The notes under the pieces were generated by a model. That model did no database searches, had not been told where the DNA came from, and worked only from the letters and a program-made list of their open reading frames with translations. DNA of 64,000 nucleotides from Pacificispira spongiicola. GTDB lineage: Bacteria > Pseudomonadota > Alphaproteobacteria > UBA8366 > Aestuariispiraceae. This document shows, piece after piece, positions 1-64,000 of this stretch. Made by a program: the position numbers and the translations under genes. Position 1 is the stretch's first letter. Each line of letters starts with the position of its first letter. Location: positions 1-64,000 of the forward strand of contig NZ_JABBNT010000004.1 in NCBI RefSeq assembly GCF_012926505.1, given 5' to 3'.

Positions 1-109
1 TCGGACAGCGTCGACTGCGCTTGGCAATGACCCACATCGCCTGCGCATCCTCTCCTCGCCGACAAACCGATATAGCGATCCTGGCCATTCCAAATGAACG
101 CGCACCACA

Positions 110-604
110 CTAAGCCTCTCGGCGGGCCCGGCGGAACGGCATCAGACTCCATAGAATCGCAGGCAGCAGATAGCCGATAAAGAATCCCAGAAAGGCATGC
201 GCCCCGCCGCTGATCGACAGCGGTACGGCGGGTTGGAAATCCTGAAGCGTGTTGCGCGCGATCGCGGGATCCAAATGGAAGGCGTCTTCCACCAGGATCA
301 TGTACCAGGGCGCGCCCCGCAATCTGTCCAGGGCGTCGATCAACCAGGTTTGCCGGGCCAGGGTTTGGACCATCGCTTCCCCTTCGCCGGAGATGACCGG
401 GTCCGGATTGTTCCGGAAATGCCGGACATAGTCGTAGCGTTCCATACCGGCCTTGGCGGCGCGGTCGTCCAGGGCGGCGATCTGTTCCCGTACCTCGTCC
501 AACGCCCCGCCCAGCCGTTGCAGATATTGCTGATGATAGGCCGGGAACTGCGACATCAGGATGGCGCAGGTCAGTGCGAAAATAAGATGTAGGGACCGTA
601 CCAT
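110..604 (-). CDS. DUF2937-family membrane protein
   Basis: The protein has about 164 residues. A hydrophobic N-terminal segment (residues 1-20) and a C-terminal one (about 138-157, ending in an Arg-rich tail) flank a soluble helical middle, so both ends probably sit in the inner membrane. Length and layout fit the DUF2937 family, whose function is unknown. I start it at the ATG at 604. The earlier in-frame ATG at 622 lies inside a perfect 12-bp hairpin (614-640) and has no visible ribosome site. It follows the bufferin/dienelactone-hydrolase operon on the same strand, but that hairpin probably separates them. Family call moderate; role unknown. Confidence 0.7.
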   Translation of the reverse strand: MVRSLHLIFALTCAILMSQFPAYHQQYLQRLGGALDEVREQIAALDDRAAKAGMERYDYVRHFRNNPDPVISGEGEAMVQTLARQTWLIDALDRLRGAPWYMILVEDAFHLDPAIARNTLQDFQPAVPLSISGGAHAFLGFFIGYLLPAILWSLMPFRRARREA

Positions 605-613
605 GTTGTTATT

Positions 614-640
614 CGCCCGCATCGGTGTCCGATGCGGGCG
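614..640 (-). terminator. Perfect 12-bp hairpin, probable terminator of the upstream operon
   Basis: CGCCCGCATCGG (614-625) and CCGATGCGGGCG (629-640) form a perfect 12-bp stem with a 3-nt loop. It lies 65 bp past the end of the dienelactone-hydrolase gene, in the direction of transcription. There is no U-run after it, so termination is inferred from stem strength and position. Confidence 0.5.
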
Positions 641-704
641 ATCATAAGGTGATTTGCGGCGACATTACATCACCCGCGCGGAAAAACTTGGATGACGCGC
701 CGGG

Positions 705-1496
705 TCAGGTCTTCAAGCTCTGCGACAGGAAGCTGGTCGTCCTCTCCCAGGACAGGGCCGCGTCTTCCTGATCGTATCGGGCGCTGGTCGGGTTCGCGAA
801 GGCGTGATCCGCGTCATAGCGATAAACCGTCAGGCTTTTCCCCGCTTCCGCCATCTGGGTCACGAATCCGTCGACCATCGCGGTATTGATGAACTTGTCC
901 TGGGTTGCGAAATGGCCCAGGACGGGACCTTTCAGGCTAGCCAGTTCCGCGGCGCTTTTGTCCACCCGGCCGTAATAGATGACCGTCGCATCCACCGGTT
1001 CCGCCAGCGAGGCATTCAACGACCAACCGCCGCCGAAGCACCAGCCGCAGGTGCCGATCTTGCCTGTCGATCCGTCATGACCGCGCAGCCAGTCGATCCA
1101 CAGGCTGCAGGTTTCCAGCGCTTTGCCGGGGTTTGCGCCCACCTTGCCGGTCAGGGCCTTCGCCCCGTCCGGCGTCGTCGCAACCTCACCCCCCATCAGA
1201 TCGATGGCCAGGGCGATATGGCCCTGGGCTGCGAATTCCGCCGCCACGGCCTTGATTTGATCGTTCAGGCCCCACCATTCGTGGATCAGCATGACTGCCG
1301 GGGCGGGCGTTTGCGCCGGCATGGCCAGGGCGGCGCGGACCTTGCTGCCGTCGGACAGGGTGGATCCAACGGTCTGCAACCCATCCGCCGCCGCCTTGGC
1401 GCGTTTTGGATCGGCCAGAACCGCGGCCAGGGGCGAAACGCCCAGTCCCGCCCCGGCGCCGCCAATGCTTTTGATTACGGTGCGTCGTGCCAACAT
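705..1496 (-). CDS. Dienelactone-hydrolase-family protein, Tat-type signal
   Basis: This is a 263-residue alpha/beta hydrolase of the dienelactone hydrolase family. The N-terminus carries ARRTVIKSIGG followed by an Ala-rich hydrophobic stretch, which resembles a twin-arginine signal, so the enzyme probably acts in the periplasm. The nucleophile elbow is GWCFGGG with Cys as nucleophile. An Asp in ATQDKF and a His in DADHAF complete the usual Cys-Asp-His triad. It is the last gene of the bufABC operon, 60 bp after bufC. Bufferin operons often carry a DoxX-type fourth gene, and this one carries a hydrolase instead. The substrate is not evident from sequence. Confidence 0.82.
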   Translation of the reverse strand: MLARRTVIKSIGGAGAGLGVSPLAAVLADPKRAKAAADGLQTVGSTLSDGSKVRAALAMPAQTPAPAVMLIHEWWGLNDQIKAVAAEFAAQGHIALAIDLMGGEVATTPDGAKALTGKVGANPGKALETCSLWIDWLRGHDGSTGKIGTCGWCFGGGWSLNASLAEPVDATVIYYGRVDKSAAELASLKGPVLGHFATQDKFINTAMVDGFVTQMAEAGKSLTVYRYDADHAFANPTSARYDQEDAALSWERTTSFLSQSLKT

Positions 1497-1556
1497 ATCC
1501 CAATCTCCCAGCCTGTGAATGGTCGGTTGTGGTATTCGAGGGGTGAAGAATGGCCG

Positions 1557-2354
1557 CTAATCCGCATGGGCGTCTAGAGTGAATCCGCCCAAATCGACAA
1601 TCCATCCCGCGCCCACCCAATGACCCAACAATTCGGCGGCGCGCGCCGCGACAAGGGAGGCGTCCAGATGGTCCGCGATCCGGTCGCAGAGATTGGAAAA
1701 ATCGCCACCGTCCGTGAGGGCGGACAGACCGTCCGCCTCGTCGTCGGCGAGCGGCCGATGCTGAACGGTCAAACTTTCCGCATCCCGCCAAACCGCCCAG
1801 CCGCTGGTCTTTTCCAAGGCCGTCGGCGCGTTGTCGGGGTCTCTTTCCTCGGCCGCCGCTTTTCGGAAGTCGACCAGATCGTGGCCCAGCGTCAGCAGTC
1901 TCAAAGACGGATGAAAGGCGAAGGTCAGACCCGGCCAGGCATCCGGGGGGACGGTCGCGAAAACCTCCGGCGGTAGCGCGTCCGCATCCGCCGCGTCGAA
2001 GGCGAAACTCAAGGCCCATTCATAGGCCGCCATATCGACGAGAACCGGATGGCGTCGCCCGATATCGGTCGCCCCCAGCCAATCGGTGAAGTGCCGCCCC
2101 AGCCAACGTGCGTTCCGGTGCGTGGAAGGATGGTCGGCAAGATAGACATCGACCGTTGCCTCGAAGCGATCCGGCCCGAGCAGCGCCGCGACGCCGGGAA
2201 ACTCCCCGGCCATGATCTCGCGCAGACGCGCGCCATAGGCATTGCGATAGACCGGCAGAAAGGCGCCGCCGCGCGCCAGATACGGTGCCAATGCCGCATC
2301 CCCTTCCAAAAGATGGCGTTGGAACAGGGTTTGTAGGTTGGCCAGCGTCGTCAT
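1557..2354 (-). CDS. bufC: BufC/HvfC-type DUF2063 protein, partner of the RiPP enzyme
   Basis: The 265-residue protein belongs to the DUF2063 (HvfC/BufC N-terminal) family. The first hundred residues show the family pattern of a helical FQRHLL start, then PVYRNAYGARL and GPDRFEATVDVYL. Such proteins bind the precursor leader or bridge precursor and DUF692 enzyme in bufferin, Hvf and methanobactin (MbnC) systems. Its ATG overlaps the bufB stop by 4 bp, implying translational coupling and equal amounts of the two proteins. It should act in the cytoplasm before the precursor is exported. Confidence 0.85.
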   Translation of the reverse strand: MTTLANLQTLFQRHLLEGDAALAPYLARGGAFLPVYRNAYGARLREIMAGEFPGVAALLGPDRFEATVDVYLADHPSTHRNARWLGRHFTDWLGATDIGRRHPVLVDMAAYEWALSFAFDAADADALPPEVFATVPPDAWPGLTFAFHPSLRLLTLGHDLVDFRKAAAEERDPDNAPTALEKTSGWAVWRDAESLTVQHRPLADDEADGLSALTDGGDFSNLCDRIADHLDASLVAARAAELLGHWVGAGWIVDLGGFTLDAHAD

Positions 2355-3262
2355 GCGGCGCGTTCTTTCGGTGCGGCGTGTAATACCCCCCGTTGCAGGC
2401 GGCGTGCGGTTTGCAGCTCCGCGACCAGGATGTCGAAGGCCGGGATCTTGCCGTCGCGTTCGATCATCGTCGGCACCGTGCCGAATCGTTCGACGGCCTT
2501 GCCATATAGGGTCCAGACGACCCCGGTGACCGGCGCGTCATGGGTATCGACGATATGGTCGCCGTTGTTTTCGTGCCCGGCGAGGTGGATTTGCTTGATG
2601 CGGTCGGCGGGCAGACCGTCCAGATAGGCGACGGCGTCGAAATCATGGTTCACGGACGAGACATAGACATTGTTCACGTCCAGCAGCAGGTCGCAATCCG
2701 CCTGCCGGGTCAGTTCGGACAGGTAATCCCATTCCGACATCTCATCGCAGTCGAAGGCGACATAGCTGGATGGATTTTCCAGGGCGATCCGGCGACCCAG
2801 AATGTCCTGCACTTGGCGGACTCGTCCGGCGACGTGTTTCAGGCTTTCTTCCGTCAGGGGAACCGGCAGAAGATCGTGCATGTTCAAACCATGCGCCCCG
2901 GTCCAACACAGATGGTCGGACAGGACCGGCGGGTTTAAGAGATCGGCAAGTGTCTTAAGGCGATGCAGATAATCCATATCCAAAGGATCGGACGAGCCGA
3001 TGGACAGGGAAACACCGTGCATGGCGACCGGATAGCGTTCGCGTACACGCATCAAGTTGCGGCGGGGCAGACCGCCCGCTTCGAAGAAATTCTCCGAGAT
3101 GATCTCGAACCAATCGACATCCGGGTGCGGGCCAGTCCGGGCGTCCAGGATATCCGCATAATGCGGAACGCGCAGGCCCAGGCCGAATCCGGCGAAGGGC
3201 GTCTGCGCATTGCCGAAAGGGGAGGCCGGATCGCCGGCCTCCCGCTTTGCCGAAGCCGTCAT
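2351..3262 (-). CDS. bufB: BufB, DUF692 multinuclear non-heme iron enzyme (MNIO)
   Basis: This 303-residue TIM-barrel protein belongs to DUF692, the MNIO family that includes MbnB, HvfB and BufB. It modifies Cys residues in the precursor peptide; in characterised bufferins this yields thiooxazoles. The expected metal-ligand segments are visible: HGVSLSIGS, SDHLCW, ENPSSY, DVNNVYVSSVNHDFD and the C-terminal HLAGHENNGDHIVDTH. It starts 4 bp after the bufA stop and overlaps bufC by 4 bp, so the three genes are one transcript. The substrate is almost certainly the adjacent six-Cys BufA. Confidence 0.9.
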   Translation of the reverse strand: MTASAKREAGDPASPFGNAQTPFAGFGLGLRVPHYADILDARTGPHPDVDWFEIISENFFEAGGLPRRNLMRVRERYPVAMHGVSLSIGSSDPLDMDYLHRLKTLADLLNPPVLSDHLCWTGAHGLNMHDLLPVPLTEESLKHVAGRVRQVQDILGRRIALENPSSYVAFDCDEMSEWDYLSELTRQADCDLLLDVNNVYVSSVNHDFDAVAYLDGLPADRIKQIHLAGHENNGDHIVDTHDAPVTGVVWTLYGKAVERFGTVPTMIERDGKIPAFDILVAELQTARRLQRGVLHAAPKERAA

Positions 3263-3266
3263 CGGC

Positions 3267-3533
3267 TTACTCGACGACCGTGCCGCCCTGCGACATGCAA
3301 TCGTCGGCGCTCGCCGCCGGCAGCCAGCCGTGGCCCTTGCACTCGTTCAGGCCCTTGCAGGAATTCGTGGCGGAGGCGCAGGCGCTGGTGCCTTTGCAGG
3401 TGTTGATGCCGGAGCATTTCACTTCGCTGGCCTTCGCGGCGGTCGGTGCGACGGAAACCGTCGAACCGGCGATGAACAGCGCGGCGGCGGCGGATGCGAG
3501 GGTAACGCCGATGGCTTTCTTTTGAACGGACAT
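3267..3533 (-). CDS. bufA: BufA-type Cys-rich bufferin precursor
   Basis: This 88-residue precursor has a Sec-type signal (KK, then an Ala-rich core; likely cleavage after AKAS at about 36) and a short core with six Cys at 40, 46, 52, 59, 65 and 79. The core contains a degenerate repeat: CSGINTCKG (40-48) and CKGLNECKG (59-67). This matches the second class of BufA peptides (CxGxNxCKG type) rather than classical DUF2282. In studied bacteria, bufferins are exported, bind copper and protect the periplasm. First gene of the operon, immediately before bufB. Modification and metal are inferred from the family. Confidence 0.87.
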   Translation of the reverse strand: MSVQKKAIGVTLASAAAALFIAGSTVSVAPTAAKASEVKCSGINTCKGTSACASATNSCKGLNECKGHGWLPAASADDCMSQGGTVVE

Positions 3534-3715
3534 GGTAGGGCTTCTCCACTGTAATCTGTGTCTGTTGCGACGGGATCGAACCCGTTCGGCCGGTCACGAG
3601 CGACCGACGACGCAGAGTGTAGCGGCGCCTTTCAAAGCCGCGAGTCACAAGGCCGTCGCAGGCTTTCACAAACCAGTGAGATTGCCGCGAGCGGATTTGC
3701 TCGCTGTCGTCGTCC

Positions 3716-4366
3716 TTACCGTGTGCCGAAAATACGGTCGCCGGCATCGCCCAGACCGGGGACGATATAGGCCTTTTCGTTCAGCTTTTCGTCCAGGGCG
3801 GCGGTGTAGATGGCGATGCCCGGATAGGCGTCGGTCAGGACCTTCACCCCTTCCGGCGCGGCGACCAGCGCGAGGAAGCGGATATTCTGTTCCTCCACGC
3901 CGTTGTCGATCAGCACCTTCACCGCATGGGCCGCCGAATTGCCGGTCGCCAGCATCGGGTCGCACAGGATGAACAAGCGCCCGCCCGGTTCCGGCAGGTT
4001 CACGTAATATTCGCAGGGCTGTTTCGTTTCCGGATCGCGGTACAGGCCGATATGGCCGATCCGCGCGGACGGCATCAATTCGATCAATCCGTCCACCATG
4101 CCGATCCCGGCACGCAGGATCGGGACGATCGCCGGTTTGCGTCCGGCCAGCACCGGGGCGCGCATCTTTTGCAGGGGCGTTTCGATTTCCACTTCGGTCA
4201 GGGGCACGTTGCGGGTGATTTCGTAACCCATCAACAGCGCGATTTCCTTCAGCAACGCGCGGAAGGATACCGTCGGCGTGTCCTGCCGCCGCAGCCAAGT
4301 CAACTTATGCTGCACCAGCGGATGGTCGACGATATGCAGGCTGGGGAAATCTTTGTGGACCATCAT
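3716..4366 (-). CDS. upp: Uracil phosphoribosyltransferase
   Basis: The 216-residue enzyme converts uracil and PRPP to UMP in pyrimidine salvage. The PRPP-binding loop is [13 protein letters not shown], the N-terminal region has [12 protein letters not shown], and the C-terminal [13 protein letters not shown] is the usual uracil-binding end. Length is normal. The gene begins with two adjacent ATG codons; I take the first, at 4366. It is divergent from the coiled-coil gene at 4671 and separated from bufA by about 180 bp, so it is probably a single-gene unit. Confidence 0.95.
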
Positions 4367-4670
4367 GCGGCGGGGCTCCTATGGGCAGTCGCGCCCGGTC
4401 GCATATCCGAACCGTTGGCGCGGATGCGGCGGGCAGCGGGTGAACGGCGATCTCGCAGGGCCGCAGGATAGTGCGGGCAGGGGCCGTGAACAATGACCTA
4501 ATCGCGCAAAGGGCGGCGATTCTGGCGGCAATGGGGCGGATCGGCTATACTTCCCGTCCCACGGGCGGTCCCGGATTTCCTGGCCTTCCGGGGCGAATCG
4601 GCAATGCTGCCATTATTAGGTCGACCCATAAGGGTGAAACACCCGCGATTGACGGCGAAACGAGAACCGG
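4367..4670. other. Divergent intergenic region between upp and the coiled-coil gene
   Basis: These 304 bases hold no convincing gene. A short reading frame at 4471-4674 has no recognisable content. The region should contain the two divergent promoters. TATACT at 4546-4551 is a possible -10 for the rightward gene, but the matching -35 (around 4522-4527) is poor. I see no operator or riboswitch. Confidence 0.4.
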
Positions 4671-7600
4671 ATGAGTGACGATACCGACCGCGGCGCGGCC
4701 AGCGCGCCCGCCAATACGAACGCGCCGAAGGTAGCCCGGTTTCCGGGTGGGGACCGGCGTGCCCGGGCCACGGTGCCGGAAGACGTCCAGGAGGTTCTCA
4801 AGAAAGCGCGGCGGCGGTCGCGTCTTGTCGGCTGGGGGGCGGCGGTACTGACCGCGCTATGGGTCGCCGGGGCGACCCGCTATTTCCAGGAAATCGGCGG
4901 CTTGGCGCTGCTCGATCTTCTGTTGCCTCAGGAACTGGCCTCTCTTGCCGCCGGGGCGACCTTCCCGCTGATCCTGCTCTGGGTCTTCGCGCTGTATGTA
5001 AGAGGGTCGGAGGAAGTCAGCCTGCATACCGAAACTCTGCGGCGGCAGCTCGAACTGCTGACCTATCCGGCGGAGGAAGGGGAAGCCCGCGTCCGGCGCG
5101 TGTCCGATCTGCTGCGCAAGCAGGCGGATCAATTGTCCCAGGTCGGCGATGTCGCGGTGGCGAATCTGACCGAACTGGCCGATGCGCTGCGGGACACGAC
5201 GGGGGCGCTGGAATCGGCGGCGCACAGGGCGGAAGACCGCGCCGGGGATATGCGCAAGGGCCTGTCGGCGCAGGCGGAACGGCTGGAAACCCTGGCGGAA
5301 CGTCTGGAACGCCATCGCCGGGATCTGGAAGGATCGGTGGAGATACAGACCGATACCCTGATGCGCGCGGCGACGAATGTGTTGGAGACAACGGATTCGG
5401 TCACGGCATCGCTGAAGATTCAGGCCTCGGACACGGTTGCGGCCTCTGAACGCGCGGCGGCGGAAATTCGCGATATGTCGGGCCTGTTTCAGGATTACAC
5501 GGAACAATTGGACAGGGCGGCGCAATCCGCCGAACAGCGCAGCATCTCTGCCCGCGAAACTTTGGATCACAGCGTTCGTTCGCTGGACGACGCGGCGGAC
5601 AATGCCCGCGACAGCGCCGCCGATATCGCGCGCAGCCTGAAGGACGAGGTCGACCGTATCGGCCAACGGCTGAAGGATGCCTTCGAACAGCAGACCAAGA
5701 GCTTCACCGATTTCACCGACCGCAGCGAATCCCGCATCGGCCGGTTGTCCGACGTCTTGACCCGGCAGGCGGGCCTGTTGGAGGAGGCTGTCGCGCAATC
5801 CATGTCGCGCCTGGACGAGGCGATGGCCGAAAGCCTGAACCGCGCGACCGACAGGGTCGACGCCATCGCAGACACGGCGGATGTCGCGGCGGACGGGTTC
5901 TCGCAGAAACTGGGCAGCGCTGTCGCGGAAGGACGCGATGCGTTGACCGCCGCGCTGGCCCGGTCGGGGGAGCAGGTCGAGGAAATCGCCCTGGCACTGC
6001 GTCAGCAATCGAACGATTTGGTCCGCGCCGCCGACGGCGTCACGACGCAATCGGATACGGTGCGCGCGACGGTCACGCGTCAGGTCGAAGATCTGGCGGC
6101 GTTGCACGCGACCCTGGTCGAACGGTCGGGGGAGGTGGATGCCGAGGCCGACCGTCATCGCAAGGGGATCGCTGCGACGGCGGAACAGGCGGTGGAACAG
6201 GTCCGGTCGATGGGAACCGCGCTGTCCGAGCAGGCGACGGAGATTTCCAAGGCAAGCGATCTTGCCGCGTCCCGTGCAGAGGCGATCCGCGCGTCGTTGC
6301 GCCAACAAGCGGCGGAGTTGAATGCCGCCTCCGACCATGCCAGCAATCAGGCCCGCGAGATCGAAACCCTACTGGCCGCGCGCCTGACCGCGATCAAGGA
6401 AGCCATGGCGGAAGGCGTGACGACCCTGGACGAAACCTTCGATCCGGCCATCGCCCAAACCCGTGGCATGGCGGAAATGCTGAAACGCCAGAGCCAGTCC
6501 TTGCGAGAAGCGGCGGATTGGTCCGCGGACCACGCCCGGACCCTGGGGGAGGTGCTGACCTCCAACAGCGCGGCGTTGCGTGAGGCGGCGGATCGCGCCA
6601 CCGGCCAAATCCGCGAAATCCGCCACGGATTGCAGCACGAAACTGCCGAATTGAACAAAATCACGGACAAGGCATCGGCAGGCGCCCAGGCGATCCGCGA
6701 AGGCCTCGCCGCCGATGCGGAAGCCCTGCGTTATCTGGCGCTTCAACTCGCCGAGCAGCGCCAAGCCATCGAAACGAGTGCCGAAAGCCAGACCGAAACG
6801 CTTCTGGCGGCGAGCCAGGAAGCGACCGAACGCGGCGGTCAGATCGACGCGGCCCTGCGCGCACGGGTCGAGGAAATGCGGAGCCTGACGGACGAAGTGT
6901 CCCGGCGCCTGACGGAGGCCGGCGGCATCTTCCGGGGCGAAGCAGGCGAAATGCGTCAGGCGACCCAGACGGCGCTGGCTCTGCTGGAAGAGGTTGGTCG
7001 TCACTTCCATGAACAGTCCGAAAAGCTGACCAGCGCCTCCGTTCAGGCCGGGATGCAGATTTCCGACAACCGCGAAGGGTTGAAGCTGCAAGCCGAAAGC
7101 CTCGTCGCGGCGGCGGATGCCTCCGCCCGGTCGTTGCAGCTGATATCGGATGCCTTCGCGCAGCAGGCGGAAGGTGTGGACGAACGCACCGAACTGACGG
7201 CGGAACGGGTTCGGGCGCTGATCGAAATGCTGCGCACGCAGTCGGGCGATATCGCGGCGGCGGGCGATCTGGCCAACCAGCAATTGGCCTTGGTCGGCCG
7301 AACGTTGAGCGACCAGGTCTCTTCCCTGGAACGGGCGGCGGGCGCATCCAAGGGGCAATTGAAGGAATTGGTCGAAACCTTGTCGGACCGTACGCAGCAG
7401 ATGCTGAAGGCGGTGGACGAGTCGGAAACCCGGTCGAACCGCGCGGCGGAAAAATTCCAGGGTCAGGTCGAACGCCTGACAGAGGCCTCGCAGCGGGCAG
7501 AAGAACAGGCGAAGGCCATCCATCAGCGCGAGGACGAACAGCGGCGCGACCTGTTCCTGCGCACCGCGCGTTATATCGTCGAGGAGCTGAATTCGATTTC

Positions 7601-7916
7601 CATCGACCTGACGCGGGTCCTGCAAGGCGAGGTGCCGGAGGCCGATTGGCGGCGCTATGTGAAGGGCGACCGCACGGTGTTCACCCGCAACCTGCTGCGC
7701 ACCCGTCAGACATCCATCGTCAAGACGATCAGCGACAAGATCCGCCACGATACCGAGGCGCGGAAACACGTGCTGCGCTATATCGATCAGTTCGATCGGC
7801 TTCTGGGCGATTCCGAAGAGACCGATCCGGAACACTTGATCCATTCGACCTTCGTCACGTCGGATGTCGGGAAACTTTATATTCTTCTTTGCCGCGCGAC
7901 CGGTAAGGAGGAATAA
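4671..7916 (+). CDS. Large membrane-anchored coiled-coil protein, TipN-like topology
   Basis: The 1081-residue protein has a charged N-terminus (1-50) and two hydrophobic segments (about 53-70 and 88-110). Roughly 850 residues of Ala/Glu/Arg/Gln-rich heptads follow, and a separate C-terminal block (about 960-1081) is richer in aromatic and hydrophobic residues. The repeats read as units such as E-ALR-QA-EL-AASD and resemble apolipoprotein or MCP coiled coils, but there is no HAMP or MCP signalling tip. Two N-terminal membrane spans plus a long C-terminal coiled coil is the layout of the Caulobacter pole marker TipN, so a polar or division scaffold is a reasonable guess. I see topology only, not sequence homology. 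It stands alone. Confidence 0.8.
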   Translation: MSDDTDRGAASAPANTNAPKVARFPGGDRRARATVPEDVQEVLKKARRRSRLVGWGAAVLTALWVAGATRYFQEIGGLALLDLLLPQELASLAAGATFPLILLWVFALYVRGSEEVSLHTETLRRQLELLTYPAEEGEARVRRVSDLLRKQADQLSQVGDVAVANLTELADALRDTTGALESAAHRAEDRAGDMRKGLSAQAERLETLAERLERHRRDLEGSVEIQTDTLMRAATNVLETTDSVTASLKIQASDTVAASERAAAEIRDMSGLFQDYTEQLDRAAQSAEQRSISARETLDHSVRSLDDAADNARDSAADIARSLKDEVDRIGQRLKDAFEQQTKSFTDFTDRSESRIGRLSDVLTRQAGLLEEAVAQSMSRLDEAMAESLNRATDRVDAIADTADVAADGFSQKLGSAVAEGRDALTAALARSGEQVEEIALALRQQSNDLVRAADGVTTQSDTVRATVTRQVEDLAALHATLVERSGEVDAEADRHRKGIAATAEQAVEQVRSMGTALSEQATEISKASDLAASRAEAIRASLRQQAAELNAASDHASNQAREIETLLAARLTAIKEAMAEGVTTLDETFDPAIAQTRGMAEMLKRQSQSLREAADWSADHARTLGEVLTSNSAALREAADRATGQIREIRHGLQHETAELNKITDKASAGAQAIREGLAADAEALRYLALQLAEQRQAIETSAESQTETLLAASQEATERGGQIDAALRARVEEMRSLTDEVSRRLTEAGGIFRGEAGEMRQATQTALALLEEVGRHFHEQSEKLTSASVQAGMQISDNREGLKLQAESLVAAADASARSLQLISDAFAQQAEGVDERTELTAERVRALIEMLRTQSGDIAAAGDLANQQLALVGRTLSDQVSSLERAAGASKGQLKELVETLSDRTQQMLKAVDESETRSNRAAEKFQGQVERLTEASQRAEEQAKAIHQREDEQRRDLFLRTARYIVEELNSISIDLTRVLQGEVPEADWRRYVKGDRTVFTRNLLRTRQTSIVKTISDKIRHDTEARKHVLRYIDQFDRLLGDSEETDPEHLIHSTFVTSDVGKLYILLCRATGKEE

Positions 7917-8157
7917 GGAACTCATCTCCGTATTGATAAATGCTCCTCCCTGGATGACTTGTCCCGGTTTTCGGCCGAGGGTGAGTTTTTCGCTGATTTC
8001 AAAGTTCTCGAAAATGAACTTTAGAATTTAATTGCGTTTTTCACTGTTTCTGGTTGAATATGTTTGATGCCTCAAATGGTTGAGGGCGTCACAATGCGAT
8101 TTACAGCATAGGTAGTGGGCAGTGGGGGCTGTCCGAAGGTTTCGTGGGGGACCCCGA

Positions 8158-9954
8158 GTGACGACCAAACCGCCATCCCGTCCCGACGCCTCGACGTTGG
8201 TCAGCAATGCGCTGACGGCAGCGGGCGATCTTGCCTATTGCTGGAACCTGCAAGCCGACGATATCGCCTGGATAGGCGATTCCAAATCGATGCTGGGCGG
8301 CGGCAGTTTTGACGATGTCGATACCGGCGAGAGTTTCGGTGAGCGGATCAATCCGGAAGACCTCGCCCGCCGCTTGCAAGTTCTGAATCGGCACCTCGCC
8401 ACCGGCAAACCCTATGACTGCGAATACCGTATCCGCCGCAAGGACGGGGCTTTCTGCTGGGTCCATGATCGGGGCGGCGCGGTCTATGACGAGATGGGGG
8501 CCCCGGCCTATTTCTACGGGACGCTGCGTGTCGTTACCGGCCGGAAGCAGCAGGAAAGCCTGCTGGAACATCGGGCGAATTACGACGATTTGACCGGGCA
8601 TTTGAATAAGGTGCGCCTGCGGGAAGCGCTGCAGAACGCGCTGTCCTATAACGAACGCTACAAGGTTTCAGGCGGTTATCTGGCCATCGGGATCGACAAA
8701 TTGTCGATGATCAACGACGGCTATGGGCATGAAACGGCGGATGCGGTGATCGTCGGCGTCGGCCAGCGGGTCGAACGCTGCCTGCGTGTGACCGACGTGA
8801 TCGGACGCATCGGCGGCGACCGGTTCGGCTGCGTCCTGTCCCATTGCGATGAGCACGGGCTGCAGATCACGGCGGAAAAGATTTTGGACAGTTTCCGGTC
8901 TTCGCCGATCGAAACGCCTAGCGGGCCGGTCCATATCACGGTGTCGGTCGGCGGCACGCCCATTCCCGGCTTTACGCGGACAGCGCTGGACGCCATGACC
9001 GGGGCCGAAAGCGCCCTGGCCGAAGCGAAAGCCATGGGCCGCAATTGCTACGTTCTCTATCGTGTGACGGAAGAGCAGCGTCAGCGGCAGCGCACGAATA
9101 TCTCCGTCGGTGAAAAAGTCCTGAAGGCGCTGGACGAAGGGCGCATCGTGCTGGCCTATCAGCCGGTCGTCGACGCCACGACGCAGAAGATCAGCTATTA
9201 CGAAACGCTGATCCGGATGATCGACCCGGACGGCAAGATCGTGCCTGCCGGCCAGTTCATACCGATCGTTGAGAAGCTGGGCATGATCCGGCCGCTGGAC
9301 TTGCGTGCCCTGGAACTCGCCGTGGGCGATCTGACGGTTCAATCCGCCGTCCATCTAGCGGTCAACGTATCCAGTCTGACGGTGACCGATCCCGCGTGGC
9401 TGCGCACCTTGATGAGCCTGATCAAGGGCCGTCCCGATGTCGCCAAGCGCCTGACGATCGAGATCACGGAAACCGCGGCGCTGGAAGATTTCGACGTGAC
9501 GTCGCGTTTCGTCAGCACGGTGCGCGACCTGGGCTGCAAGGTGGCGCTGGACGATTTTGGGTCCGGCTATACGTCCTTCCGGCATATGAAGTCGCTGACC
9601 GTCGATGTCGTGAAGATCGACGGCGCCTTTGTGAAGGACGTGGCGACGAACCGCGAAAATCAGATGTTCATTCGGACCTTGCTGGGGTTGGCCGACGGTT
9701 TCGGGCTACAGACGGTCGCGGAATGCATCGAGACCGAAGAAGAGGCCGAAATCCTGACGCGCGAAGGCGCGGATTTCCTGCAAGGCTGGTATTTCGGGAA
9801 GCCGATCGTCGACCCGGTCTGGAAGGACGGCACGATCGTCCCGGATGGCGAGGCCGATCCCCCTAATACGGATGGAAAAGACGACAAAACCATGTCCGGC
9901 GCTGCCGGTGGAACGGTCGTGCATTTCCTGTCCCGCGGCCAGAAAAAGCCTTAG
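8158..9954 (+). CDS. PAS-GGDEF-EAL protein with degenerate GGDEF
   Basis: About 598 residues: an N-terminal PAS-like sensor (30-145, ending CWVHDRGGAVYDE and a FYGTLRVVTGRK PAC end), a GGDEF domain (about 150-305) and an EAL domain (about 325-575). The GGDEF signature is GGDRF (219-223), so the catalytic Glu is Arg and cyclase activity is unlikely. The EAL domain keeps E349 in YETL, NVSS, EITET, DDFGSG, VKIDG and QGWYFGKP, so it is probably an active c-di-GMP phosphodiesterase. I choose the GTG at 8158, which has GGGGGA upstream; a GTG at 8122 is also in frame. No partner gene adjoins it. Confidence 0.9.
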   Translation: MTTKPPSRPDASTLVSNALTAAGDLAYCWNLQADDIAWIGDSKSMLGGGSFDDVDTGESFGERINPEDLARRLQVLNRHLATGKPYDCEYRIRRKDGAFCWVHDRGGAVYDEMGAPAYFYGTLRVVTGRKQQESLLEHRANYDDLTGHLNKVRLREALQNALSYNERYKVSGGYLAIGIDKLSMINDGYGHETADAVIVGVGQRVERCLRVTDVIGRIGGDRFGCVLSHCDEHGLQITAEKILDSFRSSPIETPSGPVHITVSVGGTPIPGFTRTALDAMTGAESALAEAKAMGRNCYVLYRVTEEQRQRQRTNISVGEKVLKALDEGRIVLAYQPVVDATTQKISYYETLIRMIDPDGKIVPAGQFIPIVEKLGMIRPLDLRALELAVGDLTVQSAVHLAVNVSSLTVTDPAWLRTLMSLIKGRPDVAKRLTIEITETAALEDFDVTSRFVSTVRDLGCKVALDDFGSGYTSFRHMKSLTVDVVKIDGAFVKDVATNRENQMFIRTLLGLADGFGLQTVAECIETEEEAEILTREGADFLQGWYFGKPIVDPVWKDGTIVPDGEADPPNTDGKDDKTMSGAAGGTVVHFLSRGQKKP

Positions 9955-10001
9955 GGCTTTCAATCCAAGTTTTCGGGTAAGCGATTGGGGTGGGCTGCGT
10001 G

Positions 10002-10673
10002 TCAGCCCTTGCTGCCGCGCATGGCCTTGATCTGCTTCTGCATTTCTTCAAGTTGCCGTTCCAGCGCCTCGACCTTGTCTTCACCACCGCCGGAGGCTGT
10101 GCTTTCCGAGGTGTCCGACGCTTTACCGGGGACGGGTTTTTCGCCCTCGCCCGCGAAGGGGGAGAACATCTGCATGGCACGTTCGAACATGGCCATGTTC
10201 TGCTTGCCCAGCTCTTCCAACGGACCGAAGGGGAAGACTGTGCCGAACGTACCCTGCACGTATTCCCGCATCTTTTCCTGATTGTCGGTGAAGGACCGGA
10301 TCGACATGTCCAGATACTTCGGCAGCATCATGCTGTGCATATTGTCGCCGTAGAAACCGATCAGGCTGCGCAGGAAGCTGACGGGCAGCAGATTCTGTCC
10401 GTTCTTCGCTTCTTCCTCGACGATGATCTGGGTCAGGACCGCGCGGGTGATATCCTCACCCGTCTTGGCGTCGAAGACAGCGAAATCGATGCCTTCGCGC
10501 ACCATCTGCGACAGGTGGTCCAGGGTAACGTAGCTGCTCGTCGCCGTGTTGTAGAGGCGCCGATTCGCGTATTTTTTGATCGTGATCGGCTGGGCGGTGC
10601 TGGCCTCGCCGGTTTTCGCTTCCTCCGGAGCCACCGACTCCGTTTTCCCGTTCGCAGGTTTTTCCTGGCTCAT
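10002..10673 (-). CDS. phaR: Polyhydroxyalkanoate synthesis repressor PhaR
   Basis: The 223-residue protein has a disordered N-terminus, then the PHB/PHA accumulation regulator DNA-binding domain (IKKYANRRLYNTATSSYVTL, residues about 32-51) and the PHB_acc repeats (GFYGDNMHSMMLPKYLD, EYVQGTFGTVFPFGPLEELG). The tail ends in a coiled coil (KVEALERQLEEMQKQIKAM). PhaR binds PHA granules and DNA and represses phasin and synthase genes until polymer accumulates. It is divergent from a phasin-like gene across a 161-bp gap, the classical arrangement for its target. Confidence 0.93.
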   Translation of the reverse strand: MSQEKPANGKTESVAPEEAKTGEASTAQPITIKKYANRRLYNTATSSYVTLDHLSQMVREGIDFAVFDAKTGEDITRAVLTQIIVEEEAKNGQNLLPVSFLRSLIGFYGDNMHSMMLPKYLDMSIRSFTDNQEKMREYVQGTFGTVFPFGPLEELGKQNMAMFERAMQMFSPFAGEGEKPVPGKASDTSESTASGGGEDKVEALERQLEEMQKQIKAMRGSKG

Positions 10674-10778
10674 TCTCTTTTACCTCTTCGATCCGCGTGA
10701 TCGGGTCCGCAAGGATTGAAATCGTATCGACAAAGGGCGCGGATCGCACTGCGGAAAGGAAGTGTGCACCCGTCGGCG

Positions 10779-10790
10779 CTGCAGTGCAAT
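10779..10790. promoter_or_regulatory. Candidate PhaR operator
   Basis: CTGCAGTGCAAT lies in the divergent phaR/phasin-like gap. PhaR proteins are known to bind TGC/GCA-rich elements near their own gene and phasin genes. This is a short, low-information match, proposed because of its position 45 bp before the phasin-like start. Confidence 0.3.
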
Positions 10791-10834
10791 AGACCTGTTC
10801 GCGATGCGGTGGTCGCGTTATAGTTCCGGACATC

Positions 10835-11377
10835 ATGACCAAGAACAACGACAATACCGGGCCTACTGGCGGTGGTGACGGCTCCGGAAACGACCATGGC
10901 GACGATCCGGCGGAACTCGCCCGTCGCTTTGTCGATCTTTGGCAATCCCAAATTTCGGCAATGGGAAGCGATCCCGACCTGACGCGCAGCATGGAAGAAT
11001 CCGTGCGCGCCTGGCAGAATTTTACTTCCAGCCTGATGGCGGGTCAGGGGCCGAACGCGTCCCCCATGGACGGCGTTATGCAGGCGATGGCAGCTTGGGG
11101 ACAGCATGACGCAGGCGCACAGCACCAGAAATCGGATCGGCCCAAGACCGCTGCCGGTGCATCTGATGGCGGCGAGCGGATTTTACATGAGCTCGATCGC
11201 CGCCTCGCTCGCATTGAGGAGCGGCTCGCTCGTCTGGAATCCCGACCTTCGGGCGGAAGCGGAAAAACTGACGGCGGCGTTGGAAAATCTGCCTCCCGGA
11301 AAACCGCAGCAAAAAAAGCCGCAACAAAGAAAACAGCAGCCAAACGACCTCGCAAAAAGCCGGCAACCAAGTCCTGA
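10835..11377 (+). CDS. Phasin-like / PhaE-like protein with basic Ala-Lys tail
   Basis: The 180-residue protein has a polar Gly/Asn/Asp-rich start and an amphipathic helical part (LARRFVDLWQSQISAMGS, about 29-46). A heptad coiled coil follows (ILHELDRRLARIEERLARLE, about 116-135), then a tail of AAKK/ATKK/AAKR motifs. A helix plus an Ala-Lys-rich tail recalls the granule-associated PhaF phasins, which also bind DNA; the first half resembles PhaE-like subunits. It is divergent from phaR and precedes a PHA-synthase-like gene. Its last 272 bp overlap that gene in another frame. The functional call is inferred from context and composition. Confidence 0.72.
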   Translation: MTKNNDNTGPTGGGDGSGNDHGDDPAELARRFVDLWQSQISAMGSDPDLTRSMEESVRAWQNFTSSLMAGQGPNASPMDGVMQAMAAWGQHDAGAQHQKSDRPKTAAGASDGGERILHELDRRLARIEERLARLESRPSGGSGKTDGGVGKSASRKTAAKKAATKKTAAKRPRKKPATKS

Positions 11378-12419
11378 CGCCGCGTTTCCCCTAGCCGTCG
11401 AGCGGGAGGCGCGATCGCGGCTGTGCCGTATGCTGCGCGGGATAGAGAGATACCGGTCGCATCCGTATCGCCGCACCGACAGCACCCCGGATGCCTTGTG
11501 GCGGGAAGGGACGTCGACCCTTTTGGATTATCGCGTCTATTTGAAGGGACCGGCCCGACGCCCACCGGTCGTGCTGGTGCCGTCTTTGGTCAACCGGGCC
11601 TATATTCTGGACCTGCGACCGGAACAAAGCCTCGCCCGGTATCTGGCGGACCGGGGGCATCCGGTTTTCCTGATGGATTGGGATGCGCCGGGGGAAACGG
11701 AACGCTCCTTCGACGTGGGTGACTACATTGCCCGGCTGCGGCGGGCTCTGGCTGCGACCGCGCGGGAAATGGGGGAACCGGTTGGACTCGTCGGATATTG
11801 CATGGGCGGGCTGCTGGCGTTGGCGGCGGCCATCGGCATACCCGATACCGCCCGCTCTCTGACATTGATGGCGACGCCGTGGGATTTTCACGCGGAACGA
11901 CCCGAGCAGGCACGTGCCCTTGCGGCGCAACTGCCGGGATGGGAGCCGATGCTGGCGCAACATTCGGAACTTCCGACGGATGTCTTGCAGGCCTTGTTCA
12001 CGGCATTGGACCCGTTGCTGGCCTTCCGGAAATTCGCGTGGTTCGACAAACTGAACCCGGACAGCGATGCGGCGAAGGCGTTTGTCGCCCTTGAAGACTG
12101 GCTGAATGACGGCGTCCCGCTCAGCGCCCCGGTGGCGCGCGACTGTATTCGAGGCTGGTATGGCGAAAATCGTCCGGGGCGCGGGATTTGGATCGTGGAT
12201 GGGTTGCCGGTCGATCCCGCCGCCTGGACGAAACCCACCCTGGCGCTGATCCCTGCCGGAGACCGGATCGTGCCGCCGGGATCGGCGCTTGCTCTCGCCG
12301 GTGCCGTGCCGGACTGTCGGATCGAAACCCCGTCGATCGGCCATATCGGCATGATCGTGGCCGGGAATGCCCGGCGGGCGGTTTGGGAACCGCTCACGGA
12401 ATTCCTGGATTCTTGGTGA
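11106..12419 (+). CDS. PHA synthase-like alpha/beta hydrolase
   Basis: The 437-residue protein has the PHA synthase nucleophile box GYCMGG with Cys232, an Asp in PAGDRIVPP and a His in SIGHIGM. The N-terminal RPLPVHLMAAS and GSLVWNPDL segments match the start of PhaC-like hydrolases of related alphaproteobacteria. It may polymerise hydroxyacyl-CoA or act as a granule hydrolase. The ATG at 11106 has GGGGA just upstream and lies inside the phasin-like gene, giving a 272-bp overlap. A later in-frame ATG at 11430 would avoid the overlap but has no visible ribosome site and would remove the conserved N-terminus. Followed by phaA. Confidence 0.85.
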   Translation: MTQAHSTRNRIGPRPLPVHLMAASGFYMSSIAASLALRSGSLVWNPDLRAEAEKLTAALENLPPGKPQQKKPQQRKQQPNDLAKSRQPSPDAAFPLAVEREARSRLCRMLRGIERYRSHPYRRTDSTPDALWREGTSTLLDYRVYLKGPARRPPVVLVPSLVNRAYILDLRPEQSLARYLADRGHPVFLMDWDAPGETERSFDVGDYIARLRRALAATAREMGEPVGLVGYCMGGLLALAAAIGIPDTARSLTLMATPWDFHAERPEQARALAAQLPGWEPMLAQHSELPTDVLQALFTALDPLLAFRKFAWFDKLNPDSDAAKAFVALEDWLNDGVPLSAPVARDCIRGWYGENRPGRGIWIVDGLPVDPAAWTKPTLALIPAGDRIVPPGSALALAGAVPDCRIETPSIGHIGMIVAGNARRAVWEPLTEFLDSW

Positions 12420-12587
12420 CCCTGCGCTATCTTTGAACCAGCGGTTGATCCAAGTCATGGCTTGGCGGTATGTTGCGGCGCACAAAACTGTCGCGACGAA
12501 GGGCACGCCCTTCGATGGAGAACGCAGCCGAATTCGGAAGACCGGAAAACCGTCCGAAAAGCGGCCTTAATTGGGAGGAGAGATCCG

Positions 12588-13763
12588 ATGTCCGATATCG
12601 TTATTGTTGGTGCCGCGCGCACCCCCGTCGGTGCATTCAATGGAACCATCAGCGGGGTCAGCGCCGCGTCCCTGGGGGCAACCGCGATCCGCGCAGCGAT
12701 GGAACGCGCGAAAGTCGCGCCGGAAGATGTCGACGAGGTCGTGATGGGCCAGATTCTGACCGGGGGTGAAGGCCAGAACCCGGCGCGTCAGGCGGCGATC
12801 GAGGCCGGTATTCCCGACGACAAGACGGCCTATGTCATCAATCAGGTCTGTGGGTCCGGCTTGCGCACGGTCGCGCTGGGCATGCAGGCGATCCTGGCGG
12901 GCGATGCCGATATCGTCGTCGCCGGCGGTCAGGAGAATATGAGCCTCGCCCCGCATTGCGCGCATCTGCGCAACGGTCAGAAAATGGGCGATATGAAATT
13001 CGTCGATACGATGATCAAGGACGGTCTGTGGTGTGCCTTCAACGGCTATCACATGGGCAACACGGCGGAAAACGTCGCCCGCAAATGGCAACTGACGCGT
13101 GAAGAGCAGGACGAATTCGCCGTGGCGTCCCAGTCCAAGGCCGAAGCCGCCCAGAAGGCCGGTAAATTTGTGGACGAGATCACCCCGGTCACCGTGAAGA
13201 CCCGTAAGGGCGAGATCGTGTTCGACGCGGATGAATATCCGAAGCACGGCACGACCATGGAAGGGCTGGCGAAACTGCGCCCGGCCTTCGACAAGGAAGG
13301 CACGGTGACGGCGGGCAACGCCTCCGGCATCAATGACGGCGCGTCGGCGGTGGTGCTGATGTCCGCCGCCGAAGCGGCGAAGCGCGGCCTGACCCCGTTG
13401 GCGCGGATCGCCTCCTGGGCAACGGCGGGCGTCGATCCGGCGATCATGGGCACGGGGCCGATCCCGTCGTCCCGTAAGGCGCTGGAAAAGGCAGGGTGGA
13501 GCGTCGACGACCTCGACCTCATCGAAGCGAACGAAGCCTTCGCCGCGCAGGCCCTGGCCGTGAATAAGGATATGGGCTGGGATCCGGCGAAGGTGAACGT
13601 CAATGGCGGCGCCATCGCGCTGGGCCATCCGATCGGCGCGTCCGGCAACCGCGTCTTCGTCACGCTGCTGCACGAAATGGCAAAGCGGGATGCGAAAAAA
13701 GGTCTGGCCACCTTGTGCATCGGCGGCGGCATGGGCGTCGCGATGTGTATCGAACGCGCCTAA
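12588..13763 (+). CDS. phaA: Acetyl-CoA C-acetyltransferase (thiolase)
   Basis: This 391-residue thiolase condenses two acetyl-CoA to acetoacetyl-CoA, the first step of PHB synthesis; it can also run in reverse. Cys88 in NQVCGSG is the acylation nucleophile, GHPIGASG carries the His and [10 protein letters not shown] holds the second Cys. The start at 12588 has a strong GGGAGGAGAG ribosome site and gives the canonical [16 protein letters not shown]-terminus; an upstream extension in the same frame to 12462 is not conserved. Neighbours phaR, phasin-like and PHA-synthase-like genes support the PHA role. No phaB reductase is present in the window. Confidence 0.94.
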
Positions 13764-13790
13764 GACGTCTACAGTATCGAAAATGGTGTA

Positions 13791-13820
13791 TCGTCCCCGC
13801 TTCGGCGGGGACGATCGTTT
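13791..13820 (+). terminator. Rho-independent terminator after phaA
   Basis: TCGTCCCCGC (13791-13800) and GCGGGGACGA (13805-13814) form a perfect 10-bp stem around a TTCG tetraloop closed by C-G, followed by TCGTTTT. It sits 27 bp after the phaA stop. Confidence 0.88.
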
Positions 13821-13833
13821 TAGAGGGGACGTC

Positions 13834-14232
13834 ATGGGGAACGGTGAAACCGATCTGGCGACACTGATCGCGGGAATGGACCCGGTTCTGGATCCGGAAA
13901 CCTATATCTTCACGACAGTCCCGGCCGATGCCGATTTGCTGGTGAAGCCCTTGATGCGGTTTTCGGAATCCGAAGGCGACACGCTCATCTTAACGGTTCG
14001 GGATGCGGCAAAAGTTGGAATTTCCGGCGATGCGCGGTTTCGCCGCATCACCCTGACCGTGCATTCGGCGCTGGAGGCGGTGGGCCTGACCGCAGCCTTC
14101 GCCAGCGCCCTGGGCGCGGCGGAAATTCCGGCGAATGTCGTTGCCGGATACTATCACGATCATATCTTCATTCCGGAAAATATGGCGGAACGAGCCGTCG
14201 AAGCCTTGCGGGCCCTGGCCGATCAGGTTTGA
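13834..14232 (+). CDS. ACT-domain protein (DUF2241/ACT_3 type)
   Basis: The 132-residue protein has the ACT_3/DUF2241 pattern: an N-terminal LIAGMDPVLDPETYIFTTV, a central ITLTVHSALEAVGLTAA and a C-terminal NVVAGYYHDHIFIP followed by a short helix. ACT folds bind amino acids or small ligands; the target here is unknown. The ATG at 13834 has GAGGGGAC upstream and lies just after the phaA terminator. It probably heads the unit that continues into the nitrilase-like gene 56 bp further on. Confidence 0.85.
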   Translation: MGNGETDLATLIAGMDPVLDPETYIFTTVPADADLLVKPLMRFSESEGDTLILTVRDAAKVGISGDARFRRITLTVHSALEAVGLTAAFASALGAAEIPANVVAGYYHDHIFIPENMAERAVEALRALADQV

Positions 14233-14288
14233 TCGAAAGGCGCCGCGGGCGTAGGCTTTTCGGATTGTCGGGATTGGGAGACGAAGAA

Positions 14289-15236
14289 ATGACTGACAGC
14301 GTATCGATCACGCTCTGGGCGACGAATTTGGCCGTGCCGCTGGCCGGGCCTCAGGATTGGCTGGACCGATTGGAACGTGTTGTCGTGGAGGCGAAAGCGG
14401 AAGGCAGCGCCCTGGTGATCGCGCCGGAATATGTCTCCGAACAATGGTTGACCTATCACGGTCACGACGCGGCGCTGACCGACGAGCCGGCGCGCATGGC
14501 GGAATCCGGTGCGGCGCTGGTGCCGGGCATTCAGGCGCTGGCCGACACGCACGGTATGGACATCATGGCCGGGTCATGGCCGGTCCCGCGTCCCGACGGG
14601 CGCTACAGCAACGGCGCGCATCTGTTCCGCGCCGGCGGCGATGCGCCGCTGATTCAGCGCAAACTGTGCATGACGCCGTCGGAAAAGGACCCGGCGAGCT
14701 GGGGTATCGTTCCGCATGAGGAAATGCAGGTCTTCGAATGGAACGGCCTGAAATGCGCCATCGTGATCTGCCTGGACATCGAACTGCCCGCGTTGTCGAT
14801 GAAATTCGCGCAAACCGCGCCGGACCTGGACATTATCTTCTGCCCGTCGATGACGGAAAAGCTGTCGGGTTATTCCCGCGTTTTCGGCTGCGCCAAGGCG
14901 CGGGCGGTGGAACTGATGACCACCGTCGCCGTCTGCGGCGTGATCGGGTCGACCCCGCTGGGCGAAGGGCGCCCGAACGTGTCGGGTGCGGCGGTCTATC
15001 TGCCCTGTGAGGCGGAGTTGGGTTTCGACGGACGGTTCGCGGAAATCGGCCCGTTCAACGAAGCCCCGGTCGGCGACGATCTGGGGCCGCGCCTGCATGC
15101 GAAGAATATACCCATCGGCGTTGTCCGCAAACTGCGCGCGTCCCAGCCCGAAGTCTGGCCCGGCGCCTGGACGGGCGAGGGCGTTTCCGTAACCCGCGTC
15201 GCGGATCGTGCCGCGTCGCTTAAGAAATCGGCTTAA
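14289..15236 (+). CDS. Carbon-nitrogen hydrolase (nitrilase superfamily)
   Basis: The 315-residue enzyme has the complete Glu-Lys-Cys triad of the nitrilase superfamily: E47 in APEYVSE, K125 in IQRKLCMTP and C161 in VICLDIE. It therefore hydrolyses an amide, nitrile or carbamoyl substrate in the cytoplasm; the branch is not clear from the motifs. I choose ATG 14289, which has GGGAGACGAAG upstream. The next gene, a 68-residue membrane protein, begins 4 bp after the stop. Confidence 0.88.
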   Translation: MTDSVSITLWATNLAVPLAGPQDWLDRLERVVVEAKAEGSALVIAPEYVSEQWLTYHGHDAALTDEPARMAESGAALVPGIQALADTHGMDIMAGSWPVPRPDGRYSNGAHLFRAGGDAPLIQRKLCMTPSEKDPASWGIVPHEEMQVFEWNGLKCAIVICLDIELPALSMKFAQTAPDLDIIFCPSMTEKLSGYSRVFGCAKARAVELMTTVAVCGVIGSTPLGEGRPNVSGAAVYLPCEAELGFDGRFAEIGPFNEAPVGDDLGPRLHAKNIPIGVVRKLRASQPEVWPGAWTGEGVSVTRVADRAASLKKSA

Positions 15237-15240
15237 AGCA

Positions 15241-15447
15241 ATGACAGTTTTTGCAATCATTCTCATGGTCGTTGCCATGATCGTCACGGCGGGGATTTTG
15301 TTCCTCGGTATTTTCAGCATGACCCGGGGCGGTGCCTTCAACGATAAATGGGGCAACCGTCTGATGCGCTATCGCATCCTGGCGCAGTTCGTGGCGTTGC
15401 TGATGTTCGCCATCGCCGTCAGCATGTTGAGGTCGAACGGAGGCTGA
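15241..15447 (+). CDS. Twin-transmembrane (HIG1-like) small protein
   Basis: This 68-residue membrane protein has two spans (about 2-24 and 44-62) joined by a short loop with GGAFNDKWGNRLMRYR, the core of the HIG1/twin-transmembrane family. Mitochondrial relatives stabilise respiratory complexes; the bacterial role is unsettled. It lies directly before the PduO-type adenosyltransferase, an arrangement I recall as common in alphaproteobacteria. I place the start at ATG 15241, just after the upstream stop. Confidence 0.85.
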   Translation: MTVFAIILMVVAMIVTAGILFLGIFSMTRGGAFNDKWGNRLMRYRILAQFVALLMFAIAVSMLRSNGG

Positions 15448-15456
15448 TCCGGCGGC

Positions 15457-16020
15457 ATGGTCACCCTGTCCAAGATTTATACCCGCACCGGCGATAGCGG
15501 TCAGACATCGCTTGGCGACGGGTCGCGCCGCGCGAAACACGATCTGCGGGTCGAGGCCTATGGCACGGTGGACGAGACCAATGCCGTTCTGGGCATGGTC
15601 CGGCTGCATACGGATGGCGAAATCGACGCCCTGCTGGGTCGGGTTCAGAACGACCTGTTCGACTTGGGCGCGGATTTGTGCACACCGGAAGGAACGGAAC
15701 GTCGGTCGTCTACCCTGCGTATCCAGGAAAGTCAGGTGACGGCGCTGGAAGAGGCGATTGACCGTTACAATGAAAACCTGTCGCCGTTGAACAGTTTTAT
15801 CCTGCCCGGCGGGTCGCCGGCGGGCGCGGTGCTGCATCTGGCGCGCACCGTGTGCCGCAGGGCCGAACGGCTGGTTGTCGAATTGGCGGCGGTGGAAGAC
15901 GTCAATGCCGATGCGGTTAAATACCTGAACCGGCTGTCGGACCTGCTGTTCGTCCTGTCCCGTGTCGCGAATAACGGCGGCAAGGACGACGTCCTGTGGG
16001 TGCCGGGCGCGAACCGGTAG
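15457..16020 (+). CDS. pduO: Cob(I)yrinic acid a,c-diamide adenosyltransferase, PduO type
   Basis: The 187-residue enzyme transfers the 5'-deoxyadenosyl group of ATP to cob(I)alamin. The ATP-binding N-terminus is KIYTRTGDSGQTSLGDG, followed by the helical bundle with VEAYGTVDETNA, the LPGGSPAGAVLHLARTVCRRAER signature region and KYLNRLSDLLFVLSR near the C-terminus. The length is typical. It sits in a tight run with a twin-membrane protein (10 bp upstream) and another small membrane protein (6 bp downstream). Confidence 0.95.
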   Translation: MVTLSKIYTRTGDSGQTSLGDGSRRAKHDLRVEAYGTVDETNAVLGMVRLHTDGEIDALLGRVQNDLFDLGADLCTPEGTERRSSTLRIQESQVTALEEAIDRYNENLSPLNSFILPGGSPAGAVLHLARTVCRRAERLVVELAAVEDVNADAVKYLNRLSDLLFVLSRVANNGGKDDVLWVPGANR

Positions 16021-16025
16021 CGCCC

Positions 16026-16295
16026 ATGTCGATCCTCGTCATCCTGGTCCTGCTGGCCATCACCCTGTGCTGTATTGCGGGGATCGTGCTTCAATTCTAT
16101 GCGTGGCGGCATTTGAAGCCCGGTATTCCGCGTTACGGCCATAAAGACAGCATGTTCCGCAAGCGCGCGGACTATTATACCGAAGACGGCATGCGCTATA
16201 TCGAAATGCAGAAGAAGCTGACCTATGTGATGTTCGGCCTCTTCGTCGTCTTCATCGTTCTGATCGAAACCGGGGTCGCGGACGGAACCAATTAG
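16026..16295 (+). CDS. Small two-span membrane protein of unknown function
   Basis: This 89-residue protein has a hydrophobic N-terminal segment (1-23), a polar middle rich in Arg, Lys and Tyr (RKRADYYTEDGMRYIEMQKK) and a second span (about 66-82). I do not recognise a family. The gene starts 6 bp after the adenosyltransferase stop and ends 8 bp before the next gene, so it belongs to the same transcript. Confidence 0.72.
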   Translation: MSILVILVLLAITLCCIAGIVLQFYAWRHLKPGIPRYGHKDSMFRKRADYYTEDGMRYIEMQKKLTYVMFGLFVVFIVLIETGVADGTN

Positions 16296-16303
16296 GCGCC
16301 GTC

Positions 16304-17122
16304 ATGATCCTGGAAGCCCTGGAATACCTGATGACCCCCTGCCCGAAATGGGCGCGGGACTTCGGGTATCTGTCCGAATCGATTGCGATCCGGCACAGGG
16401 CGAAGCGATGCGCCGATGCCTGGAAGCCGCATCAGGACCAGACGAAGGCCGCGATCCTGGAAAACTGTCCGGACGATGCGGAAACAATCGTCGTGCTGGG
16501 CGCGGGTCATTGTTTCGATATTCCGGTGCCGGAATTGGCCCGGCGGTGCCGAAACTTGGTGCTGGTCGATGCGGTCCGGCCGATGGGGCTGTGCTTGCCC
16601 AGGAATACGGAATTCCTGACTCGCGACATACACGGATTGTCCCTGTGCCTGTTCGAAGGCCGCAACCGCCATCAAAGAGGGGAGCCGTTGCAGGAATTTT
16701 CGGGCGCCGATTACGTCGTGTCCGCCAATCTGATTTCACAATTGCCGATCCTGCCGCTGCGGCATTTGGCGAGGCTGGGGCTGGCCGCCGATCTGCCGCC
16801 GCAAGACGGATTGGCCGCCCAGATACAGCGCGACCATATTGCGGACCTCAAGGCCCTGTCGGGGCGGGCGGTCCTGATCGGCGACGCGCGCCGGGTCGTG
16901 CGCGACCGATCGGACAAGGTCCTGTCGGATGAGGCGCTGACGAAACTGATGCTCCTGCCGACACCGATGCGGTCCTGGTCGTGGCATTTGGTCCCACCGG
17001 GCGAGAATAGCGACGGGCGGACCGTGGAAATCGACGTCGGGGTCTGGATGTTCCGACCGGATGTCGCGAACGGACGGAAACGCGACCTTTCAACGCTTGA
17101 CCCCCTGCTTGGGGCCTCCTAA
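16304..17122 (+). CDS. Hypothetical protein with a methyltransferase-like fold signature
   Basis: The 272-residue protein has IVVLGAGHCFDIPVPELA (about 62-79) and LVLVDAVRP (about 85-93). These look like the glycine-rich loop and acidic beta-2 end of a class I SAM-dependent methyltransferase fold; a later ADYVVSANLISQLPI would fit the motif IV region. The remainder gives no further hint and no substrate can be named. It is the last gene before etfB and may end the adenosyltransferase unit. Confidence 0.72.
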   Translation: MILEALEYLMTPCPKWARDFGYLSESIAIRHRAKRCADAWKPHQDQTKAAILENCPDDAETIVVLGAGHCFDIPVPELARRCRNLVLVDAVRPMGLCLPRNTEFLTRDIHGLSLCLFEGRNRHQRGEPLQEFSGADYVVSANLISQLPILPLRHLARLGLAADLPPQDGLAAQIQRDHIADLKALSGRAVLIGDARRVVRDRSDKVLSDEALTKLMLLPTPMRSWSWHLVPPGENSDGRTVEIDVGVWMFRPDVANGRKRDLSTLDPLLGAS

Positions 17123-17239
17123 ACACTTCAGTCGACAAGGGGGTCCTGTCGGCTTTTCAGCCGGAGGATCCGAGTTTCAATAGGGTTTCGGTTCGGTCGA
17201 ACCATGCCCGTCGATCCTGTGAAGAGGGAGCGCGCCGCA

Positions 17240-17992
17240 ATGAAGGTTTTGGTGCCGGTTAAGCGCGTCGTCGACTACAACGTCAAAATCCGCGTGAAGG
17301 CGGACCAGACGGGCGTCGAGACGGCGAACGTCAAAATGTCGATGAATCCGTTCGATGAAATCGCCGTCGAACAGGCTGTCCGTATGAAGGAAGCCGGTCA
17401 GGCGGAAGAAGTCATCGCCGTGTCCATCGGCCCGCAGCAGGCCCAGGAAACCATCCGCACCGCGCTTGCCATGGGTGCCGACCGCGGCATCCTGGTGCAG
17501 CATGATGGCGAGGTCGAGCCGCTTGCGGTTGCCAAGATCCTGAAGGCCGTCGCCGAAGCCGAAGGTCCGGGCGTCATCCTGTGCGGCAAGCAGGCGATCG
17601 ACGACGACGCCAACCAGACCGCGCAGATGCTGTCCGCGCTGCTGGGCTGGCCGCAGGCGACCTTCGTGTCCAAGCTGGAAATCGGTTCGGACGAAGCGAC
17701 CGCGACCCGCGAAGTCGACGGCGGTCTCGAGACCATTAAAGTGAAGCTGCCGGCGGTATGCTCCGTCGACCTGCGCCTCAATGAACCGCGCTACGCGTCG
17801 CTGCCGAACATCATGAAGGCGAAGAAAAAGCCGATCGACACGAAGAGCCCGGCCGACCTGGGTGTCGATCCGGCCCCGCGCCTGACCACGGTGAAGGTCG
17901 CCGAACCGCCGCCGCGTCAGGCCGGCGTGAAGGTCGCCGACGTTGCGGAGCTTGTTGCCAAGCTGCGCGACGAAGCCAAAGTCATTGGTTAA
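17240..17992 (+). CDS. etfB: Electron transfer flavoprotein subunit beta
   Basis: This 250-residue EtfB starts with the canonical [20 protein letters not shown] and carries the ETF beta signature around [19 protein letters not shown]. It binds AMP structurally and, with EtfA, carries electrons from acyl-CoA dehydrogenases and related dehydrogenases to ETF-ubiquinone oxidoreductase. The start at 17240 is chosen for the conserved N-terminus. etfA follows after 24 bp. Confidence 0.97.
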
Positions 17993-18016
17993 TTCGCACC
18001 CGGAAGGAACGAAGAT

Positions 18017-18949
18017 ATGAGCATTCTCGTTATCGCGGAACACGACGGTGCGTCGATCCTGCCCCACACCCTGAACACGGTCACGGCGGCTCAGGCCGCG
18101 GGCGGCGACGTGCATGTCGCGGTCATCGGTTCCGGCTGCAAGGCGGCTGCGGAAGCGGCGGCGAAAATCGCCGGTGTGTCCAAGGTCCTGCTGGCGGACA
18201 GCGCCGAATATGCCAACGGTCTGGCCGAAGCGGTCGCGCCGGCGGTCGTCAAATTGGCCGACGGTTATGCAGCGGTCATGGCCCCGGCCAACACCTTCGG
18301 CAAGAACGTCATGCCGCGTGCGGCGGCTCTGATGGACGTGCAGCAGATTTCCGAAATCTCCGCCGTTCTGGGCGACAAGACCTATGAGCGTCCGATCTAT
18401 GCCGGTAACGCCATCGCGACGGTGAAGTCCGGCGAAAAGGTCGACGTTCTGACCGTTCGCATGACGTCTTTCGACGCCGCCGCCGCTGAAGGCGGTTCGG
18501 CTGCGATCGAAGAAGTCGGCGGCACGGGTGCGCAGGATCAGTCGACCTATGTCGGCCAGTCGGTCACGACCAGCGACCGTCCGGAACTGACCTCCGCCAA
18601 GATCGTCATCTCCGGCGGCCGCGGCATGCAGTCCGGCGACAATTTCGTCATGCTGGAAAGGGTTGCGGACAAGCTGGGCGCTGCTGTCGGCGCGTCCCGC
18701 GCGGCGGTCGATGCGGGTTACGTCCCGAACGACTATCAGGTCGGTCAGACCGGTAAGGTCGTCGCCCCGGACCTGTATATCGCGGTCGGTATCTCCGGTG
18801 CCATTCAGCACCTGGCCGGGATGAAGGACTCCAAGGTCATCGTCGCCATCAACAAGGACGAGGAAGCCCCGATCTTCCAGGTCGCCGATTACGGCCTGGT
18901 CGCGGACCTCTTCCAGGCGGTGCCGGAACTGGAAAACGCCCTCGGCTGA
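18017..18949 (+). CDS. etfA: Electron transfer flavoprotein subunit alpha
   Basis: The 310-residue EtfA has the N-terminal Rossmann-like half and the C-terminal FAD-binding domain with the ETF alpha signature region ([20 protein letters not shown], then [20 protein letters not shown]). It pairs with EtfB directly upstream. A strong hairpin terminator follows at 18973, so etfBA is a self-contained unit. Confidence 0.97.
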
Positions 18950-18972
18950 GTTTAAGCTGAGACGGGTTGAGA

Positions 18973-19005
18973 GAAGGGCGGCTTTCAGCCGCCCTTCTTG
19001 TTTTT
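18973..19005 (+). terminator. Rho-independent terminator of etfBA
   Basis: GAAGGGCGGCT (18973-18983) and AGCCGCCCTTC (18987-18997) form a perfect 11-bp stem with a 3-nt loop, followed by TTGTTTTT. It lies 24 bp after the etfA stop. Confidence 0.95.
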
Positions 19006-19044
19006 AACGGCGTTTTTCAAAGGATTGCGCAGTGCCGGTGTCCC

Positions 19045-20271
19045 ATGCTTGAGGTCGTTACCCCTCGCGCCATTGTCGTCGGCGGCGGCCCGGCGGGGCT
19101 GATGGCCGCCGATGTCTTGCTCGACCGTGGGGTTGCCGTCGACCTGTATGACGCGATGCCGTCCTTGGGGCGAAAGTTTCTGATGGCGGGGAAGAGCGGG
19201 CTGAACCTGACCCATGCCGAACCGTTGGAAACCTTCCTGACCCGGTTCGGTGCGGGACGCGATTGGCTGGAATCGTCCCTGCGCAACTTTGATAATGCCG
19301 CCGTCCGCGACTGGGCGGCGGGATTGGGTGTCGAAACCTTTGTCGGATCGTCCGGCCGGGTCTTCCCGACGGAAATGAAGGCGGCGCCTTTGCTGCGCCG
19401 ATGGCTCGCGCGGTTGCGGGATCGGGGATTGCGCATTCATGTCCGTCATCGCTGGACCGGTTGGGGCGCGGACGGCGGCTTGATTTTCGATACGCCGTCC
19501 GGACCGGTGACGGTGTCGGCCCCCGCGACGGTTTTGGCCCTGGGCGGCGCAAGCTGGCCGCAATTGGGCAGCGACGGGGCCTGGGCCGGATGGATGCGGA
19601 ACCGTGTCGCCCTATCGCCGTTCCGGCCCGCCAATGCCGGTTTCGATGTTGCCTGGACGCCGCATTTCGTGGAGCGATTTGCGGGAGAACCGGTGAAGTC
19701 GGTTGTCCTGAAAGACGGTGCGACCGCCCGCCCCGGCGAATTCGTCGTCACCGAAACGGGAATTGAGGGGAGCGCCGTTTATGCCTTTTCCGCTTCTCTG
19801 CGCGATCAGGTGGACCGAACGGGCAGTGCGCAACTGACCCTCGACCTGACGCCGGACCGCGGCGAGGAACGGCTTGTCCAGGCCCTGTCGAAGGATCGCG
19901 GCAAACAATCTCTTTCCAGCCATCTGCGCAAGGCGACGGGATTGAAGGGGGTGAAGGCCGGGCTGCTGCGCGAATGTCTTTCCCCGGATGTCTTCCAGGA
20001 CCCGGTCCGTCTGGGCGCGGCAATCAAGGCCGTGCCCCTACGGCTGATCCGGTCCCGCCCCCTGGAGGAAGCGATCAGCAGCGCCGGCGGGGTGCGATGG
20101 GACGCCGTCACCGGAACCACGCAGCTTGCCGCCATGCCCGGTACCTTTGCAGCCGGTGAAATGCTGGATTGGGAAGCCCCCACCGGCGGGTATTTGCTGA
20201 CCGCCTGTTTTGCCCTGGGTCGACGGGCGGGCGAAGAGGCGGCGGATTTCCTGGGAACGGCGTCGCGTTAG
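19045..20271 (+). CDS. HI0933/TIGR03862-family flavoprotein
   Basis: The 408-residue NAD(P)/FAD-dependent oxidoreductase has the dinucleotide-binding motif AIVVGGGPAGLMAADVLL near the N-terminus and the family hallmarks GRKFLMAGKSGLNLTHAE and GRVFPTEMKAAPLLRRWL. The C-terminal GEMLDWEAPTGGYLLTACF is the usual closing FAD motif. Reaction unknown. I choose ATG 19045 because extending upstream would run into the etfBA terminator. Its stop overlaps the end of the convergent next gene by 4 bp. Confidence 0.88.
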   Translation: MLEVVTPRAIVVGGGPAGLMAADVLLDRGVAVDLYDAMPSLGRKFLMAGKSGLNLTHAEPLETFLTRFGAGRDWLESSLRNFDNAAVRDWAAGLGVETFVGSSGRVFPTEMKAAPLLRRWLARLRDRGLRIHVRHRWTGWGADGGLIFDTPSGPVTVSAPATVLALGGASWPQLGSDGAWAGWMRNRVALSPFRPANAGFDVAWTPHFVERFAGEPVKSVVLKDGATARPGEFVVTETGIEGSAVYAFSASLRDQVDRTGSAQLTLDLTPDRGEERLVQALSKDRGKQSLSSHLRKATGLKGVKAGLLRECLSPDVFQDPVRLGAAIKAVPLRLIRSRPLEEAISSAGGVRWDAVTGTTQLAAMPGTFAAGEMLDWEAPTGGYLLTACFALGRRAGEEAADFLGTASR

Positions 20272-20615
20272 GGCGCGGACGGACCGGACAATTCATCGAA
20301 TGCCGCCAGGGCCTTCGCGCCGTACATCAAGGAGGGTCCACCACCCATATAGACGCACATGCCCACCGTTTCGGCGATTTCCTCCCGCGTCGCGCCATGC
20401 CGGATCGCGGCCTTCACATGGAACCCGATACAGCCGTCGCAATGCGTGTCGATCCCGATGGCGATCGCGATCAGCTCCTTCGTTTTCGGATCGAGGGCGC
20501 CCGGCGCGGTAGCGGCCTTCGCCAGTTGCGCGAACCCGGCGGCGGCCTCCGGCATTGCTTCGCGCAAGGAGGCCAGTTCCTTATTCGTCTCGCTTAAAAA
20601 TCCAGCCCATTCCAT
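20268..20615 (-). CDS. Carboxymuconolactone decarboxylase/AhpD-like protein
   Basis: The 115-residue CMD-family protein has the redox motif HCDGCIGFH (about 58-66) and the EIAETVGMCVYMGGGPSLMYG helix, as in AhpD-like peroxidase partners. A small disulfide reductase or peroxidase activity is likely; the substrate is unknown. The leader carries a perfect 12-bp inverted repeat that runs up to the ribosome site (20624-20659). The gene lies 74 bp after the rpoN-like gene on the same strand. Confidence 0.88.
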   Translation of the reverse strand: MEWAGFLSETNKELASLREAMPEAAAGFAQLAKAATAPGALDPKTKELIAIAIGIDTHCDGCIGFHVKAAIRHGATREEIAETVGMCVYMGGGPSLMYGAKALAAFDELSGPSAP

Positions 20616-20623
20616 AACACTCT

Positions 20624-20659
20624 CCTATCCTGACGCGTCGTTGTTACCGTCAGGATAGG
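20624..20659 (-). promoter_or_regulatory. Perfect 12-bp inverted repeat over the ribosome site of the CMD gene
   Basis: CCTATCCTGACG (20624-20635) and CGTCAGGATAGG (20648-20659) are exact reverse complements with a 12-nt spacer. On the minus strand the second arm ends in GGATAGG and overlaps the AGGAGAG ribosome site of the gene starting at 20615. It could be a repressor operator or an RNA hairpin that hides the ribosome site. No U-run follows, so a simple terminator is unlikely. Confidence 0.55.
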
Positions 20660-20689
20660 GCATAGCATGCTTGGGGGGCATGAGATGGA

Positions 20690-21943
20690 TCAACGGCGGC
20701 GTTTCCGGGTCGCGCGATTGTCGATCCCCGCCCGGTTTCGGATGTTGGACACAACACGCCGGGACACGGTGATGCCGTGACGGGATAGCCGTTCGGCGAT
20801 TTGCGTGTCGCTGAACGGCTTTTCGGCGGATTCGCTTTCTACGATCCGGGCGATCATTTCCCCCACCGCCGGGGCGGCAAACCGGGGTTCGTCCGTGATC
20901 GGGTCCCGCCGCGCTGCGCGGCTGAAAAAGCGGGTCAGCGGGATTGTGCCATGCGGCGTCGCGGCGGACCCCGCATTGACCAGGCGTCCGACGGTGCTTT
21001 CATGCAGGCCTATTTCCAACGCGACCGCCCGCTTGGTGAGGGGGCGCAAGGACCCGACGCCGTCCGACAGGAAACCGGATTGTTCTCTCGCCAGGACGCG
21101 GCCCACATCCAGCATCGATTTGTTCCGCCGTTCGATCGCGGCGATCAGCATATTGGCTTCCCGCCGCTCCTGGGAAAGGCGCGACCCGCGCGGTACCGAT
21201 CCGCCGAGGGTCGCCAGCGATAGGCGGGGTGTCGTTTCCGGGTTCAGGGCGACCTGCCAGCCATCCGTCGTCTCGGTGAAGGTCAGGTCCGCGACACGGG
21301 ATGCGCTGGTCTGGCTGGAAAACCGGGCGGCGGGACGCGGGTCGAGTTCCCGCAGGCGGGCGACGAGGGACGCGACCCTGGACAATGGCAGCCTCGTTTC
21401 CGCCGCCAGGGCCTCCAATCCGCCCTGGGTCAGGAGGTCGAGACGGTCGAGCACGGATTGCATTTCCGCGTCCAACGCACCGACAGCGGCGAGTTGCAGG
21501 CCTAGGCAATCCGCCAGCGAGTGGGCGAAGACGCCGCGCGGTTCGATCCTGCGCAGCGCGTCCAGGACCGCATTGACGCGGTCCCGCGTCACGCCGGTTC
21601 GACGCGCGACGGCGTCGGTCGTGGCCGTCAGAATGCCGTTCGCATCCAACGCTTCCGCCAGGGCAATGGCGATGGCGTGATCGCGCGGCGCGGGGACCAG
21701 ATGCGGCAATTGACTGAGGATATGCGAAATGAGCGAGGGGCCGTCGTCTTCGGCATCGGCACTGTTGAATTCCGCCGGACGGGCGGCCTGAACCATAAGC
21801 CAGGGATTGTCCGATGCGATTTCGTGAAGCGTCTGCGTCAGTTCGACATTCGAAAGCTCAAGGAAACCGATCGACCGGGTGAGGCCCAAGGTGAGCCTCA
21901 ACGCGGTCTGCTGACGCATTGAGATTTCGTTGGATATCTTCAT
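20690..21943 (-). CDS. rpoN: Divergent RNA polymerase sigma-54 factor paralogue
   Basis: This 417-residue RpoN-family protein is shorter than usual housekeeping RpoN (about 480-500). Region I is recognisable (MRQQTALRLTLGL, then IGFLELSNVELTQ and NPWL) but the acidic region II is short. The core-binding domain and the helix-turn-helix region (AVALEIGLHESTVGRLV) are present. The C-terminal RpoN box reads SRRVVSNIRN where the family consensus is ARRTVAKYRE, so the -24 contact is altered. It ends a run of minus-strand catabolic genes that includes a sigma-54 activator, suggesting a dedicated sigma factor. A hairpin (21974-22000) separates it from the dehydrogenase gene. Confidence 0.87.
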   Translation of the reverse strand: MKISNEISMRQQTALRLTLGLTRSIGFLELSNVELTQTLHEIASDNPWLMVQAARPAEFNSADAEDDGPSLISHILSQLPHLVPAPRDHAIAIALAEALDANGILTATTDAVARRTGVTRDRVNAVLDALRRIEPRGVFAHSLADCLGLQLAAVGALDAEMQSVLDRLDLLTQGGLEALAAETRLPLSRVASLVARLRELDPRPAARFSSQTSASRVADLTFTETTDGWQVALNPETTPRLSLATLGGSVPRGSRLSQERREANMLIAAIERRNKSMLDVGRVLAREQSGFLSDGVGSLRPLTKRAVALEIGLHESTVGRLVNAGSAATPHGTIPLTRFFSRAARRDPITDEPRFAAPAVGEMIARIVESESAEKPFSDTQIAERLSRHGITVSRRVVSNIRNRAGIDNRATRKRRR

Positions 21944-21973
21944 CGGACCGGCGCTTGAACCCTCCGAAGAAAT

Positions 21974-22000
21974 TGCGGGCGGCCTTTCGAACCGCCCGCA
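21974..22000 (-). terminator. Hairpin between the aldehyde dehydrogenase and rpoN-like genes
   Basis: TGCGGGCGG (21974-21982) and CCGCCCGCA (21992-22000) form a 9-bp stem with a 9-nt loop. On the minus strand it is followed by ATTTCTTC, a weak U-run. It could end the catabolic transcript or only lower expression of the downstream rpoN-like gene. Confidence 0.6.
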
Positions 22001-22007
22001 GTATCAA

Positions 22008-23507
22008 TCATCCGTTCAAATCGATCCAGACCGATTTGGTCTGGGTATATTGGGTCAGGGCCTCCAGGCATTTGTCGCGGCCGTTGCCGGACTGCTTGAA
22101 CCCGCCCCAGGGCGTCGTCGCGTCGCCCGCCTCATAGGCGTTGACCCAGACGATCCCGGCTTCGATATCGCGGGCGAAACGATGGGCTTTCTTCAGGTCC
22201 GCCGTCCAGATCGACGCGGCCAGGCCGTAGATCGTATCGTTCGCGACCTCGATCGCGTTGTCGTAACCGTCGACCGGTATAATGGACGCAACCGGGCCGA
22301 AGATTTCTTCCTGGGCGATTTTCATCTTGTTGGACACGTCGGTGAACAGCGTCGGCTCGACATAGCATCCCGCATTGTATTCCGCCGGAACCACCCCGCC
22401 GAAGGCCAGTTTCGCGCCTTCGGATTTGCCCGCATCGATGTAGCCCAGGACACGGCTCTGCTGTTCCGTGGTCACCAGCGGGCCCATGGTCGTATCCGGG
22501 TTCAACGGATCGCCCAGGGCGACGGACTTCTTCGCGGCCGCGGTGAACAGGTCGACGTAATCGCCGTAGAGTTTGCGATCGACCAGGATACGCGACCCGG
22601 CGGAGCAGACCTCGCCCTGGTTGCCGTAAATCCCGGCGACGCCCGTCGCGGCGGCGGTTTCCAGGTCCTCGCAATCGGCCATGACGATCTGCGGGGACTT
22701 GCCGCCGCATTCCGTCGTCACGCGCTTCATGTTCGACTGCCCGGCATAGATCAGCATCAGCTTGCCGACCTCGCCGGAACCGGTGAAGCCGATCTTGTCG
22801 ACGTCCATATGCAGCGCCATCGGTTTGCCGGTTTCCTCGCCGAAGCCGGTGACGACGTTGAAGACACCGTCCGGGCCACCGGCCTCGCTGAACAGCTTTG
22901 CAAGCAGCAGGGCCGATAGCGGCGACTGTTCGGCGGGTTTCAGGATGATGGAATTGCCGCAGGACAGGGCCGGGGCGATTTTCCAGGCGGCCATCATCAG
23001 CGGATAGTTCCACGGCACGACCAGGCCGCAAACGCCGATCGGCTGACGCAGGATGTAATGCAGGGCGTCCGAATTGGTGGCGGTGACGACCCCTTCCATC
23101 TTGTCGATGCTTTCCGCAAAAAAGCGGATGGTCGACAGCGATCCCGGAATGTCGACATTGATCATGTCGGAAATCGGCTTGCCCATATCCAGCGTATCGA
23201 GAACCGCGAAGTCTTCGGCGTGTTCTTCGATCAGATCCGCGAAGCGGGACATAACGTCCATCCGCGCGCGCGGCTCCATGCGCGACCAGACGCCGGACTT
23301 GAAGGCCTTTCGGCCGGAGGCGACGGCCCGGTCGACGTCTTCCGCGTTGCCCTGGGCGACGGCGGCCACAACCTCGCCCGTTGCCGGGTTGATCGATTCG
23401 AATTTCCGGCCCGTCACGCTGTCGACGAATTTACCGTCGATATACATGCGGGTTTCCGGTTTGATCGCCGCGGCTTTCTTTTTCCAATCCTGCACTGTCA
23501 GTGTCAT
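22008..23507 (-). CDS. PuuC-like NAD(P)-dependent aldehyde dehydrogenase
   Basis: The 499-residue ALDH has the catalytic Cys in NQGEVCSAGSR, the general-base Glu in ECGGKSPQ, the cofactor loop GFTGSGEVGK and the C-terminal TPWGGFKQSGNGRDKCLE. The last motif and the overall look resemble PuuC, which oxidises gamma-glutamyl-aminobutyraldehyde in the putrescine pathway. The gene lies 13 bp after a polyamine-type permease. It is the expected last oxidative step for an aldehyde released from an amine by the upstream enzymes. Confidence 0.92.
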   Translation of the reverse strand: MTLTVQDWKKKAAAIKPETRMYIDGKFVDSVTGRKFESINPATGEVVAAVAQGNAEDVDRAVASGRKAFKSGVWSRMEPRARMDVMSRFADLIEEHAEDFAVLDTLDMGKPISDMINVDIPGSLSTIRFFAESIDKMEGVVTATNSDALHYILRQPIGVCGLVVPWNYPLMMAAWKIAPALSCGNSIILKPAEQSPLSALLLAKLFSEAGGPDGVFNVVTGFGEETGKPMALHMDVDKIGFTGSGEVGKLMLIYAGQSNMKRVTTECGGKSPQIVMADCEDLETAAATGVAGIYGNQGEVCSAGSRILVDRKLYGDYVDLFTAAAKKSVALGDPLNPDTTMGPLVTTEQQSRVLGYIDAGKSEGAKLAFGGVVPAEYNAGCYVEPTLFTDVSNKMKIAQEEIFGPVASIIPVDGYDNAIEVANDTIYGLAASIWTADLKKAHRFARDIEAGIVWVNAYEAGDATTPWGGFKQSGNGRDKCLEALTQYTQTKSVWIDLNG

Positions 23508-23520
23508 TTCACTCTCCCCG

Positions 23521-24330
23521 TTACTGGTTCTTTCGACCGCGCGTGACGATCACGGCGGCAACGATCAGCACTAAAGATGCGGCCACGATCAGGGTGGCGA
23601 CGGCGTTGATTTCCGGCGTAACGCCCCGGCGCATGGTCGAATAGATGTACATCGGCAGCGTATTGTCGCGGCCCGTCAGGAAGAACGTCACCGGGATTTC
23701 ATCGAAGGACAGGACGAAGGACAGAAGTCCCGCCCCGATGATCGCCGTCTTGATATTGGGCAGCGTCACGTCGATGAAGCTGCGCCACGGTCCGGCCCCC
23801 AGATCGAAGGCCGCTTCCTCAAGCGATTTCGGCAGGCGTTGCAGCCGGGCGTAAACCTGCGTGACGACAACGCCCAGCAAGGCGGTGGCATGCCCCAGGA
23901 TCACCGTTTCCAGGCTCAACTGGAAACCGACCAGCTTGAACATGTTCAGCATGGAAATACCGGTCACGATGCCGGGCAGGGTGATCGGCAACAGGATCAG
24001 CCGCCGGAAGATGGATTTCCCCGGAAAGGCGAAACGGTGCAGCGTCATGGCCGCCGGGACGCCGACGATCAGGGTCAGGGCCGTGGCGAAGCTTGCGACA
24101 TAGAAGCTGTTCCAGATCGCCGCCTGAAGGTCGGTGTTTTCCGCCAGCTTGCGGTACCAATCCAGGGTGAAGCCGGACAATGGCCAGGTCAGCGAGCGGG
24201 AATCGTTGAAGGAAAAGGCGACCAAAACCCAGATCGGCACGTAGAGGAACGCCATCAACATACCGACGAAGGTCATGAAGGCCGTGTCGGCGCCGTATCG
24301 GGAAACGAGGTTCATCGGTGCGTTCTTCAT
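23521..24330 (-). CDS. Polyamine-type ABC transporter permease (PotC-like)
   Basis: This 269-residue inner-membrane permease has about six spans and the EAA loop EEAAFDLGAGPWRSF that docks to the ATPase. It resembles PotC/PotI. I place the start at ATG 24330, which overlaps the stop of the preceding permease by one base (TGATG). A longer frame upstream of this lies inside the neighbouring gene and is not used. It belongs to the four-gene transporter within the catabolic cluster. Confidence 0.92.
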   Translation of the reverse strand: MKNAPMNLVSRYGADTAFMTFVGMLMAFLYVPIWVLVAFSFNDSRSLTWPLSGFTLDWYRKLAENTDLQAAIWNSFYVASFATALTLIVGVPAAMTLHRFAFPGKSIFRRLILLPITLPGIVTGISMLNMFKLVGFQLSLETVILGHATALLGVVVTQVYARLQRLPKSLEEAAFDLGAGPWRSFIDVTLPNIKTAIIGAGLLSFVLSFDEIPVTFFLTGRDNTLPMYIYSTMRRGVTPEINAVATLIVAASLVLIVAAVIVTRGRKNQ

Positions 24331-25226
24331 CACAAACCTCCCGTCAGGCCCTTGCGTTCCATCCGGTCCGACAGGGACACGATGGACAGCACGATGACCA
24401 GCATGACGATGGACAGGGCGGAACCGAGCGGCCAGTTCAGCGCCGCGCCGAACTGTGTCGCGATGACATTCGCGATCAGGTTCCCGTCCGGCCCACCGAC
24501 CAGGAAGGGGGCGATGAAGTCGCCGAAGGACAGGCAGAAGGTCAGGGTGAATCCGGCGGCGACGCCCGGCAGGGACAGGGGCAAGGTCACATGCCAGAAG
24601 CTGCGCCACGGTCCCATGCCCAGATCGGCGGAGGCCTCCACAAGGTTCGTCGGGATCTTTTCCAGCGCCGTGTAGATCGGCATGACCATGAAGGGGATGA
24701 AGATATAGGTCAGGGTCACGACCATGGAGAACTGGTTGTAGAGGAAGATCGACGAAGGTTCGTCGATGATACCGACATTGATCAGCAGGGAATTCAGCAC
24801 CCCTTCCGTGCCCAGGATTGTTTTCCAGATATAGGCGCGCAGCAGATAGCTGACCCAAAGCGGCGCGATGACCGCCATATAAAGCCACGCCCGCAGCGCC
24901 GCCGATTTGCACCGAAAGACGAGGTAATAGGCGAAGGGATAGGCCAGCAGAAAGGACGCGATGGATACCAGAATCGCGATCTTCAGCGTCCGCAGGATGA
25001 CCAATACATATTGGGGATCGGTGAACAGGGTTATGTAGTTCCCGAACTGGAAATCCGGGATGAAGGACGGATATTTCTTCAGCCAGAAGGACGTCACGAC
25101 GATGATGCCGTAGGGCAGCAGCATGAAGAACGCGATCCACAGGATCGGAATTCCGACGACGAAGGCCCCGGCGAGATTGTGTTTCGCGAGGCCGCGTCCT
25201 GCGAGGGTGCGGGAAAGGGCGCTCAC
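24330..25226 (-). CDS. Polyamine-type ABC transporter permease (PotB-like)
   Basis: The 298-residue permease has a cytoplasmic N-terminus, a first span (about 22-45), a large periplasmic loop and five further spans. The EAA loop is VEASADLGMGPWRSF. It resembles PotB/PotH and pairs with the PotC-like permease it overlaps by one base. Its own start overlaps the ATPase gene by 4 bp, so the transporter genes are translationally coupled. Confidence 0.92.
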   Translation of the reverse strand: MSALSRTLAGRGLAKHNLAGAFVVGIPILWIAFFMLLPYGIIVVTSFWLKKYPSFIPDFQFGNYITLFTDPQYVLVILRTLKIAILVSIASFLLAYPFAYYLVFRCKSAALRAWLYMAVIAPLWVSYLLRAYIWKTILGTEGVLNSLLINVGIIDEPSSIFLYNQFSMVVTLTYIFIPFMVMPIYTALEKIPTNLVEASADLGMGPWRSFWHVTLPLSLPGVAAGFTLTFCLSFGDFIAPFLVGGPDGNLIANVIATQFGAALNWPLGSALSIVMLVIVLSIVSLSDRMERKGLTGGL

Positions 25227-26320
25227 GGTTCGATCCTTCCTTCGAAAACGAAGACGTTTTGCGGATCGACGCCCAGGCGCACGGGCTGGCCGACTTCCGG
25301 CACCGAGGTCTGGGCCAGGCGGTCGGGCAGGATACGGTCGGTATAAACTTTCTCCCCGCCGGGCAGTTTTACGGAAAGGCGCAATCCCAACCCGTAATAG
25401 ATGACTTCGGCGACCGTGCCGGACAGAACGTTGCCGGCGGATTCGCCGTCGGCCAGTACGCGGATTTTTTCCGGTCGGATACCGGCGGTGACGGCAGCGC
25501 CTTTCGAAAAGGCGGTTTCCAGATCGGCATTCAGGGAAGCACCGTTCATGCCGATGACGGCCCGCGACCCATCGACACTGTCGATGGTGCCGTTCAGGAA
25601 ATTGGTCGTCCCGATAAAGTTCGCGACATAGGGCGATTTCGGATGATCGTAGAGGTCCTGCGGTTTGCCTTCCTGCGCGATCCGGCCCGCTTCCATGACG
25701 ACCACACGGTCGGACATGACCAGGGCTTCGGTCTGATCGTGGGTCACCATGATGAAGGTGATCCCGACCTTTTCATGCAGGTGTTTCAATTCGATCTGCA
25801 TCAACTCGCGCAGCTTCGCGTCCAGCGCGGAGAGCGGTTCGTCCAGCAGCAGGACCTTCGGGCGCCGGACGATGGCGCGGGCCAGCGCGATGCGCTGCCG
25901 CTGCCCGCCGGACAGTTGCTGGGGACGTTGATCGATCTTGTCCTGAAGTTCGACGAGCCGCAGCGCATCGATGACGCTCGTCTCGATCTCGCTCTTCCCC
26001 AGTTTCATCATTTTGAGGCCGTAGCCGACATTCTCGCCGATCGTCATATGCGGAAACAGCGCATAGTCTTGGAAGACCATATTGACCGCCCGGCGATAGG
26101 GCGGGTCCCAGGTGACATCCTTGTCCGCCAGCCGGATCGTGCCCGCGGTCGGTTTTTCGAATCCGCCGATCATGCGCAGCAGCGTGGACTTTCCACATCC
26201 CGACGGTCCCAAAAGGGTTACGAACTCCCCATCCTCGACAGACAGCGATACGTCGTCGACGCCAATGATCGTCGGACTGAAATGCTTGGAGAGATTCTCC
26301 AACTGGATAATTGCGGCCAT
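25223..26320 (-). CDS. Polyamine-type ABC transporter ATP-binding protein (PotA-like)
   Basis: The 365-residue ATPase has Walker [10 protein letters not shown], signature LSGGQRQR, Walker B VLLLDEPLSALD and switch His in VTHDQTEA. A C-terminal TOBE-type domain (from about 240) is typical of PotA/PotG. It powers uptake through the two downstream permeases. It lies 120 bp after the binding-protein gene; the gap holds a stable hairpin (26351-26385). Confidence 0.94.
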   Translation of the reverse strand: MAAIIQLENLSKHFSPTIIGVDDVSLSVEDGEFVTLLGPSGCGKSTLLRMIGGFEKPTAGTIRLADKDVTWDPPYRRAVNMVFQDYALFPHMTIGENVGYGLKMMKLGKSEIETSVIDALRLVELQDKIDQRPQQLSGGQRQRIALARAIVRRPKVLLLDEPLSALDAKLRELMQIELKHLHEKVGITFIMVTHDQTEALVMSDRVVVMEAGRIAQEGKPQDLYDHPKSPYVANFIGTTNFLNGTIDSVDGSRAVIGMNGASLNADLETAFSKGAAVTAGIRPEKIRVLADGESAGNVLSGTVAEVIYYGLGLRLSVKLPGGEKVYTDRILPDRLAQTSVPEVGQPVRLGVDPQNVFVFEGRIEP

Positions 26321-26350
26321 CTACCCTGTCCCCTGTTCCCGTCCGGGTTT

Positions 26351-26385
26351 CGGGTGCCGTTCCGATCTCGCGGAGACGGCACCCG
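26351..26385 (-). other. Intergenic hairpin after the binding-protein gene
   Basis: CGGGTGCCGT (26351-26360) and ACGGCACCCG (26376-26385) form a perfect 10-bp stem with a 15-nt loop. Placed just after the binding-protein gene and before the ATPase, it fits an RNA-stabilising or partial-termination element that keeps binding-protein levels above the other transporter parts. Confidence 0.5.
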
Positions 26386-26440
26386 GTACCGATTTTAACG
26401 CCCGACCCTTCGAAAATAGAAGGTTCGGATAACCAAACGA

Positions 26441-27484
26441 TTATTGAGCTTTCACCGCATTCCAGGCGTTGGTGTAGACCTCGAACCGGTCACCCAGCGG
26501 CGCCCACATCAGCAGGCTGTCCAGATAATCCGGATCGTCCTGATGCAGGGCCGCGAATTGTTCCGGCGTCATGCAGGATTTCGCCGCCGCCGCGTTGGAC
26601 GCGGAATAGCCGTTCACATTCGCCACGCCGCACTGACCCAGTTCGGACAATTGCATGTTCAGGAACTTGTAGGCGCAATCCTTGTTCGGCGTGCCTTTGA
26701 CCACCATCCAGCTGTCCATCCAGCCTTCGGCGCCTTCGGTCGGGATGAATTCCGTGACCTTGATGCCTTCATCGGCCAGCAGGCTGGACTGATACCCGGC
26801 CCAGGTGTTGGAAATGACGACTTCGCCCGCCTTATACAGGTCGACCAATTCGCCTGCCGTCGCCCAGTATTTACGGACCAGCGGCTTCTGTTCCGCCAGA
26901 GCTTCCTGCGCCTTGGCGATCTGTTCGTCGGTCAGTTCGTAGATATTCATATCGCCGTTCTTGCGCGCGGCGACATAGATCGCGCTTTTGTCGTCCCAAA
27001 GCGAGATTTTACCCTTCAGATCCTCACGCCACAGATCGGCGATGGAGGTCGGCGGAGTGGCGAACGCATCGTCCCGATACATGAAGGCGATCGCGCCCCA
27101 GGCATAGGGCATGCCGTAATATTCGCCGTCCTTTTGGATACCGTCCAAGGCGCGGAACTTCGGATAGATATCGTCCCAACCGGCGATCTTGCTGGTGTCC
27201 AACGGTTCCACGAAGTCCAGATCGATCATCAGTTTCGTCGTGTCGATCGACGGGATAATCAGGTCATAGACCCCGCCGCCGGCCGTCAGCTTCGGTGCGA
27301 AATCGTCGTTCGAACCGACATAGGTGGCGTTCACCTTGCAGCCGGATTCCTCTTCGAACTGGGTAATGAAGGACGGGTCGGTATAGCCTTCCCAGGTCAG
27401 GACGTTCAGGGTTTCTTCGGCCATCGCGGTGCTGGCGGACGCCGCCAGCAGGAAGGCGCTGCATGCTAAAAACTTGGATCTCAT
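26441..27484 (-). CDS. Polyamine-type ABC transporter substrate-binding protein
   Basis: The 347-residue periplasmic protein has a Sec signal (MRSKFLACSAFLLAASASTAMA, cleaved near residue 22) and the PotD/PotF-type fold: LNVLTWEGYTDPSFI at the mature N-terminus, YDLIIPSIDTTKLM and PYAWGAIAFMYR. The YDLIxPS segment and WEGY are family hallmarks. The ligand cannot be read from sequence; neighbouring genes point to an amine. It is the first of four transporter genes and lies 33 bp after the sigma-54 activator. Confidence 0.92.
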   Translation of the reverse strand: MRSKFLACSAFLLAASASTAMAEETLNVLTWEGYTDPSFITQFEEESGCKVNATYVGSNDDFAPKLTAGGGVYDLIIPSIDTTKLMIDLDFVEPLDTSKIAGWDDIYPKFRALDGIQKDGEYYGMPYAWGAIAFMYRDDAFATPPTSIADLWREDLKGKISLWDDKSAIYVAARKNGDMNIYELTDEQIAKAQEALAEQKPLVRKYWATAGELVDLYKAGEVVISNTWAGYQSSLLADEGIKVTEFIPTEGAEGWMDSWMVVKGTPNKDCAYKFLNMQLSELGQCGVANVNGYSASNAAAAKSCMTPEQFAALHQDDPDYLDSLLMWAPLGDRFEVYTNAWNAVKAQ

Positions 27485-27517
27485 TTTAACTCGCTCCTCT
27501 GTTCTTCGTGGTGCCGT

Positions 27518-28906
27518 TTACTGGTTTTTTCTGGTTTTACGGGAAATGGTGCCGATATCGACACCAAGCGCGGCAGCCGCTTTCCGCTTACTGCCGTGAA
27601 TACGGATCGCGTCTTCGATGATCCGTAATTCGTAGTCCGCGACTGCGTCGCGGAGGGATGTTCTTTCCGCCAGCGGGGGCGTTTCCGGTAGGGTTTCCTG
27701 AAGGGGTGCATTCGGCGCATTCAGGTCCAGTTCCATTAACCGCCTGGGCAGTTCGTCGATATCCTCGCCCAAGACGGAAATCTGAAGCATCAGATTCCAC
27801 AATTCCCGGATATTGCCGGGATATTGGTACAGGCGCAGGCGGTCGCGCAGGTCGTCGGACAGGTCCAACGGGACCGAGCGGCGCTGATTGATCGCCGTCA
27901 GGAATTTCTCGATCAGGTGTTCCAGAAGTTCCGGCACCTCGCGCAGCGGGCGCATCGGCATGTTCACGACGGCCAGCCGGTAATACAGGTCCAGCCGGAA
28001 TCGCCGTTCGTCGGCCAGCGCCAGTAGGTCGCGGTTGGTCGCGGAAATCACTCGAACATTGACCCGGCGCGACCGTGTGCCGCCGATGCGCATGATCACC
28101 CCGTCCTCCAGGAAGGACAGCAGCTTTGCCTGCAACGGCAAGGGGATTTCACCGATTTCGTCCAGGAACAGCGTGCCGCCTTCGGCGGATTCGATCAGTC
28201 CCTTCTTGCCTTCCACCGACGCGCCGGTGAAAGCGCCCTTCTCGTATCCGAACAGTTCGGATTCGAACAGGCTTTCCGGGATCGCCGCGCAATTGACGGC
28301 GACGAAGGGGTCGGTGCCGTTGGCGACGAAATTGTGCAGGTAGCGGGCCATTTCCGTCTTACCCACGCCGGACTCGCCGGTGATGATGATCCGCGCCCCT
28401 TGCAGCAAGGCGCGCTCGCCGCGTGCCATCATGCGGTCCAGCCAGGGGGAGATGCTGCGCTGGCGGGCGAAGTCCGGGCGCAGGCGGCGTTCGTTGACGG
28501 CGTGAAAGCCCGCTTCCGATCGTTGGCCGGATGCTTGACGCCGGGCATGGTCGAAGACGGCGAGATCGCGCAGGGTCAAAACATAACCGGCATCCGCTTC
28601 CGGCGGTCCCGCCCGGCGCAATGTCACGAAAATCGCACCGACGGTTTCCCCGCGGAGGATCAGGTTGCCGCTGCGCCCGGCCTCCAGCATCTCCAGGATC
28701 AGCGTCCAGTTCAGATCGGATTCCCGACAGACCGCGACGAAATCCTGGCCGACGATTCCTGTCGGATCGAAACCGGCAATGGTCCCCGCCTCGCGGTTGC
28801 AGAAGGCGACGATGCCCGCGTCGTTCAGGACAATCAGACCGTCGGGCAGCGCGTCCAGGGATGCGGTGACGTCGAACGGGGTCGATGGGGTTTGGTTCCG
28901 TGTCAT
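27518..28906 (-). CDS. Sigma-54-dependent activator with N-terminal PAS domain
   Basis: The 462-residue bacterial enhancer-binding protein has an N-terminal PAS-like sensor (about 12-115). Its AAA+ domain carries Walker A GESGVGKT (177-184), GAFTGA (224-229) for sigma-54 contact and Walker B GGTLFLDEIGE. A Fis-type helix-turn-helix closes the protein (SKRKAAAALGVDIGTISRK). There is no receiver domain, so the signal is probably a small molecule or a partner protein. I choose ATG 28906, which has GGAGAG upstream. It lies inside the P450/glutamine-synthetase/transporter cluster that also ends with a sigma-54 gene, so local control is likely. Confidence 0.92.
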   Translation of the reverse strand: MTRNQTPSTPFDVTASLDALPDGLIVLNDAGIVAFCNREAGTIAGFDPTGIVGQDFVAVCRESDLNWTLILEMLEAGRSGNLILRGETVGAIFVTLRRAGPPEADAGYVLTLRDLAVFDHARRQASGQRSEAGFHAVNERRLRPDFARQRSISPWLDRMMARGERALLQGARIIITGESGVGKTEMARYLHNFVANGTDPFVAVNCAAIPESLFESELFGYEKGAFTGASVEGKKGLIESAEGGTLFLDEIGEIPLPLQAKLLSFLEDGVIMRIGGTRSRRVNVRVISATNRDLLALADERRFRLDLYYRLAVVNMPMRPLREVPELLEHLIEKFLTAINQRRSVPLDLSDDLRDRLRLYQYPGNIRELWNLMLQISVLGEDIDELPRRLMELDLNAPNAPLQETLPETPPLAERTSLRDAVADYELRIIEDAIRIHGSKRKAAAALGVDIGTISRKTRKNQ

Positions 28907-28924
28907 CGGTTTCTCTCCCATCGC

Positions 28925-30118
28925 CTATCGCTCCGCCCGGAGTTTGACGAGAGAGTCCCGCGTCTCGCCGGCGCCCGCCGATCCCATCCGGGGCCGCAGA
29001 CTGAGGACGAGATAGTCGTTGCCGCGCAGCGTAAGCGGCCGCGCGGTCAATTCGGCACGCAGGTTCGAACCGGCCCCCGGAATGCCGACCGGGAATATCC
29101 GGTTCGGATGCCGAGGAATTGTCGACGCGGTCGAGGAAAACAGCGCCGACAGGCCGGATGGCAGATCAATCAGATCCTTCAAATTGCGTTCCGGCAGAAT
29201 ATCCGGGGTCACGTGCAGCAATTCTTCGGCGGCAAGATTGATGCGCAGGATGGCTCCGTCTCGGTCGACGACCAAAACGGCATCCGGCACGGCCTCGATA
29301 ATGCTGCGCAGCGTGTCGATTTCTTCGCGCAGCCCCGCCGCGCGGCGGGCATGTTTGGACACGTCGCGAACGGTTCCCCACATGCGGTAGAGGCGATTGC
29401 CCCGGATATGGCCGCGGACGTCGTTTTCGACCTCGATATACATGCCGTCATAACGCAGGTCGCGGGACGGGGCGCCGTTCACATCGAAATTCGCGCGGAT
29501 CAGGCTGCGCACGAAGGTTTCGTTTTCCGGGCTGCGCTGGAAGGTTTCGTGAACCGGGCGCAGGTTGAAGTCCTCGCCTTCCGGGGTGCGGTACAGGCGT
29601 GCCATCGCATCGTTGCAGAACCGCCAGCGCGGGCCGTTCTCGAAAACTTGCCGGACGATTTCTTGCTCCGGCGCGGACAGGTCCAGCGGTTCGCGCCATT
29701 CCATGCACCAGCCCGCATCGTCCGACGCGGCCAGGATCGACGACAGGATCTCGTTTTCTTCCGCCAGACGGGCGACATCGTCCAGGGAGCCGCCTTGCCG
29801 CCATTTCACCAGCCGCAGGCAGGCGCCGTGGTTGGCGTCGTCATACAGTGTCGCCACGGCGGTGGTGGAAATCGTCGGGCCGCCCGTGGCCCGGCGCAGG
29901 TCCAGACGCACGACATGCGGACCGGGCCGGGTCTGGGCGAACAGCCCTTCCAATCGTTCGCGGGACGGCAGCGGGTAGATGTCGGACCAGGGGGCGCCCG
30001 TCATCTCTCCCGCTGCAAGGCCCATCGCGGCCTCCTGGGTCGGGCAGACATGGAGAATCGACCCGTCGCGGCACAGAATGTCCGTCATTTCCGTCACGGT
30101 CGTCGCGTCTTTTCCCAT
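28925..30118 (-). CDS. PAS-domain protein of unknown role, partner of the activator
   Basis: The 397-residue protein appears to have three PAS-like parts: about 10-110, about 130-260 and about 270-370. The last begins REEIDTLRSIIEAVPDAVLVVDRDG. No kinase, GGDEF or DNA-binding domain follows, so it may sense a ligand and pass the signal by protein contact. It lies 18 bp upstream of the sigma-54 activator gene and 27 bp after a glutamine-synthetase-like gene, which suggests a sensory partner for that activator. Start at ATG 30118 with AAGGGA upstream. Confidence 0.78.
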   Translation of the reverse strand: MGKDATTVTEMTDILCRDGSILHVCPTQEAAMGLAAGEMTGAPWSDIYPLPSRERLEGLFAQTRPGPHVVRLDLRRATGGPTISTTAVATLYDDANHGACLRLVKWRQGGSLDDVARLAEENEILSSILAASDDAGWCMEWREPLDLSAPEQEIVRQVFENGPRWRFCNDAMARLYRTPEGEDFNLRPVHETFQRSPENETFVRSLIRANFDVNGAPSRDLRYDGMYIEVENDVRGHIRGNRLYRMWGTVRDVSKHARRAAGLREEIDTLRSIIEAVPDAVLVVDRDGAILRINLAAEELLHVTPDILPERNLKDLIDLPSGLSALFSSTASTIPRHPNRIFPVGIPGAGSNLRAELTARPLTLRGNDYLVLSLRPRMGSAGAGETRDSLVKLRAER

Positions 30119-30145
30119 GTCCAGTCCCTTCAAGTCAGCTTTGGG

Positions 30146-31624
30146 TTACGGCAGGCAGTGCAGATACCTTTCCACATCCCAATTGGTGACCTCTCTTAAG
30201 AACCGCGTCCACTCATCTTGTTTGTATTCGTCGTAAACTTCGTAAAGTCGGCCCGGCATGGCGGAGCGGACGACCTCATCCTGTTTCAACGCATCGAGCG
30301 CGTCGCGCAGGTTCAGCGGGATCAGTTTGACGTCGCCGCCGGACTGCCAGACCTCCGTCACGTTGCGGTCTTCCGGCTTGCCCGGATCGATCTTGTTGCG
30401 GATGCCGTCGTCCATCGCCTTCAACAGTGCGCCGCAGAACAGATGCGGGTTGACCATGCTGTCCACCGCCCGGAATTCCATGCGGTCGGGGGAGGAAATG
30501 CGGATGGTGCAGGACCGGTTCTGCAGGCCCCAATTGGCGCCGATCGGCGCCCATAGGCCGAAATCGTTGAATCGGCGGTAACTGTTGACCGTCGATGCGC
30601 CGATGGCGGTCAGGGCGTCGATATGCTTGATCGCGCCGCCCAGAACCCAATGGCCGAGTTCCGACGGCAACCAGCCGCCATCCGTGCCTTCGAATTCGTT
30701 CGTGCCGCCGACGGAATACATCCAGTTTTCTTCCATCCCCGGCAATTCGCCCGGTACGATCTGCTGAACCTCGCGTTCGCCCCCCAACCAGATGGAGCAG
30801 TTGTGGTGACAGCCGTTGGCCGCGTAGCCCATGTAAGGCTTGGACATGAAGCAGGCGATCAGCCCGTGCTGGCGCGCCACTTCCGCGCAAATCTGGCGGT
30901 AGGTCGTCATGCGGTCGCAGGTCGCTAGCATGTCGTCGAACTGATAGTTCAGTTCGATCTGACCCGGCGCGTCCTCGCAGTCGCCCTGGATCATGTCCAG
31001 GCCCATGGCGCGGGCGTAATCGGATACCTGCATCCAGATCGTCCGGGCGCTTTCGAACTGCCCGATGTGATAGGCCAGGGGTTCCGTGATTCCTTCGAAC
31101 GGGCGGACCTCGCCGTCTTTCGGCTTCAGCCACAGCATTTCCGGTTCCATGCCAACCCTGACATGCAGGCCGTTATGCGCTTCCCGGAAGTCGCGATCGA
31201 ACCGCTTCAGGTTGCCGCGCGTGTCGTATTCGTAATATTCACCCGGATGATTGGGATCTTCCAAGCCGTAGAACAGGGTGCAGAAAACGCGGGCGACGCG
31301 CTTGTCCCAGGGCAATTGGACGAAGGTGTCGGGATCGGGCAGCGCGATGCATTCCATGGCATTGGCGTCGAACCCGATCAAGTTGCCCTGAAAATCCGGC
31401 AACACGTTGGTGACGCCGCCCATCCAGGTCTGTACCCCTTTACGGGACTGCGTTTCCCAATGGCGGGACGGCGCGGCCTTGCCCATCACGCGACCGGTGA
31501 TGGAGATATATTGATAGTAGATATAGTCGACACCCAGCGCGTCGATCTTCGCGCGCACACGGGCGACTTGTTCGGCGCGGCCGGGGGTATCAAGTTCGCG
31601 GTGGTAATCGGTATTCGTGTTCAT
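30146..31624 (-). CDS. Glutamine-synthetase-like gamma-glutamyl ligase (paralogue 1)
   Basis: The 492-residue protein has the glutamine synthetase catalytic set: metal ligands in GMEPEML and EDAPGQIELNY, His in NGCHHNCSIWL, NSYRRF, substrate Arg in NRSCTIRI and MEFRAVDSMVNPHL. Non-housekeeping members of this fold join glutamate to amines (PuuA-type putrescine ligases, gamma-glutamylmethylamide synthetase). A polyamine-type transporter and PuuC-like dehydrogenase nearby favour an amine substrate. A second, diverged paralogue precedes it by 45 bp. True glutamine synthesis is less likely because no glnB or ntr genes adjoin. Confidence 0.88.
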   Translation of the reverse strand: MNTNTDYHRELDTPGRAEQVARVRAKIDALGVDYIYYQYISITGRVMGKAAPSRHWETQSRKGVQTWMGGVTNVLPDFQGNLIGFDANAMECIALPDPDTFVQLPWDKRVARVFCTLFYGLEDPNHPGEYYEYDTRGNLKRFDRDFREAHNGLHVRVGMEPEMLWLKPKDGEVRPFEGITEPLAYHIGQFESARTIWMQVSDYARAMGLDMIQGDCEDAPGQIELNYQFDDMLATCDRMTTYRQICAEVARQHGLIACFMSKPYMGYAANGCHHNCSIWLGGEREVQQIVPGELPGMEENWMYSVGGTNEFEGTDGGWLPSELGHWVLGGAIKHIDALTAIGASTVNSYRRFNDFGLWAPIGANWGLQNRSCTIRISSPDRMEFRAVDSMVNPHLFCGALLKAMDDGIRNKIDPGKPEDRNVTEVWQSGGDVKLIPLNLRDALDALKQDEVVRSAMPGRLYEVYDEYKQDEWTRFLREVTNWDVERYLHCLP

Positions 31625-31669
31625 CGTTCATCCCTGCTTCTGGTGGTTCTTCTTTGAGTCGTTTGGGCG

Positions 31670-32986
31670 TTATCCTTCGAGGTAACGGGCGCGTTCCTCG
31701 TCGCTGACCGCGCGGGCCAGGCTGGTATATTCGGACCGGCAGGCCGCGACGTAATTGTCCGTGAAGGCCGTCCCGAAAATGCGCTTCGCATGGTCGGATG
31801 CCGCCAGATTGTCCGCTGCCTCCACAAGATCGCGGGGGAAGCGCCGCGCGCCTTCCGGCACGAAATCGGGATGGGCGGCGGCCGTCGCGGGCGGTGTGGC
31901 AAGGCCGCGTTCGATCCCGTCCAGCCCGGCGCCCAGCATCAGGGCCATGGTCAGATAGGGGTTGCAGTCGGCGGGCGGCACGCGGAATTCCAGGCGGGCG
32001 CGGTCGTCCTTATGCGGCACGGACCGGACGGCGACCGTGAACGGATATTCCGCCCAGGTCAGAGATTTGGGGGCCCAACTGCCGGGGGCGAGACGGCGAT
32101 AGGCATTCACCGTCGATGTGCACATGGCAAACGCTTCCGGCACGATTTCCATCATGCCCGCAATGAACGTGCCCGCCAGATCGTTGGTCTTGCCGTCCGG
32201 ATCGGAAAACAGGTTCGCCCCCGTCTTCGCGTCGCGCAGGCTCATCACGCAATGGCCGCCGATAGCGGGGTAGTCGTTCCCCATATGCGGCATGAAGGTG
32301 ATCGTCTTGCCGTGCTTACGGGCGTAGCTGCGCGCAGCGAGGCGCAGGAAGGACGCGTCGTCCGCCGCCCGCAGGCCTTCCGTCGCGGCCAGCGTCGCTT
32401 CCAGGCAGCCGGGCCCCAATTCAACGCCCAAACCATAAAGGGATACGCCGTGACCGAGGATTTCCGCCTCCAGTCCTGCGATGAAGTCGGCATAGGTATT
32501 GGCCGTCGCCCCGGACCAGCATTTGTTGTCCGGTGCGTATTTGCCCAGCGCGCCGAAACCCTTTTCACGGATCGTGGTTTCCGTTTCGTCGAGGATCAGC
32601 AATTCGAACTCGAACCCGGCATCGACCGTGTAGCCCATGGCGGCGGCGCGTTCGATCTGCTTGCGCAGAACCTGTCGCGGCATCACCTCCTTCGCCTCGC
32701 CCGATAGTTCCGCGATGACGGTGACCGCTTTCGGCTCGGACGGGTTGGCACGCATGGAAGACGGGTCGATGTCGACCGTTTCGGTGAAATAGGACGTGCC
32801 GCCGAACAGCGTGTCGCCGCTGTCCCAATAGGCGATGACATTGGCAAATCGGGGGTCGCCCGCCCAATGCAGGAACTGTTCGCGGCGCAAGCGGCGTTCC
32901 CGGAAGACGGACGCGTAATCGAACTGGCCGACATGGATGATGTCTGCGTCGAATTTGTCCAAGGCGGCTTTCAAATCGTCGGTCAT
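31670..32986 (-). CDS. Glutamine-synthetase-like ligase (paralogue 2)
   Basis: The 438-residue protein shares the glutamine synthetase fold: GFEFELLIL, GPGCLEATL, GGHCVMSL, NAYRRL, and LEFRVPPADCNPYL near the end. The second metal segment reads GPGCLEATL where the family usually has a GQ-x-E pattern, so its chemistry or partner may differ from paralogue 1. Start at ATG 32986, with GAGG upstream and 7 bp after the reductase stop. Having two different ligase-type proteins in one operon suggests either a hetero-oligomer or two substrates. Confidence 0.87.
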   Translation of the reverse strand: MTDDLKAALDKFDADIIHVGQFDYASVFRERRLRREQFLHWAGDPRFANVIAYWDSGDTLFGGTSYFTETVDIDPSSMRANPSEPKAVTVIAELSGEAKEVMPRQVLRKQIERAAAMGYTVDAGFEFELLILDETETTIREKGFGALGKYAPDNKCWSGATANTYADFIAGLEAEILGHGVSLYGLGVELGPGCLEATLAATEGLRAADDASFLRLAARSYARKHGKTITFMPHMGNDYPAIGGHCVMSLRDAKTGANLFSDPDGKTNDLAGTFIAGMMEIVPEAFAMCTSTVNAYRRLAPGSWAPKSLTWAEYPFTVAVRSVPHKDDRARLEFRVPPADCNPYLTMALMLGAGLDGIERGLATPPATAAAHPDFVPEGARRFPRDLVEAADNLAASDHAKRIFGTAFTDNYVAACRSEYTSLARAVSDEERARYLEG

Positions 32987-32993
32987 GGTTTCC

Positions 32994-34211
32994 TCAAACG
33001 GCTGCGAAAGGGGTCGATGCATCGGCGATGCGGGACCGGTGTTTTGCGAGACTGGCGGGGTTGGCACCCAGGCCGACGATACCGACGATGCGGTCGTCGC
33101 GGGCATATTCGACAATGACCGGCTCGGTGCCGACCCGGCTCAAATCGCCTTCGATGACTGTTTGCGTTTCCGCCAAGGTCGGCGCGCCGAAGGCCTGCAG
33201 CCGCATGCCGTATTGGTCGCTCCAGAAGCTCGGCATCGGCGCGAAGGCGGCGTCCGGCTCCTTGCCGTCGGTCAGGGCGGCGATGCTTTCGGCGGCACGT
33301 TTCGCGGTGACGCCGGGGATGCTCCAATGTTCGACACGACGGGGAACGGTGTCGAATATCGGATTGGGGAAGCGGGCGACATCGCCGACGGCCAACAGGT
33401 TTTCCGTCCCCGCCGCGACCATGCGTCCGTCGACCAGAACCCCATCTTCCAGATCGGCGCCTGTACCGGACAGCCATTCCGTGTTGGGGCGTGACCCCAT
33501 GGCCTCGACCACCAGATCGGTTTCGATGCGTTGCCCGTCATCCAGGATGGCGCTGCCGTCCGTGAAACTTTCGACGAAACGCCCCAGGATCAGATGAACC
33601 CCGTTTGCGCGATGCAATTGCGCCATCGCGGCGGCGACCCGCGCGCCCAGGGCCTTCAACATCGGTTGCGGCGTCGGGTCGACCAGCGTCACCGACAGAC
33701 CAAGCTTGCGGGCGGTCGCGGCGATTTCACAGCCGATGAATCCCGCGCCGACGATCAGCAGACGTTTGCCCGGTTGCAGTTCCGCGGCGAGCCCTTGGGC
33801 ATCGTCGAAACTGCGCAGCACATGGCGGACGCTTTCCATTCCCGGTATCGGTAGGCGGCGCGGCCGCAGCCCCGTCGCGGCAATGATCCATTCGCCCCGC
33901 ACCAAGGATCCGTCCGACAGCCGGACACCGTCACTTTCCACGCCGGTGACCGCCCGGCCGAGGCGCAGGTTGACGTCTTCCGGGTTCAGGCGGCTGCGCA
34001 GTAGCAGTTTTTCGAACACCGCGTCCGGCGGCGCGCTGCCGTCTGCGAGGGCCTGGATGGCTTCCTTCGACAGGGGCGGGCGGTTGTAAGGCGGATGGGA
34101 TTCCGCGCCGACAAGCGTGACGCGGGCATCGGGGCGCAATGCGACAATCGCTTCCGCCGTGCGCAGACCGGCGAGGGATGCCCCCACGATGATGATGGAA
34201 GGTCCGCTCAT
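32994..34211 (-). CDS. FAD-dependent ferredoxin reductase of the P450 system
   Basis: The 405-residue flavoprotein has two dinucleotide-binding motifs: an FAD site IIIVGASLAGLRTAEAI (6-22) and an NAD(P)H site LLIVGAGFIGCEIAATA (about 150). It also has the FAD-closing LLAVGDVARFPNP. It resembles putidaredoxin-reductase-type enzymes. It should pass electrons from NAD(P)H to the 61-residue ferredoxin encoded 10 bp upstream and on to the P450 encoded before that. Confidence 0.92.
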   Translation of the reverse strand: MSGPSIIIVGASLAGLRTAEAIVALRPDARVTLVGAESHPPYNRPPLSKEAIQALADGSAPPDAVFEKLLLRSRLNPEDVNLRLGRAVTGVESDGVRLSDGSLVRGEWIIAATGLRPRRLPIPGMESVRHVLRSFDDAQGLAAELQPGKRLLIVGAGFIGCEIAATARKLGLSVTLVDPTPQPMLKALGARVAAAMAQLHRANGVHLILGRFVESFTDGSAILDDGQRIETDLVVEAMGSRPNTEWLSGTGADLEDGVLVDGRMVAAGTENLLAVGDVARFPNPIFDTVPRRVEHWSIPGVTAKRAAESIAALTDGKEPDAAFAPMPSFWSDQYGMRLQAFGAPTLAETQTVIEGDLSRVGTEPVIVEYARDDRIVGIVGLGANPASLAKHRSRIADASTPFAAV

Positions 34212-34221
34212 CCCCGCCCCG

Positions 34222-34407
34222 TCAGCTTATGATGATCGCTTGTTCGGGACAGGCGTCGGCGGCGGCTTCCGCATCGGCGCGCAGCCCTTCGTCGGGATCG
34301 GTTACCCAGACAAGGCTGCCGTCATCCGCGAAGGAAAAAACCTCGGGCGCGGCGATGACACATTGGCCGTGCAGCAAACAGATCGTCAGATCGACATCGA
34401 TTTTCAT
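34222..34407 (-). CDS. [3Fe-4S]-type ferredoxin for the P450
   Basis: The 61-residue ferredoxin has Cys10, Cys16 and Cys53 in the pattern CLLHGQC...ACPEQAI. His replaces the fourth ligand position, as in P450-linked [3Fe-4S] ferredoxins with CxxHxxC. It starts at ATG 34407 with GAGGA upstream, 29 bp after the P450 stop, and ends 10 bp before the reductase. It should carry single electrons from the reductase to the P450. Confidence 0.92.
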   Translation of the reverse strand: MKIDVDLTICLLHGQCVIAAPEVFSFADDGSLVWVTDPDEGLRADAEAAADACPEQAIIIS

Positions 34408-34436
34408 GGCGGTTTCCTCTTCCCTGTTCCCGTTCG

Positions 34437-35639
34437 TTATGCCGGATCGAAGGCGATCGGCATCTTGATCGCCCCGGTATTGCCGCTGTCGGGAAGCCAG
34501 CTGACGTCCCCGTTGAAGCGCGGATTTTTCAGGCGCTGGGCCAAGAGCTTCAGGGCTTCCGTCATGTCGCCGCGGGCGATGAAATGGCCCAGGCAGTGAT
34601 GCGCCCCGCCGCCGAAGCCGAAATGCGGGTTCCGTTCCGCCGTGATGTCGAATTCCGGATTGGGGAAGACCGTCGGGTCGGAACACGCAGCCTGGGAAAA
34701 CAGGTGCAGGGTCGTTCCCTTGGGGATTTCCAGGTCGTTATAGGTGAAGGTTTCCGTCGCCTCGCGCGTGACCCAGGTGATGGTCGGGCGGACGCGCATA
34801 ACCTCTTCGACCGCCGCGCGGGCCAGTTCCGGCTTTTCGGCCAGTAAGGCCCATTGATCCGGATGGCGGATGAACATGTCCATCGCCAATCCCAACTGGT
34901 TCCGGGTCGTGTCGATACCGCCGAAAATTGCCAGGACGATCATGTCGAGGAGTTCCTGATCGTTCAGCTTGGACTTGTCCTCGTTCGCCTTGACCAGGGT
35001 GCCGATGAAATCGTCCGACGGCTCCGCCCGGCGCAGGGCCACCAGTTCTTCGGCATAGTCGAAAATCTTCTGTGTCGCGGCGTCGACGGTGGCGAGGTCC
35101 TGCTTGTAGGTGACGCCAAGGGCGAGGCCCATATCCCCGGCGATATCGGCCAGTTCCCGCCATTTTTCGAACGGCAGGCCCAACAGGTCGCAGATCACGC
35201 CGGTCGCATAGGGCTCGGTGAATTCCGCGATGAAGTCGCATTCCCCCTTTGCCGCGAAACCGTCGATCAGGCGGTTCGCCAAGATTTCGAATTTGGGCCG
35301 CAAATCCTTAATCAGTTTGGGGGAGAAGGCCGGATTCGCCATGCGGCGCAGGCGCGCATGGTTTTCGCCTTCCTGACTCAACAACATGTTTTCCCACCAC
35401 CGGGCGAACAGGCCCGTCACGCCGACATGGGTCGGCCAGCGGTAAGACCCCTGCCGCAGGGTAGGGTGACGCAGCAGCTTCAAGACGTCGTCGTAACGCA
35501 GGACGGCCAGACCGTAGGGGGTCTTTGCACACCAGGATTCGTCCCGCGCATTCAGCACCGCCTGGGAACGGATCGAGAAGTTCGGATCGGCGACGTCCAG
35601 AAACGGCAACGTCTCGAAACTGTCTGCAACCTGCATCAT
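34437..35639 (-). CDS. Cytochrome P450 (class I, ferredoxin-dependent)
   Basis: The 400-residue soluble P450 has the I-helix oxygen-activation motif AIFGGIDTT, the K-helix EEVMR (ExxR) and the haem loop FGFGGGAHHCLGH with Cys349 as ligand. It has no membrane anchor, as expected for a bacterial class I enzyme served by the ferredoxin and reductase genes that follow. Start at ATG 35639 with GGGAG upstream. It heads the thirteen-gene minus-strand run. A sigma-54-like promoter (35683-35698) precedes it. Likely role: hydroxylation or N-dealkylation of the imported compound or its gamma-glutamyl derivative (inference). Confidence 0.95.
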   Translation of the reverse strand: MMQVADSFETLPFLDVADPNFSIRSQAVLNARDESWCAKTPYGLAVLRYDDVLKLLRHPTLRQGSYRWPTHVGVTGLFARWWENMLLSQEGENHARLRRMANPAFSPKLIKDLRPKFEILANRLIDGFAAKGECDFIAEFTEPYATGVICDLLGLPFEKWRELADIAGDMGLALGVTYKQDLATVDAATQKIFDYAEELVALRRAEPSDDFIGTLVKANEDKSKLNDQELLDMIVLAIFGGIDTTRNQLGLAMDMFIRHPDQWALLAEKPELARAAVEEVMRVRPTITWVTREATETFTYNDLEIPKGTTLHLFSQAACSDPTVFPNPEFDITAERNPHFGFGGGAHHCLGHFIARGDMTEALKLLAQRLKNPRFNGDVSWLPDSGNTGAIKMPIAFDPA

Positions 35640-35682
35640 TTTATTCACTCCCTGAAGGGTTCCCGCGTTTTCCCTATTTGCA

Positions 35683-35698
35683 TGCAAGTTGACTTCCT
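35683..35698 (-). promoter_or_regulatory. Candidate sigma-54 (-24/-12) promoter of the P450 operon
   Basis: On the minus strand AGGAAGTCAACTTGCA has GG and GC separated by exactly 10 nt, with TTGCA at the -12 element (consensus TGGCACG-N4-TTGCA). Predicted transcription would start about 33 bp before the P450 ATG. The -12 part lies in a perfect palindrome, TTGCATGCAA (35678-35687), so a repressor site is an alternative reading. Confidence 0.5.
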
Positions 35699-35717
35699 AA
35701 ATTGAGAGGGACTCGAT

Positions 35718-35730
35718 TAAGGTATTGAAA
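35718..35730. promoter_or_regulatory. Candidate IHF site upstream of the P450 promoter
   Basis: TAAGGTATTGAAA matches the IHF pattern YAA-N4-TTGATW with one mismatch and sits next to an A/T-rich run (35725-35750). Its centre is about 40 bp upstream of the -12 element, the usual place for IHF at sigma-54 promoters. Confidence 0.4.
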
Positions 35731-35813
35731 AAAATAGAAATAAAAATTTTAAGGTACCGGAGGACATGGTTCTTAGTCGGGAAGTTCTCGGAATCGCCCC
35801 GTCGAATGATGAG

Positions 35814-35861
35814 AAAACGCATCGATGATGCGAAAACGCCACCCTGAAACAGAGTGGCGTT
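35814..35861 (-). terminator. Tandem terminator downstream of fba
   Basis: In minus-strand order, a first hairpin with arms 35854-35861 and 35835-35842 (AACGCCAC/GTGGCGTT) is followed by TTTT. A second with arms 35827-35832 and 35818-35823 (CGCATC/GATGCG) is followed by another TTTT. They begin 40 bp after the aldolase stop. Confidence 0.7.
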
Positions 35862-35900
35862 GCCGATGGTGTTTATGCTGAAAGGAAGAAAAATTAACGG

Positions 35901-36971
35901 TCAGGCGGCCACGGATTTTCCGATGCTGCCCAGGTCCCGGCATGCCTGAACAACCCGGTCGCGCATCGACATCTCGCCTTCGCGCAGCCAGACGCGCGGG
36001 TCGTATTGCTTCTTCAGCGGCTGTCCGGTCGCGGGGTCCAATTGGCTGCGGAAGGCGGCGGCATGACCCTGGACATAATCCCCGATACCCTGGGCGAAGG
36101 CGAATTGGGTATCCGTGTCGATATTCATCTTGAACACGCCATAGGAAATCGCCGCGCGGATATCCTCCAGGTCGGACCCGGACCCGCCGTGAAAGACGAG
36201 ATCCAGCGGGTTCCGACCCAGGTCATGGGTTTCCGCGACGAGGTCTTGCGAGGCTTTCAATATCTCCGGCCGCAGACGGACATTGCCGGGCGAGTAGACG
36301 CCGTGCACATTGCCGAAGGATGCCGCGATGGAAAACGGACCAATCGCATTCAGCCGGTCATAGGCCAACAGCACGTCTTCCGGCTGGGTATACAGTTTCG
36401 GATTATCGGCGATGTCGTCATCCGATCCGACGCCGTCTTCCTCTCCACCCGTGACGCCCAGTTCGATTTCGATGCTCATATCCAGCGGTGCCAGCCGTTC
36501 CAGCACGCGGGCGCATTCGGAAAGATTGCTGTCCAACGGTTCTTCGGACAGATCGATCATGTGGGATGAAAACAGCGGGCCGCCGAACTGACTGTAATGG
36601 TCCTGTCCGATATCGATCATCGCATCGACCCAGGGCACCAGTTTTCGGTTGGCGTGGTCTGTATGCAGAATGACGCAGACCCCCATATCGGCGGCCAGCA
36701 TATGAACGTGCCGTGCCGCCGACGCCGCGCCCAGGACCATGGCGCGGCTTTTGTCCGGATGGCCCTGTCCGGCGAAGAAGGCGGCCCCGCCGTTCGACAT
36801 CTGCACGATCACGTCGGATTGTGCCGTCCGTGCGGCCTCCAGCACCGCGTTTAGCGTGTTGGTGCCGGTGATGTTGACGGCGGGCAGGGCGTATCCCGTT
36901 TCCTTGCAATGATCGACGAGGTCGCGATAGGCGGCGCCGTGGACCACGCCGGGTTTCAGTTTCAAGCTCAT
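35901..36971 (-). CDS. fba: Class II fructose-bisphosphate aldolase
   Basis: The 356-residue zinc aldolase of the FbaA branch splits fructose-1,6-bisphosphate into two triose phosphates. Metal-ligand and active-site regions are visible: ILHTDHANRK, IEIELGVTGGEEDG, SFGNVHGVYSPGN and LVFHGGSGS. Start at ATG 36971 with GGGAGGGA upstream. It lies 40 bp after the fructokinase gene on the same strand, so the two are co-transcribed and process fructose produced by the polyol dehydrogenases to the right. Confidence 0.95.
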   Translation of the reverse strand: MSLKLKPGVVHGAAYRDLVDHCKETGYALPAVNITGTNTLNAVLEAARTAQSDVIVQMSNGGAAFFAGQGHPDKSRAMVLGAASAARHVHMLAADMGVCVILHTDHANRKLVPWVDAMIDIGQDHYSQFGGPLFSSHMIDLSEEPLDSNLSECARVLERLAPLDMSIEIELGVTGGEEDGVGSDDDIADNPKLYTQPEDVLLAYDRLNAIGPFSIAASFGNVHGVYSPGNVRLRPEILKASQDLVAETHDLGRNPLDLVFHGGSGSDLEDIRAAISYGVFKMNIDTDTQFAFAQGIGDYVQGHAAAFRSQLDPATGQPLKKQYDPRVWLREGEMSMRDRVVQACRDLGSIGKSVAA

Positions 36972-37011
36972 GCAAATCCCTCCCATTCCCTGATTCTTGT
37001 AGATCGGATTG

Positions 37012-37941
37012 TTACAAATCTGCGGCGCGCGGCAGATCGGCCCCGCGCCTGCCGCAGGTCACCCGCGCGGCGGAAATCGCATAGCCGAGAAGACCGCTGA
37101 GCGATGCGGCGTCCATCGATGCGACCGCCGCTTTCGGATTGCCGTCGCCGTCGGCGGCCAGTTTGGCCAGCAACGCGGCCTGGAAACTGTCCCCGGCGCC
37201 GACCGTATCGACGACGGGGAAGCTGTCCGGCGTCACCCGTGCCGACGCGCCGCTGGCCGTCCAGGCCAGGACGTCGTCGCCGCCATCCGTGACGATCACC
37301 AGCCGGCAACCGCCGGAAATCCAATCGGCCGCCAGCGTCTCGAAGCTTTGGCCCGGAAACAGGATGCCGCTGTCTTCCGCGCTGATCTTGATCAGGTCGG
37401 CGCGGCTTGCGTAATGGGACAGGCGTTCGCGCCACAGGTCGACGTTCGGTTCGACATTGGTTCGGACATTCGGGTCGACGGAAACGAAGCGGCCCCCCGG
37501 CTGGTCGACCAGTTGCGCGAAGGCATCGGCGACGGGTTTCACGACCAGAGAGAAGGATCCGAAATGCAGGCCGGTAATGCCTGGCCCCGGTGGTTGGATA
37601 TCCTCCGGCGTGATGCTGCAATCGGCGGAGCCCAGCCCGTAGAAGGTATAGGCGGGATGCCCCTGCGCATCGACGCCGACAAGGCTGACCGTCGTGCGCC
37701 GCCCCAGGCGGACCAGGTGATCCGTCGCGACCCCTTCGCGAGACAGGATGTCGAACAGCCGCTGCCCCAGCATGTCGTGGGACATGCCGGTCAGCAGCGC
37801 CGCCTTGCCCCCCAACCGCGCGATACCGATCGCGACATTGTAGGGGGAGCCGCCGGGATGCGCTTCAAGCCGCAAAACCCCGGACCCGTTTTCCGAATCC
37901 AGAAACACGTCGTACAGCGCCTCGCCGCAGACTAGATACAT
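37012..37941 (-). CDS. PfkB-family fructokinase
   Basis: The 309-residue sugar kinase has PGGSPYNVAIGIARLG in the substrate lid, SVDPNVRTN, and the C-terminal ATP/anion-hole motif DTVGAGDSF. The length and MYLVCGEALYDVF start fit fructokinases that make fructose-6-phosphate. Start at ATG 37941 with AGGAGGAAG upstream. It is divergent from the SorC-type regulator, with an operator-like inverted repeat (37980-37998) between them, and should be induced together with the polyol operon. Confidence 0.9.
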   Translation of the reverse strand: MYLVCGEALYDVFLDSENGSGVLRLEAHPGGSPYNVAIGIARLGGKAALLTGMSHDMLGQRLFDILSREGVATDHLVRLGRRTTVSLVGVDAQGHPAYTFYGLGSADCSITPEDIQPPGPGITGLHFGSFSLVVKPVADAFAQLVDQPGGRFVSVDPNVRTNVEPNVDLWRERLSHYASRADLIKISAEDSGILFPGQSFETLAADWISGGCRLVIVTDGGDDVLAWTASGASARVTPDSFPVVDTVGAGDSFQAALLAKLAADGDGNPKAAVASMDAASLSGLLGYAISAARVTCGRRGADLPRAADL

Positions 37942-37979
37942 GGGGACTTCCTCCTGACTGACATCCTGCACATGGGCAT

Positions 37980-37998
37980 TTGCCCAAATTGCTGGCAA
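37980..37998. promoter_or_regulatory. Operator candidate A for the SorC-family regulator
   Basis: TTGCC-N9-GGCAA forms an inverted repeat in the divergent gap between fructokinase and regulator. The longer string TTGCCCAAA-N4-TGGCAATT recurs with one arm mismatch before the binding-protein gene (39139-39157), the two places where such a regulator would act. Confidence 0.6.
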
Positions 37999-38066
37999 TT
38001 GGAAAGATATGGGGGTGATATTGTCGGTGCGGGGCACAGTCCGCCCCGCCGGTAGGGAGAGTTCTT

Positions 38067-39008
38067 ATGGCCGGTAACGGTAACCGACTGGACGACGCGG
38101 CGCGCGCCGCGTGGCTGTATTACATCGCCGGCAATACGCAGGAAGAAATCGCCGCCAAGCTGGGCGTGTCGCGGCAGTCGGCGCAGCGGTTGGTCTCGCA
38201 AGCCATGGCCGCCGGTTTGGTGAAGGTACGGATCGATCACCCGATTGCCGAATGCCTGCGATTGGCGACGGACCTGAAGGCCCGGTACGATCTGCAATTC
38301 TGTGACATTGTGCCGTCGGGGCTGGATTCCGATTCGACCACAATCGGCATTGCGGAGGCCGCAGCGACCGAAATCGAACGATGGCTGACGCGCGAGGACC
38401 CGATCGTTTTGACCATCGGCACGGGGCGAACCTTGAAGGCGGCGGTCGAATGCCTGCCGCGCATCGATTGTCCCCACCATACGGTCGTCTCCCTGACCGG
38501 CAATATTTCGCCGGATGGGGCGGCGGCCTATTACAACGTGGTCTTCACCCTGGCCAGCGTGGTCACGGCAAAGACATTCCCGATGCCCCTGCCGGTGATC
38601 GCGTCGTCCGCGAGCGAACGCAAGATGCTGCACGATCAGAAGATCGTGCGGTCCACCCTCGCCATGGCGGAGCGGGCGGATGTCAGTTTTCTGGGGATCG
38701 GGGAGCTGGGCGAGTCGGCGCCTCTCTATGTCGACGGGTATATCACCCATGACGAATTGCTGGCGCTTCAGAAAACGGGCGCGGTGGGGGAGATCGTCGG
38801 CTGGGCCTTCGATGCCGACGGCGAGATTATTCAAGGTTTGACCAATGAACGGGTGGCGAGCGCCGCGATTCCGTCCCGCGACACGTCCCTGGTCATCGGC
38901 ATCGCGAAAGGCAGCGTGAAGCGCGCCGCGATTCGCGCCGCCGTGGCGGCGGGGCTGGTAAACGGCCTGATCACGGACGAAGCGACCGCCCGGGCCTTGC
39001 TGGCCTGA
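38067..39008 (+). CDS. SorC-family sugar-binding transcriptional regulator
   Basis: The 313-residue regulator has an N-terminal helix-turn-helix (NTQEEIAAKLGVSRQSAQRLV, about 24-44) and a C-terminal sugar-phosphate-binding domain of the SorC/DeoR type (IGTGRTLKAAVECLP, VSLTGNISPDGAAAYYNVV, GIGELGESAPLY). It matches SmoC-like regulators of sorbitol/mannitol operons. Targets are probably the leftward fructokinase-aldolase pair and the rightward smo operon, since matching operators lie before both. Confidence 0.9.
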   Translation: MAGNGNRLDDAARAAWLYYIAGNTQEEIAAKLGVSRQSAQRLVSQAMAAGLVKVRIDHPIAECLRLATDLKARYDLQFCDIVPSGLDSDSTTIGIAEAAATEIERWLTREDPIVLTIGTGRTLKAAVECLPRIDCPHHTVVSLTGNISPDGAAAYYNVVFTLASVVTAKTFPMPLPVIASSASERKMLHDQKIVRSTLAMAERADVSFLGIGELGESAPLYVDGYITHDELLALQKTGAVGEIVGWAFDADGEIIQGLTNERVASAAIPSRDTSLVIGIAKGSVKRAAIRAAVAAGLVNGLITDEATARALLA

Positions 39009-39138
39009 CATTCCCGGTTCCTCCCTGAAATCCGGACCTTTTTTCACCGGTTTAGGCGAAGTTCTTCTGACTGGATCGTCTTTTCCGAGTTAGCGGCGCG
39101 CGATCCTTGTTGACAGTCTTGTAACATTGAATGAATAA

Positions 39139-39157
39139 TTGCTCAAAACATTGGCAA
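39139..39157. promoter_or_regulatory. Operator candidate B before the polyol-binding protein gene
   Basis: TTGCT-N9-GGCAA repeats candidate A and extends into TTGCTCAAA-N4-TGGCAATT. It overlaps a perfect palindrome GGCAATTGCC (39153-39162). It lies 30 bp before the ATG of the binding-protein gene, where a bound repressor would block transcription. Confidence 0.6.
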
Positions 39158-39186
39158 TTGCCCACCATAAAATGAGGGAGGAAAAC

Positions 39187-40503
39187 ATGGGTATCAAGAA
39201 GCTCTTCGGGGCGGCCTGCTCGCTTTTGGCATTTGGTATGGTGTCGTCGGCTTCGGCCGAAACGTTGACGATCGCGACCGTCAACAATGGCGACATGATC
39301 CGGATGCAAAAGCTTTCGGAAGATTTCACCGCACAGAATCCGGGGATCGACCTTGACTGGGTGACCCTGGAAGAAAACGTGCTGCGTCAGCGCGTCACGA
39401 CCGATATCGCGACGAAGGGCGGTCAGTACGACGTGATGACCATCGGCACCTATGAAGTGCCAATTTGGGCCAACAAGGGCTGGCTGGTCGAACTGGCCGA
39501 CCTGCCGTCGGATTACGATGTGGACGATTTGCTGCCCGCGATCCGCGGCGGCCTGTCCGTCGACGGCAAGCTTTATGCCGCGCCGTTCTACGGCGAAAGC
39601 TCCATGGTCATGTATCGCAAGGACCTGATGGAAAAGGCCGGTCTGACCATGCCGGAAGCGCCGACCTGGGACTTCATTGCGAAGGCCGCGAAGGCGATGA
39701 CCGACAAGGACAACGAAATTTACGGCATCTGCCTGCGCGGTAAGGCGGGCTGGGGCGAGAATATGGCCTTCCTGTCGGCCACGGCGAATTCTTTCGGCGC
39801 CCGCTGGTTCGACATGGACTGGAAGGCCCAGTTCGATACACCGCAATGGAAGGAAACGCTGACCTTCTACGTCAATCTGATGAACGAGGCGGGCCCTCCC
39901 GGTGCGTCTTCCAACGGGTTCAACGAAAACCTGGCCCTGTTCCAGACCGGCAAATGCGGCATGTGGATCGATGCCACCGTGGCCGCGTCCTTTGTGACCA
40001 ACCCGAAGGACTCGACGGTCGCCGATCAGGTCGGCTTCGCGCTGGCGCCGGATAACGGTCTGGGCAAGCGCGGTAACTGGCTGTGGGCATGGTCGCTGGG
40101 CATTCCGGCTGGCACGCAGAAGGCGGAAGCCGCGCAGAAGTTCGTCGCCTGGGCCACGTCCAAATCCTATCTGGAAATGGTCGCGGAAAAGGAAGGTTGG
40201 GCGAATGTGCCTCCCGGGACGCGTAAGTCGCTTTACGCCAATCCGAAATATCAGGCCGCCGCGCCCTTCGCGCAGATGACGCTGGAATCCATCAATGCCG
40301 CCGACCCGAACAACCCGACGGTCGATCCGGTTCCCTATGTCGGCGTTCAGTTCGTCGCCATCCCGGAATTCCAGGGTATCGGTACCGCGGTCGGGCAGCA
40401 ATTCTCTGCCGCGCTGGCCGGGACGGTCACTGTCGATCAGGCCCTCCAAAGCGCCCAACAACTGACCGAGCGTGAAATGCGCAAGGCCGGTTACGTCGAT
40501 TAA
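39187..40503 (+). CDS. smoE: Sorbitol/mannitol ABC transporter substrate-binding protein
   Basis: The 438-residue periplasmic binding protein has a Sec signal (MGIKKLFGAACSLLAFGMV, cleaved after SASA near residue 24), then ETLTIATVNNGDMIRMQKL and the carbohydrate-binding family 1 fold. It resembles SmoE of the Rhodobacter polyol transporter. Start at ATG 39187 with GGGAGG upstream. A stable hairpin follows in the gap before the first permease, consistent with higher binding-protein expression. Confidence 0.9.
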   Translation: MGIKKLFGAACSLLAFGMVSSASAETLTIATVNNGDMIRMQKLSEDFTAQNPGIDLDWVTLEENVLRQRVTTDIATKGGQYDVMTIGTYEVPIWANKGWLVELADLPSDYDVDDLLPAIRGGLSVDGKLYAAPFYGESSMVMYRKDLMEKAGLTMPEAPTWDFIAKAAKAMTDKDNEIYGICLRGKAGWGENMAFLSATANSFGARWFDMDWKAQFDTPQWKETLTFYVNLMNEAGPPGASSNGFNENLALFQTGKCGMWIDATVAASFVTNPKDSTVADQVGFALAPDNGLGKRGNWLWAWSLGIPAGTQKAEAAQKFVAWATSKSYLEMVAEKEGWANVPPGTRKSLYANPKYQAAAPFAQMTLESINAADPNNPTVDPVPYVGVQFVAIPEFQGIGTAVGQQFSAALAGTVTVDQALQSAQQLTEREMRKAGYVD

Positions 40504-40522
40504 AGACGTCGCGCCGAAATCC

Positions 40523-40550
40523 GGGCGGGTGGGAAATCTCTCACCCGCCC
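40523..40550 (+). other. Intergenic hairpin after smoE
   Basis: GGGCGGGTG (40523-40531) and CACCCGCCC (40542-40550) form a perfect 9-bp stem with a 10-nt loop. There is no U-run. A stabilising or attenuating element between binding protein and permease genes is likely. Confidence 0.5.
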
Positions 40551-40595
40551 CGGTTCGGTTCCGGTTGGTCGGTTTCAAAAAAGGAGGCGGCTGAT

Positions 40596-41468
40596 ATGGC
40601 GACCGCAAAATCCAATGTGGCGGCACGCATCATGATCTCGCCGGCGGTTCTGCTGCTGCTGGCGTGGATGCTGATCCCGCTGTCGATGACGCTTTATTTC
40701 TCGTTTCTCAGTTACAACCTTCTGTCCCCGGGGATGGAACGGTGGATCGGCTTTCTGAACTACGAATATTTCCTGACCGATCCTGCTTTCTTTTCCGCAC
40801 TGACCAATACGTTGATCCTGGTCCTGGGGGTGCTGATCGTGACCACGATCGGCGGCACCCTGCTGGCGCTGTTGCTGGACCAGCCGATTTGGGGGCAGGG
40901 CATCGTCCGTATTCTGGTGATCGCGCCATTCTTCGTCATGCCGACCGTGTCGGCCCTGGTCTGGAAGAACATGTTCATGAACCCGGTGAACGGGTTGTTC
41001 GCCTATGTCGCGAAATCGGTCGGCCTGCCGCCCTTCGATTTCCTGGCGCAGGCCCCGATGCTGTCGATCACCGGCATGGTGGCGTGGCAATGGCTGCCCT
41101 TCGCGACGCTGATCCTGCTGACCGCGCTTCAATCCCTGGACCGGGAACAGTTGGAAGCCGCGGAAATGGACGGCGCCGGACCGTTCAGCCGATTTTTCCA
41201 TATCATCCTGCCGCATATGGCGCGGGCGATCACCGTGGTGATCCTGATTCAGACGATCTTCCTCTTGTCCACCTTCGCCGCGATCCTGGTCACGACGAAT
41301 GGCGGGCCGGGCTATGCGTCGACCAACATCACCTACCTCGTCTATTCGCAATCGCTGCTTCAGTTCGACGTCGGTGGCGGGTCCGCGGGCGGTGTGGTCG
41401 CGGTCATCATTGCCAATATCGTCGCGATCTTCCTGATGCGGATGATCGGCAAGAACTTGGAGGCGTGA
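40596..41468 (+). CDS. smoF: Polyol ABC transporter permease
   Basis: The 290-residue inner-membrane permease of the MalF/UgpA type has six predicted spans and the EAA loop LEAAEMDGAGPFSRF. It forms the channel with SmoG. AAAGGAGGCGG just upstream of ATG 40596 is a strong ribosome site. The next gene starts 4 bp after its stop. Confidence 0.92.
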   Translation: MATAKSNVAARIMISPAVLLLLAWMLIPLSMTLYFSFLSYNLLSPGMERWIGFLNYEYFLTDPAFFSALTNTLILVLGVLIVTTIGGTLLALLLDQPIWGQGIVRILVIAPFFVMPTVSALVWKNMFMNPVNGLFAYVAKSVGLPPFDFLAQAPMLSITGMVAWQWLPFATLILLTALQSLDREQLEAAEMDGAGPFSRFFHIILPHMARAITVVILIQTIFLLSTFAAILVTTNGGPGYASTNITYLVYSQSLLQFDVGGGSAGGVVAVIIANIVAIFLMRMIGKNLEA

Positions 41469-41471
41469 CCC

Positions 41472-42302
41472 ATGGCAAGAGCGGTAAACAATAAGCGCCG
41501 GGCGGTGGTCACGCTGATTGCGTGGGCCGTCGGCATCGCGATCTTCTTCCCGATCCTTTACACCGTGTTGACCAGCTTCAAGACGGAAGCCGAAGCGGTG
41601 GCCTCGCCGCCGTCCTTCCTGTTCTTCGACTGGACGCTGGAGAACTATGCCGAGGTTCAGGAACGGTCGAACTACTTCCTGCACTTCCTGAATTCGGTGG
41701 TGATTTCCCTGGGCTCCACGGTCCTGGGATTGATCATCGCGGTTCCGGCGGCCTGGTCGATGGCCTTTTTCCCGAAGAAGCGGACCAAGGACATTTTGAT
41801 GTGGATGCTATCCACCAAGATGCTGCCGCCCGTCGGGGTGTTGGTGCCGATCTACCTTCTGTTCCGGGATGCGAGCCTATTGGATACGCGCACCGGACTG
41901 GTGATCGTGCTGACCATGATCAATCTGCCGATCATCGTCTGGATGATTTTCACCTATTTCAAGGAAATCCCGGGAGAGATTCTGGAGGCCGCGCGCATGG
42001 ACGGGGCCAATCTGTGGGATGAGGTCGTCTACGTCCTGACCCCGATGGCCATTCCGGGCATCGCATCGACATTGTTGCTGAACATCATCCTGGCCTGGAA
42101 CGAGGCGTTCTGGACGTTGAATCTGACGGCGGCCAAGGCAGCCCCGCTGACGGCGTTCATCGCCAGTTATTCCAGCCCAGAAGGATTGTTCTACGCGAAG
42201 CTCAGCGCCGCATCGACCATGGCGATTGCGCCGATCCTCATCCTGGGCTGGTTCAGCCAGAAACAACTCGTGCGCGGACTGACGTTCGGCGCCGTGAAAT
42301 AG
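41472..42302 (+). CDS. smoG: Polyol ABC transporter permease
   Basis: The 276-residue permease of the MalG/UgpE type has a first span at about 13-34 and the EAA loop [15 protein letters not shown]. It pairs with SmoF, which ends 4 bp upstream. The ATPase gene follows after 12 bp. Confidence 0.92.
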
Positions 42303-42313
42303 GACATAGAACA

Positions 42314-43311
<998 letters not shown>

Positions 43312-43312
<1 letters not shown>

Positions 43313-44085
43313 TGGCGGATTTTACGGGAAAGGTCGTTCTGATCACCGGGGCGGCCCGGGGTATCGGACGCGCCTTTGCCCGGTGTTTTGCGGAAGCCGG
43401 TGCCACGGTCGCGGTTGCGGATATCGACCGGGACGCGGCGCAGGCGACGGCGGAGGATATCGGTCGAAAGGCCTTCGCGGTTCGGATCGACGTATCGGAC
43501 CAGTCTTCCATCGACGCCGCGGTGCAGGCGGTCGAGGAGCGGGCGGGCGGCATCGATGTGCTGATCAACAATGCCGCCTTATTCGATCTGGCACCCATTG
43601 TGGAGATCGATCGGGCCGGTTTCGACCGTTTGTTTTCGGTGAACGTGGCCGGGACCCTGTTCACCTTGCAAGCCGTCGCCCGGTCCATGATCCGGCGCGG
43701 CGCGGGCGGCAAGATCATCAACATGGCCAGTCAGGCCGGACGTCGGGGGGAAGCCCTGGTCGCCGTCTACTGCGCGACCAAGGCGGCGGTGATCAGCCTG
43801 ACGCAGTCGGCGGGGCTGGACCTGATCAAGCACAAGATCAACGTGAACGCCATCGCGCCCGGTGTGGTGGATGGCGAACATTGGGACCATGTCGATTCGC
43901 TATTCGCGAAATATGAAGGCCGTCCGCCCGGCGAAAAGAAACGATTGGTGGGGGACGCTGTCCCCTATGGCCGGATGGGAACGGCGGAAGACCTGACCGG
44001 CATGGCCTTGTTCCTGGCCTCCCCCGAGGCCGATTACATCGTCGCCCAGACCTACAATGTCGACGGCGGCAATTACTTGAATTGA
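43312..44085 (+). CDS. smoS: Sorbitol (L-iditol) 2-dehydrogenase, SDR family
   Basis: The 257-residue short-chain dehydrogenase oxidises D-sorbitol to fructose (also galactitol in known SmoS). The cofactor motif is TGAARGIG (12-19), NNAA follows strand beta-4, and the catalytic Ser, Tyr and Lys are in NMASQAGRRGEALVAVYCATK. An Asp in VADIDRD at the end of beta-2 favours NAD. Start at ATG 43312, overlapping the ATPase stop. Confidence 0.92.
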
Positions 44086-44106
44086 TAGCGTAAGGCGAGA
44101 CGGTTG

Positions 44107-45612
44107 GTGGCACATTCGACGGACGGCCCGGTAACGGGATTGAGCTTGGACACGATTGGCGGCCTGCGCGGCGATATCGGCGTGCCGACCTATCGGCGTG
44201 GAGCGTTGAAGGCCGGGATCGTTCATTTCGGCGTCGGGAATTTCCATCGGGCGCATCAGGCGGCCTATCTGGATCGGTTGTTCAATACGGGGCGGGATCT
44301 GGACTGGGCCATTCTCGGTGCGGGGGTCACCGATTATGACGCGCGCATGCGCGGCATGTTGGCCCGGCAGGACTATTTCAGCACCCTGGTCGAACAGGGG
44401 GCGGACCGATCGACGGCGCGGGTGACCGGCGCGATGATCGACTATCTGGATCCGGCGGATCGCGCGGCCATCGTCGCGAAACTGGCCGATCCCGCCATCC
44501 GCATCGTGTCGCTGACGATCACCGAAGGCGGCTATTACATCGACGCGGCCACGGGACAATTCGACGTGAATCATCCGGCGATACAGGCCGACGGCGAGTC
44601 CCCGGACAATCCGAAAACCGTGTTCGGGATCATCGCCGCCGGGTTGAAGGCGCGGCGCGAGGCGGGCGTTCCGCCCTTCACCGTCATGTCCTGCGACAAC
44701 ATTCCCCATAATGGAACCGTGGCGCGGTCCGCCGTGGTCGGCGTCGCGCGCCTGTCCGATCCCGCATTCGCCGATTGGATCGCCGCGGAAACCGCTTTCC
44801 CGAACGGGATGGTCGACCGGATCACCCCGGCGACCGGCCCGCGGGAAATCGATCATTTGATACAGGATTTTGGGATTTCCGACCTGTCGCCCGTCTTTTG
44901 CGAGGATTTCACGCAATGGGTATTGGAAGATAACTTCCCCCAGGGGCGACCGGCGCTGGAAACGGTCGGGGTTCAATTCGTCCCCGACGTTTCTCCTTAC
45001 GAGACGATGAAAATCCGCATCCTGAATGGCGGACATGCGGTCATCGCCTATCCGGCGGGCCTGATGGGGATCGAATTCGCGCATGACGCCATGGGCAACG
45101 ATCTGATCCGGGGCTTCCTGGATAAGGTTGAGCGGGATGAGATCATCCCCGTCGTACCGCCGGTTCCGGATACCGATCTGAACGCTTATTTCGATCTGAT
45201 CAAACAACGCTTCGCCAATCCGAAGATCGGCGACACGATCCGGCGTCTGTGCCTCGACGGGTCCAATCGGCAGCCGAAATTCATCATCCCGTCCATCGCG
45301 GATCGGCTGAAGACCGGCGCGGATGTATCCGGTCTGGCCTTGGAGTCGGCACTATGGTGCCGCTATTGCTTCGGCGAGACGGATGCGGGCGTCCGAATCG
45401 CGCCGAACGATCCGAATTGGGATCGGTTGACCGGCGTGGCGCAGGCCGCGCGGCAGGATCCGGCGGCCTGGTTGGCGATGGAGGATATCTATGGCGGCCT
45501 CGGCGCCGACCGGCGGTTGGCCGACGCCTTCGCCGGATGGCTGTCGGCACTGTGGGCCGACGGAACGGAAGCGGTGTTGAAGCGCTATCTGGCCGGTGCC
45601 GCGGGGTCATGA
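44107..45612 (+). CDS. mtlK: Mannitol 2-dehydrogenase
   Basis: The 501-residue polyol-specific long-chain dehydrogenase has IVHFGVGNFHRAHQAAYLD at the N-terminus, TITEGGYY, MSCDNIPHNG and the catalytic Lys region KIRILNGGHAVIAY. It oxidises D-mannitol to fructose; relatives also take D-arabitol to D-xylulose, which would feed XylB downstream. I use GTG 44107; a TTG three bases earlier is also possible. Its stop overlaps the HAD gene ATG by 4 bp. Confidence 0.93.
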   Translation: MAHSTDGPVTGLSLDTIGGLRGDIGVPTYRRGALKAGIVHFGVGNFHRAHQAAYLDRLFNTGRDLDWAILGAGVTDYDARMRGMLARQDYFSTLVEQGADRSTARVTGAMIDYLDPADRAAIVAKLADPAIRIVSLTITEGGYYIDAATGQFDVNHPAIQADGESPDNPKTVFGIIAAGLKARREAGVPPFTVMSCDNIPHNGTVARSAVVGVARLSDPAFADWIAAETAFPNGMVDRITPATGPREIDHLIQDFGISDLSPVFCEDFTQWVLEDNFPQGRPALETVGVQFVPDVSPYETMKIRILNGGHAVIAYPAGLMGIEFAHDAMGNDLIRGFLDKVERDEIIPVVPPVPDTDLNAYFDLIKQRFANPKIGDTIRRLCLDGSNRQPKFIIPSIADRLKTGADVSGLALESALWCRYCFGETDAGVRIAPNDPNWDRLTGVAQAARQDPAAWLAMEDIYGGLGADRRLADAFAGWLSALWADGTEAVLKRYLAGAAGS

Positions 45613-46277
45613 CGCCGGCGGCCGTCATCTTCGATTGCGACGGGGTTCTCGTGGACAGCGAGATGATCTCCATTTCCGTGCTGGTCGATACGATCCGGGC
45701 GGCGGGGCTGGATATGGATGAACGCGCGGCCTTTTCCCTGTTTCTCGGTCAATCCATTGCGCAGACAGTAAAAATCCTGGAGTCTGATTTCGGCATCCCG
45801 GTGAGCGAGTCGCAGCTTGCGGCCATGCGAGCGACGATCAATGCCCGGTTCACGCGCGACCTGAAACCGATCCCCGGGGCAGGGGAAGCGGCGGCCGCGA
45901 TCGCGCTGCCGAAATGCGTGGCGTCGTCCAGCAATCCGGATCGTGTGCGGCTGTCGCTGGACGTCACGGGCTTGTTGCCCTTGTTCGATCCTCACATATT
46001 CAGCTCCAGTCAGGTCGCCCGTGGAAAGCCGGATCCGGACTTGTTCCTTTTCGCCGCCGATCAGTTGTCGGTTTCTCCTGAACGCTGTGTCGTGGTAGAG
46101 GACAGCATCGCCGGGTTGAAGGCCGCAAAGCGGGCCGGGATGACGGCAATCGGATTTATCGGCGGATCTCATGCGGAAGCCTGCGGTCTGGCCGAGGCGG
46201 TCGCCGCCGAAAATCCGGTCGCGATTCTTACCGATTTGACCCGGCTTCCGGCGCTGATTCATGCGATGGGCGCCTGA
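45609..46277 (+). CDS. HAD-superfamily sugar phosphatase
   Basis: The 222-residue HAD subfamily IA protein has the nucleophile motif FDCDGVLVDSE (8-18), the Ser/Thr motif in VASSSNPDRV, Lys in ARGKPDPDLF and the acidic motif VVEDSIAGLKAA. Such enzymes in Smo operons are thought to remove phosphate from surplus sugar phosphates. It is coupled to mtlK by a 4-bp overlap and followed by a sugar kinase gene after 13 bp. Confidence 0.9.
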   Translation: MTPAAVIFDCDGVLVDSEMISISVLVDTIRAAGLDMDERAAFSLFLGQSIAQTVKILESDFGIPVSESQLAAMRATINARFTRDLKPIPGAGEAAAAIALPKCVASSSNPDRVRLSLDVTGLLPLFDPHIFSSSQVARGKPDPDLFLFAADQLSVSPERCVVVEDSIAGLKAAKRAGMTAIGFIGGSHAEACGLAEAVAAENPVAILTDLTRLPALIHAMGA

Positions 46278-46290
46278 GGGGACATCCGGG

Positions 46291-47886
46291 ATGCCGTCGA
46301 TCTTTTGTGCCATCGATGTTGGAACGCGCGCCGCCCGTGCCGGGTTCTTCACGGGAAACGGCGAAATGCTGTCGCGTGCGGCGGAACCGATTGCCCTGCA
46401 TATGCCGGAATCCGGCCGCGCGGAACATGATTCACAGGAAATCTGGACGGCGGTTTGTCGTGCCGTGGCGGCGGCCCGCAAGGCCGCGGGGGTCGCGCCG
46501 GAAGATGTCGGCGCGATAGCCTTCGACGCCACTTGTTCCCTGGTCCTGATTTCGGACACAGGCAAACGCCCGGCCTTGTCGCCGTCGGACGGCGGCGCGG
46601 TCTGGGACACGATTTCCTGGATGGATCACCGGGCGGAGCGGGAGGCCCGTGTCTGCACGGCGACCGGCCATCGTGTGCTGGATTATGCCGGGGGCGTCAT
46701 GTCGCCGGAAATGCAGGTGCCGAAACTGATGTGGGTGAAGCGGAATCGGCCTGAAATCTGGGCGTCGATGAGCGCCGCGATGGACCTGACCGACTATCTG
46801 GCCTGGCGCGCCTGCGGATCGGGGGAGCGGTCGCGGTGTACCCTGACCGGGAAGTGGACCTTCCTGGATCACGACAATGGCTGGCAGCACGATTTCTTCG
46901 ACCGCGTCGGTCTGGAAGATATCGTTGAACACGGTGCCCTGCCCGCGGCGGCCGTGGCGCCGGGGACCTGTCTGGGCACGCTCTCGGCGCGGGCGGCGGC
47001 GGATTTGGGGCTGACGCGGGGCTGCAAGGTCGCGGCGGGATTGATCGACGCTTTCGCCGGCAGCTTGGGCGTCATTGGACCGAATGCGGAAAGCGAGGGC
47101 GAGCGTCATCTGGCCCTGATCGCCGGGACGTCGACCTGCGTCATGGGGATCAGCCTGAGCGAATGCCGGGTACCCGGTGCCTGGGGGCCGTATCGCGGGG
47201 CCATCTTGCCCGGTCGTTGGGCGATAGAGGCCGGTCAATCGGCGACGGGGGCATTGCTGGATTATCTGATCCGCAGCTTTTCAGAGGGATTGGAGCCGAC
47301 CGACACGACGCATGACAGGATCGTTGCGCGCATCGAGCGGCTGCAATTGGAAGACGGGGAGGATTTGGCGCGGGACCTGCACATCCTGCCGGACCTGCAC
47401 GGAAAGCGATCGCCCCATGCCGACCCGACGGCGCGTGGCGTGTTCAGCGGTATGACCCTAGACCGGAGTTTCGACGGGCTGTGCCGGGTCTATTGGCGGG
47501 CGGCGGTGTCCCTTGGGCTGGGCCTGCGGCAGGTGGTGGATCATTTCAACGATCATGGATTTCGGATCGACACCTTGCATCTGACGGGCGGTCACGCGCG
47601 CAATTCGCTGCTGCGCCGGATTTATGCCGATGCAACTGGGTGCACCATCCGGGTCAACGAATCCGGGGATGCGGTGCTGCTTGGTTCCGCCATGGTCGCG
47701 CGGGCCGCCTTTACCGGCGGGGCCGACAATCTCGCCGACACGGCACGCGACATGGCGCAGCCTTATCGCGAAATTACCCCGCGCGCGGAACGGCGTGCGG
47801 CGATGGACCGGGACTATCGGATTTTTCAGCGTCTCGCGGAACATCGCCGCGAACTGACGGCGCTGTCCGAACAGACGCAACCGTAA
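46291..47886 (+). CDS. FGGY carbohydrate kinase, D-ribulokinase-like
   Basis: The 531-residue FGGY kinase has the phosphate-binding AIDVGTRAARAG (residues 6-17), the mid-domain WMDHRAEREA, GLIDAFAGSLGV and the motif HGKRSPHADPTARGVFSG. The last resembles the D-ribulokinase (FGGY proper) branch rather than AraB or XylB. It would make D-ribulose-5-phosphate, suggesting that ribitol or D-ribulose is also used. It lies between the HAD phosphatase and xylB in one operon. Start at ATG 46291. Confidence 0.87.
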   Translation: MPSIFCAIDVGTRAARAGFFTGNGEMLSRAAEPIALHMPESGRAEHDSQEIWTAVCRAVAAARKAAGVAPEDVGAIAFDATCSLVLISDTGKRPALSPSDGGAVWDTISWMDHRAEREARVCTATGHRVLDYAGGVMSPEMQVPKLMWVKRNRPEIWASMSAAMDLTDYLAWRACGSGERSRCTLTGKWTFLDHDNGWQHDFFDRVGLEDIVEHGALPAAAVAPGTCLGTLSARAAADLGLTRGCKVAAGLIDAFAGSLGVIGPNAESEGERHLALIAGTSTCVMGISLSECRVPGAWGPYRGAILPGRWAIEAGQSATGALLDYLIRSFSEGLEPTDTTHDRIVARIERLQLEDGEDLARDLHILPDLHGKRSPHADPTARGVFSGMTLDRSFDGLCRVYWRAAVSLGLGLRQVVDHFNDHGFRIDTLHLTGGHARNSLLRRIYADATGCTIRVNESGDAVLLGSAMVARAAFTGGADNLADTARDMAQPYREITPRAERRAAMDRDYRIFQRLAEHRRELTALSEQTQP

Positions 47887-47903
47887 CCCACAGGCGGCGT
47901 ATC

Positions 47904-49376
47904 ATGTATTTGGGTATCGATCTCGGCACGTCCGGGGCCAAGATTTTGCTGATGGATGAGGATCAATCCGTTGTGGCGACACGCACGGCGGACCTGACGG
48001 TCAGCCGCCCCGCGCCGGGTTATGCGGAACAAAACCCCGACGATTGGGTCCAGGCCATCGGGACCGCCATCGACGGTTTGGCGGCATCCCACCCACGAGA
48101 AATGGCGGCGTTACGCGGGATCGGGCTATCGGGACAAATGCATGGCGCGGTCCTGTTGGATGCGGGTGACCGCGTATTGCGTCCCTGCATCCTGTGGAAC
48201 GACACCCGCAGCCATGCGGAAGCGGCGGGACTGGACGGCGATCCGGCCTTCCGGCGGATCACGGGCAACATCGTCTTCCCCGGGTTTACAGCGCCGAAAC
48301 TGGTGTGGTTGCGCGAGAACGAGCCGGACATATTCGATCGGGTCGCGAAAGTCCTGTTGCCGAAAGATTATCTGCGGCTCTGGCTGACCGGACGGCATGT
48401 GTCGGAAATGTCGGATGCGTCGGGCACCAGCTGGTTGGATGTCGGCGGTCGCCGCTGGTCTGGAGAGTTGTTGGGGGCCTGCAATCTGGATAGCAACGCC
48501 ATGCCGGACTTGGTGGAAGGGACCGACGCGTCCGGCGATCTGCGTGCGTCCTTGGCGGCCCGTTGGGGTGTCGCCGGGCCGGTCACGGTTGCGGGCGGGG
48601 CGGGGGACAATGCGGCTTCCGCCATCGGGGCGGGAACGGTTACGCCGGGATCGGCCTTCGTTTCATTGGGGACGTCCGGCGTTCTCTTTGCCGCAACGGA
48701 CCGGTTCCTTCCGGCACCGGACAGTGCCGTACATGCCTTCTGTCACGCCATTCCGGATACCTGGCACCAGATGGGGGTGATCCTGTCCGCAACGGCGGGG
48801 CTGTCCTGGTTCGCAGGGCTTTTAGGCACCACGCCGCAGGCATTGACGGCATCCCTGGGCGATAGGGTGCAATCGCCGGGCGATGTGATCTTCCTGCCCT
48901 ATTTGTCGGGGGAACGGACGCCGCATAACGATGCATTCATTCGGGGCGGGTTCACCGGCATCGGGCATACCAGCGACCGGGACGCGATGACCCGCGCGAT
49001 CCTGGAAGGCGTCGCCTTCGCCTTGCGCGACAACCTGGAGGCCTTGCGGCAGGCAGGCATGAACCTTCACTCGGTGACGGCGGTCGGCGGCGGCGTGCGG
49101 GCGGGATATTGGCTGCGTGTCATGGCCAATGCCCTGGGGATTCCGGTGCTGCTGCCGGCGGATGGCGACGGCGGCGCGGCCTATGGCGCGGCGCGTCTGG
49201 GCATGATCGCGGTGAGCGGCGGTGATCCGACCACGCTGTGCACGCCGCCGCGCATTGTTGCGGAATTCGAACCCGACCCTGCCCTGTCCCCGGACTTCGA
49301 GGCCGCCTATCAGCGGTTCAAAGATCACTATCCGGCGTTGTCGCGCCTTGCGCGTCGGGAAGGATCATCGTCATGA
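47904..49376 (+). CDS. xylB: Xylulokinase
   Basis: The 490-residue FGGY kinase has YLGIDLGTSGAKILL at the N-terminus, the xylulokinase signature GLSGQMHGAVLLD, ILWNDTRS, LPKDYLRLWLTG and YLSGERTPHND. It phosphorylates D-xylulose, which MtlK can form from D-arabitol. Start at ATG 47904; the frame is open upstream but overlaps the preceding kinase. Its stop overlaps the ATG of the next gene by 4 bp. Confidence 0.94.
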   Translation: MYLGIDLGTSGAKILLMDEDQSVVATRTADLTVSRPAPGYAEQNPDDWVQAIGTAIDGLAASHPREMAALRGIGLSGQMHGAVLLDAGDRVLRPCILWNDTRSHAEAAGLDGDPAFRRITGNIVFPGFTAPKLVWLRENEPDIFDRVAKVLLPKDYLRLWLTGRHVSEMSDASGTSWLDVGGRRWSGELLGACNLDSNAMPDLVEGTDASGDLRASLAARWGVAGPVTVAGGAGDNAASAIGAGTVTPGSAFVSLGTSGVLFAATDRFLPAPDSAVHAFCHAIPDTWHQMGVILSATAGLSWFAGLLGTTPQALTASLGDRVQSPGDVIFLPYLSGERTPHNDAFIRGGFTGIGHTSDRDAMTRAILEGVAFALRDNLEALRQAGMNLHSVTAVGGGVRAGYWLRVMANALGIPVLLPADGDGGAAYGAARLGMIAVSGGDPTTLCTPPRIVAEFEPDPALSPDFEAAYQRFKDHYPALSRLARREGSSS

Positions 49377-50401
49377 AGTCGGTCACGGTCGGGTCCGCGA
49401 CGCTGGATATCATCGCATCGGTCGCCAGTGACGATATTGAGCGAATGACCCTGCATAACAGCACGAATTCCTTTCTGTTGCTGGAGCCGGGCCGAAAGGT
49501 CGACGCGGATTCGGTCACGACCCATGTCGGGGGCGGCGCGATCAATGCGGCTGTGTCCATGGCGCGGCTGGGATTCGACGTGGCAACCCTGGTGAAACTG
49601 GGGCGTGACCATAACGCGGAAAAAATCCTGGCGCGCCTGTGGGAAGAAGGCATTTCGACCGACCTGATCCGGGTATCGGACGATCACGCCACGGCGATTT
49701 CCGTCATGATCGCGTCCCATGACAAGAACGCCGCGATCTTCACCCATCGCGGCGCGAACGGGTTTCTGTCGGAAGGGGATTGCGACGCGACGGCGTTTGA
49801 CCAGACCGATCTCGTCTATATCACCAATCTCAGCAACGACTCCGCAAACCGCTTTCCCGGAATTGTGCAAAAGGCGAAAGCCGCCGGTGCCTTTGTTGCG
49901 ACCAATCCGGGCATACGACAATTGTCGCGCAAGACATCGCCGTTCCTGGAGAATCTAGGTCATGTTGATCTGTTTACCTGCAATCTGGAGGAAGCGCGGG
50001 CGCTTATTCCCGCCTTGGTCGACAAGACCGGCTGGGAACGGCAGACCGCAGATCGGGAGGGCGATACGGGGCCGGTTATCGAAATGGAAGGGTTTCGTCT
50101 GTCGGTTTCGGACCTGTGCCGCCGTTTGCATGAACTAGGGCCCGGCCATATCGCGCTGACCGACGGCGGGCATGGCGCCTATCTATCCGTCCGGGGAATT
50201 CTTCATTTTCAAGAGGCGATGAAAGTGGAGGTCGTCGGAACCGCCGGGGCGGGGGATGCCTTTGCCTCCACATTGGCGGCGTGTCTGGTACGGGGGGATG
50301 CGCCCGACGCCGCCATGAAACACGCCGCGCGCAATGCGGCATCCGTCATCGGCCATGTCGATGCGCAAACCGGCTTGTTGCGGGCACGGGACCTTTCCTG
50401 A
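49373..50401 (+). CDS. PfkB-family carbohydrate kinase
   Basis: The 342-residue ribokinase-like protein has the substrate-side motif HVGGGAINAAVSMARLG (about 44-60) and the catalytic GTAGAGDAFASTLA near the C-terminus. The start KSVTVGSATLDII is typical. The sugar is not evident. It differs from the fructokinase at 37012 and is the last gene of the polyol operon, followed by a terminator at 50420. Phosphorylation of another sugar released by the dehydrogenases is the likely role. Confidence 0.87.
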   Translation: MKSVTVGSATLDIIASVASDDIERMTLHNSTNSFLLLEPGRKVDADSVTTHVGGGAINAAVSMARLGFDVATLVKLGRDHNAEKILARLWEEGISTDLIRVSDDHATAISVMIASHDKNAAIFTHRGANGFLSEGDCDATAFDQTDLVYITNLSNDSANRFPGIVQKAKAAGAFVATNPGIRQLSRKTSPFLENLGHVDLFTCNLEEARALIPALVDKTGWERQTADREGDTGPVIEMEGFRLSVSDLCRRLHELGPGHIALTDGGHGAYLSVRGILHFQEAMKVEVVGTAGAGDAFASTLAACLVRGDAPDAAMKHAARNAASVIGHVDAQTGLLRARDLS

Positions 50402-50419
50402 CCGACAAACGGGAGCCTT

Positions 50420-50443
50420 CCGCCGTTCTGGCGGTTTGTTTGC
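50420..50443 (+). terminator. Terminator of the polyol operon
   Basis: CCGCC (50420-50424) and GGCGG (50430-50434) form a 5-bp GC stem with a 5-nt loop, followed by TTTGTTTG. It lies 19 bp after the last polyol-operon stop. Confidence 0.72.
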
Positions 50444-50510
50444 GATTTCGGAAAACATTTATGCGATTTTTCCAACGCGTGCGGCATGGATTGCCCGATT
50501 TCGAAATAGT

Positions 50511-50529
50511 ATTGAGAAGCATTCGCAAT
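50511..50529. promoter_or_regulatory. Fur-like box before the exbB-exbD-tonB operon
   Basis: ATTGAGAAGCATTCGCAAT is an almost perfect 19-bp palindrome (ATTGnGAA, three bases, TTCnCAAT), matching the 7-1-7 Fur pattern. It lies 82 bp before the ExbB start. A related site occurs at 54127-54141 at the other end of the locus. Confidence 0.6.
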
Positions 50530-50611
50530 TAATGGCGGGTAGGCTCCTGCAGCCTTGCGCTGTGACAAAGGCCCAACCGTACCAGTCCAGCCCGCCGATA
50601 AAGGTGTCGCT

Positions 50612-51298
50612 ATGACCGATTTTTCGATGTCGGCCCTGGAATCCCGCTTCGCGTTTCTGACCGCGGGCGGGCCGATCGTTTACATCCTGTGCATCCTATC
50701 CGTGATCGCCCTTGCGGTCGCGTTGGTGAAGGTGTGGCAGTTTCTGCAGGACGGTGTTTTCCGCGGGTCCTATGCGGCGCGGGCGGCCAGCCTGTTCCGG
50801 CACGGGGATTTCGATCGCGCCCTGGACGTTTCCAATCGGTCGAGCATCCGCTGCCGCGTGGTGCGGATGGCGATCCAGGGGAAACTGTCCGGCACATCGG
50901 ATCCGGCCCGCGTCCGGGACGAGGTCACGCGCGTCGCCGACAGCGCGGTTGAAGAACTGGGCGGTTACCTGCGCGTCTTGGAACTGATCGGGACCTTGGC
51001 GCCGCTGTTGGGCCTTCTCGGCACCGTTCTAGGGATGATCGAGGCCTTCCAATCGATGGAAAGCGCGGGCGAGCAGGTCGATCCTTCCGTCCTATCCGGC
51101 GGCATCTGGTTGGCGCTGCTGACCACGGCGGTCGGTCTGGCTGTCGCCATCCCGACGGTCGCGGTCCTGAACTTCTTCGAACGGCGCTTGGAAGTCCTGT
51201 CCCATGACCTGGACGATCTGATCGCGAAGGTCTTCCTGACGGAAACCGCGAAACCCGCCGGTACGGCGCAGCATGTGGCAAGGCACGCGGCGGAATGA
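50612..51298 (+). CDS. exbB: ExbB/TolQ-family proton-channel protein
   Basis: This 228-residue membrane protein of the MotA/TolQ/ExbB family has a first span (about 18-38), a cytoplasmic domain and two C-terminal spans. The family core is visible: LELIGTLAPLLGLLGTVLGMI, then LSGGIWLALLTTAVGLAVAIP. It forms the pentameric stator that energises TonB with ExbD. Start at ATG 50612. The stop overlaps the first exbD by 4 bp. A Fur-like box precedes it. Confidence 0.92.
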   Translation: MTDFSMSALESRFAFLTAGGPIVYILCILSVIALAVALVKVWQFLQDGVFRGSYAARAASLFRHGDFDRALDVSNRSSIRCRVVRMAIQGKLSGTSDPARVRDEVTRVADSAVEELGGYLRVLELIGTLAPLLGLLGTVLGMIEAFQSMESAGEQVDPSVLSGGIWLALLTTAVGLAVAIPTVAVLNFFERRLEVLSHDLDDLIAKVFLTETAKPAGTAQHVARHAAE

Positions 51299-51735
51299 CG
51301 GCGCTGGCATCCACGACCGGCGTTAGACGCGCGGCCCGCCCGAAGCGGCGGTCCGCTAGGATCAGTCTGACGCCGCTTGTCGATGTCGTCTTCATCCTGG
51401 TGATCTTCTTCATGCTGGCGTCGACCTTCACTCGGACGAATTCGGTGGAGCTGATAACGCCGAAATCCGGCGGGGCGGGGGCTGTGTCTGCCGATAGCCT
51501 GTTGCTGGTCACCCTTTTGGGGGATGAACGCTTCGATATTCAGGGCAGCGCGCTGGACGCTGACGGATTGAAAGCCCGCCTCGCGGACGCGGGCGACAGG
51601 CGTGTCGTGGTGAAAACGGCGGATGGGACGGATTTGCAGGATGTCGTCTTCTTCCTGGATCTGTCGGCGCGCCTGGGGTTGAAGAACATCGCCTTCGCCG
51701 CCGATCCGTCGCACGGCACAGGCCAGGGAGACTGA
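51295..51735 (+). CDS. exbD: ExbD/TolR-family protein with intact membrane Asp
   Basis: The 146-residue ExbD has a basic cytoplasmic N-terminus, one membrane span (ISLTPLVDVVFILVIFFML) and a periplasmic domain. Asp30 in PLVD is the proton-carrying residue of the family. Together with ExbB it drives TonB. It is coupled to exbB by a 4-bp overlap and is followed 3 bp later by a second, different ExbD. Confidence 0.92.
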   Translation: MTALASTTGVRRAARPKRRSARISLTPLVDVVFILVIFFMLASTFTRTNSVELITPKSGGAGAVSADSLLLVTLLGDERFDIQGSALDADGLKARLADAGDRRVVVKTADGTDLQDVVFFLDLSARLGLKNIAFAADPSHGTGQGD

Positions 51736-51738
51736 GCC

Positions 51739-52152
51739 ATGCAAAGGATGAGCTACGGCTATCGTAAGCATCGGCGCAAACAGGACGGCGAGGATCACAT
51801 CCTGCCGCTGATCAATATCGTGTTCCTGCTGCTGTCCTTCTTCCTGATCGCCGGGCAGATCGAAATGCGCAGCCCCGTGCCGGTCTCCGAGCCGACATCG
51901 GTCAGCGAGAGCGACGACAACACACGCCTTCCGACGGTGCAGATCGACAAGGACGGTCAGTTTCTGATCGATGGAGAGGTGATCGATCCGGCGGCGCCAG
52001 ACCGGTTGCATGCCGCCCTATCCACGGAAGAGGCCCTGCGCGTCCATGCCGATGCGGCGGCGTCCGCAGCAGCGGTGCTGGGCGTTCTTCAGCATCTGCG
52101 TGCCGCCGGATGGGAATCGGTAACCCTTGTGACCGTGAGGCCTTCTACATGA
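51739..52152 (+). CDS. exbD: Second ExbD-like protein with Asn replacing the membrane Asp
   Basis: This 137-residue ExbD paralogue has the same plan (basic N-terminus, one span, periplasmic domain), but the span reads HILPLINIVFLLLSFFLIAG. Asn26 stands where ExbD proteins carry the essential Asp. It therefore probably cannot pass protons itself and may work only as a partner of the Asp-bearing ExbD encoded just upstream. Its stop overlaps the tonB start by 4 bp. The rest of the protein looks intact, so it is not an obvious pseudogene. Confidence 0.88.
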   Translation: MQRMSYGYRKHRRKQDGEDHILPLINIVFLLLSFFLIAGQIEMRSPVPVSEPTSVSESDDNTRLPTVQIDKDGQFLIDGEVIDPAAPDRLHAALSTEEALRVHADAAASAAAVLGVLQHLRAAGWESVTLVTVRPST

Positions 52153-53204
52153 GAGTAGGACCGATGCAGTGGGGTGTCGCGATGGTCGCGGCCCTGGGCC
52201 TTCACGGCGGGTTGCTGTCCTTGCACAAGCCGGTCGCTGAGACGGGTGCAAAAGGTCTTGGTAGCGGTGGGCTGGAAATTTCCGTAACCATGACGGCGGC
52301 GGCGCTGGGCGCCGACGAAGACCGGCAGGCGCAGGAAGAAATCGTGTCCGAGATCGACGAGGTGATCGATACGCCGGCCCCGCAGGATGTCGGGGAACCC
52401 GCGCCGACTCCGCCGGAAGAGGTCGCCGAGGTCGAACCGACCCCCGATCCTGTTCTTGAGCCCATCCCGGAACCGTTGCCGGAACCCGTCGCCGAACCGG
52501 AAGTGGAGCCCGTGCCAGAGCCGCTCCCGCAACCGGAAGCCTTGGCCATGCTGGAAACGGTGCCGGAACCGATTGCCGATCCGGAACCGATCGTGCCGGA
52601 GGTCCAGCCCGAACCGGAGCCGGTCCCGGAAGAGGACGCGCCGGTCGTCGAACTGCCGAAGCCGGAAATGCCAAACGTGCCGCCCCGGCCCGAACCCGTG
52701 GTTGAAAAGCCGGTGGTGCAGGAAGCGGCGGCCCCACAAGAAACCGCGGAACCACAGGAAACCGCGGAAACCACCGAACCCGCCGGCGCGCCTGCCCAGG
52801 CGCAGGTGGCCTCCGTCGCGAGTATCGCCAGTGCGGGGGCTTCCGCCACCGCTCCGGTGGGCCAATCGACCGACGCCGCGACGTCGCAAGGCGGTGACGC
52901 CGTGGTCGCGCCGTCACCGGATTACCTGACGCATCTGCGCTACTGGATCGAACGGCATAAGGAATATCCGCGTCTCGCCCGCCGTCGCGGGATGGAAGGC
53001 GTGGTCGTCGTCGCGCTTCGTGTGGCGCGGGACGGGGCTTTGATGAACCAGGGGATCCGGGAAGGGTCCGGTTTCGATGTTCTCGACAAGGAAACGATGG
53101 AACTGCTGGCCCGTGCGAACCCGATGCCGGCCTTCCCGACGGAGATGAAGGGCAAATATCTCGATGTCGTCGTGCCGATCGAATATTCGCTGCGCGGTGG
53201 CTGA
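52149..53204 (+). CDS. tonB: TonB energy-transducing protein
   Basis: The 351-residue TonB has an N-terminal span (about 8-25) containing His19, in the position of the functional His in TonB spans. A long Pro/Glu/Val-rich periplasmic spacer follows (about 75-190), then an Ala/Thr/Gln-rich linker and a C-terminal TonB domain (HLRYWIERHKEYPRLARRRG to PIEYSL). It transmits proton-motive force to outer-membrane receptors. No receptor gene is present here. A start at ATG 52164 is also possible; I use 52149 because it overlaps the exbD stop. Confidence 0.92.
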   Translation: MRVGPMQWGVAMVAALGLHGGLLSLHKPVAETGAKGLGSGGLEISVTMTAAALGADEDRQAQEEIVSEIDEVIDTPAPQDVGEPAPTPPEEVAEVEPTPDPVLEPIPEPLPEPVAEPEVEPVPEPLPQPEALAMLETVPEPIADPEPIVPEVQPEPEPVPEEDAPVVELPKPEMPNVPPRPEPVVEKPVVQEAAAPQETAEPQETAETTEPAGAPAQAQVASVASIASAGASATAPVGQSTDAATSQGGDAVVAPSPDYLTHLRYWIERHKEYPRLARRRGMEGVVVVALRVARDGALMNQGIREGSGFDVLDKETMELLARANPMPAFPTEMKGKYLDVVVPIEYSLRGG

Positions 53205-53219
53205 CGGGCGCCGGAATTT

Positions 53220-54077
53220 TCAGCGTTTGCAGTTCGACGGCGGGAAACCGAATTGCCGTCTGAATGCCGTGGAAAAGCTGCCGGGATTGTCGTACCCCGC
53301 CAGATAAGCCGCCTCACTGACCCGCTTTCCGTCCTGCTCGATCGCTTCCCGTGCCGCAAACAACCGTTGTTCGCGAATGAAGGCACCGATGGTGATTCGA
53401 TAGGTCGCCTTGAAAGCCGCCTGCATCGATCCGATGCTCATCCCCAAGCGTTCGGCAATGACGCCGAGCGGCAAGCCCTCGACTTGATGGGCCAGAATAA
53501 ATTCCCGTACGGTCTTTGCGCGTGATGCCTCCAGGGTCATTGGGGCCGTGTCGCTGTCGTATCCGGTGTTCAGGATCGACCGCAGGGCCTCCCGCGTGAT
53601 TTCCGTGGCCTTACTTTCCGCCGCCAGGATTTTAAGCATGGGCAGGTCGGATGCCGGGTTGATCAATTGCTCCGCCAGTGCGAGGGCATGCCGGGACGGT
53701 TGCCAAGCGCCATGGAAGCGGTGCTGTACGAAGGCCTCGGGCGCAGGCACACCGGCCGCGGAACAGTCCAGAAGAACGGATTCGATCCAGGCGCGGGGAA
53801 CGGTAATCAGGACCTTCCGGCGGGGCAGACTGTTCGTCGCTTGCAGACGGATGCGCGTCGGGCGCTTCACATTCCAATAATCGCCCCTGTTTTCCGGATT
53901 GGATTCTCGGTTGGCGTCCTGACCGCGGGTGCCGGGGGTGATGCAAATCACGAAAGACGGGTCGACAGCGCGTTCTTCTACGCTGTTATAGATACAGATA
54001 TTCAGTCCGGACGGGGTCCTGACTTCCGTGGGAAATGGGTCGCTGGAGCGGTGATACGGGGGGCGCGAAGATGGCAC
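53220..54077 (-). CDS. AraC-family transcriptional regulator
   Basis: The 285-residue regulator has a C-terminal AraC double helix-turn-helix (LPLGVIAERLGMSIGSMQAAF and VSEAAYLAGYDNPGSFSTAFRRQFGFPPS) and a poorly defined N-terminal sensing domain, as in PchR-type iron regulators. It is convergent with tonB (15 bp apart). A Fur-like box lies 50 bp upstream of its GTG start at 54077. Control of iron or another TonB-dependent uptake is the likely role. The start is uncertain because no strong ribosome site is visible. Confidence 0.87.
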   Translation of the reverse strand: MPSSRPPYHRSSDPFPTEVRTPSGLNICIYNSVEERAVDPSFVICITPGTRGQDANRESNPENRGDYWNVKRPTRIRLQATNSLPRRKVLITVPRAWIESVLLDCSAAGVPAPEAFVQHRFHGAWQPSRHALALAEQLINPASDLPMLKILAAESKATEITREALRSILNTGYDSDTAPMTLEASRAKTVREFILAHQVEGLPLGVIAERLGMSIGSMQAAFKATYRITIGAFIREQRLFAAREAIEQDGKRVSEAAYLAGYDNPGSFSTAFRRQFGFPPSNCKR

Positions 54078-54126
54078 GGTCGTTTGCGGCTGGTTAAGGA
54101 ACGGCGCAACGGGACCCTAAGGCAAA

Positions 54127-54141
54127 TGCGAGTCATTCGCA
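54127..54141. promoter_or_regulatory. Fur-like box before the AraC regulator
   Basis: TGCGAGTCATTCGCA is a 7-1-7 palindrome with six of seven pairs matching. It is close in sequence to the box at 50513-50527 and lies about 50 bp upstream of the AraC start. Confidence 0.55.
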
Positions 54142-54176
54142 AAATAAAACATGACCTTCCCAGTTGGACGAGACCA

Positions 54177-55061
54177 TCAATGATCGATTAGAAAATCACT
54201 CAATAGAGAAGCCGGGGGTTTTTCACCGGTGGTTTCCGGTTCGATCAGATAGAACCCCAGACCAGGATCCAAGGGCGGCGCATCCAGGGGCACCAGCAAC
54301 CCGTTCCGGACATGGTCATGGGTGATGGACCGCCAACCCAGCATGACGCCCTGGCCTTGCAAGGCAGCCTGGACCGCCTGGACGTAGTTTGTGAATTGCC
54401 GACCCTTCGCGGTGTTGCGGGGGAGGTTCGTCCGGCGCAGATAACCGTCCCAATCCAACCATGTTCTGTCGTCCGATTTCACATGCAGTAACGGGGCGCT
54501 GGCGAGGGTCAACGATCCCTTATCGAACCGAACCTTCACCGACGGATGGCAAACTGGAATGACTTCCTCCCGGAACAGCTCGCGCACCGTGCCGTCGGCC
54601 CATTGACCGTTGCCGTAACGGATCGCCAGATCGATCCCCGATCCGATCGACGGTGCGCCTTGCGACGTCGCCTGCACATTGACGGAGATATCCGGGAAGC
54701 ATTCGTAAAAAGCGGCCAATTTTGGCATCAACCAATAGGTCGCAACCCCGACGGAACAGGCGACGGTGACGGAAACGCCTTCCTGGTCTTGCAGTTTCGC
54801 TATTTCCGCCACGCCGTCGCGCAGGATCGAAAAGGCCTCGCCCGTCGTGCGTTTCAGGACACGGCCCGCCTCCGTCAATCCGGCGGGTCGGCTGCTGCGG
54901 TCGAACAGTTGCGCGCCGATATGATCCTCCAACTGGCGGATGGCCTGACTGATGGCGGGTTGAGTCACATTCAGCTCCCGCGCTGCATTCTGTACGCCAT
55001 TACCGCGCAGGACCGCCTCGAACACGCTTAACAGCCGCAGCGGCGGAAGAGTCGGCTCCAT
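54177..55061 (-). CDS. LysR-family transcriptional regulator
   Basis: The 294-residue LysR regulator has the N-terminal helix-turn-helix (GVQNAARELNVTQPAISQAI, about 22-41) and a substrate-binding domain with IDLAIRYGNGQW, typical of the GcvA branch. It is divergent from the dioxygenase gene at 55202 and probably controls it through the 140-bp gap, where TTA/TAA half-sites occur. Confidence 0.92.
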   Translation of the reverse strand: MEPTLPPLRLLSVFEAVLRGNGVQNAARELNVTQPAISQAIRQLEDHIGAQLFDRSSRPAGLTEAGRVLKRTTGEAFSILRDGVAEIAKLQDQEGVSVTVACSVGVATYWLMPKLAAFYECFPDISVNVQATSQGAPSIGSGIDLAIRYGNGQWADGTVRELFREEVIPVCHPSVKVRFDKGSLTLASAPLLHVKSDDRTWLDWDGYLRRTNLPRNTAKGRQFTNYVQAVQAALQGQGVMLGWRSITHDHVRNGLLVPLDAPPLDPGLGFYLIEPETTGEKPPASLLSDFLIDH

Positions 55062-55074
55062 AATATAAATCCAT

Positions 55075-55090
55075 CTTATGTAATGTTAAG
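55075..55090. promoter_or_regulatory. Candidate LysR-type operator
   Basis: CTTATGTAATGTTAAG has matching CTTA/TAAG ends around a T-N11-A core, and a related TTAACATAA half-site occurs at 55170-55178. Both lie in the divergent LysR/dioxygenase gap. Low information content; proposed by position. Confidence 0.35.
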
Positions 55091-55201
55091 CCGTTTCCGG
55101 CTTTCGCACCCGCACACAATTCAGCTATTTCAAGCGTGTTCGGTCAGTGTGGTCGACAAAGCAGAGAGTTTAACATAACCCCTGTCGGAGTATTCGGAAA
55201 G

Positions 55202-56341
55202 ATGGACCCAGTCGATCTGTCGCAAGTAACGCTCAAGGAAACCGGCCTGGATGTGACCCTGGCCGACGGCAGCGTCGCCTATTTCAACTACTATTGGCTT
55301 CGCGACAATTGCGCGACCTCCTTCGACATGGAAACGCGGGAACGTGTCTTTGATATCTTCCATGAGGAACAAGGCCCGAAACCGGAAAGCGCCATGGTGC
55401 GCGACGGGGCGCTGGAAGTTCTGTGGCACGGCGACTGTCATCGGTCCGTCTATTCCCTAGACTGGCTGGCGATGTACAGCCGGGGCGAAAAGCGTCATGA
55501 CCCCGCCGCCCTGCCGCGCAAGGCGTGGTTCTCCGACCACTATCCGAAGATGGCGCGGTTCAGTCAGCCGGCGCTGAAGGCCGACCCGCAACTGGTCGCG
55601 CGCTGGGCGGAAGCGTTGTTGGTCGATGGCGTGGCGATCGTGGAGGACATGCCGGACACAAATGAAGGGCTGACGGAAACGGTGCGCCTGTTGGGCCATG
55701 TCCGCCCGACCTATTGGGGCGAATATTTCGACGTCTACACCCATATCAAACCGACCAACTTGGCTTATACCGCCAAGGCGCTGGAAATGCATACCGACGT
55801 TCCGGCGGAAGACCTGGCACCGGGCGTTCAGTTCCTGCATTGCCGCGCCAACAGCGTGCAGGGCGGCGACAATCTGTTCCTGGACGGCGTCGCCGTCGCG
55901 AACGAATTCAAGCGCCTGTATCCGGAAGATTTCAAACTTCTCGCAGAAACGGAAATCCCGTTTTACAGCGAACATGACGACCGCGACGTGCGGTCCCGTC
56001 AACGGGTGATCGAACTGGACGAATTCGGCGAAGTGTCCGGCCTGACGATCAGCCAGCACATGGCCGATGTCTTCGACCTGCCGCAGACGGTTCTGGACCG
56101 CTACTACCCGGCCTTTTGCCGCTTCGGCCGGATGTTGAAGGACCCGAAATTCGTCATGCGCTTCAACATCCGCGCGGGCGAATGCATCGTATTCGACAAT
56201 CACCGGATCGTGCACGGCCGCGATGCCTATGTCGCGACCAGTGGCGAACGCTTCCTGCGCGGCACCTATTGCGATCGCGGGGAACTGCGCAGCACCTACC
56301 GCACGCTGGTATCCCAGCGCCGGTTCAAGAGCGCGGCGTAA
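55202..56341 (+). CDS. Gamma-butyrobetaine-hydroxylase-like Fe(II)/2-oxoglutarate dioxygenase
   Basis: The 379-residue protein has an N-terminal DUF971-like domain with YFNYYWLRDNC, as in gamma-butyrobetaine and trimethyllysine hydroxylases, and a C-terminal TauD-fold domain. The iron ligands are in MHTDVP (HxD) and NHRIVHGRDAY (distal His), and the 2-oxoglutarate Arg is probably in the final RFLRGTYCDR. It likely hydroxylates a betaine-like or amino-acid-derived compound; carnitine synthesis is one option. It is controlled by the divergent LysR gene. Start at ATG 55202. Confidence 0.88.
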   Translation: MDPVDLSQVTLKETGLDVTLADGSVAYFNYYWLRDNCATSFDMETRERVFDIFHEEQGPKPESAMVRDGALEVLWHGDCHRSVYSLDWLAMYSRGEKRHDPAALPRKAWFSDHYPKMARFSQPALKADPQLVARWAEALLVDGVAIVEDMPDTNEGLTETVRLLGHVRPTYWGEYFDVYTHIKPTNLAYTAKALEMHTDVPAEDLAPGVQFLHCRANSVQGGDNLFLDGVAVANEFKRLYPEDFKLLAETEIPFYSEHDDRDVRSRQRVIELDEFGEVSGLTISQHMADVFDLPQTVLDRYYPAFCRFGRMLKDPKFVMRFNIRAGECIVFDNHRIVHGRDAYVATSGERFLRGTYCDRGELRSTYRTLVSQRRFKSAA

Positions 56342-56356
56342 GCCTGCCTGTGGTTT

Positions 56357-56887
56357 TCAGGAGAGATCCTCGGCCTGGCCGTCGTCGAACATGGCCAGAT
56401 CGAGGGTTTCGACATTGCGCAGCATCATGGAGACCTGACGGCGCAAGACGGATCGTTCCTGCGCCGTTAGTCCATGAACGATCCGCGCGGTATGGGCCAG
56501 CGTGACCGCGCGAACTTCGTCGTATTTCCGCTTGCCCGCCTCGGTCAGGGAAATCGACCGCACGCGACCGTCATTGGCCCCGACATGGCTTTGCAGCAGC
56601 CCGTCCAGTTCCATACGGCGCAGCATGCGGCTCAAGGTCGACTGTTCGATCATGGCATAGGCCGCCAATTCGTTTACCGTGGCTTCCGAATTGTGGTCCA
56701 GCACCGCCAGGACGCGCCAGTTCGATATGGACAGGCCATGGGCACGCAGATCCTTGTTGAGCAACTGGTTCATCCGGAAGGTGAGCCGGTTGATCTGATA
56801 GGGAATGATGGATTCAAGCAAAACCTGGGCGGATTCCATCCGTGTCAGGGAAACCTTGTCTTCTGCTTTCGGCGCTGTCTGCCGCAT
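56357..56887 (-). CDS. MarR-family transcriptional regulator
   Basis: The 176-residue winged-helix regulator has the MarR core: LSISNWRVLAVLDHNSEATV, MIEQSTLSRMLRRMELDGLL and the wing VGANDGRVRSISLTEAGK. MarR proteins usually repress adjacent genes and release on binding a small aromatic or acid ligand. It is convergent with the dioxygenase gene (15 bp) and divergent from the FAD oxidoreductase gene (244 bp), its most likely target. Confidence 0.92.
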   Translation of the reverse strand: MRQTAPKAEDKVSLTRMESAQVLLESIIPYQINRLTFRMNQLLNKDLRAHGLSISNWRVLAVLDHNSEATVNELAAYAMIEQSTLSRMLRRMELDGLLQSHVGANDGRVRSISLTEAGKRKYDEVRAVTLAHTARIVHGLTAQERSVLRRQVSMMLRNVETLDLAMFDDGQAEDLS

Positions 56888-57131
56888 GGTGACCTATATC
56901 GACCTTTAATTGCAGGATTTACGCAGGGTAGAGCCGCGCCAAAGGCGTGACAAGACCGCATGCTTTGTGGCCGGAAAGGCGGCATGTGCCGACAATTTCA
57001 GGAGCATTTTCCGGGTTTCAATTCCGACGCAATTTTCGTAGTCCGCGTCGGGATTTCATCATACGGAAATTATGCTACGTGGCAGTATGGTGTGACGCGT
57101 TTCTCGGCGACTGGAAATTGGTGGAGGTATC

Positions 57132-58493
57132 ATGGATTTTGTGACGGAACCGGCCCGTCGGGTCGACGTCGTGCATCGAACGGATGTGCTGGTGGTGGGG
57201 TCCGGACCGGGTGGGCTGGCGGCGGCGCTGGCGGCGGCACGCAGCGGCGTCGACGTTTGCCTTGTCGAACGGTTCGGCTGCTTCGGCGGCAACATCACCG
57301 TGGTCGGGGTCGAAGGTTTCGCATGGTACCGCCATGAACAGACGATTGAGGCGGGCGGCGTCGGCCGCGAATTCGAGGATCGGGCGAAGGCCATGGGCGC
57401 GGCGGTACCGGAAAGCCAGTCGCTGTCCTATGAAATCGACAGCGAGGGGTTCAAGCTGGTGGCCGACCACCTGGTTCAGGAGGCGGGCCTGCACCCGATG
57501 CTGCATCGCCAGTTCGTCGCACCGGTTATGGATGGCGACCGGATTACCGGCATCATTGTGGAATCGAAGGCGGGGCGGGAGGCGATCCTGGCCAAGGTCG
57601 TGATCGATGCGACCGGCGATGCCGATGTCGCCCATCGCGCCGGGGCCGCGACGCGCAAGACGCCGCCGGAAGAAATGCAGGCCGCCAGCGTCATGTTTCA
57701 TCTGGCCGGGGTCGATAAGCAGGCCTTCATGCGCGACGTGCAGGAAAACCCGCAGACCTATAAGGATTGGTCGTCGGGCGAATGGTCGGTGGAAACGGAC
57801 GGCAAGGAAGACGACATGTTTTCCCCCTTCCTGCGCAAACCGTTCGAAAAGGCGATTGCCGATGGGCTGATCCCCGCGCAGTTGAACACAATCGCCGGAA
57901 CGTGGGGCGCGCTGCATGAAACGGGTGAACTGACCTATATGAACCTTGTCCATCTGGCGGCGGTGGACGGCACCGATCCGGACAGCATGACACGCGGGGA
58001 GATCGAAGGGCGCCGTCAGGCCATGCTGGCGATTGAGGCGCTGCGCCGTTACATGCCGGGCTGCAAGAATGTGCGGCTTCGGAATTTCGGCATGACCATC
58101 GGTATCCGCGACACGCGCAAGATCGACGCCGCCTACAACATGACCGAAACCGATGTGCGTCAGCAGGCGCGGTTCGACGATTCCATCGGCATCTATCCGG
58201 AATTCATCGACGGCTACGGCGTGCTCATCATCCCGACGACGGGGCGGTATATGCATATCCCCTATCGCTGCATGCTGCCCAAGGGGGTGAAGGGGATGCT
58301 GGTCACCGGCCGGGCCATCGGCGGGGACAAGATCGCTCATGCGGCGACCCGGAACATGGCGTGCTGCGCCGTCGCGGGCCAGGGCGCGGGCGTCGCCGCC
58401 GCGCTGGCCGTGCGGGATGGCAAGGAATTGGATGCCGTGGATATCGCGGCGGTTCAGGCGGAATTGAAACGCCAGGACGTGCGCATTCACTGA
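57132..58493 (+). CDS. FAD-dependent oxidoreductase (FAD_oxidored family)
   Basis: The 453-residue flavoprotein has the FAD motif DVLVVGSGPGGLAAALAAARSG (residues about 18-39). CFGGNITVVGVEGF follows, as in the PF12831 family. A central VVIDATGDADVAHRAGA and a C-terminal GDKIAHAATRNMACC...AGVAAALAV complete the family pattern. The substrate is unknown. It may share a pathway with the nearby dioxygenase and is probably regulated by the divergent MarR protein. GGAGGTATC precedes ATG 57132. Confidence 0.87.
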   Translation: MDFVTEPARRVDVVHRTDVLVVGSGPGGLAAALAAARSGVDVCLVERFGCFGGNITVVGVEGFAWYRHEQTIEAGGVGREFEDRAKAMGAAVPESQSLSYEIDSEGFKLVADHLVQEAGLHPMLHRQFVAPVMDGDRITGIIVESKAGREAILAKVVIDATGDADVAHRAGAATRKTPPEEMQAASVMFHLAGVDKQAFMRDVQENPQTYKDWSSGEWSVETDGKEDDMFSPFLRKPFEKAIADGLIPAQLNTIAGTWGALHETGELTYMNLVHLAAVDGTDPDSMTRGEIEGRRQAMLAIEALRRYMPGCKNVRLRNFGMTIGIRDTRKIDAAYNMTETDVRQQARFDDSIGIYPEFIDGYGVLIIPTTGRYMHIPYRCMLPKGVKGMLVTGRAIGGDKIAHAATRNMACCAVAGQGAGVAAALAVRDGKELDAVDIAAVQAELKRQDVRIH

Positions 58494-58524
58494 CACCTAT
58501 GTTGATGGCAACAAATCTCGTGAC

Positions 58525-58552
58525 TTTACACGGGGGAAGGGCAGCGTAAAAT
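58525..58552 (+). promoter_or_regulatory. Candidate sigma-70-type promoter of the SIR2 gene
   Basis: TTTACA (58525-58530) and TAAAAT (58547-58552) are separated by 16 bp and lie 44 bp before the GTG start. Each hexamer differs by one base from the consensus. The gene therefore seems to carry its own promoter. Confidence 0.5.
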
Positions 58553-58596
58553 ACACGGATCAAGTGTGCGCAACCTCAAATAAGGCAGGATAGATA

Positions 58597-60129
58597 GTGG
58601 GCGGATTAAAAGAGTTATGTCAGGAGGATCGCGACGAGTTGATTTCCGCCGTTTATGGCAGGCGTTACTTCTTTTGGATTGGATCAGGGTTTTCGTCGAA
58701 CTTCGGATATCCATCCTGGGGGGCGGTGCTTAAAAACACCAAGAAGAACATCGGATATGATGGCCAACTTCCGGACAACTATCTATATGCTGCCGAAATC
58801 TTGCATTCTTATTTCGAAAGTACTGAGCAAGGAGACGAAATTGCCTTCAACCAAGCCATCATCAACGCGCTAGACGAATCTTATGAAGAGGAAGTAGATC
58901 CAAAATGGGTTCACTTGTTCAAAAAGTTCGCATCGGGAACGGTGGTTACGACGAACTGGGATGACGTTCTCGAGAAGGTATTTGACTTCCTGACTTCAGT
59001 CGTCGTTCGTGGTGACAAAAAACTAAAAATATCTGACGATAAGAATATTTTAAAAATTCATGGGGACCGAAAAAAGCCGGAAAGTATTGTTGTGACACAG
59101 AGTCAGTATACGAAATTTCAAAGGGAGGACACATATCTAAAAAGTAAAATATTTACAATGTTTGCCGAAAAAGTTCCTATATTTCTTGGGTACAGCTTGG
59201 CTGATCCAAATGTTTATTACATTTATGATGAGGTTGTTTCCCATATGGGTAATGACCGACCGCCAGCATTTATGGTGGTCCATCCTGATAAAGACCCCGA
59301 AAAAGACAAAGAAAAGTTCGAACAATTTCAGCACTTGTTTGCGAAGAAAAATATTTGTTTGATTAAAGCAGATATAGGAACCTTTCTCAAAGAACTCGAT
59401 AGTTATCGTGAGAAATTTGCCAATCGTGTGGAAGCATACGATGAAGACTATGCCAGCGTTATGGATCGCCTAAATCCGTTAATTGAACAAGCCGTCGCCG
59501 GCGACCTTGCAAAGAAAACGGATATTTTGGAATTCGCTAGCGACGAAGCTAGAAGGATTGCCATCAAGGCATTGGTCAGGCTTATCGATAATCCGGAAAT
59601 ATTTAAGAAAAAAGGTGGAACTCTAAACAATCCTGGCGGAACGATATCCGATAAGCAGGCGCATAGTCTTTTTCAATCTATAATAAAAATTGGGAATAAA
59701 ATTGAGGGCGAATCTGTTGATTCTAAAGATAGAAAAATTATAGGACGTGTTATATACGATACTTGCGTGAACAATCCTTTCCTCTGGGATTTTAATAGAG
59801 CGGAAATACCTTTTACAGACTTGATGTCATTTCATATTCATGAAACGGATGAGTACTATGAAAAGCGTTTGGACTTGATAAAAGAACTTCTCGATTTTGG
59901 TGGCAAGAAGCCAATTCTAGGTAAGTGTTGGGCTATCTACGACGAATTTAGCAAACGAATTGATTGGCTTAGACCAAACGAAGTATCAGGTTTAATAGAT
60001 AGAGTTGAAGCCGATTTCGATGATGGTGACGGCTACATCGAGAGTAGTAAGTGGTGGCTCAAGAAGTTGATGGGTTCCGGGACGCTAACTAAGTTACAGA
60101 GCGGAAAGGTTAAGAAAATTCTTAGTTAG
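58597..60129 (+). CDS. SIR2-domain protein, probable antiphage NADase
   Basis: The 510-residue protein has the SIR2-like domain of defence proteins: WIGSGFSSNFGYPSW (27-41), VVTTNWDD with N120 and D122, LKIHGD with H155, and FLGYSLADPNV (196-206). N120 and H155 match the catalytic pair of NAD-cleaving SIR2 domains in Thoeris, DSR and similar systems. The C-terminal half (about 270-510) is helical and not recognised, probably a sensor or effector-control domain. The gene is far more AT-rich than its neighbours (21 of 60 bases are G/C at 59041-59100) and stands alone, so it looks acquired. GTG start with AGGCAGGA upstream. No TIR or Argonaute partner adjoins. Confidence 0.87.
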   Translation: MGGLKELCQEDRDELISAVYGRRYFFWIGSGFSSNFGYPSWGAVLKNTKKNIGYDGQLPDNYLYAAEILHSYFESTEQGDEIAFNQAIINALDESYEEEVDPKWVHLFKKFASGTVVTTNWDDVLEKVFDFLTSVVVRGDKKLKISDDKNILKIHGDRKKPESIVVTQSQYTKFQREDTYLKSKIFTMFAEKVPIFLGYSLADPNVYYIYDEVVSHMGNDRPPAFMVVHPDKDPEKDKEKFEQFQHLFAKKNICLIKADIGTFLKELDSYREKFANRVEAYDEDYASVMDRLNPLIEQAVAGDLAKKTDILEFASDEARRIAIKALVRLIDNPEIFKKKGGTLNNPGGTISDKQAHSLFQSIIKIGNKIEGESVDSKDRKIIGRVIYDTCVNNPFLWDFNRAEIPFTDLMSFHIHETDEYYEKRLDLIKELLDFGGKKPILGKCWAIYDEFSKRIDWLRPNEVSGLIDRVEADFDDGDGYIESSKWWLKKLMGSGTLTKLQSGKVKKILS

Positions 60130-60225
60130 AACTAGTTTTGCAGAGAAATTGTAATTTAAAAATATTGCTATTTTCTAGCTTGTAGAGTCTGAGGCGAATT
60201 TCGTACAAGAGACGCCTTCAGGAGA

Positions 60226-60256
60226 AAAAAGGGCGCCGGAAATCAGCGCCCTTTTT
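60226..60256. terminator. Bidirectional terminator between the SIR2 and chemoreceptor genes
   Basis: AAAAAGGGCGC (60226-60236) and GCGCCCTTTTT (60246-60256) form a perfect 11-bp stem with a 9-nt loop. A-run and T-run flank the GC part, so it can end transcription from both convergent genes. Confidence 0.93.
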
Positions 60257-60272
60257 CGGTGCGCTTTGCGGA

Positions 60273-62441
60273 TCAGGAATGTTCCCGGCGATCCACGCGA
60301 ACGGGTTTCAATTCGTGACGGCGGTCGACTTCCTTGGTGGAATTGCGGACCACTTTGGTCACCGTGGTTTTAAGCCCTTCGACCTGACCGGACACGGAAA
60401 CCGAAATTTCCCGCACCTTGTTCGACAGGTCGCCGACATTGTCTGCCTCGCGGGCGACATCCACCACGCGGGTCGTGACCTCCCGGGAACCGGCTGCGGA
60501 TTCCTGAACGTTACGGGCGATTTCGTTGGTGGCGGCGTTCTGTTCTTCCACGGCTGCGGCGATGGATTGGCTGCCGTCGTTCATTTCCTGAATGATGCCG
60601 ATGATGCGGTTGATGGCTTCCACCGATTGACTGGTGCTGCTCTGGATTTCGCCGATCTGGTCGCTGATCTGGTTGGTTGCCTGGGCTGTCTGGCTGGCCA
60701 GGGATTTCACCTCGTTGGCGACGACGGCAAAGCCCTTCCCGGCCTCGCCCGCCCGTGCGGCCTCAATCGTGGCGTTGAGCGCCAACAGGTTGGTTTGGCC
60801 CGCGATGTCGGAAATCAGATCCACGACCTGCCCTATCTTGCCTGCCGCTTCCGACAGGCCGTTCACGACTGCGCGGGTGGAATTCGCTTCGGTCGAGGCC
60901 TGTTCCGCCGTTTTCGTCGCGCTGGTTACCTGATTGGCGATTTCGCTGATCGATGCGGACAGTTCTTCCGCCGCACCGGCGACGGCTTCGGCATTGGCCA
61001 GGGCTTCTTCTGCCGCCGCGGACACGGCGGAGGAGTCGGACTGCATGCGCCGCACCGCATCCTGCATATTGTCCGCCATGGCCTTCAACTCGTCGGCGCT
61101 GCGCGCCACGTTGTCAACGGCATTGGTGGCTTCTTTCTCCACTGTGTCGGCCATGCTGCGCAGGGATTTTTCCTGCTGCCGGCGCGCGGCTTCTTCCTTG
61201 TCCTTGATCTGTGCCTGAAGTTCGGCGTTTTCATTGGCGCGCTGTTTGAAGATCGTCATGGCCTGGGCCATGTCGCCGATTTCGTCGTTGCGGCTTTCGT
61301 GATGTACCTCGGCATCCAGATGACCCTCGGCCAGCTCTCGCATGCCGCCCGACAATTCGACCAACGGCCTAGAAATTTGGCGGCCCAGGACAATTCCGAC
61401 GATTAGGAAAACCGCACTAACAATTACCGTCGCAATGATCAGGACGTGGAAGGTTTGGTTAAGCCCCGCATCCGCTTCGGCTTCATCCAAAATGGCGACA
61501 AGGGCATAATCGACGCCCAGCAGCGGCAAGGGTTGGTAGGCTTCGATCTTGTCTCCAACCGTCTCTACACCGGTTTCTCCGGCCAAAGCCGCGGTCACAC
61601 CATGATTGTCGATGGTGCGTTTCAGAATTTCACCTTCGGTAAAACGGGTGTCGTTGCGCGCGAGTTTATCGCCGCCGACGAGGATCGCCTCGCCCGTTTT
61701 ACCAAGTCCGGCGGGGTGGCTCATAATGTCGTTGAACCGGTCAATCGGCATTTGCATCGCAACGACGCCGATTGTCTTGCCGTTTTCTACGATAGGCGCC
61801 GAAACGAAGCTGGCGGGCGCATCATTGGACGGTGCGTAGGGGCGGAAGTCGAAGTAAGATACCTGTGTCGGATCGGATGACGAGATTGCCGCCCTGAATG
61901 CGTTGCCCAGATCGGTATCTTTCCACTGACCTGTTTGCAGGTTGGTGGCGTAGTCCAACTCCTTAAATACGGTGTAGACGAGGTTCCCTTTCGGATCGAA
62001 CAGGAAGATGTCGTAGTAGCCACCTTCGATCAGGAAACTGCGGAAGGTCCGGTGGAAATTGGCATGTGCTACTGAATAGGAAGACCCGTCATCGGCGTCA
62101 TATAGTTTGTCCTTTTCGCCGATCGCATTTGGATTGTCCGTAATATAAAGCGACTGCAATTTTTTGGTGGGGTCGTCGCCCAGTTCGCCCCATGCGGCGG
62201 AAAACGCCTTAAAGGCCCGCGTTGTTTCCGGTGCGCTTGCCAGGAATCTCAGGTCGCTCTGAATCCCCGCCATATATCCTTCGATCTGGGACCCGCGAGA
62301 GTCCAGAACGGCGGCCAATTCATGGTGGACGGCTTTGTTTAAAGCGTTTGTTGTCGTCACCAGACTGGAAACACCCAGTGCGACGGCAGCAACCACGGAG
62401 GGCAGCACGATGAACAGCGGAATTTTCAGGGAGAGACGCAT
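60273..62441 (-). CDS. Methyl-accepting chemotaxis protein
   Basis: The 722-residue chemoreceptor has a first span (about 7-29), a large periplasmic sensor of Cache type (about 35-325), a second span (about 330-352), a HAMP domain (to about 405) and a cytoplasmic coiled-coil signalling domain. The signalling tip [20 protein letters not shown] is canonical. There is no C-terminal CheR-binding pentapeptide; it ends DRREHS. The ligand is unknown. No che genes are adjacent. It is the only gene on its transcript. Confidence 0.95.
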
Positions 62442-62633
62442 ATCGGTTCCTTATGAACAGCACATTCTGCATCGGTGCGCACGACCGTTGCGGAAACTCC
62501 GCTATCCCCACCCGTAAGGGGAGAATAAGGTTTGTTCCGGTAGTGCACAAAGCGATTTATGACAGAAGGGCTTTTAAGAAACGTTAATGTGCGGCCCTAT
62601 CCCCAAAAGCGGGTAATTTTATCGTGAATGCAG

Positions 62634-62662
62634 ACGGCCCGCCTGATGGGCAGGCGGGCCGT
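62634..62662 (-). terminator. Hairpin downstream of the CoA-transferase pair
   Basis: ACGGCCCGCCT (62634-62644) and AGGCGGGCCGT (62652-62662) form a perfect 11-bp GC-rich stem with a 7-nt loop, 26 bp after the beta-subunit stop in the direction of transcription. No U-run follows, so the terminator call rests on stem strength and position. Confidence 0.6.
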
Positions 62663-62687
62663 TCGTAAAGAAGATTGCCGTTCCGCG

Positions 62688-63461
62688 TTATGCTGTCTTC
62701 CCGCCATGAGCCGCGGCGGTGCGGGCCTTCAGGTCGCGCAGGACCGTCAGTTCTTCTTCCGTCGGCGGCGGCGTCTCGGCCACGCTGTCCGCATATTTGA
62801 TTTCCCAGCCCACGGTCTCCGCCATCTGCGCGCGGGTCACGCCGGGATGAAGGGAAGTCACGGTGAATTCCTTGGTCACCGGATCCGGTTCCCAGATCGC
62901 CAGATCGGTCATCAGGCGGCTGGGGCCCTTCGTCTTGATGCCCATGCGTTCTCGTTCGTCGCCGCCCTTGCCGAAGCCGAAGGAGGTGACGAAATCGATC
63001 TTGTCGACCATGCCGCGCGGCGTCTGTTTCAGGGTGATGAAGATTTCACCGCAGGAAACCGCGATTTCCGGCGCGCCGCCGCCGCCCGGCAGGCGGACCT
63101 TGGGCGAGTCGTAATCGCCGACGATGGTCGTGTTGATATTGCCGAACTTGTCCAACTGCGCGGCGCCCAGGAAACCGATGGTGATCCGCCCGCCTTGCAG
63201 CCAGTAACGGAACATCTCCGGCACCGAAACGGTGGTCAGGGCGGTTTCGCACAATTCCCCATCGCCGATGGACAGCGGCAGGACATTGGGCTTCGTATTG
63301 ATCGTGCCGCTTTCGTAGATCAGCGTGATATCCGGCGCATGGGTCAGCCGCGCCAGATTGCAGGCCGCCGACGGCGCGCCGATGCCGACGAAGCAGACAT
63401 CGGAGTTCTTGAGCGCACGGGCCGCCGCGACGGTCATCATTTCATCGGGTTTATAATCCAT
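62688..63461 (-). CDS. CoA-transferase family subunit beta (IpdB/GctB-like)
   Basis: The 257-residue protein of the class I CoA-transferase superfamily has VCFVGIGAPSAACNLARLTH at the N-terminus, YESGTINTKP where the catalytic Glu loop of glutaconate-type transferases lies, and LGAAQLDKFGNINTTIVGDY. The pattern resembles IpdB, which works in steroid ring cleavage, as well as glutaconate CoA-transferase subunit B. It is the partner of the alpha-subunit gene that ends 1 bp upstream. Substrate undecided. Confidence 0.87.
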   Translation of the reverse strand: MDYKPDEMMTVAAARALKNSDVCFVGIGAPSAACNLARLTHAPDITLIYESGTINTKPNVLPLSIGDGELCETALTTVSVPEMFRYWLQGGRITIGFLGAAQLDKFGNINTTIVGDYDSPKVRLPGGGGAPEIAVSCGEIFITLKQTPRGMVDKIDFVTSFGFGKGGDERERMGIKTKGPSRLMTDLAIWEPDPVTKEFTVTSLHPGVTRAQMAETVGWEIKYADSVAETPPPTEEELTVLRDLKARTAAAHGGKTA

Positions 63462-63462
63462 C

Positions 63463-64000
63463 TTACAGACCCTCCACGCGGGACGCGAAAATCTCCGGCC
63501 CGACCTTCAGGACGTTTTCTTCCATCCAGGCAAGGAAGGCATCGCGGTCCGCCGCGATCGGGTCCCAGTCGATATAGTATTTGTTGTCGCGCGGATAATA
63601 ACCCTGGGCATAGCTGGGATGCGCTCCGCCTGTTACCTGGGCGATGCTGGTCACCGTCCAATGCGGCAGGACGCAGGCATTGGGATGCGGGTTCAGGTCG
63701 TCGACGATTTCCTCCACCGTCACGATGGACCGCTTGCTGGCCAGGATGCATTCCTTCTGCACACCGACGATGCCTTCGATCAGAACGTTGCCCTGACGGT
63801 CCGCCTTTTGCGCGTGGATGACGCCGACATCCGGATTCATGGCCGGGACCGCCGCCAGTTCCTCGCCCGTGAAGGGGCAGGTGACGGATTTGATGTTCGG
63901 GTTCACCCGTTTCAGCTCCGCGCCCAGATAACCTCGGAAGATGGCGCAGGGCAGTCCCGCCGCCCCGGCCTCATAGGCATTGGCCATGGCGGCGTGGGAA
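63463..64000 (-). CDS. CoA-transferase family subunit alpha (IpdA-like), 5' part outside the window
   Basis: The C-terminal 178 or so residues are visible and the frame stays open to the window edge. Conserved parts include GLPCAIFRGYLGAEL, KSVTCPFTGEELAAVPAMNPDV, HAQKADRQGNVLIEGI and the final HPSYAQGYYPRDN. These match the alpha subunits of IpdAB/GctAB-type enzymes. An ATG at 63987 is internal: the protein clearly begins beyond position 64000. It is directly followed by the beta subunit gene. Confidence 0.85.
   Translation of the reverse strand, partial: SHAAMANAYEAGAAGLPCAIFRGYLGAELKRVNPNIKSVTCPFTGEELAAVPAMNPDVGVIHAQKADRQGNVLIEGIVGVQKECILASKRSIVTVEEIVDDLNPHPNACVLPHWTVTSIAQVTGGAHPSYAQGYYPRDNKYYIDWDPIAADRDAFLAWMEENVLKVGPEIFASRVEGL

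Follow-up and report, generated by a model that had tools for sequence, protein, structure and literature searches.

A cluster-linked sigma-54 factor of Pacificispira spongiicola with a probably altered -24 promoter code

Results

Gene cluster

The window analysed was a 64,000-nucleotide stretch of the Pacificispira spongiicola genome. A set of genes assigned by Pfam and NCBIfam was found on its minus strand, running from position 35639 downward. It began with a cytochrome P450 (34437-35639, ATG at 35639, PF00067), a 61-amino-acid ferredoxin (34222-34407, PF13370), a ferredoxin reductase (32994-34211, profile match) and two glutamine-synthetase-like (GS-like) proteins (both PF00120), the first at 31670-33115 with an uncertain start and the second at 30146-31624. 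A PAS protein (28925-30133, profile match) and a sigma-54 activator (bEBP) with a GAFTGA motif (27518-28921, PF00158) followed. In related modules the PAS protein also adjoined the activator homologue, and it was considered a putative sensor for the activator. Further, the same strand encoded an ABC solute-binding protein (26441-27484) and a PotA-type ATPase (25223-26320), both recognized by profile matches, two permeases (24330-25226 and, with an approximate start, 23521-24339; both PF00528), and an aldehyde dehydrogenase (22008-23507) whose best NCBIfam match, PuuC, was under its cut-off. The sigma-54 gene (20690-21943) lay at the end. Our guess is that the cluster chemistry consists of P450 oxidation and gamma-glutamylation of an amine.

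The gap between the aldehyde dehydrogenase and rpoN contained an 11-pair hairpin with a T-rich tail (21974-22000, minus strand), a possible terminator or attenuator in a region where hairpin-type sites numbered 15 against a shuffle mean of 15.1. Three relatives carried a class-I glutamine amidotransferase-type ORF at this position (one confirmed by Pfam), where P. spongiicola had just the short gap with the hairpin.

A variant -24/-12 promoter of the P450 gene, AGGAAGTCAACTTGCA (35683-35698, minus strand), was assigned by alignment with orthologue promoters. It had the form GG-N10-GC and was the site named in an earlier note on this DNA. A second GGAA-like site, TGGAAAGGTATCTGCA (30174-30159), was considered as a promoter of the PAS gene and rejected. 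It was located inside the coding end of the second GS-like gene and was dropped because the conservation there may be that of the encoded protein.

Linked sigma-54 protein

The linked gene encoded 417 amino acids. Pfam matches over the cut-off were obtained for the AID (residues 7-49, 1.2e-6), the CBD (66-243, 2.6e-35) and the DBD (256-415, 5.6e-36). The 16 residues between AID and CBD corresponded to a short region II, and in the alignment to chain 7qv9_M residue 74 fell opposite E. coli sigma-54 residue 123. The RpoN box, SRRVVSNIRN (residues 394-403; 20735-20764, minus strand), deviated from the consensus ARRTVAKYRE and retained the three arginines; the HESTxxR of the -12 helix was also retained. 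Using the box numbering 454-463 given in PMC2680985, box position 4 was T457 in E. coli and V397 in the linked protein (codon from 20755). As stated in PMC7175178, the loss of R455 or R456 abolishes -24 binding; the equivalents of both were present. The protein scored 243 bits with the NCBIfam rpoN equivalog TIGR02395, under its cut-off of 277.35. Hence, the linked protein is a genuine but divergent sigma-54 and not a standard rpoN.

The linked gene was not the only rpoN of the genome, being its second PF04552 match. The search for a housekeeping copy, which the earlier note had suggested, located a 516-aa frame with the box ARRTVAKYRE on contig C13 (G000:C13:95034-95510), so that both types coexist in P. 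spongiicola. The housekeeping box read ARRT[VI]AKYR in 58/58 proteins. Thus, the description in the earlier note of a 417-residue sigma-54 with a reduced region II and an altered box, on the same strand as a gene set with a GAFTGA activator, was confirmed by the ORF, the Pfam matches and the 7qv9_M alignment.

Relatives of the cluster

A search of relatives with the sigma-54 protein matched 53 of 59. Each of the five same-genus genomes had one match, of 32-33% identity among the matches listed, and the extra copy is therefore absent there. Beyond P. spongiicola itself, the top hit among 385 genomes drawn from across the class was a 553-aa frame of 39% identity. No relative was found by a single-protein search of genome contigs, nor by tblastn of the last 66 amino acids against plasmids.

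When RpoN boxes with N at position 7 were sought by pattern, 24 loci were obtained: 13 sigma-54s, eight DBD-only proteins and three others (L088, L098 and L100) matching no sigma-54; 16 of the 24 were carried into the count of host sigma-54s. These loci led to Thioclava sp. JE_KL1, Rhodobacteraceae UBA6796 and Sinirhodobacter hankyongi, where the cluster recurred and its sigma-54 gene occupied the same position. The activator search was positive in 8 of 390 genomes of the order of G423 at E <= 1e-85, S. hankyongi included, and added G526, G462, G736 and G500 as cluster carriers. The cluster with its linked sigma-54 recurred in seven genomes besides P. spongiicola, which agreed with the earlier view of a second, cluster-linked factor.

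Some related arrangements were also observed. In G206, the P450 and reductase genes, the two GS-like genes and those for the transporter, PAS protein and activator were present, with no sigma-54 within the 19.5 kb read and one elsewhere in the genome. In Ruegeria sp. SCSIO 43209 (L045:9325-9925), P450, two GS-like and ABC genes were accompanied by an Lrp regulator, with no linked sigma-54; the aligned promoter region resembled a GGAA site with broken -24/-12 spacing. The Gordonia sp. KTR9 plasmid pGKT2 (L046:12001-14476), from another phylum, encoded a P450 of 57% identity next to a GS-like stretch, and this pair had no sigma-54. Other short sigma-54s adjoined mim monooxygenase, acetone carboxylase, acetoin or SelD/OplA-type genes, and a Paracoccus kondratievae plasmid (L085) carried a very divergent one, with an acetoin dehydrogenase cluster and an activator as neighbours. 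The DBD-only proteins (L090, L091, L092, L094, L105, L107, L108 and L110; Pfam matches inspected for three) were of ~410 aa, one locus being cut. They came from Rhodoferax, Thiobacillus and other Proteobacteria, and shared the box SRRTVAN; the tail CNRMSP, or one like it, was conserved.

Promoters and residue 457

The base following GG in the -24 element was compared with box position 4. All seven P450 promoters paired with V457 read GGAA in the orthologue alignment: AGGAAGTCAACTTGCA in the window, TGGAACCAAACTTGCA in L159, TGGAACGTAACTTGCA in both L160 and L207, TGGAACGGAACTTGCA in L161, TGGAATGCTTCTTGCA in L208 and TGGAACGATACTTGCA in L209. GGCA was read in both T457 cases, namely L034 (TGGCACGGGAGTTGCA, linked sigma-54) and L079 (TGGCACGTCGCTTGCT, host sigma-54 with the box ARRTVAKYRE). 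The single R457 promoter, TGGCCCCAAACCTGCA of L210 (G500), read GGCC; its linked box was TRRRIAKYRA, a possible third letter of the code.

A similar pairing was observed at the mimA promoters, which read GGAA with V457 (10/10) and M457 (1/1) and GGCA with T457 (7/7); the -12 element of L345 was weak, and L342 had an additional GGCA site upstream. Nine of the 18 mim clusters, which came from the PF04552 survey of the 390 genomes, surfaced after residue 457 had become the candidate, and all of them agreed with the pairing. The combination of methionine with GGAA was unforeseen when the residue was chosen. For P450 and mimA promoters combined, V/M457 was paired with GGAA in 18/18 (M once), T457 with GGCA in 9/9 and R457 with GGCC in 1/1. 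Five rows were dropped before counting: L333 repeated the cluster of L035, L103 shared a genome with L151, no sigma-54 frame was extracted for L284, and the L095 and L104 proteins were incomplete. G541 (broken frame) was outside the set. L033, L034, L035, L037 and L038 were plasmids, taken without their host chromosomes.

In the acetone-carboxylase clusters, whose sigma-54s have T457 or A457, one promoter read GGCA in 5/5, and the other read GGCA in 2/4 and GGAA in 2/4, the acxA promoter of L143 being beyond the sequence end. Two of these promoters, in L033 and L142, read GGAA with T457 and were the exceptions to the pairing. It was also noted that all nine acetone-carboxylase promoters had no C at -21, and that in L033, L142, L143, L144 and L145 the own sigma-54 was placed between the GTP-binding protein and CoA-transferase genes.

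Two other box positions were tried as the -24 switch and rejected. The first candidate was K to N at position 7; it failed because GGAA was also read in L160, L161 and L038, where K is retained. Serine at position 1 occurred together with T457 and GGCA in L085, L348, L352 and L353, among them three of the seven T457 mimA rows and P. kondratievae, whose SRRTVAK box went with TGGCACC before the acetoin genes. Hence, one part of the claim that the altered box shifts the -24 sequence was narrowed: position 4 (T to V) tracked the base after GG, and positions 1 and 7 did not. The shifted -24 sequence itself was strongly supported by the comparison of orthologous promoters.

Variation was also seen at -11. 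The mimA promoters of L089, L096, L102, L106, L148, L151 and L342 had C there (TTGCC). At mimA, this base was C where position 7 of the linked box was N or S and A in the K-type relatives; the P. spongiicola P450 promoter had A.

Pooled and with phylogeny ignored, A at -23 was recorded in 18/18 V/M promoters versus 2/20 of the others (Fisher 5.7e-9). A scan of 109 loci without orthology guidance gave C 39, T 16, A 6 and G 5 for T457 sites (n=66) and A 2 and G 1 for V457 sites (n=3), and was too noisy to be used alone.

A sigma-54 tree of 50 rows was built with the box columns excluded. The linked sigma-54s formed one group of 38 rows (100/99), separate from the housekeeping proteins and including an Octadecabacter flagellar copy. 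Within the P450 group (8 rows, 100/99), the Arg protein was outside the seven Val ones (99/94). Within the mim group (14 rows; 93/90, not starred), three Ser/Thr proteins stood beside eleven V/M ones (100/100). A single clade of all 18 V/M rows was rejected (AU p 0.0027); an earlier 37-row tree had not rejected one of 11 rows (p 0.43), and a clade of the P450 proteins with the Paracoccus TOH one was not rejected either (p 0.28). As the single V/M clade was rejected, the switch from T457 to V/M probably arose twice in these sequences. Both independent switches had the expected direction; with just two, a sign test, for which six or more independent pairs would be required, cannot reach significance.

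Sites in the P. spongiicola genome

The pattern GGAA[CG]-N5-TTGCA occurred 32 times in the genome versus 11 for the reversed-pattern control. Thirty of the 32 sites were inspected: 28 were in predicted ORFs (one of them, L180, also 39 bases before another ORF), L174 had no gene close downstream, and the P450 site alone was outside predicted ORFs before a gene, so a wider GGAA regulon was not found among these sites. Canonical sites numbered 7 versus 3 in the control, with five of the seven outside predicted ORFs. Both promoter types seem to exist in this genome.

Discussion

We proposed that P. spongiicola carries a private sigma-54 which travels with the P450/GS-like/ABC catabolic cluster and whose T457V replacement brings a preference for GGAA; given the promoter comparisons, this explanation is considered likely. 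The linked factor has very probably changed its -24 code, its main target is probably the catabolic cluster, and the covariation suggests that one residue of the DNA-reading helix was changed together with its DNA signal. In the proposed mechanism, the PAS protein and the GAFTGA activator would open promoter complexes of the linked holoenzyme at AGGAAGTCAACTTGCA. The change from Thr to Val at position 4 would move the preference from GGCA to GGAA, perhaps through packing of the valine onto the methyl group of the thymine paired with A at -23, and the housekeeping holoenzyme would read the P450 promoter poorly. Such a change may come easily to a sigma-54 that serves very few promoters, since protein and promoter can then be altered together. 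With somewhat less assurance, we favour the broader reading that position 4 is a natural -24 switch (Thr for GGCA, Val or Met for GGAA, Arg for GGCC) that was flipped at least twice and gave orthogonal pairs.

The sigma-54 content of the hosts bears on why the cluster has its own factor. The earlier note had proposed insulation from the housekeeping RpoN as the cause. As a cause, this was not supported: seven hosts of a V457 linked copy (G423, G424, G425, G429, G430, G433 and G736) showed no other sigma-54, and therefore had nothing to be insulated from. In P. spongiicola, insulation would be a consequence rather than the cause. A rival to insulation, mostly compatible with the private sigma-54 explanation, is that a cluster entering a host that lacks sigma-54 has to supply one and that the code change was later drift; we put its chances at about even. 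In the order of G423 (one genome per species, with possibly incomplete assemblies), the PF04552 profile at E <= 0.001 hit 117 and missed 273 of the 390, and 17 of the hits were weak (4e-10 or worse). Six of the 12 genomes with a K-to-N-box sigma-54, and G736, had no other one, and the activator had lost GAFTGA in 3/3 sigma-54-less genomes with a related module. A module entering such a host may thus bring its own sigma-54 or stop needing one. Against this rival, a housekeeping copy was present in P. spongiicola, G426, G427 and G434, and GAFTGA was also lost from the plasmid activators of Shinella and Rhizobium sullae. The plasmid copies of Ruegeria PR1b and Hoeflea had no GAFTGA either, all four being read from plasmid sequences. 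Activator homologues without the GAFTGA loop were observed at L211, L212, L213, L047, L048, L049 and L050, three of them in genomes with no sigma-54 match.

It is unlikely that residue 457 is merely a lineage marker, with another DBD difference or the activator setting the -23 base. The V457 proteins did have many further changes, including S at position 1 in all 18 V/M rows, and the acetone-carboxylase exceptions combined GGAA with T457. However, the pairing occurred in two groups that could not be held as one clade, neither position 1 nor position 7 could be the sole cause in view of the S/T457 and K-retaining rows, and the Arg protein went with a third promoter form. A decaying duplicate, with the cluster driven by the housekeeping sigma-54 from a variant promoter that is weak, is very improbable. 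Among the cluster proteins compared with Thioclava JE_KL1, UBA6796 and S. hankyongi, the sigma-54 was conserved least (45-52% identity versus 60-89%), and a terminator-like hairpin precedes rpoN, but the gene was intact in eight cluster genomes, the window copy having every domain, was the sole sigma-54 in G433 and G736, and the P450 promoter covaried with it.

Specialised sigma-54 paralogues are already known, and the -24 element is generally regarded as almost invariant. Several paralogues in one cell, as here, are found in Cereibacter (Rhodobacter) sphaeroides, where RpoN1, RpoN2 and RpoN3 each have their own activator and gene set (PMC11999139). The base reported to discriminate there lies at -11, with nif, flagellar and xrpA genes as targets, whereas in P. 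spongiicola the base is at -23, the target would be a catabolic operon and the sigma gene is inside the cluster. The RpoN2 of R. etli p42d is likewise a second sigma-54 beside its target genes, on a mobile replicon; however, it has a canonical box and groups with rhizobial housekeeping proteins, whereas the P. spongiicola copy belongs to the cluster-linked group. The linked factor shares the AID, CBD, DBD, box arginines and -12 helix motif with the housekeeping RpoN, and differs from its ARRT[VI]AKYR box, longer region II and canonical GGCA. No prior description of a pairing between box residue 4 and the -24 base was found in the open-licence literature searched.

If true, this residue-to-base pairing, apparently reached twice, would be a recognition rule for sigma-54, drawn from comparison alone. 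It would show a route by which a sigma factor with very few promoters changes its code, and would offer ready-made orthogonal sigma-54/promoter pairs able to coexist in one cell, as in P. spongiicola. It is also suggested that catabolic modules carry their own sigma-54 into lineages that are mostly without one.
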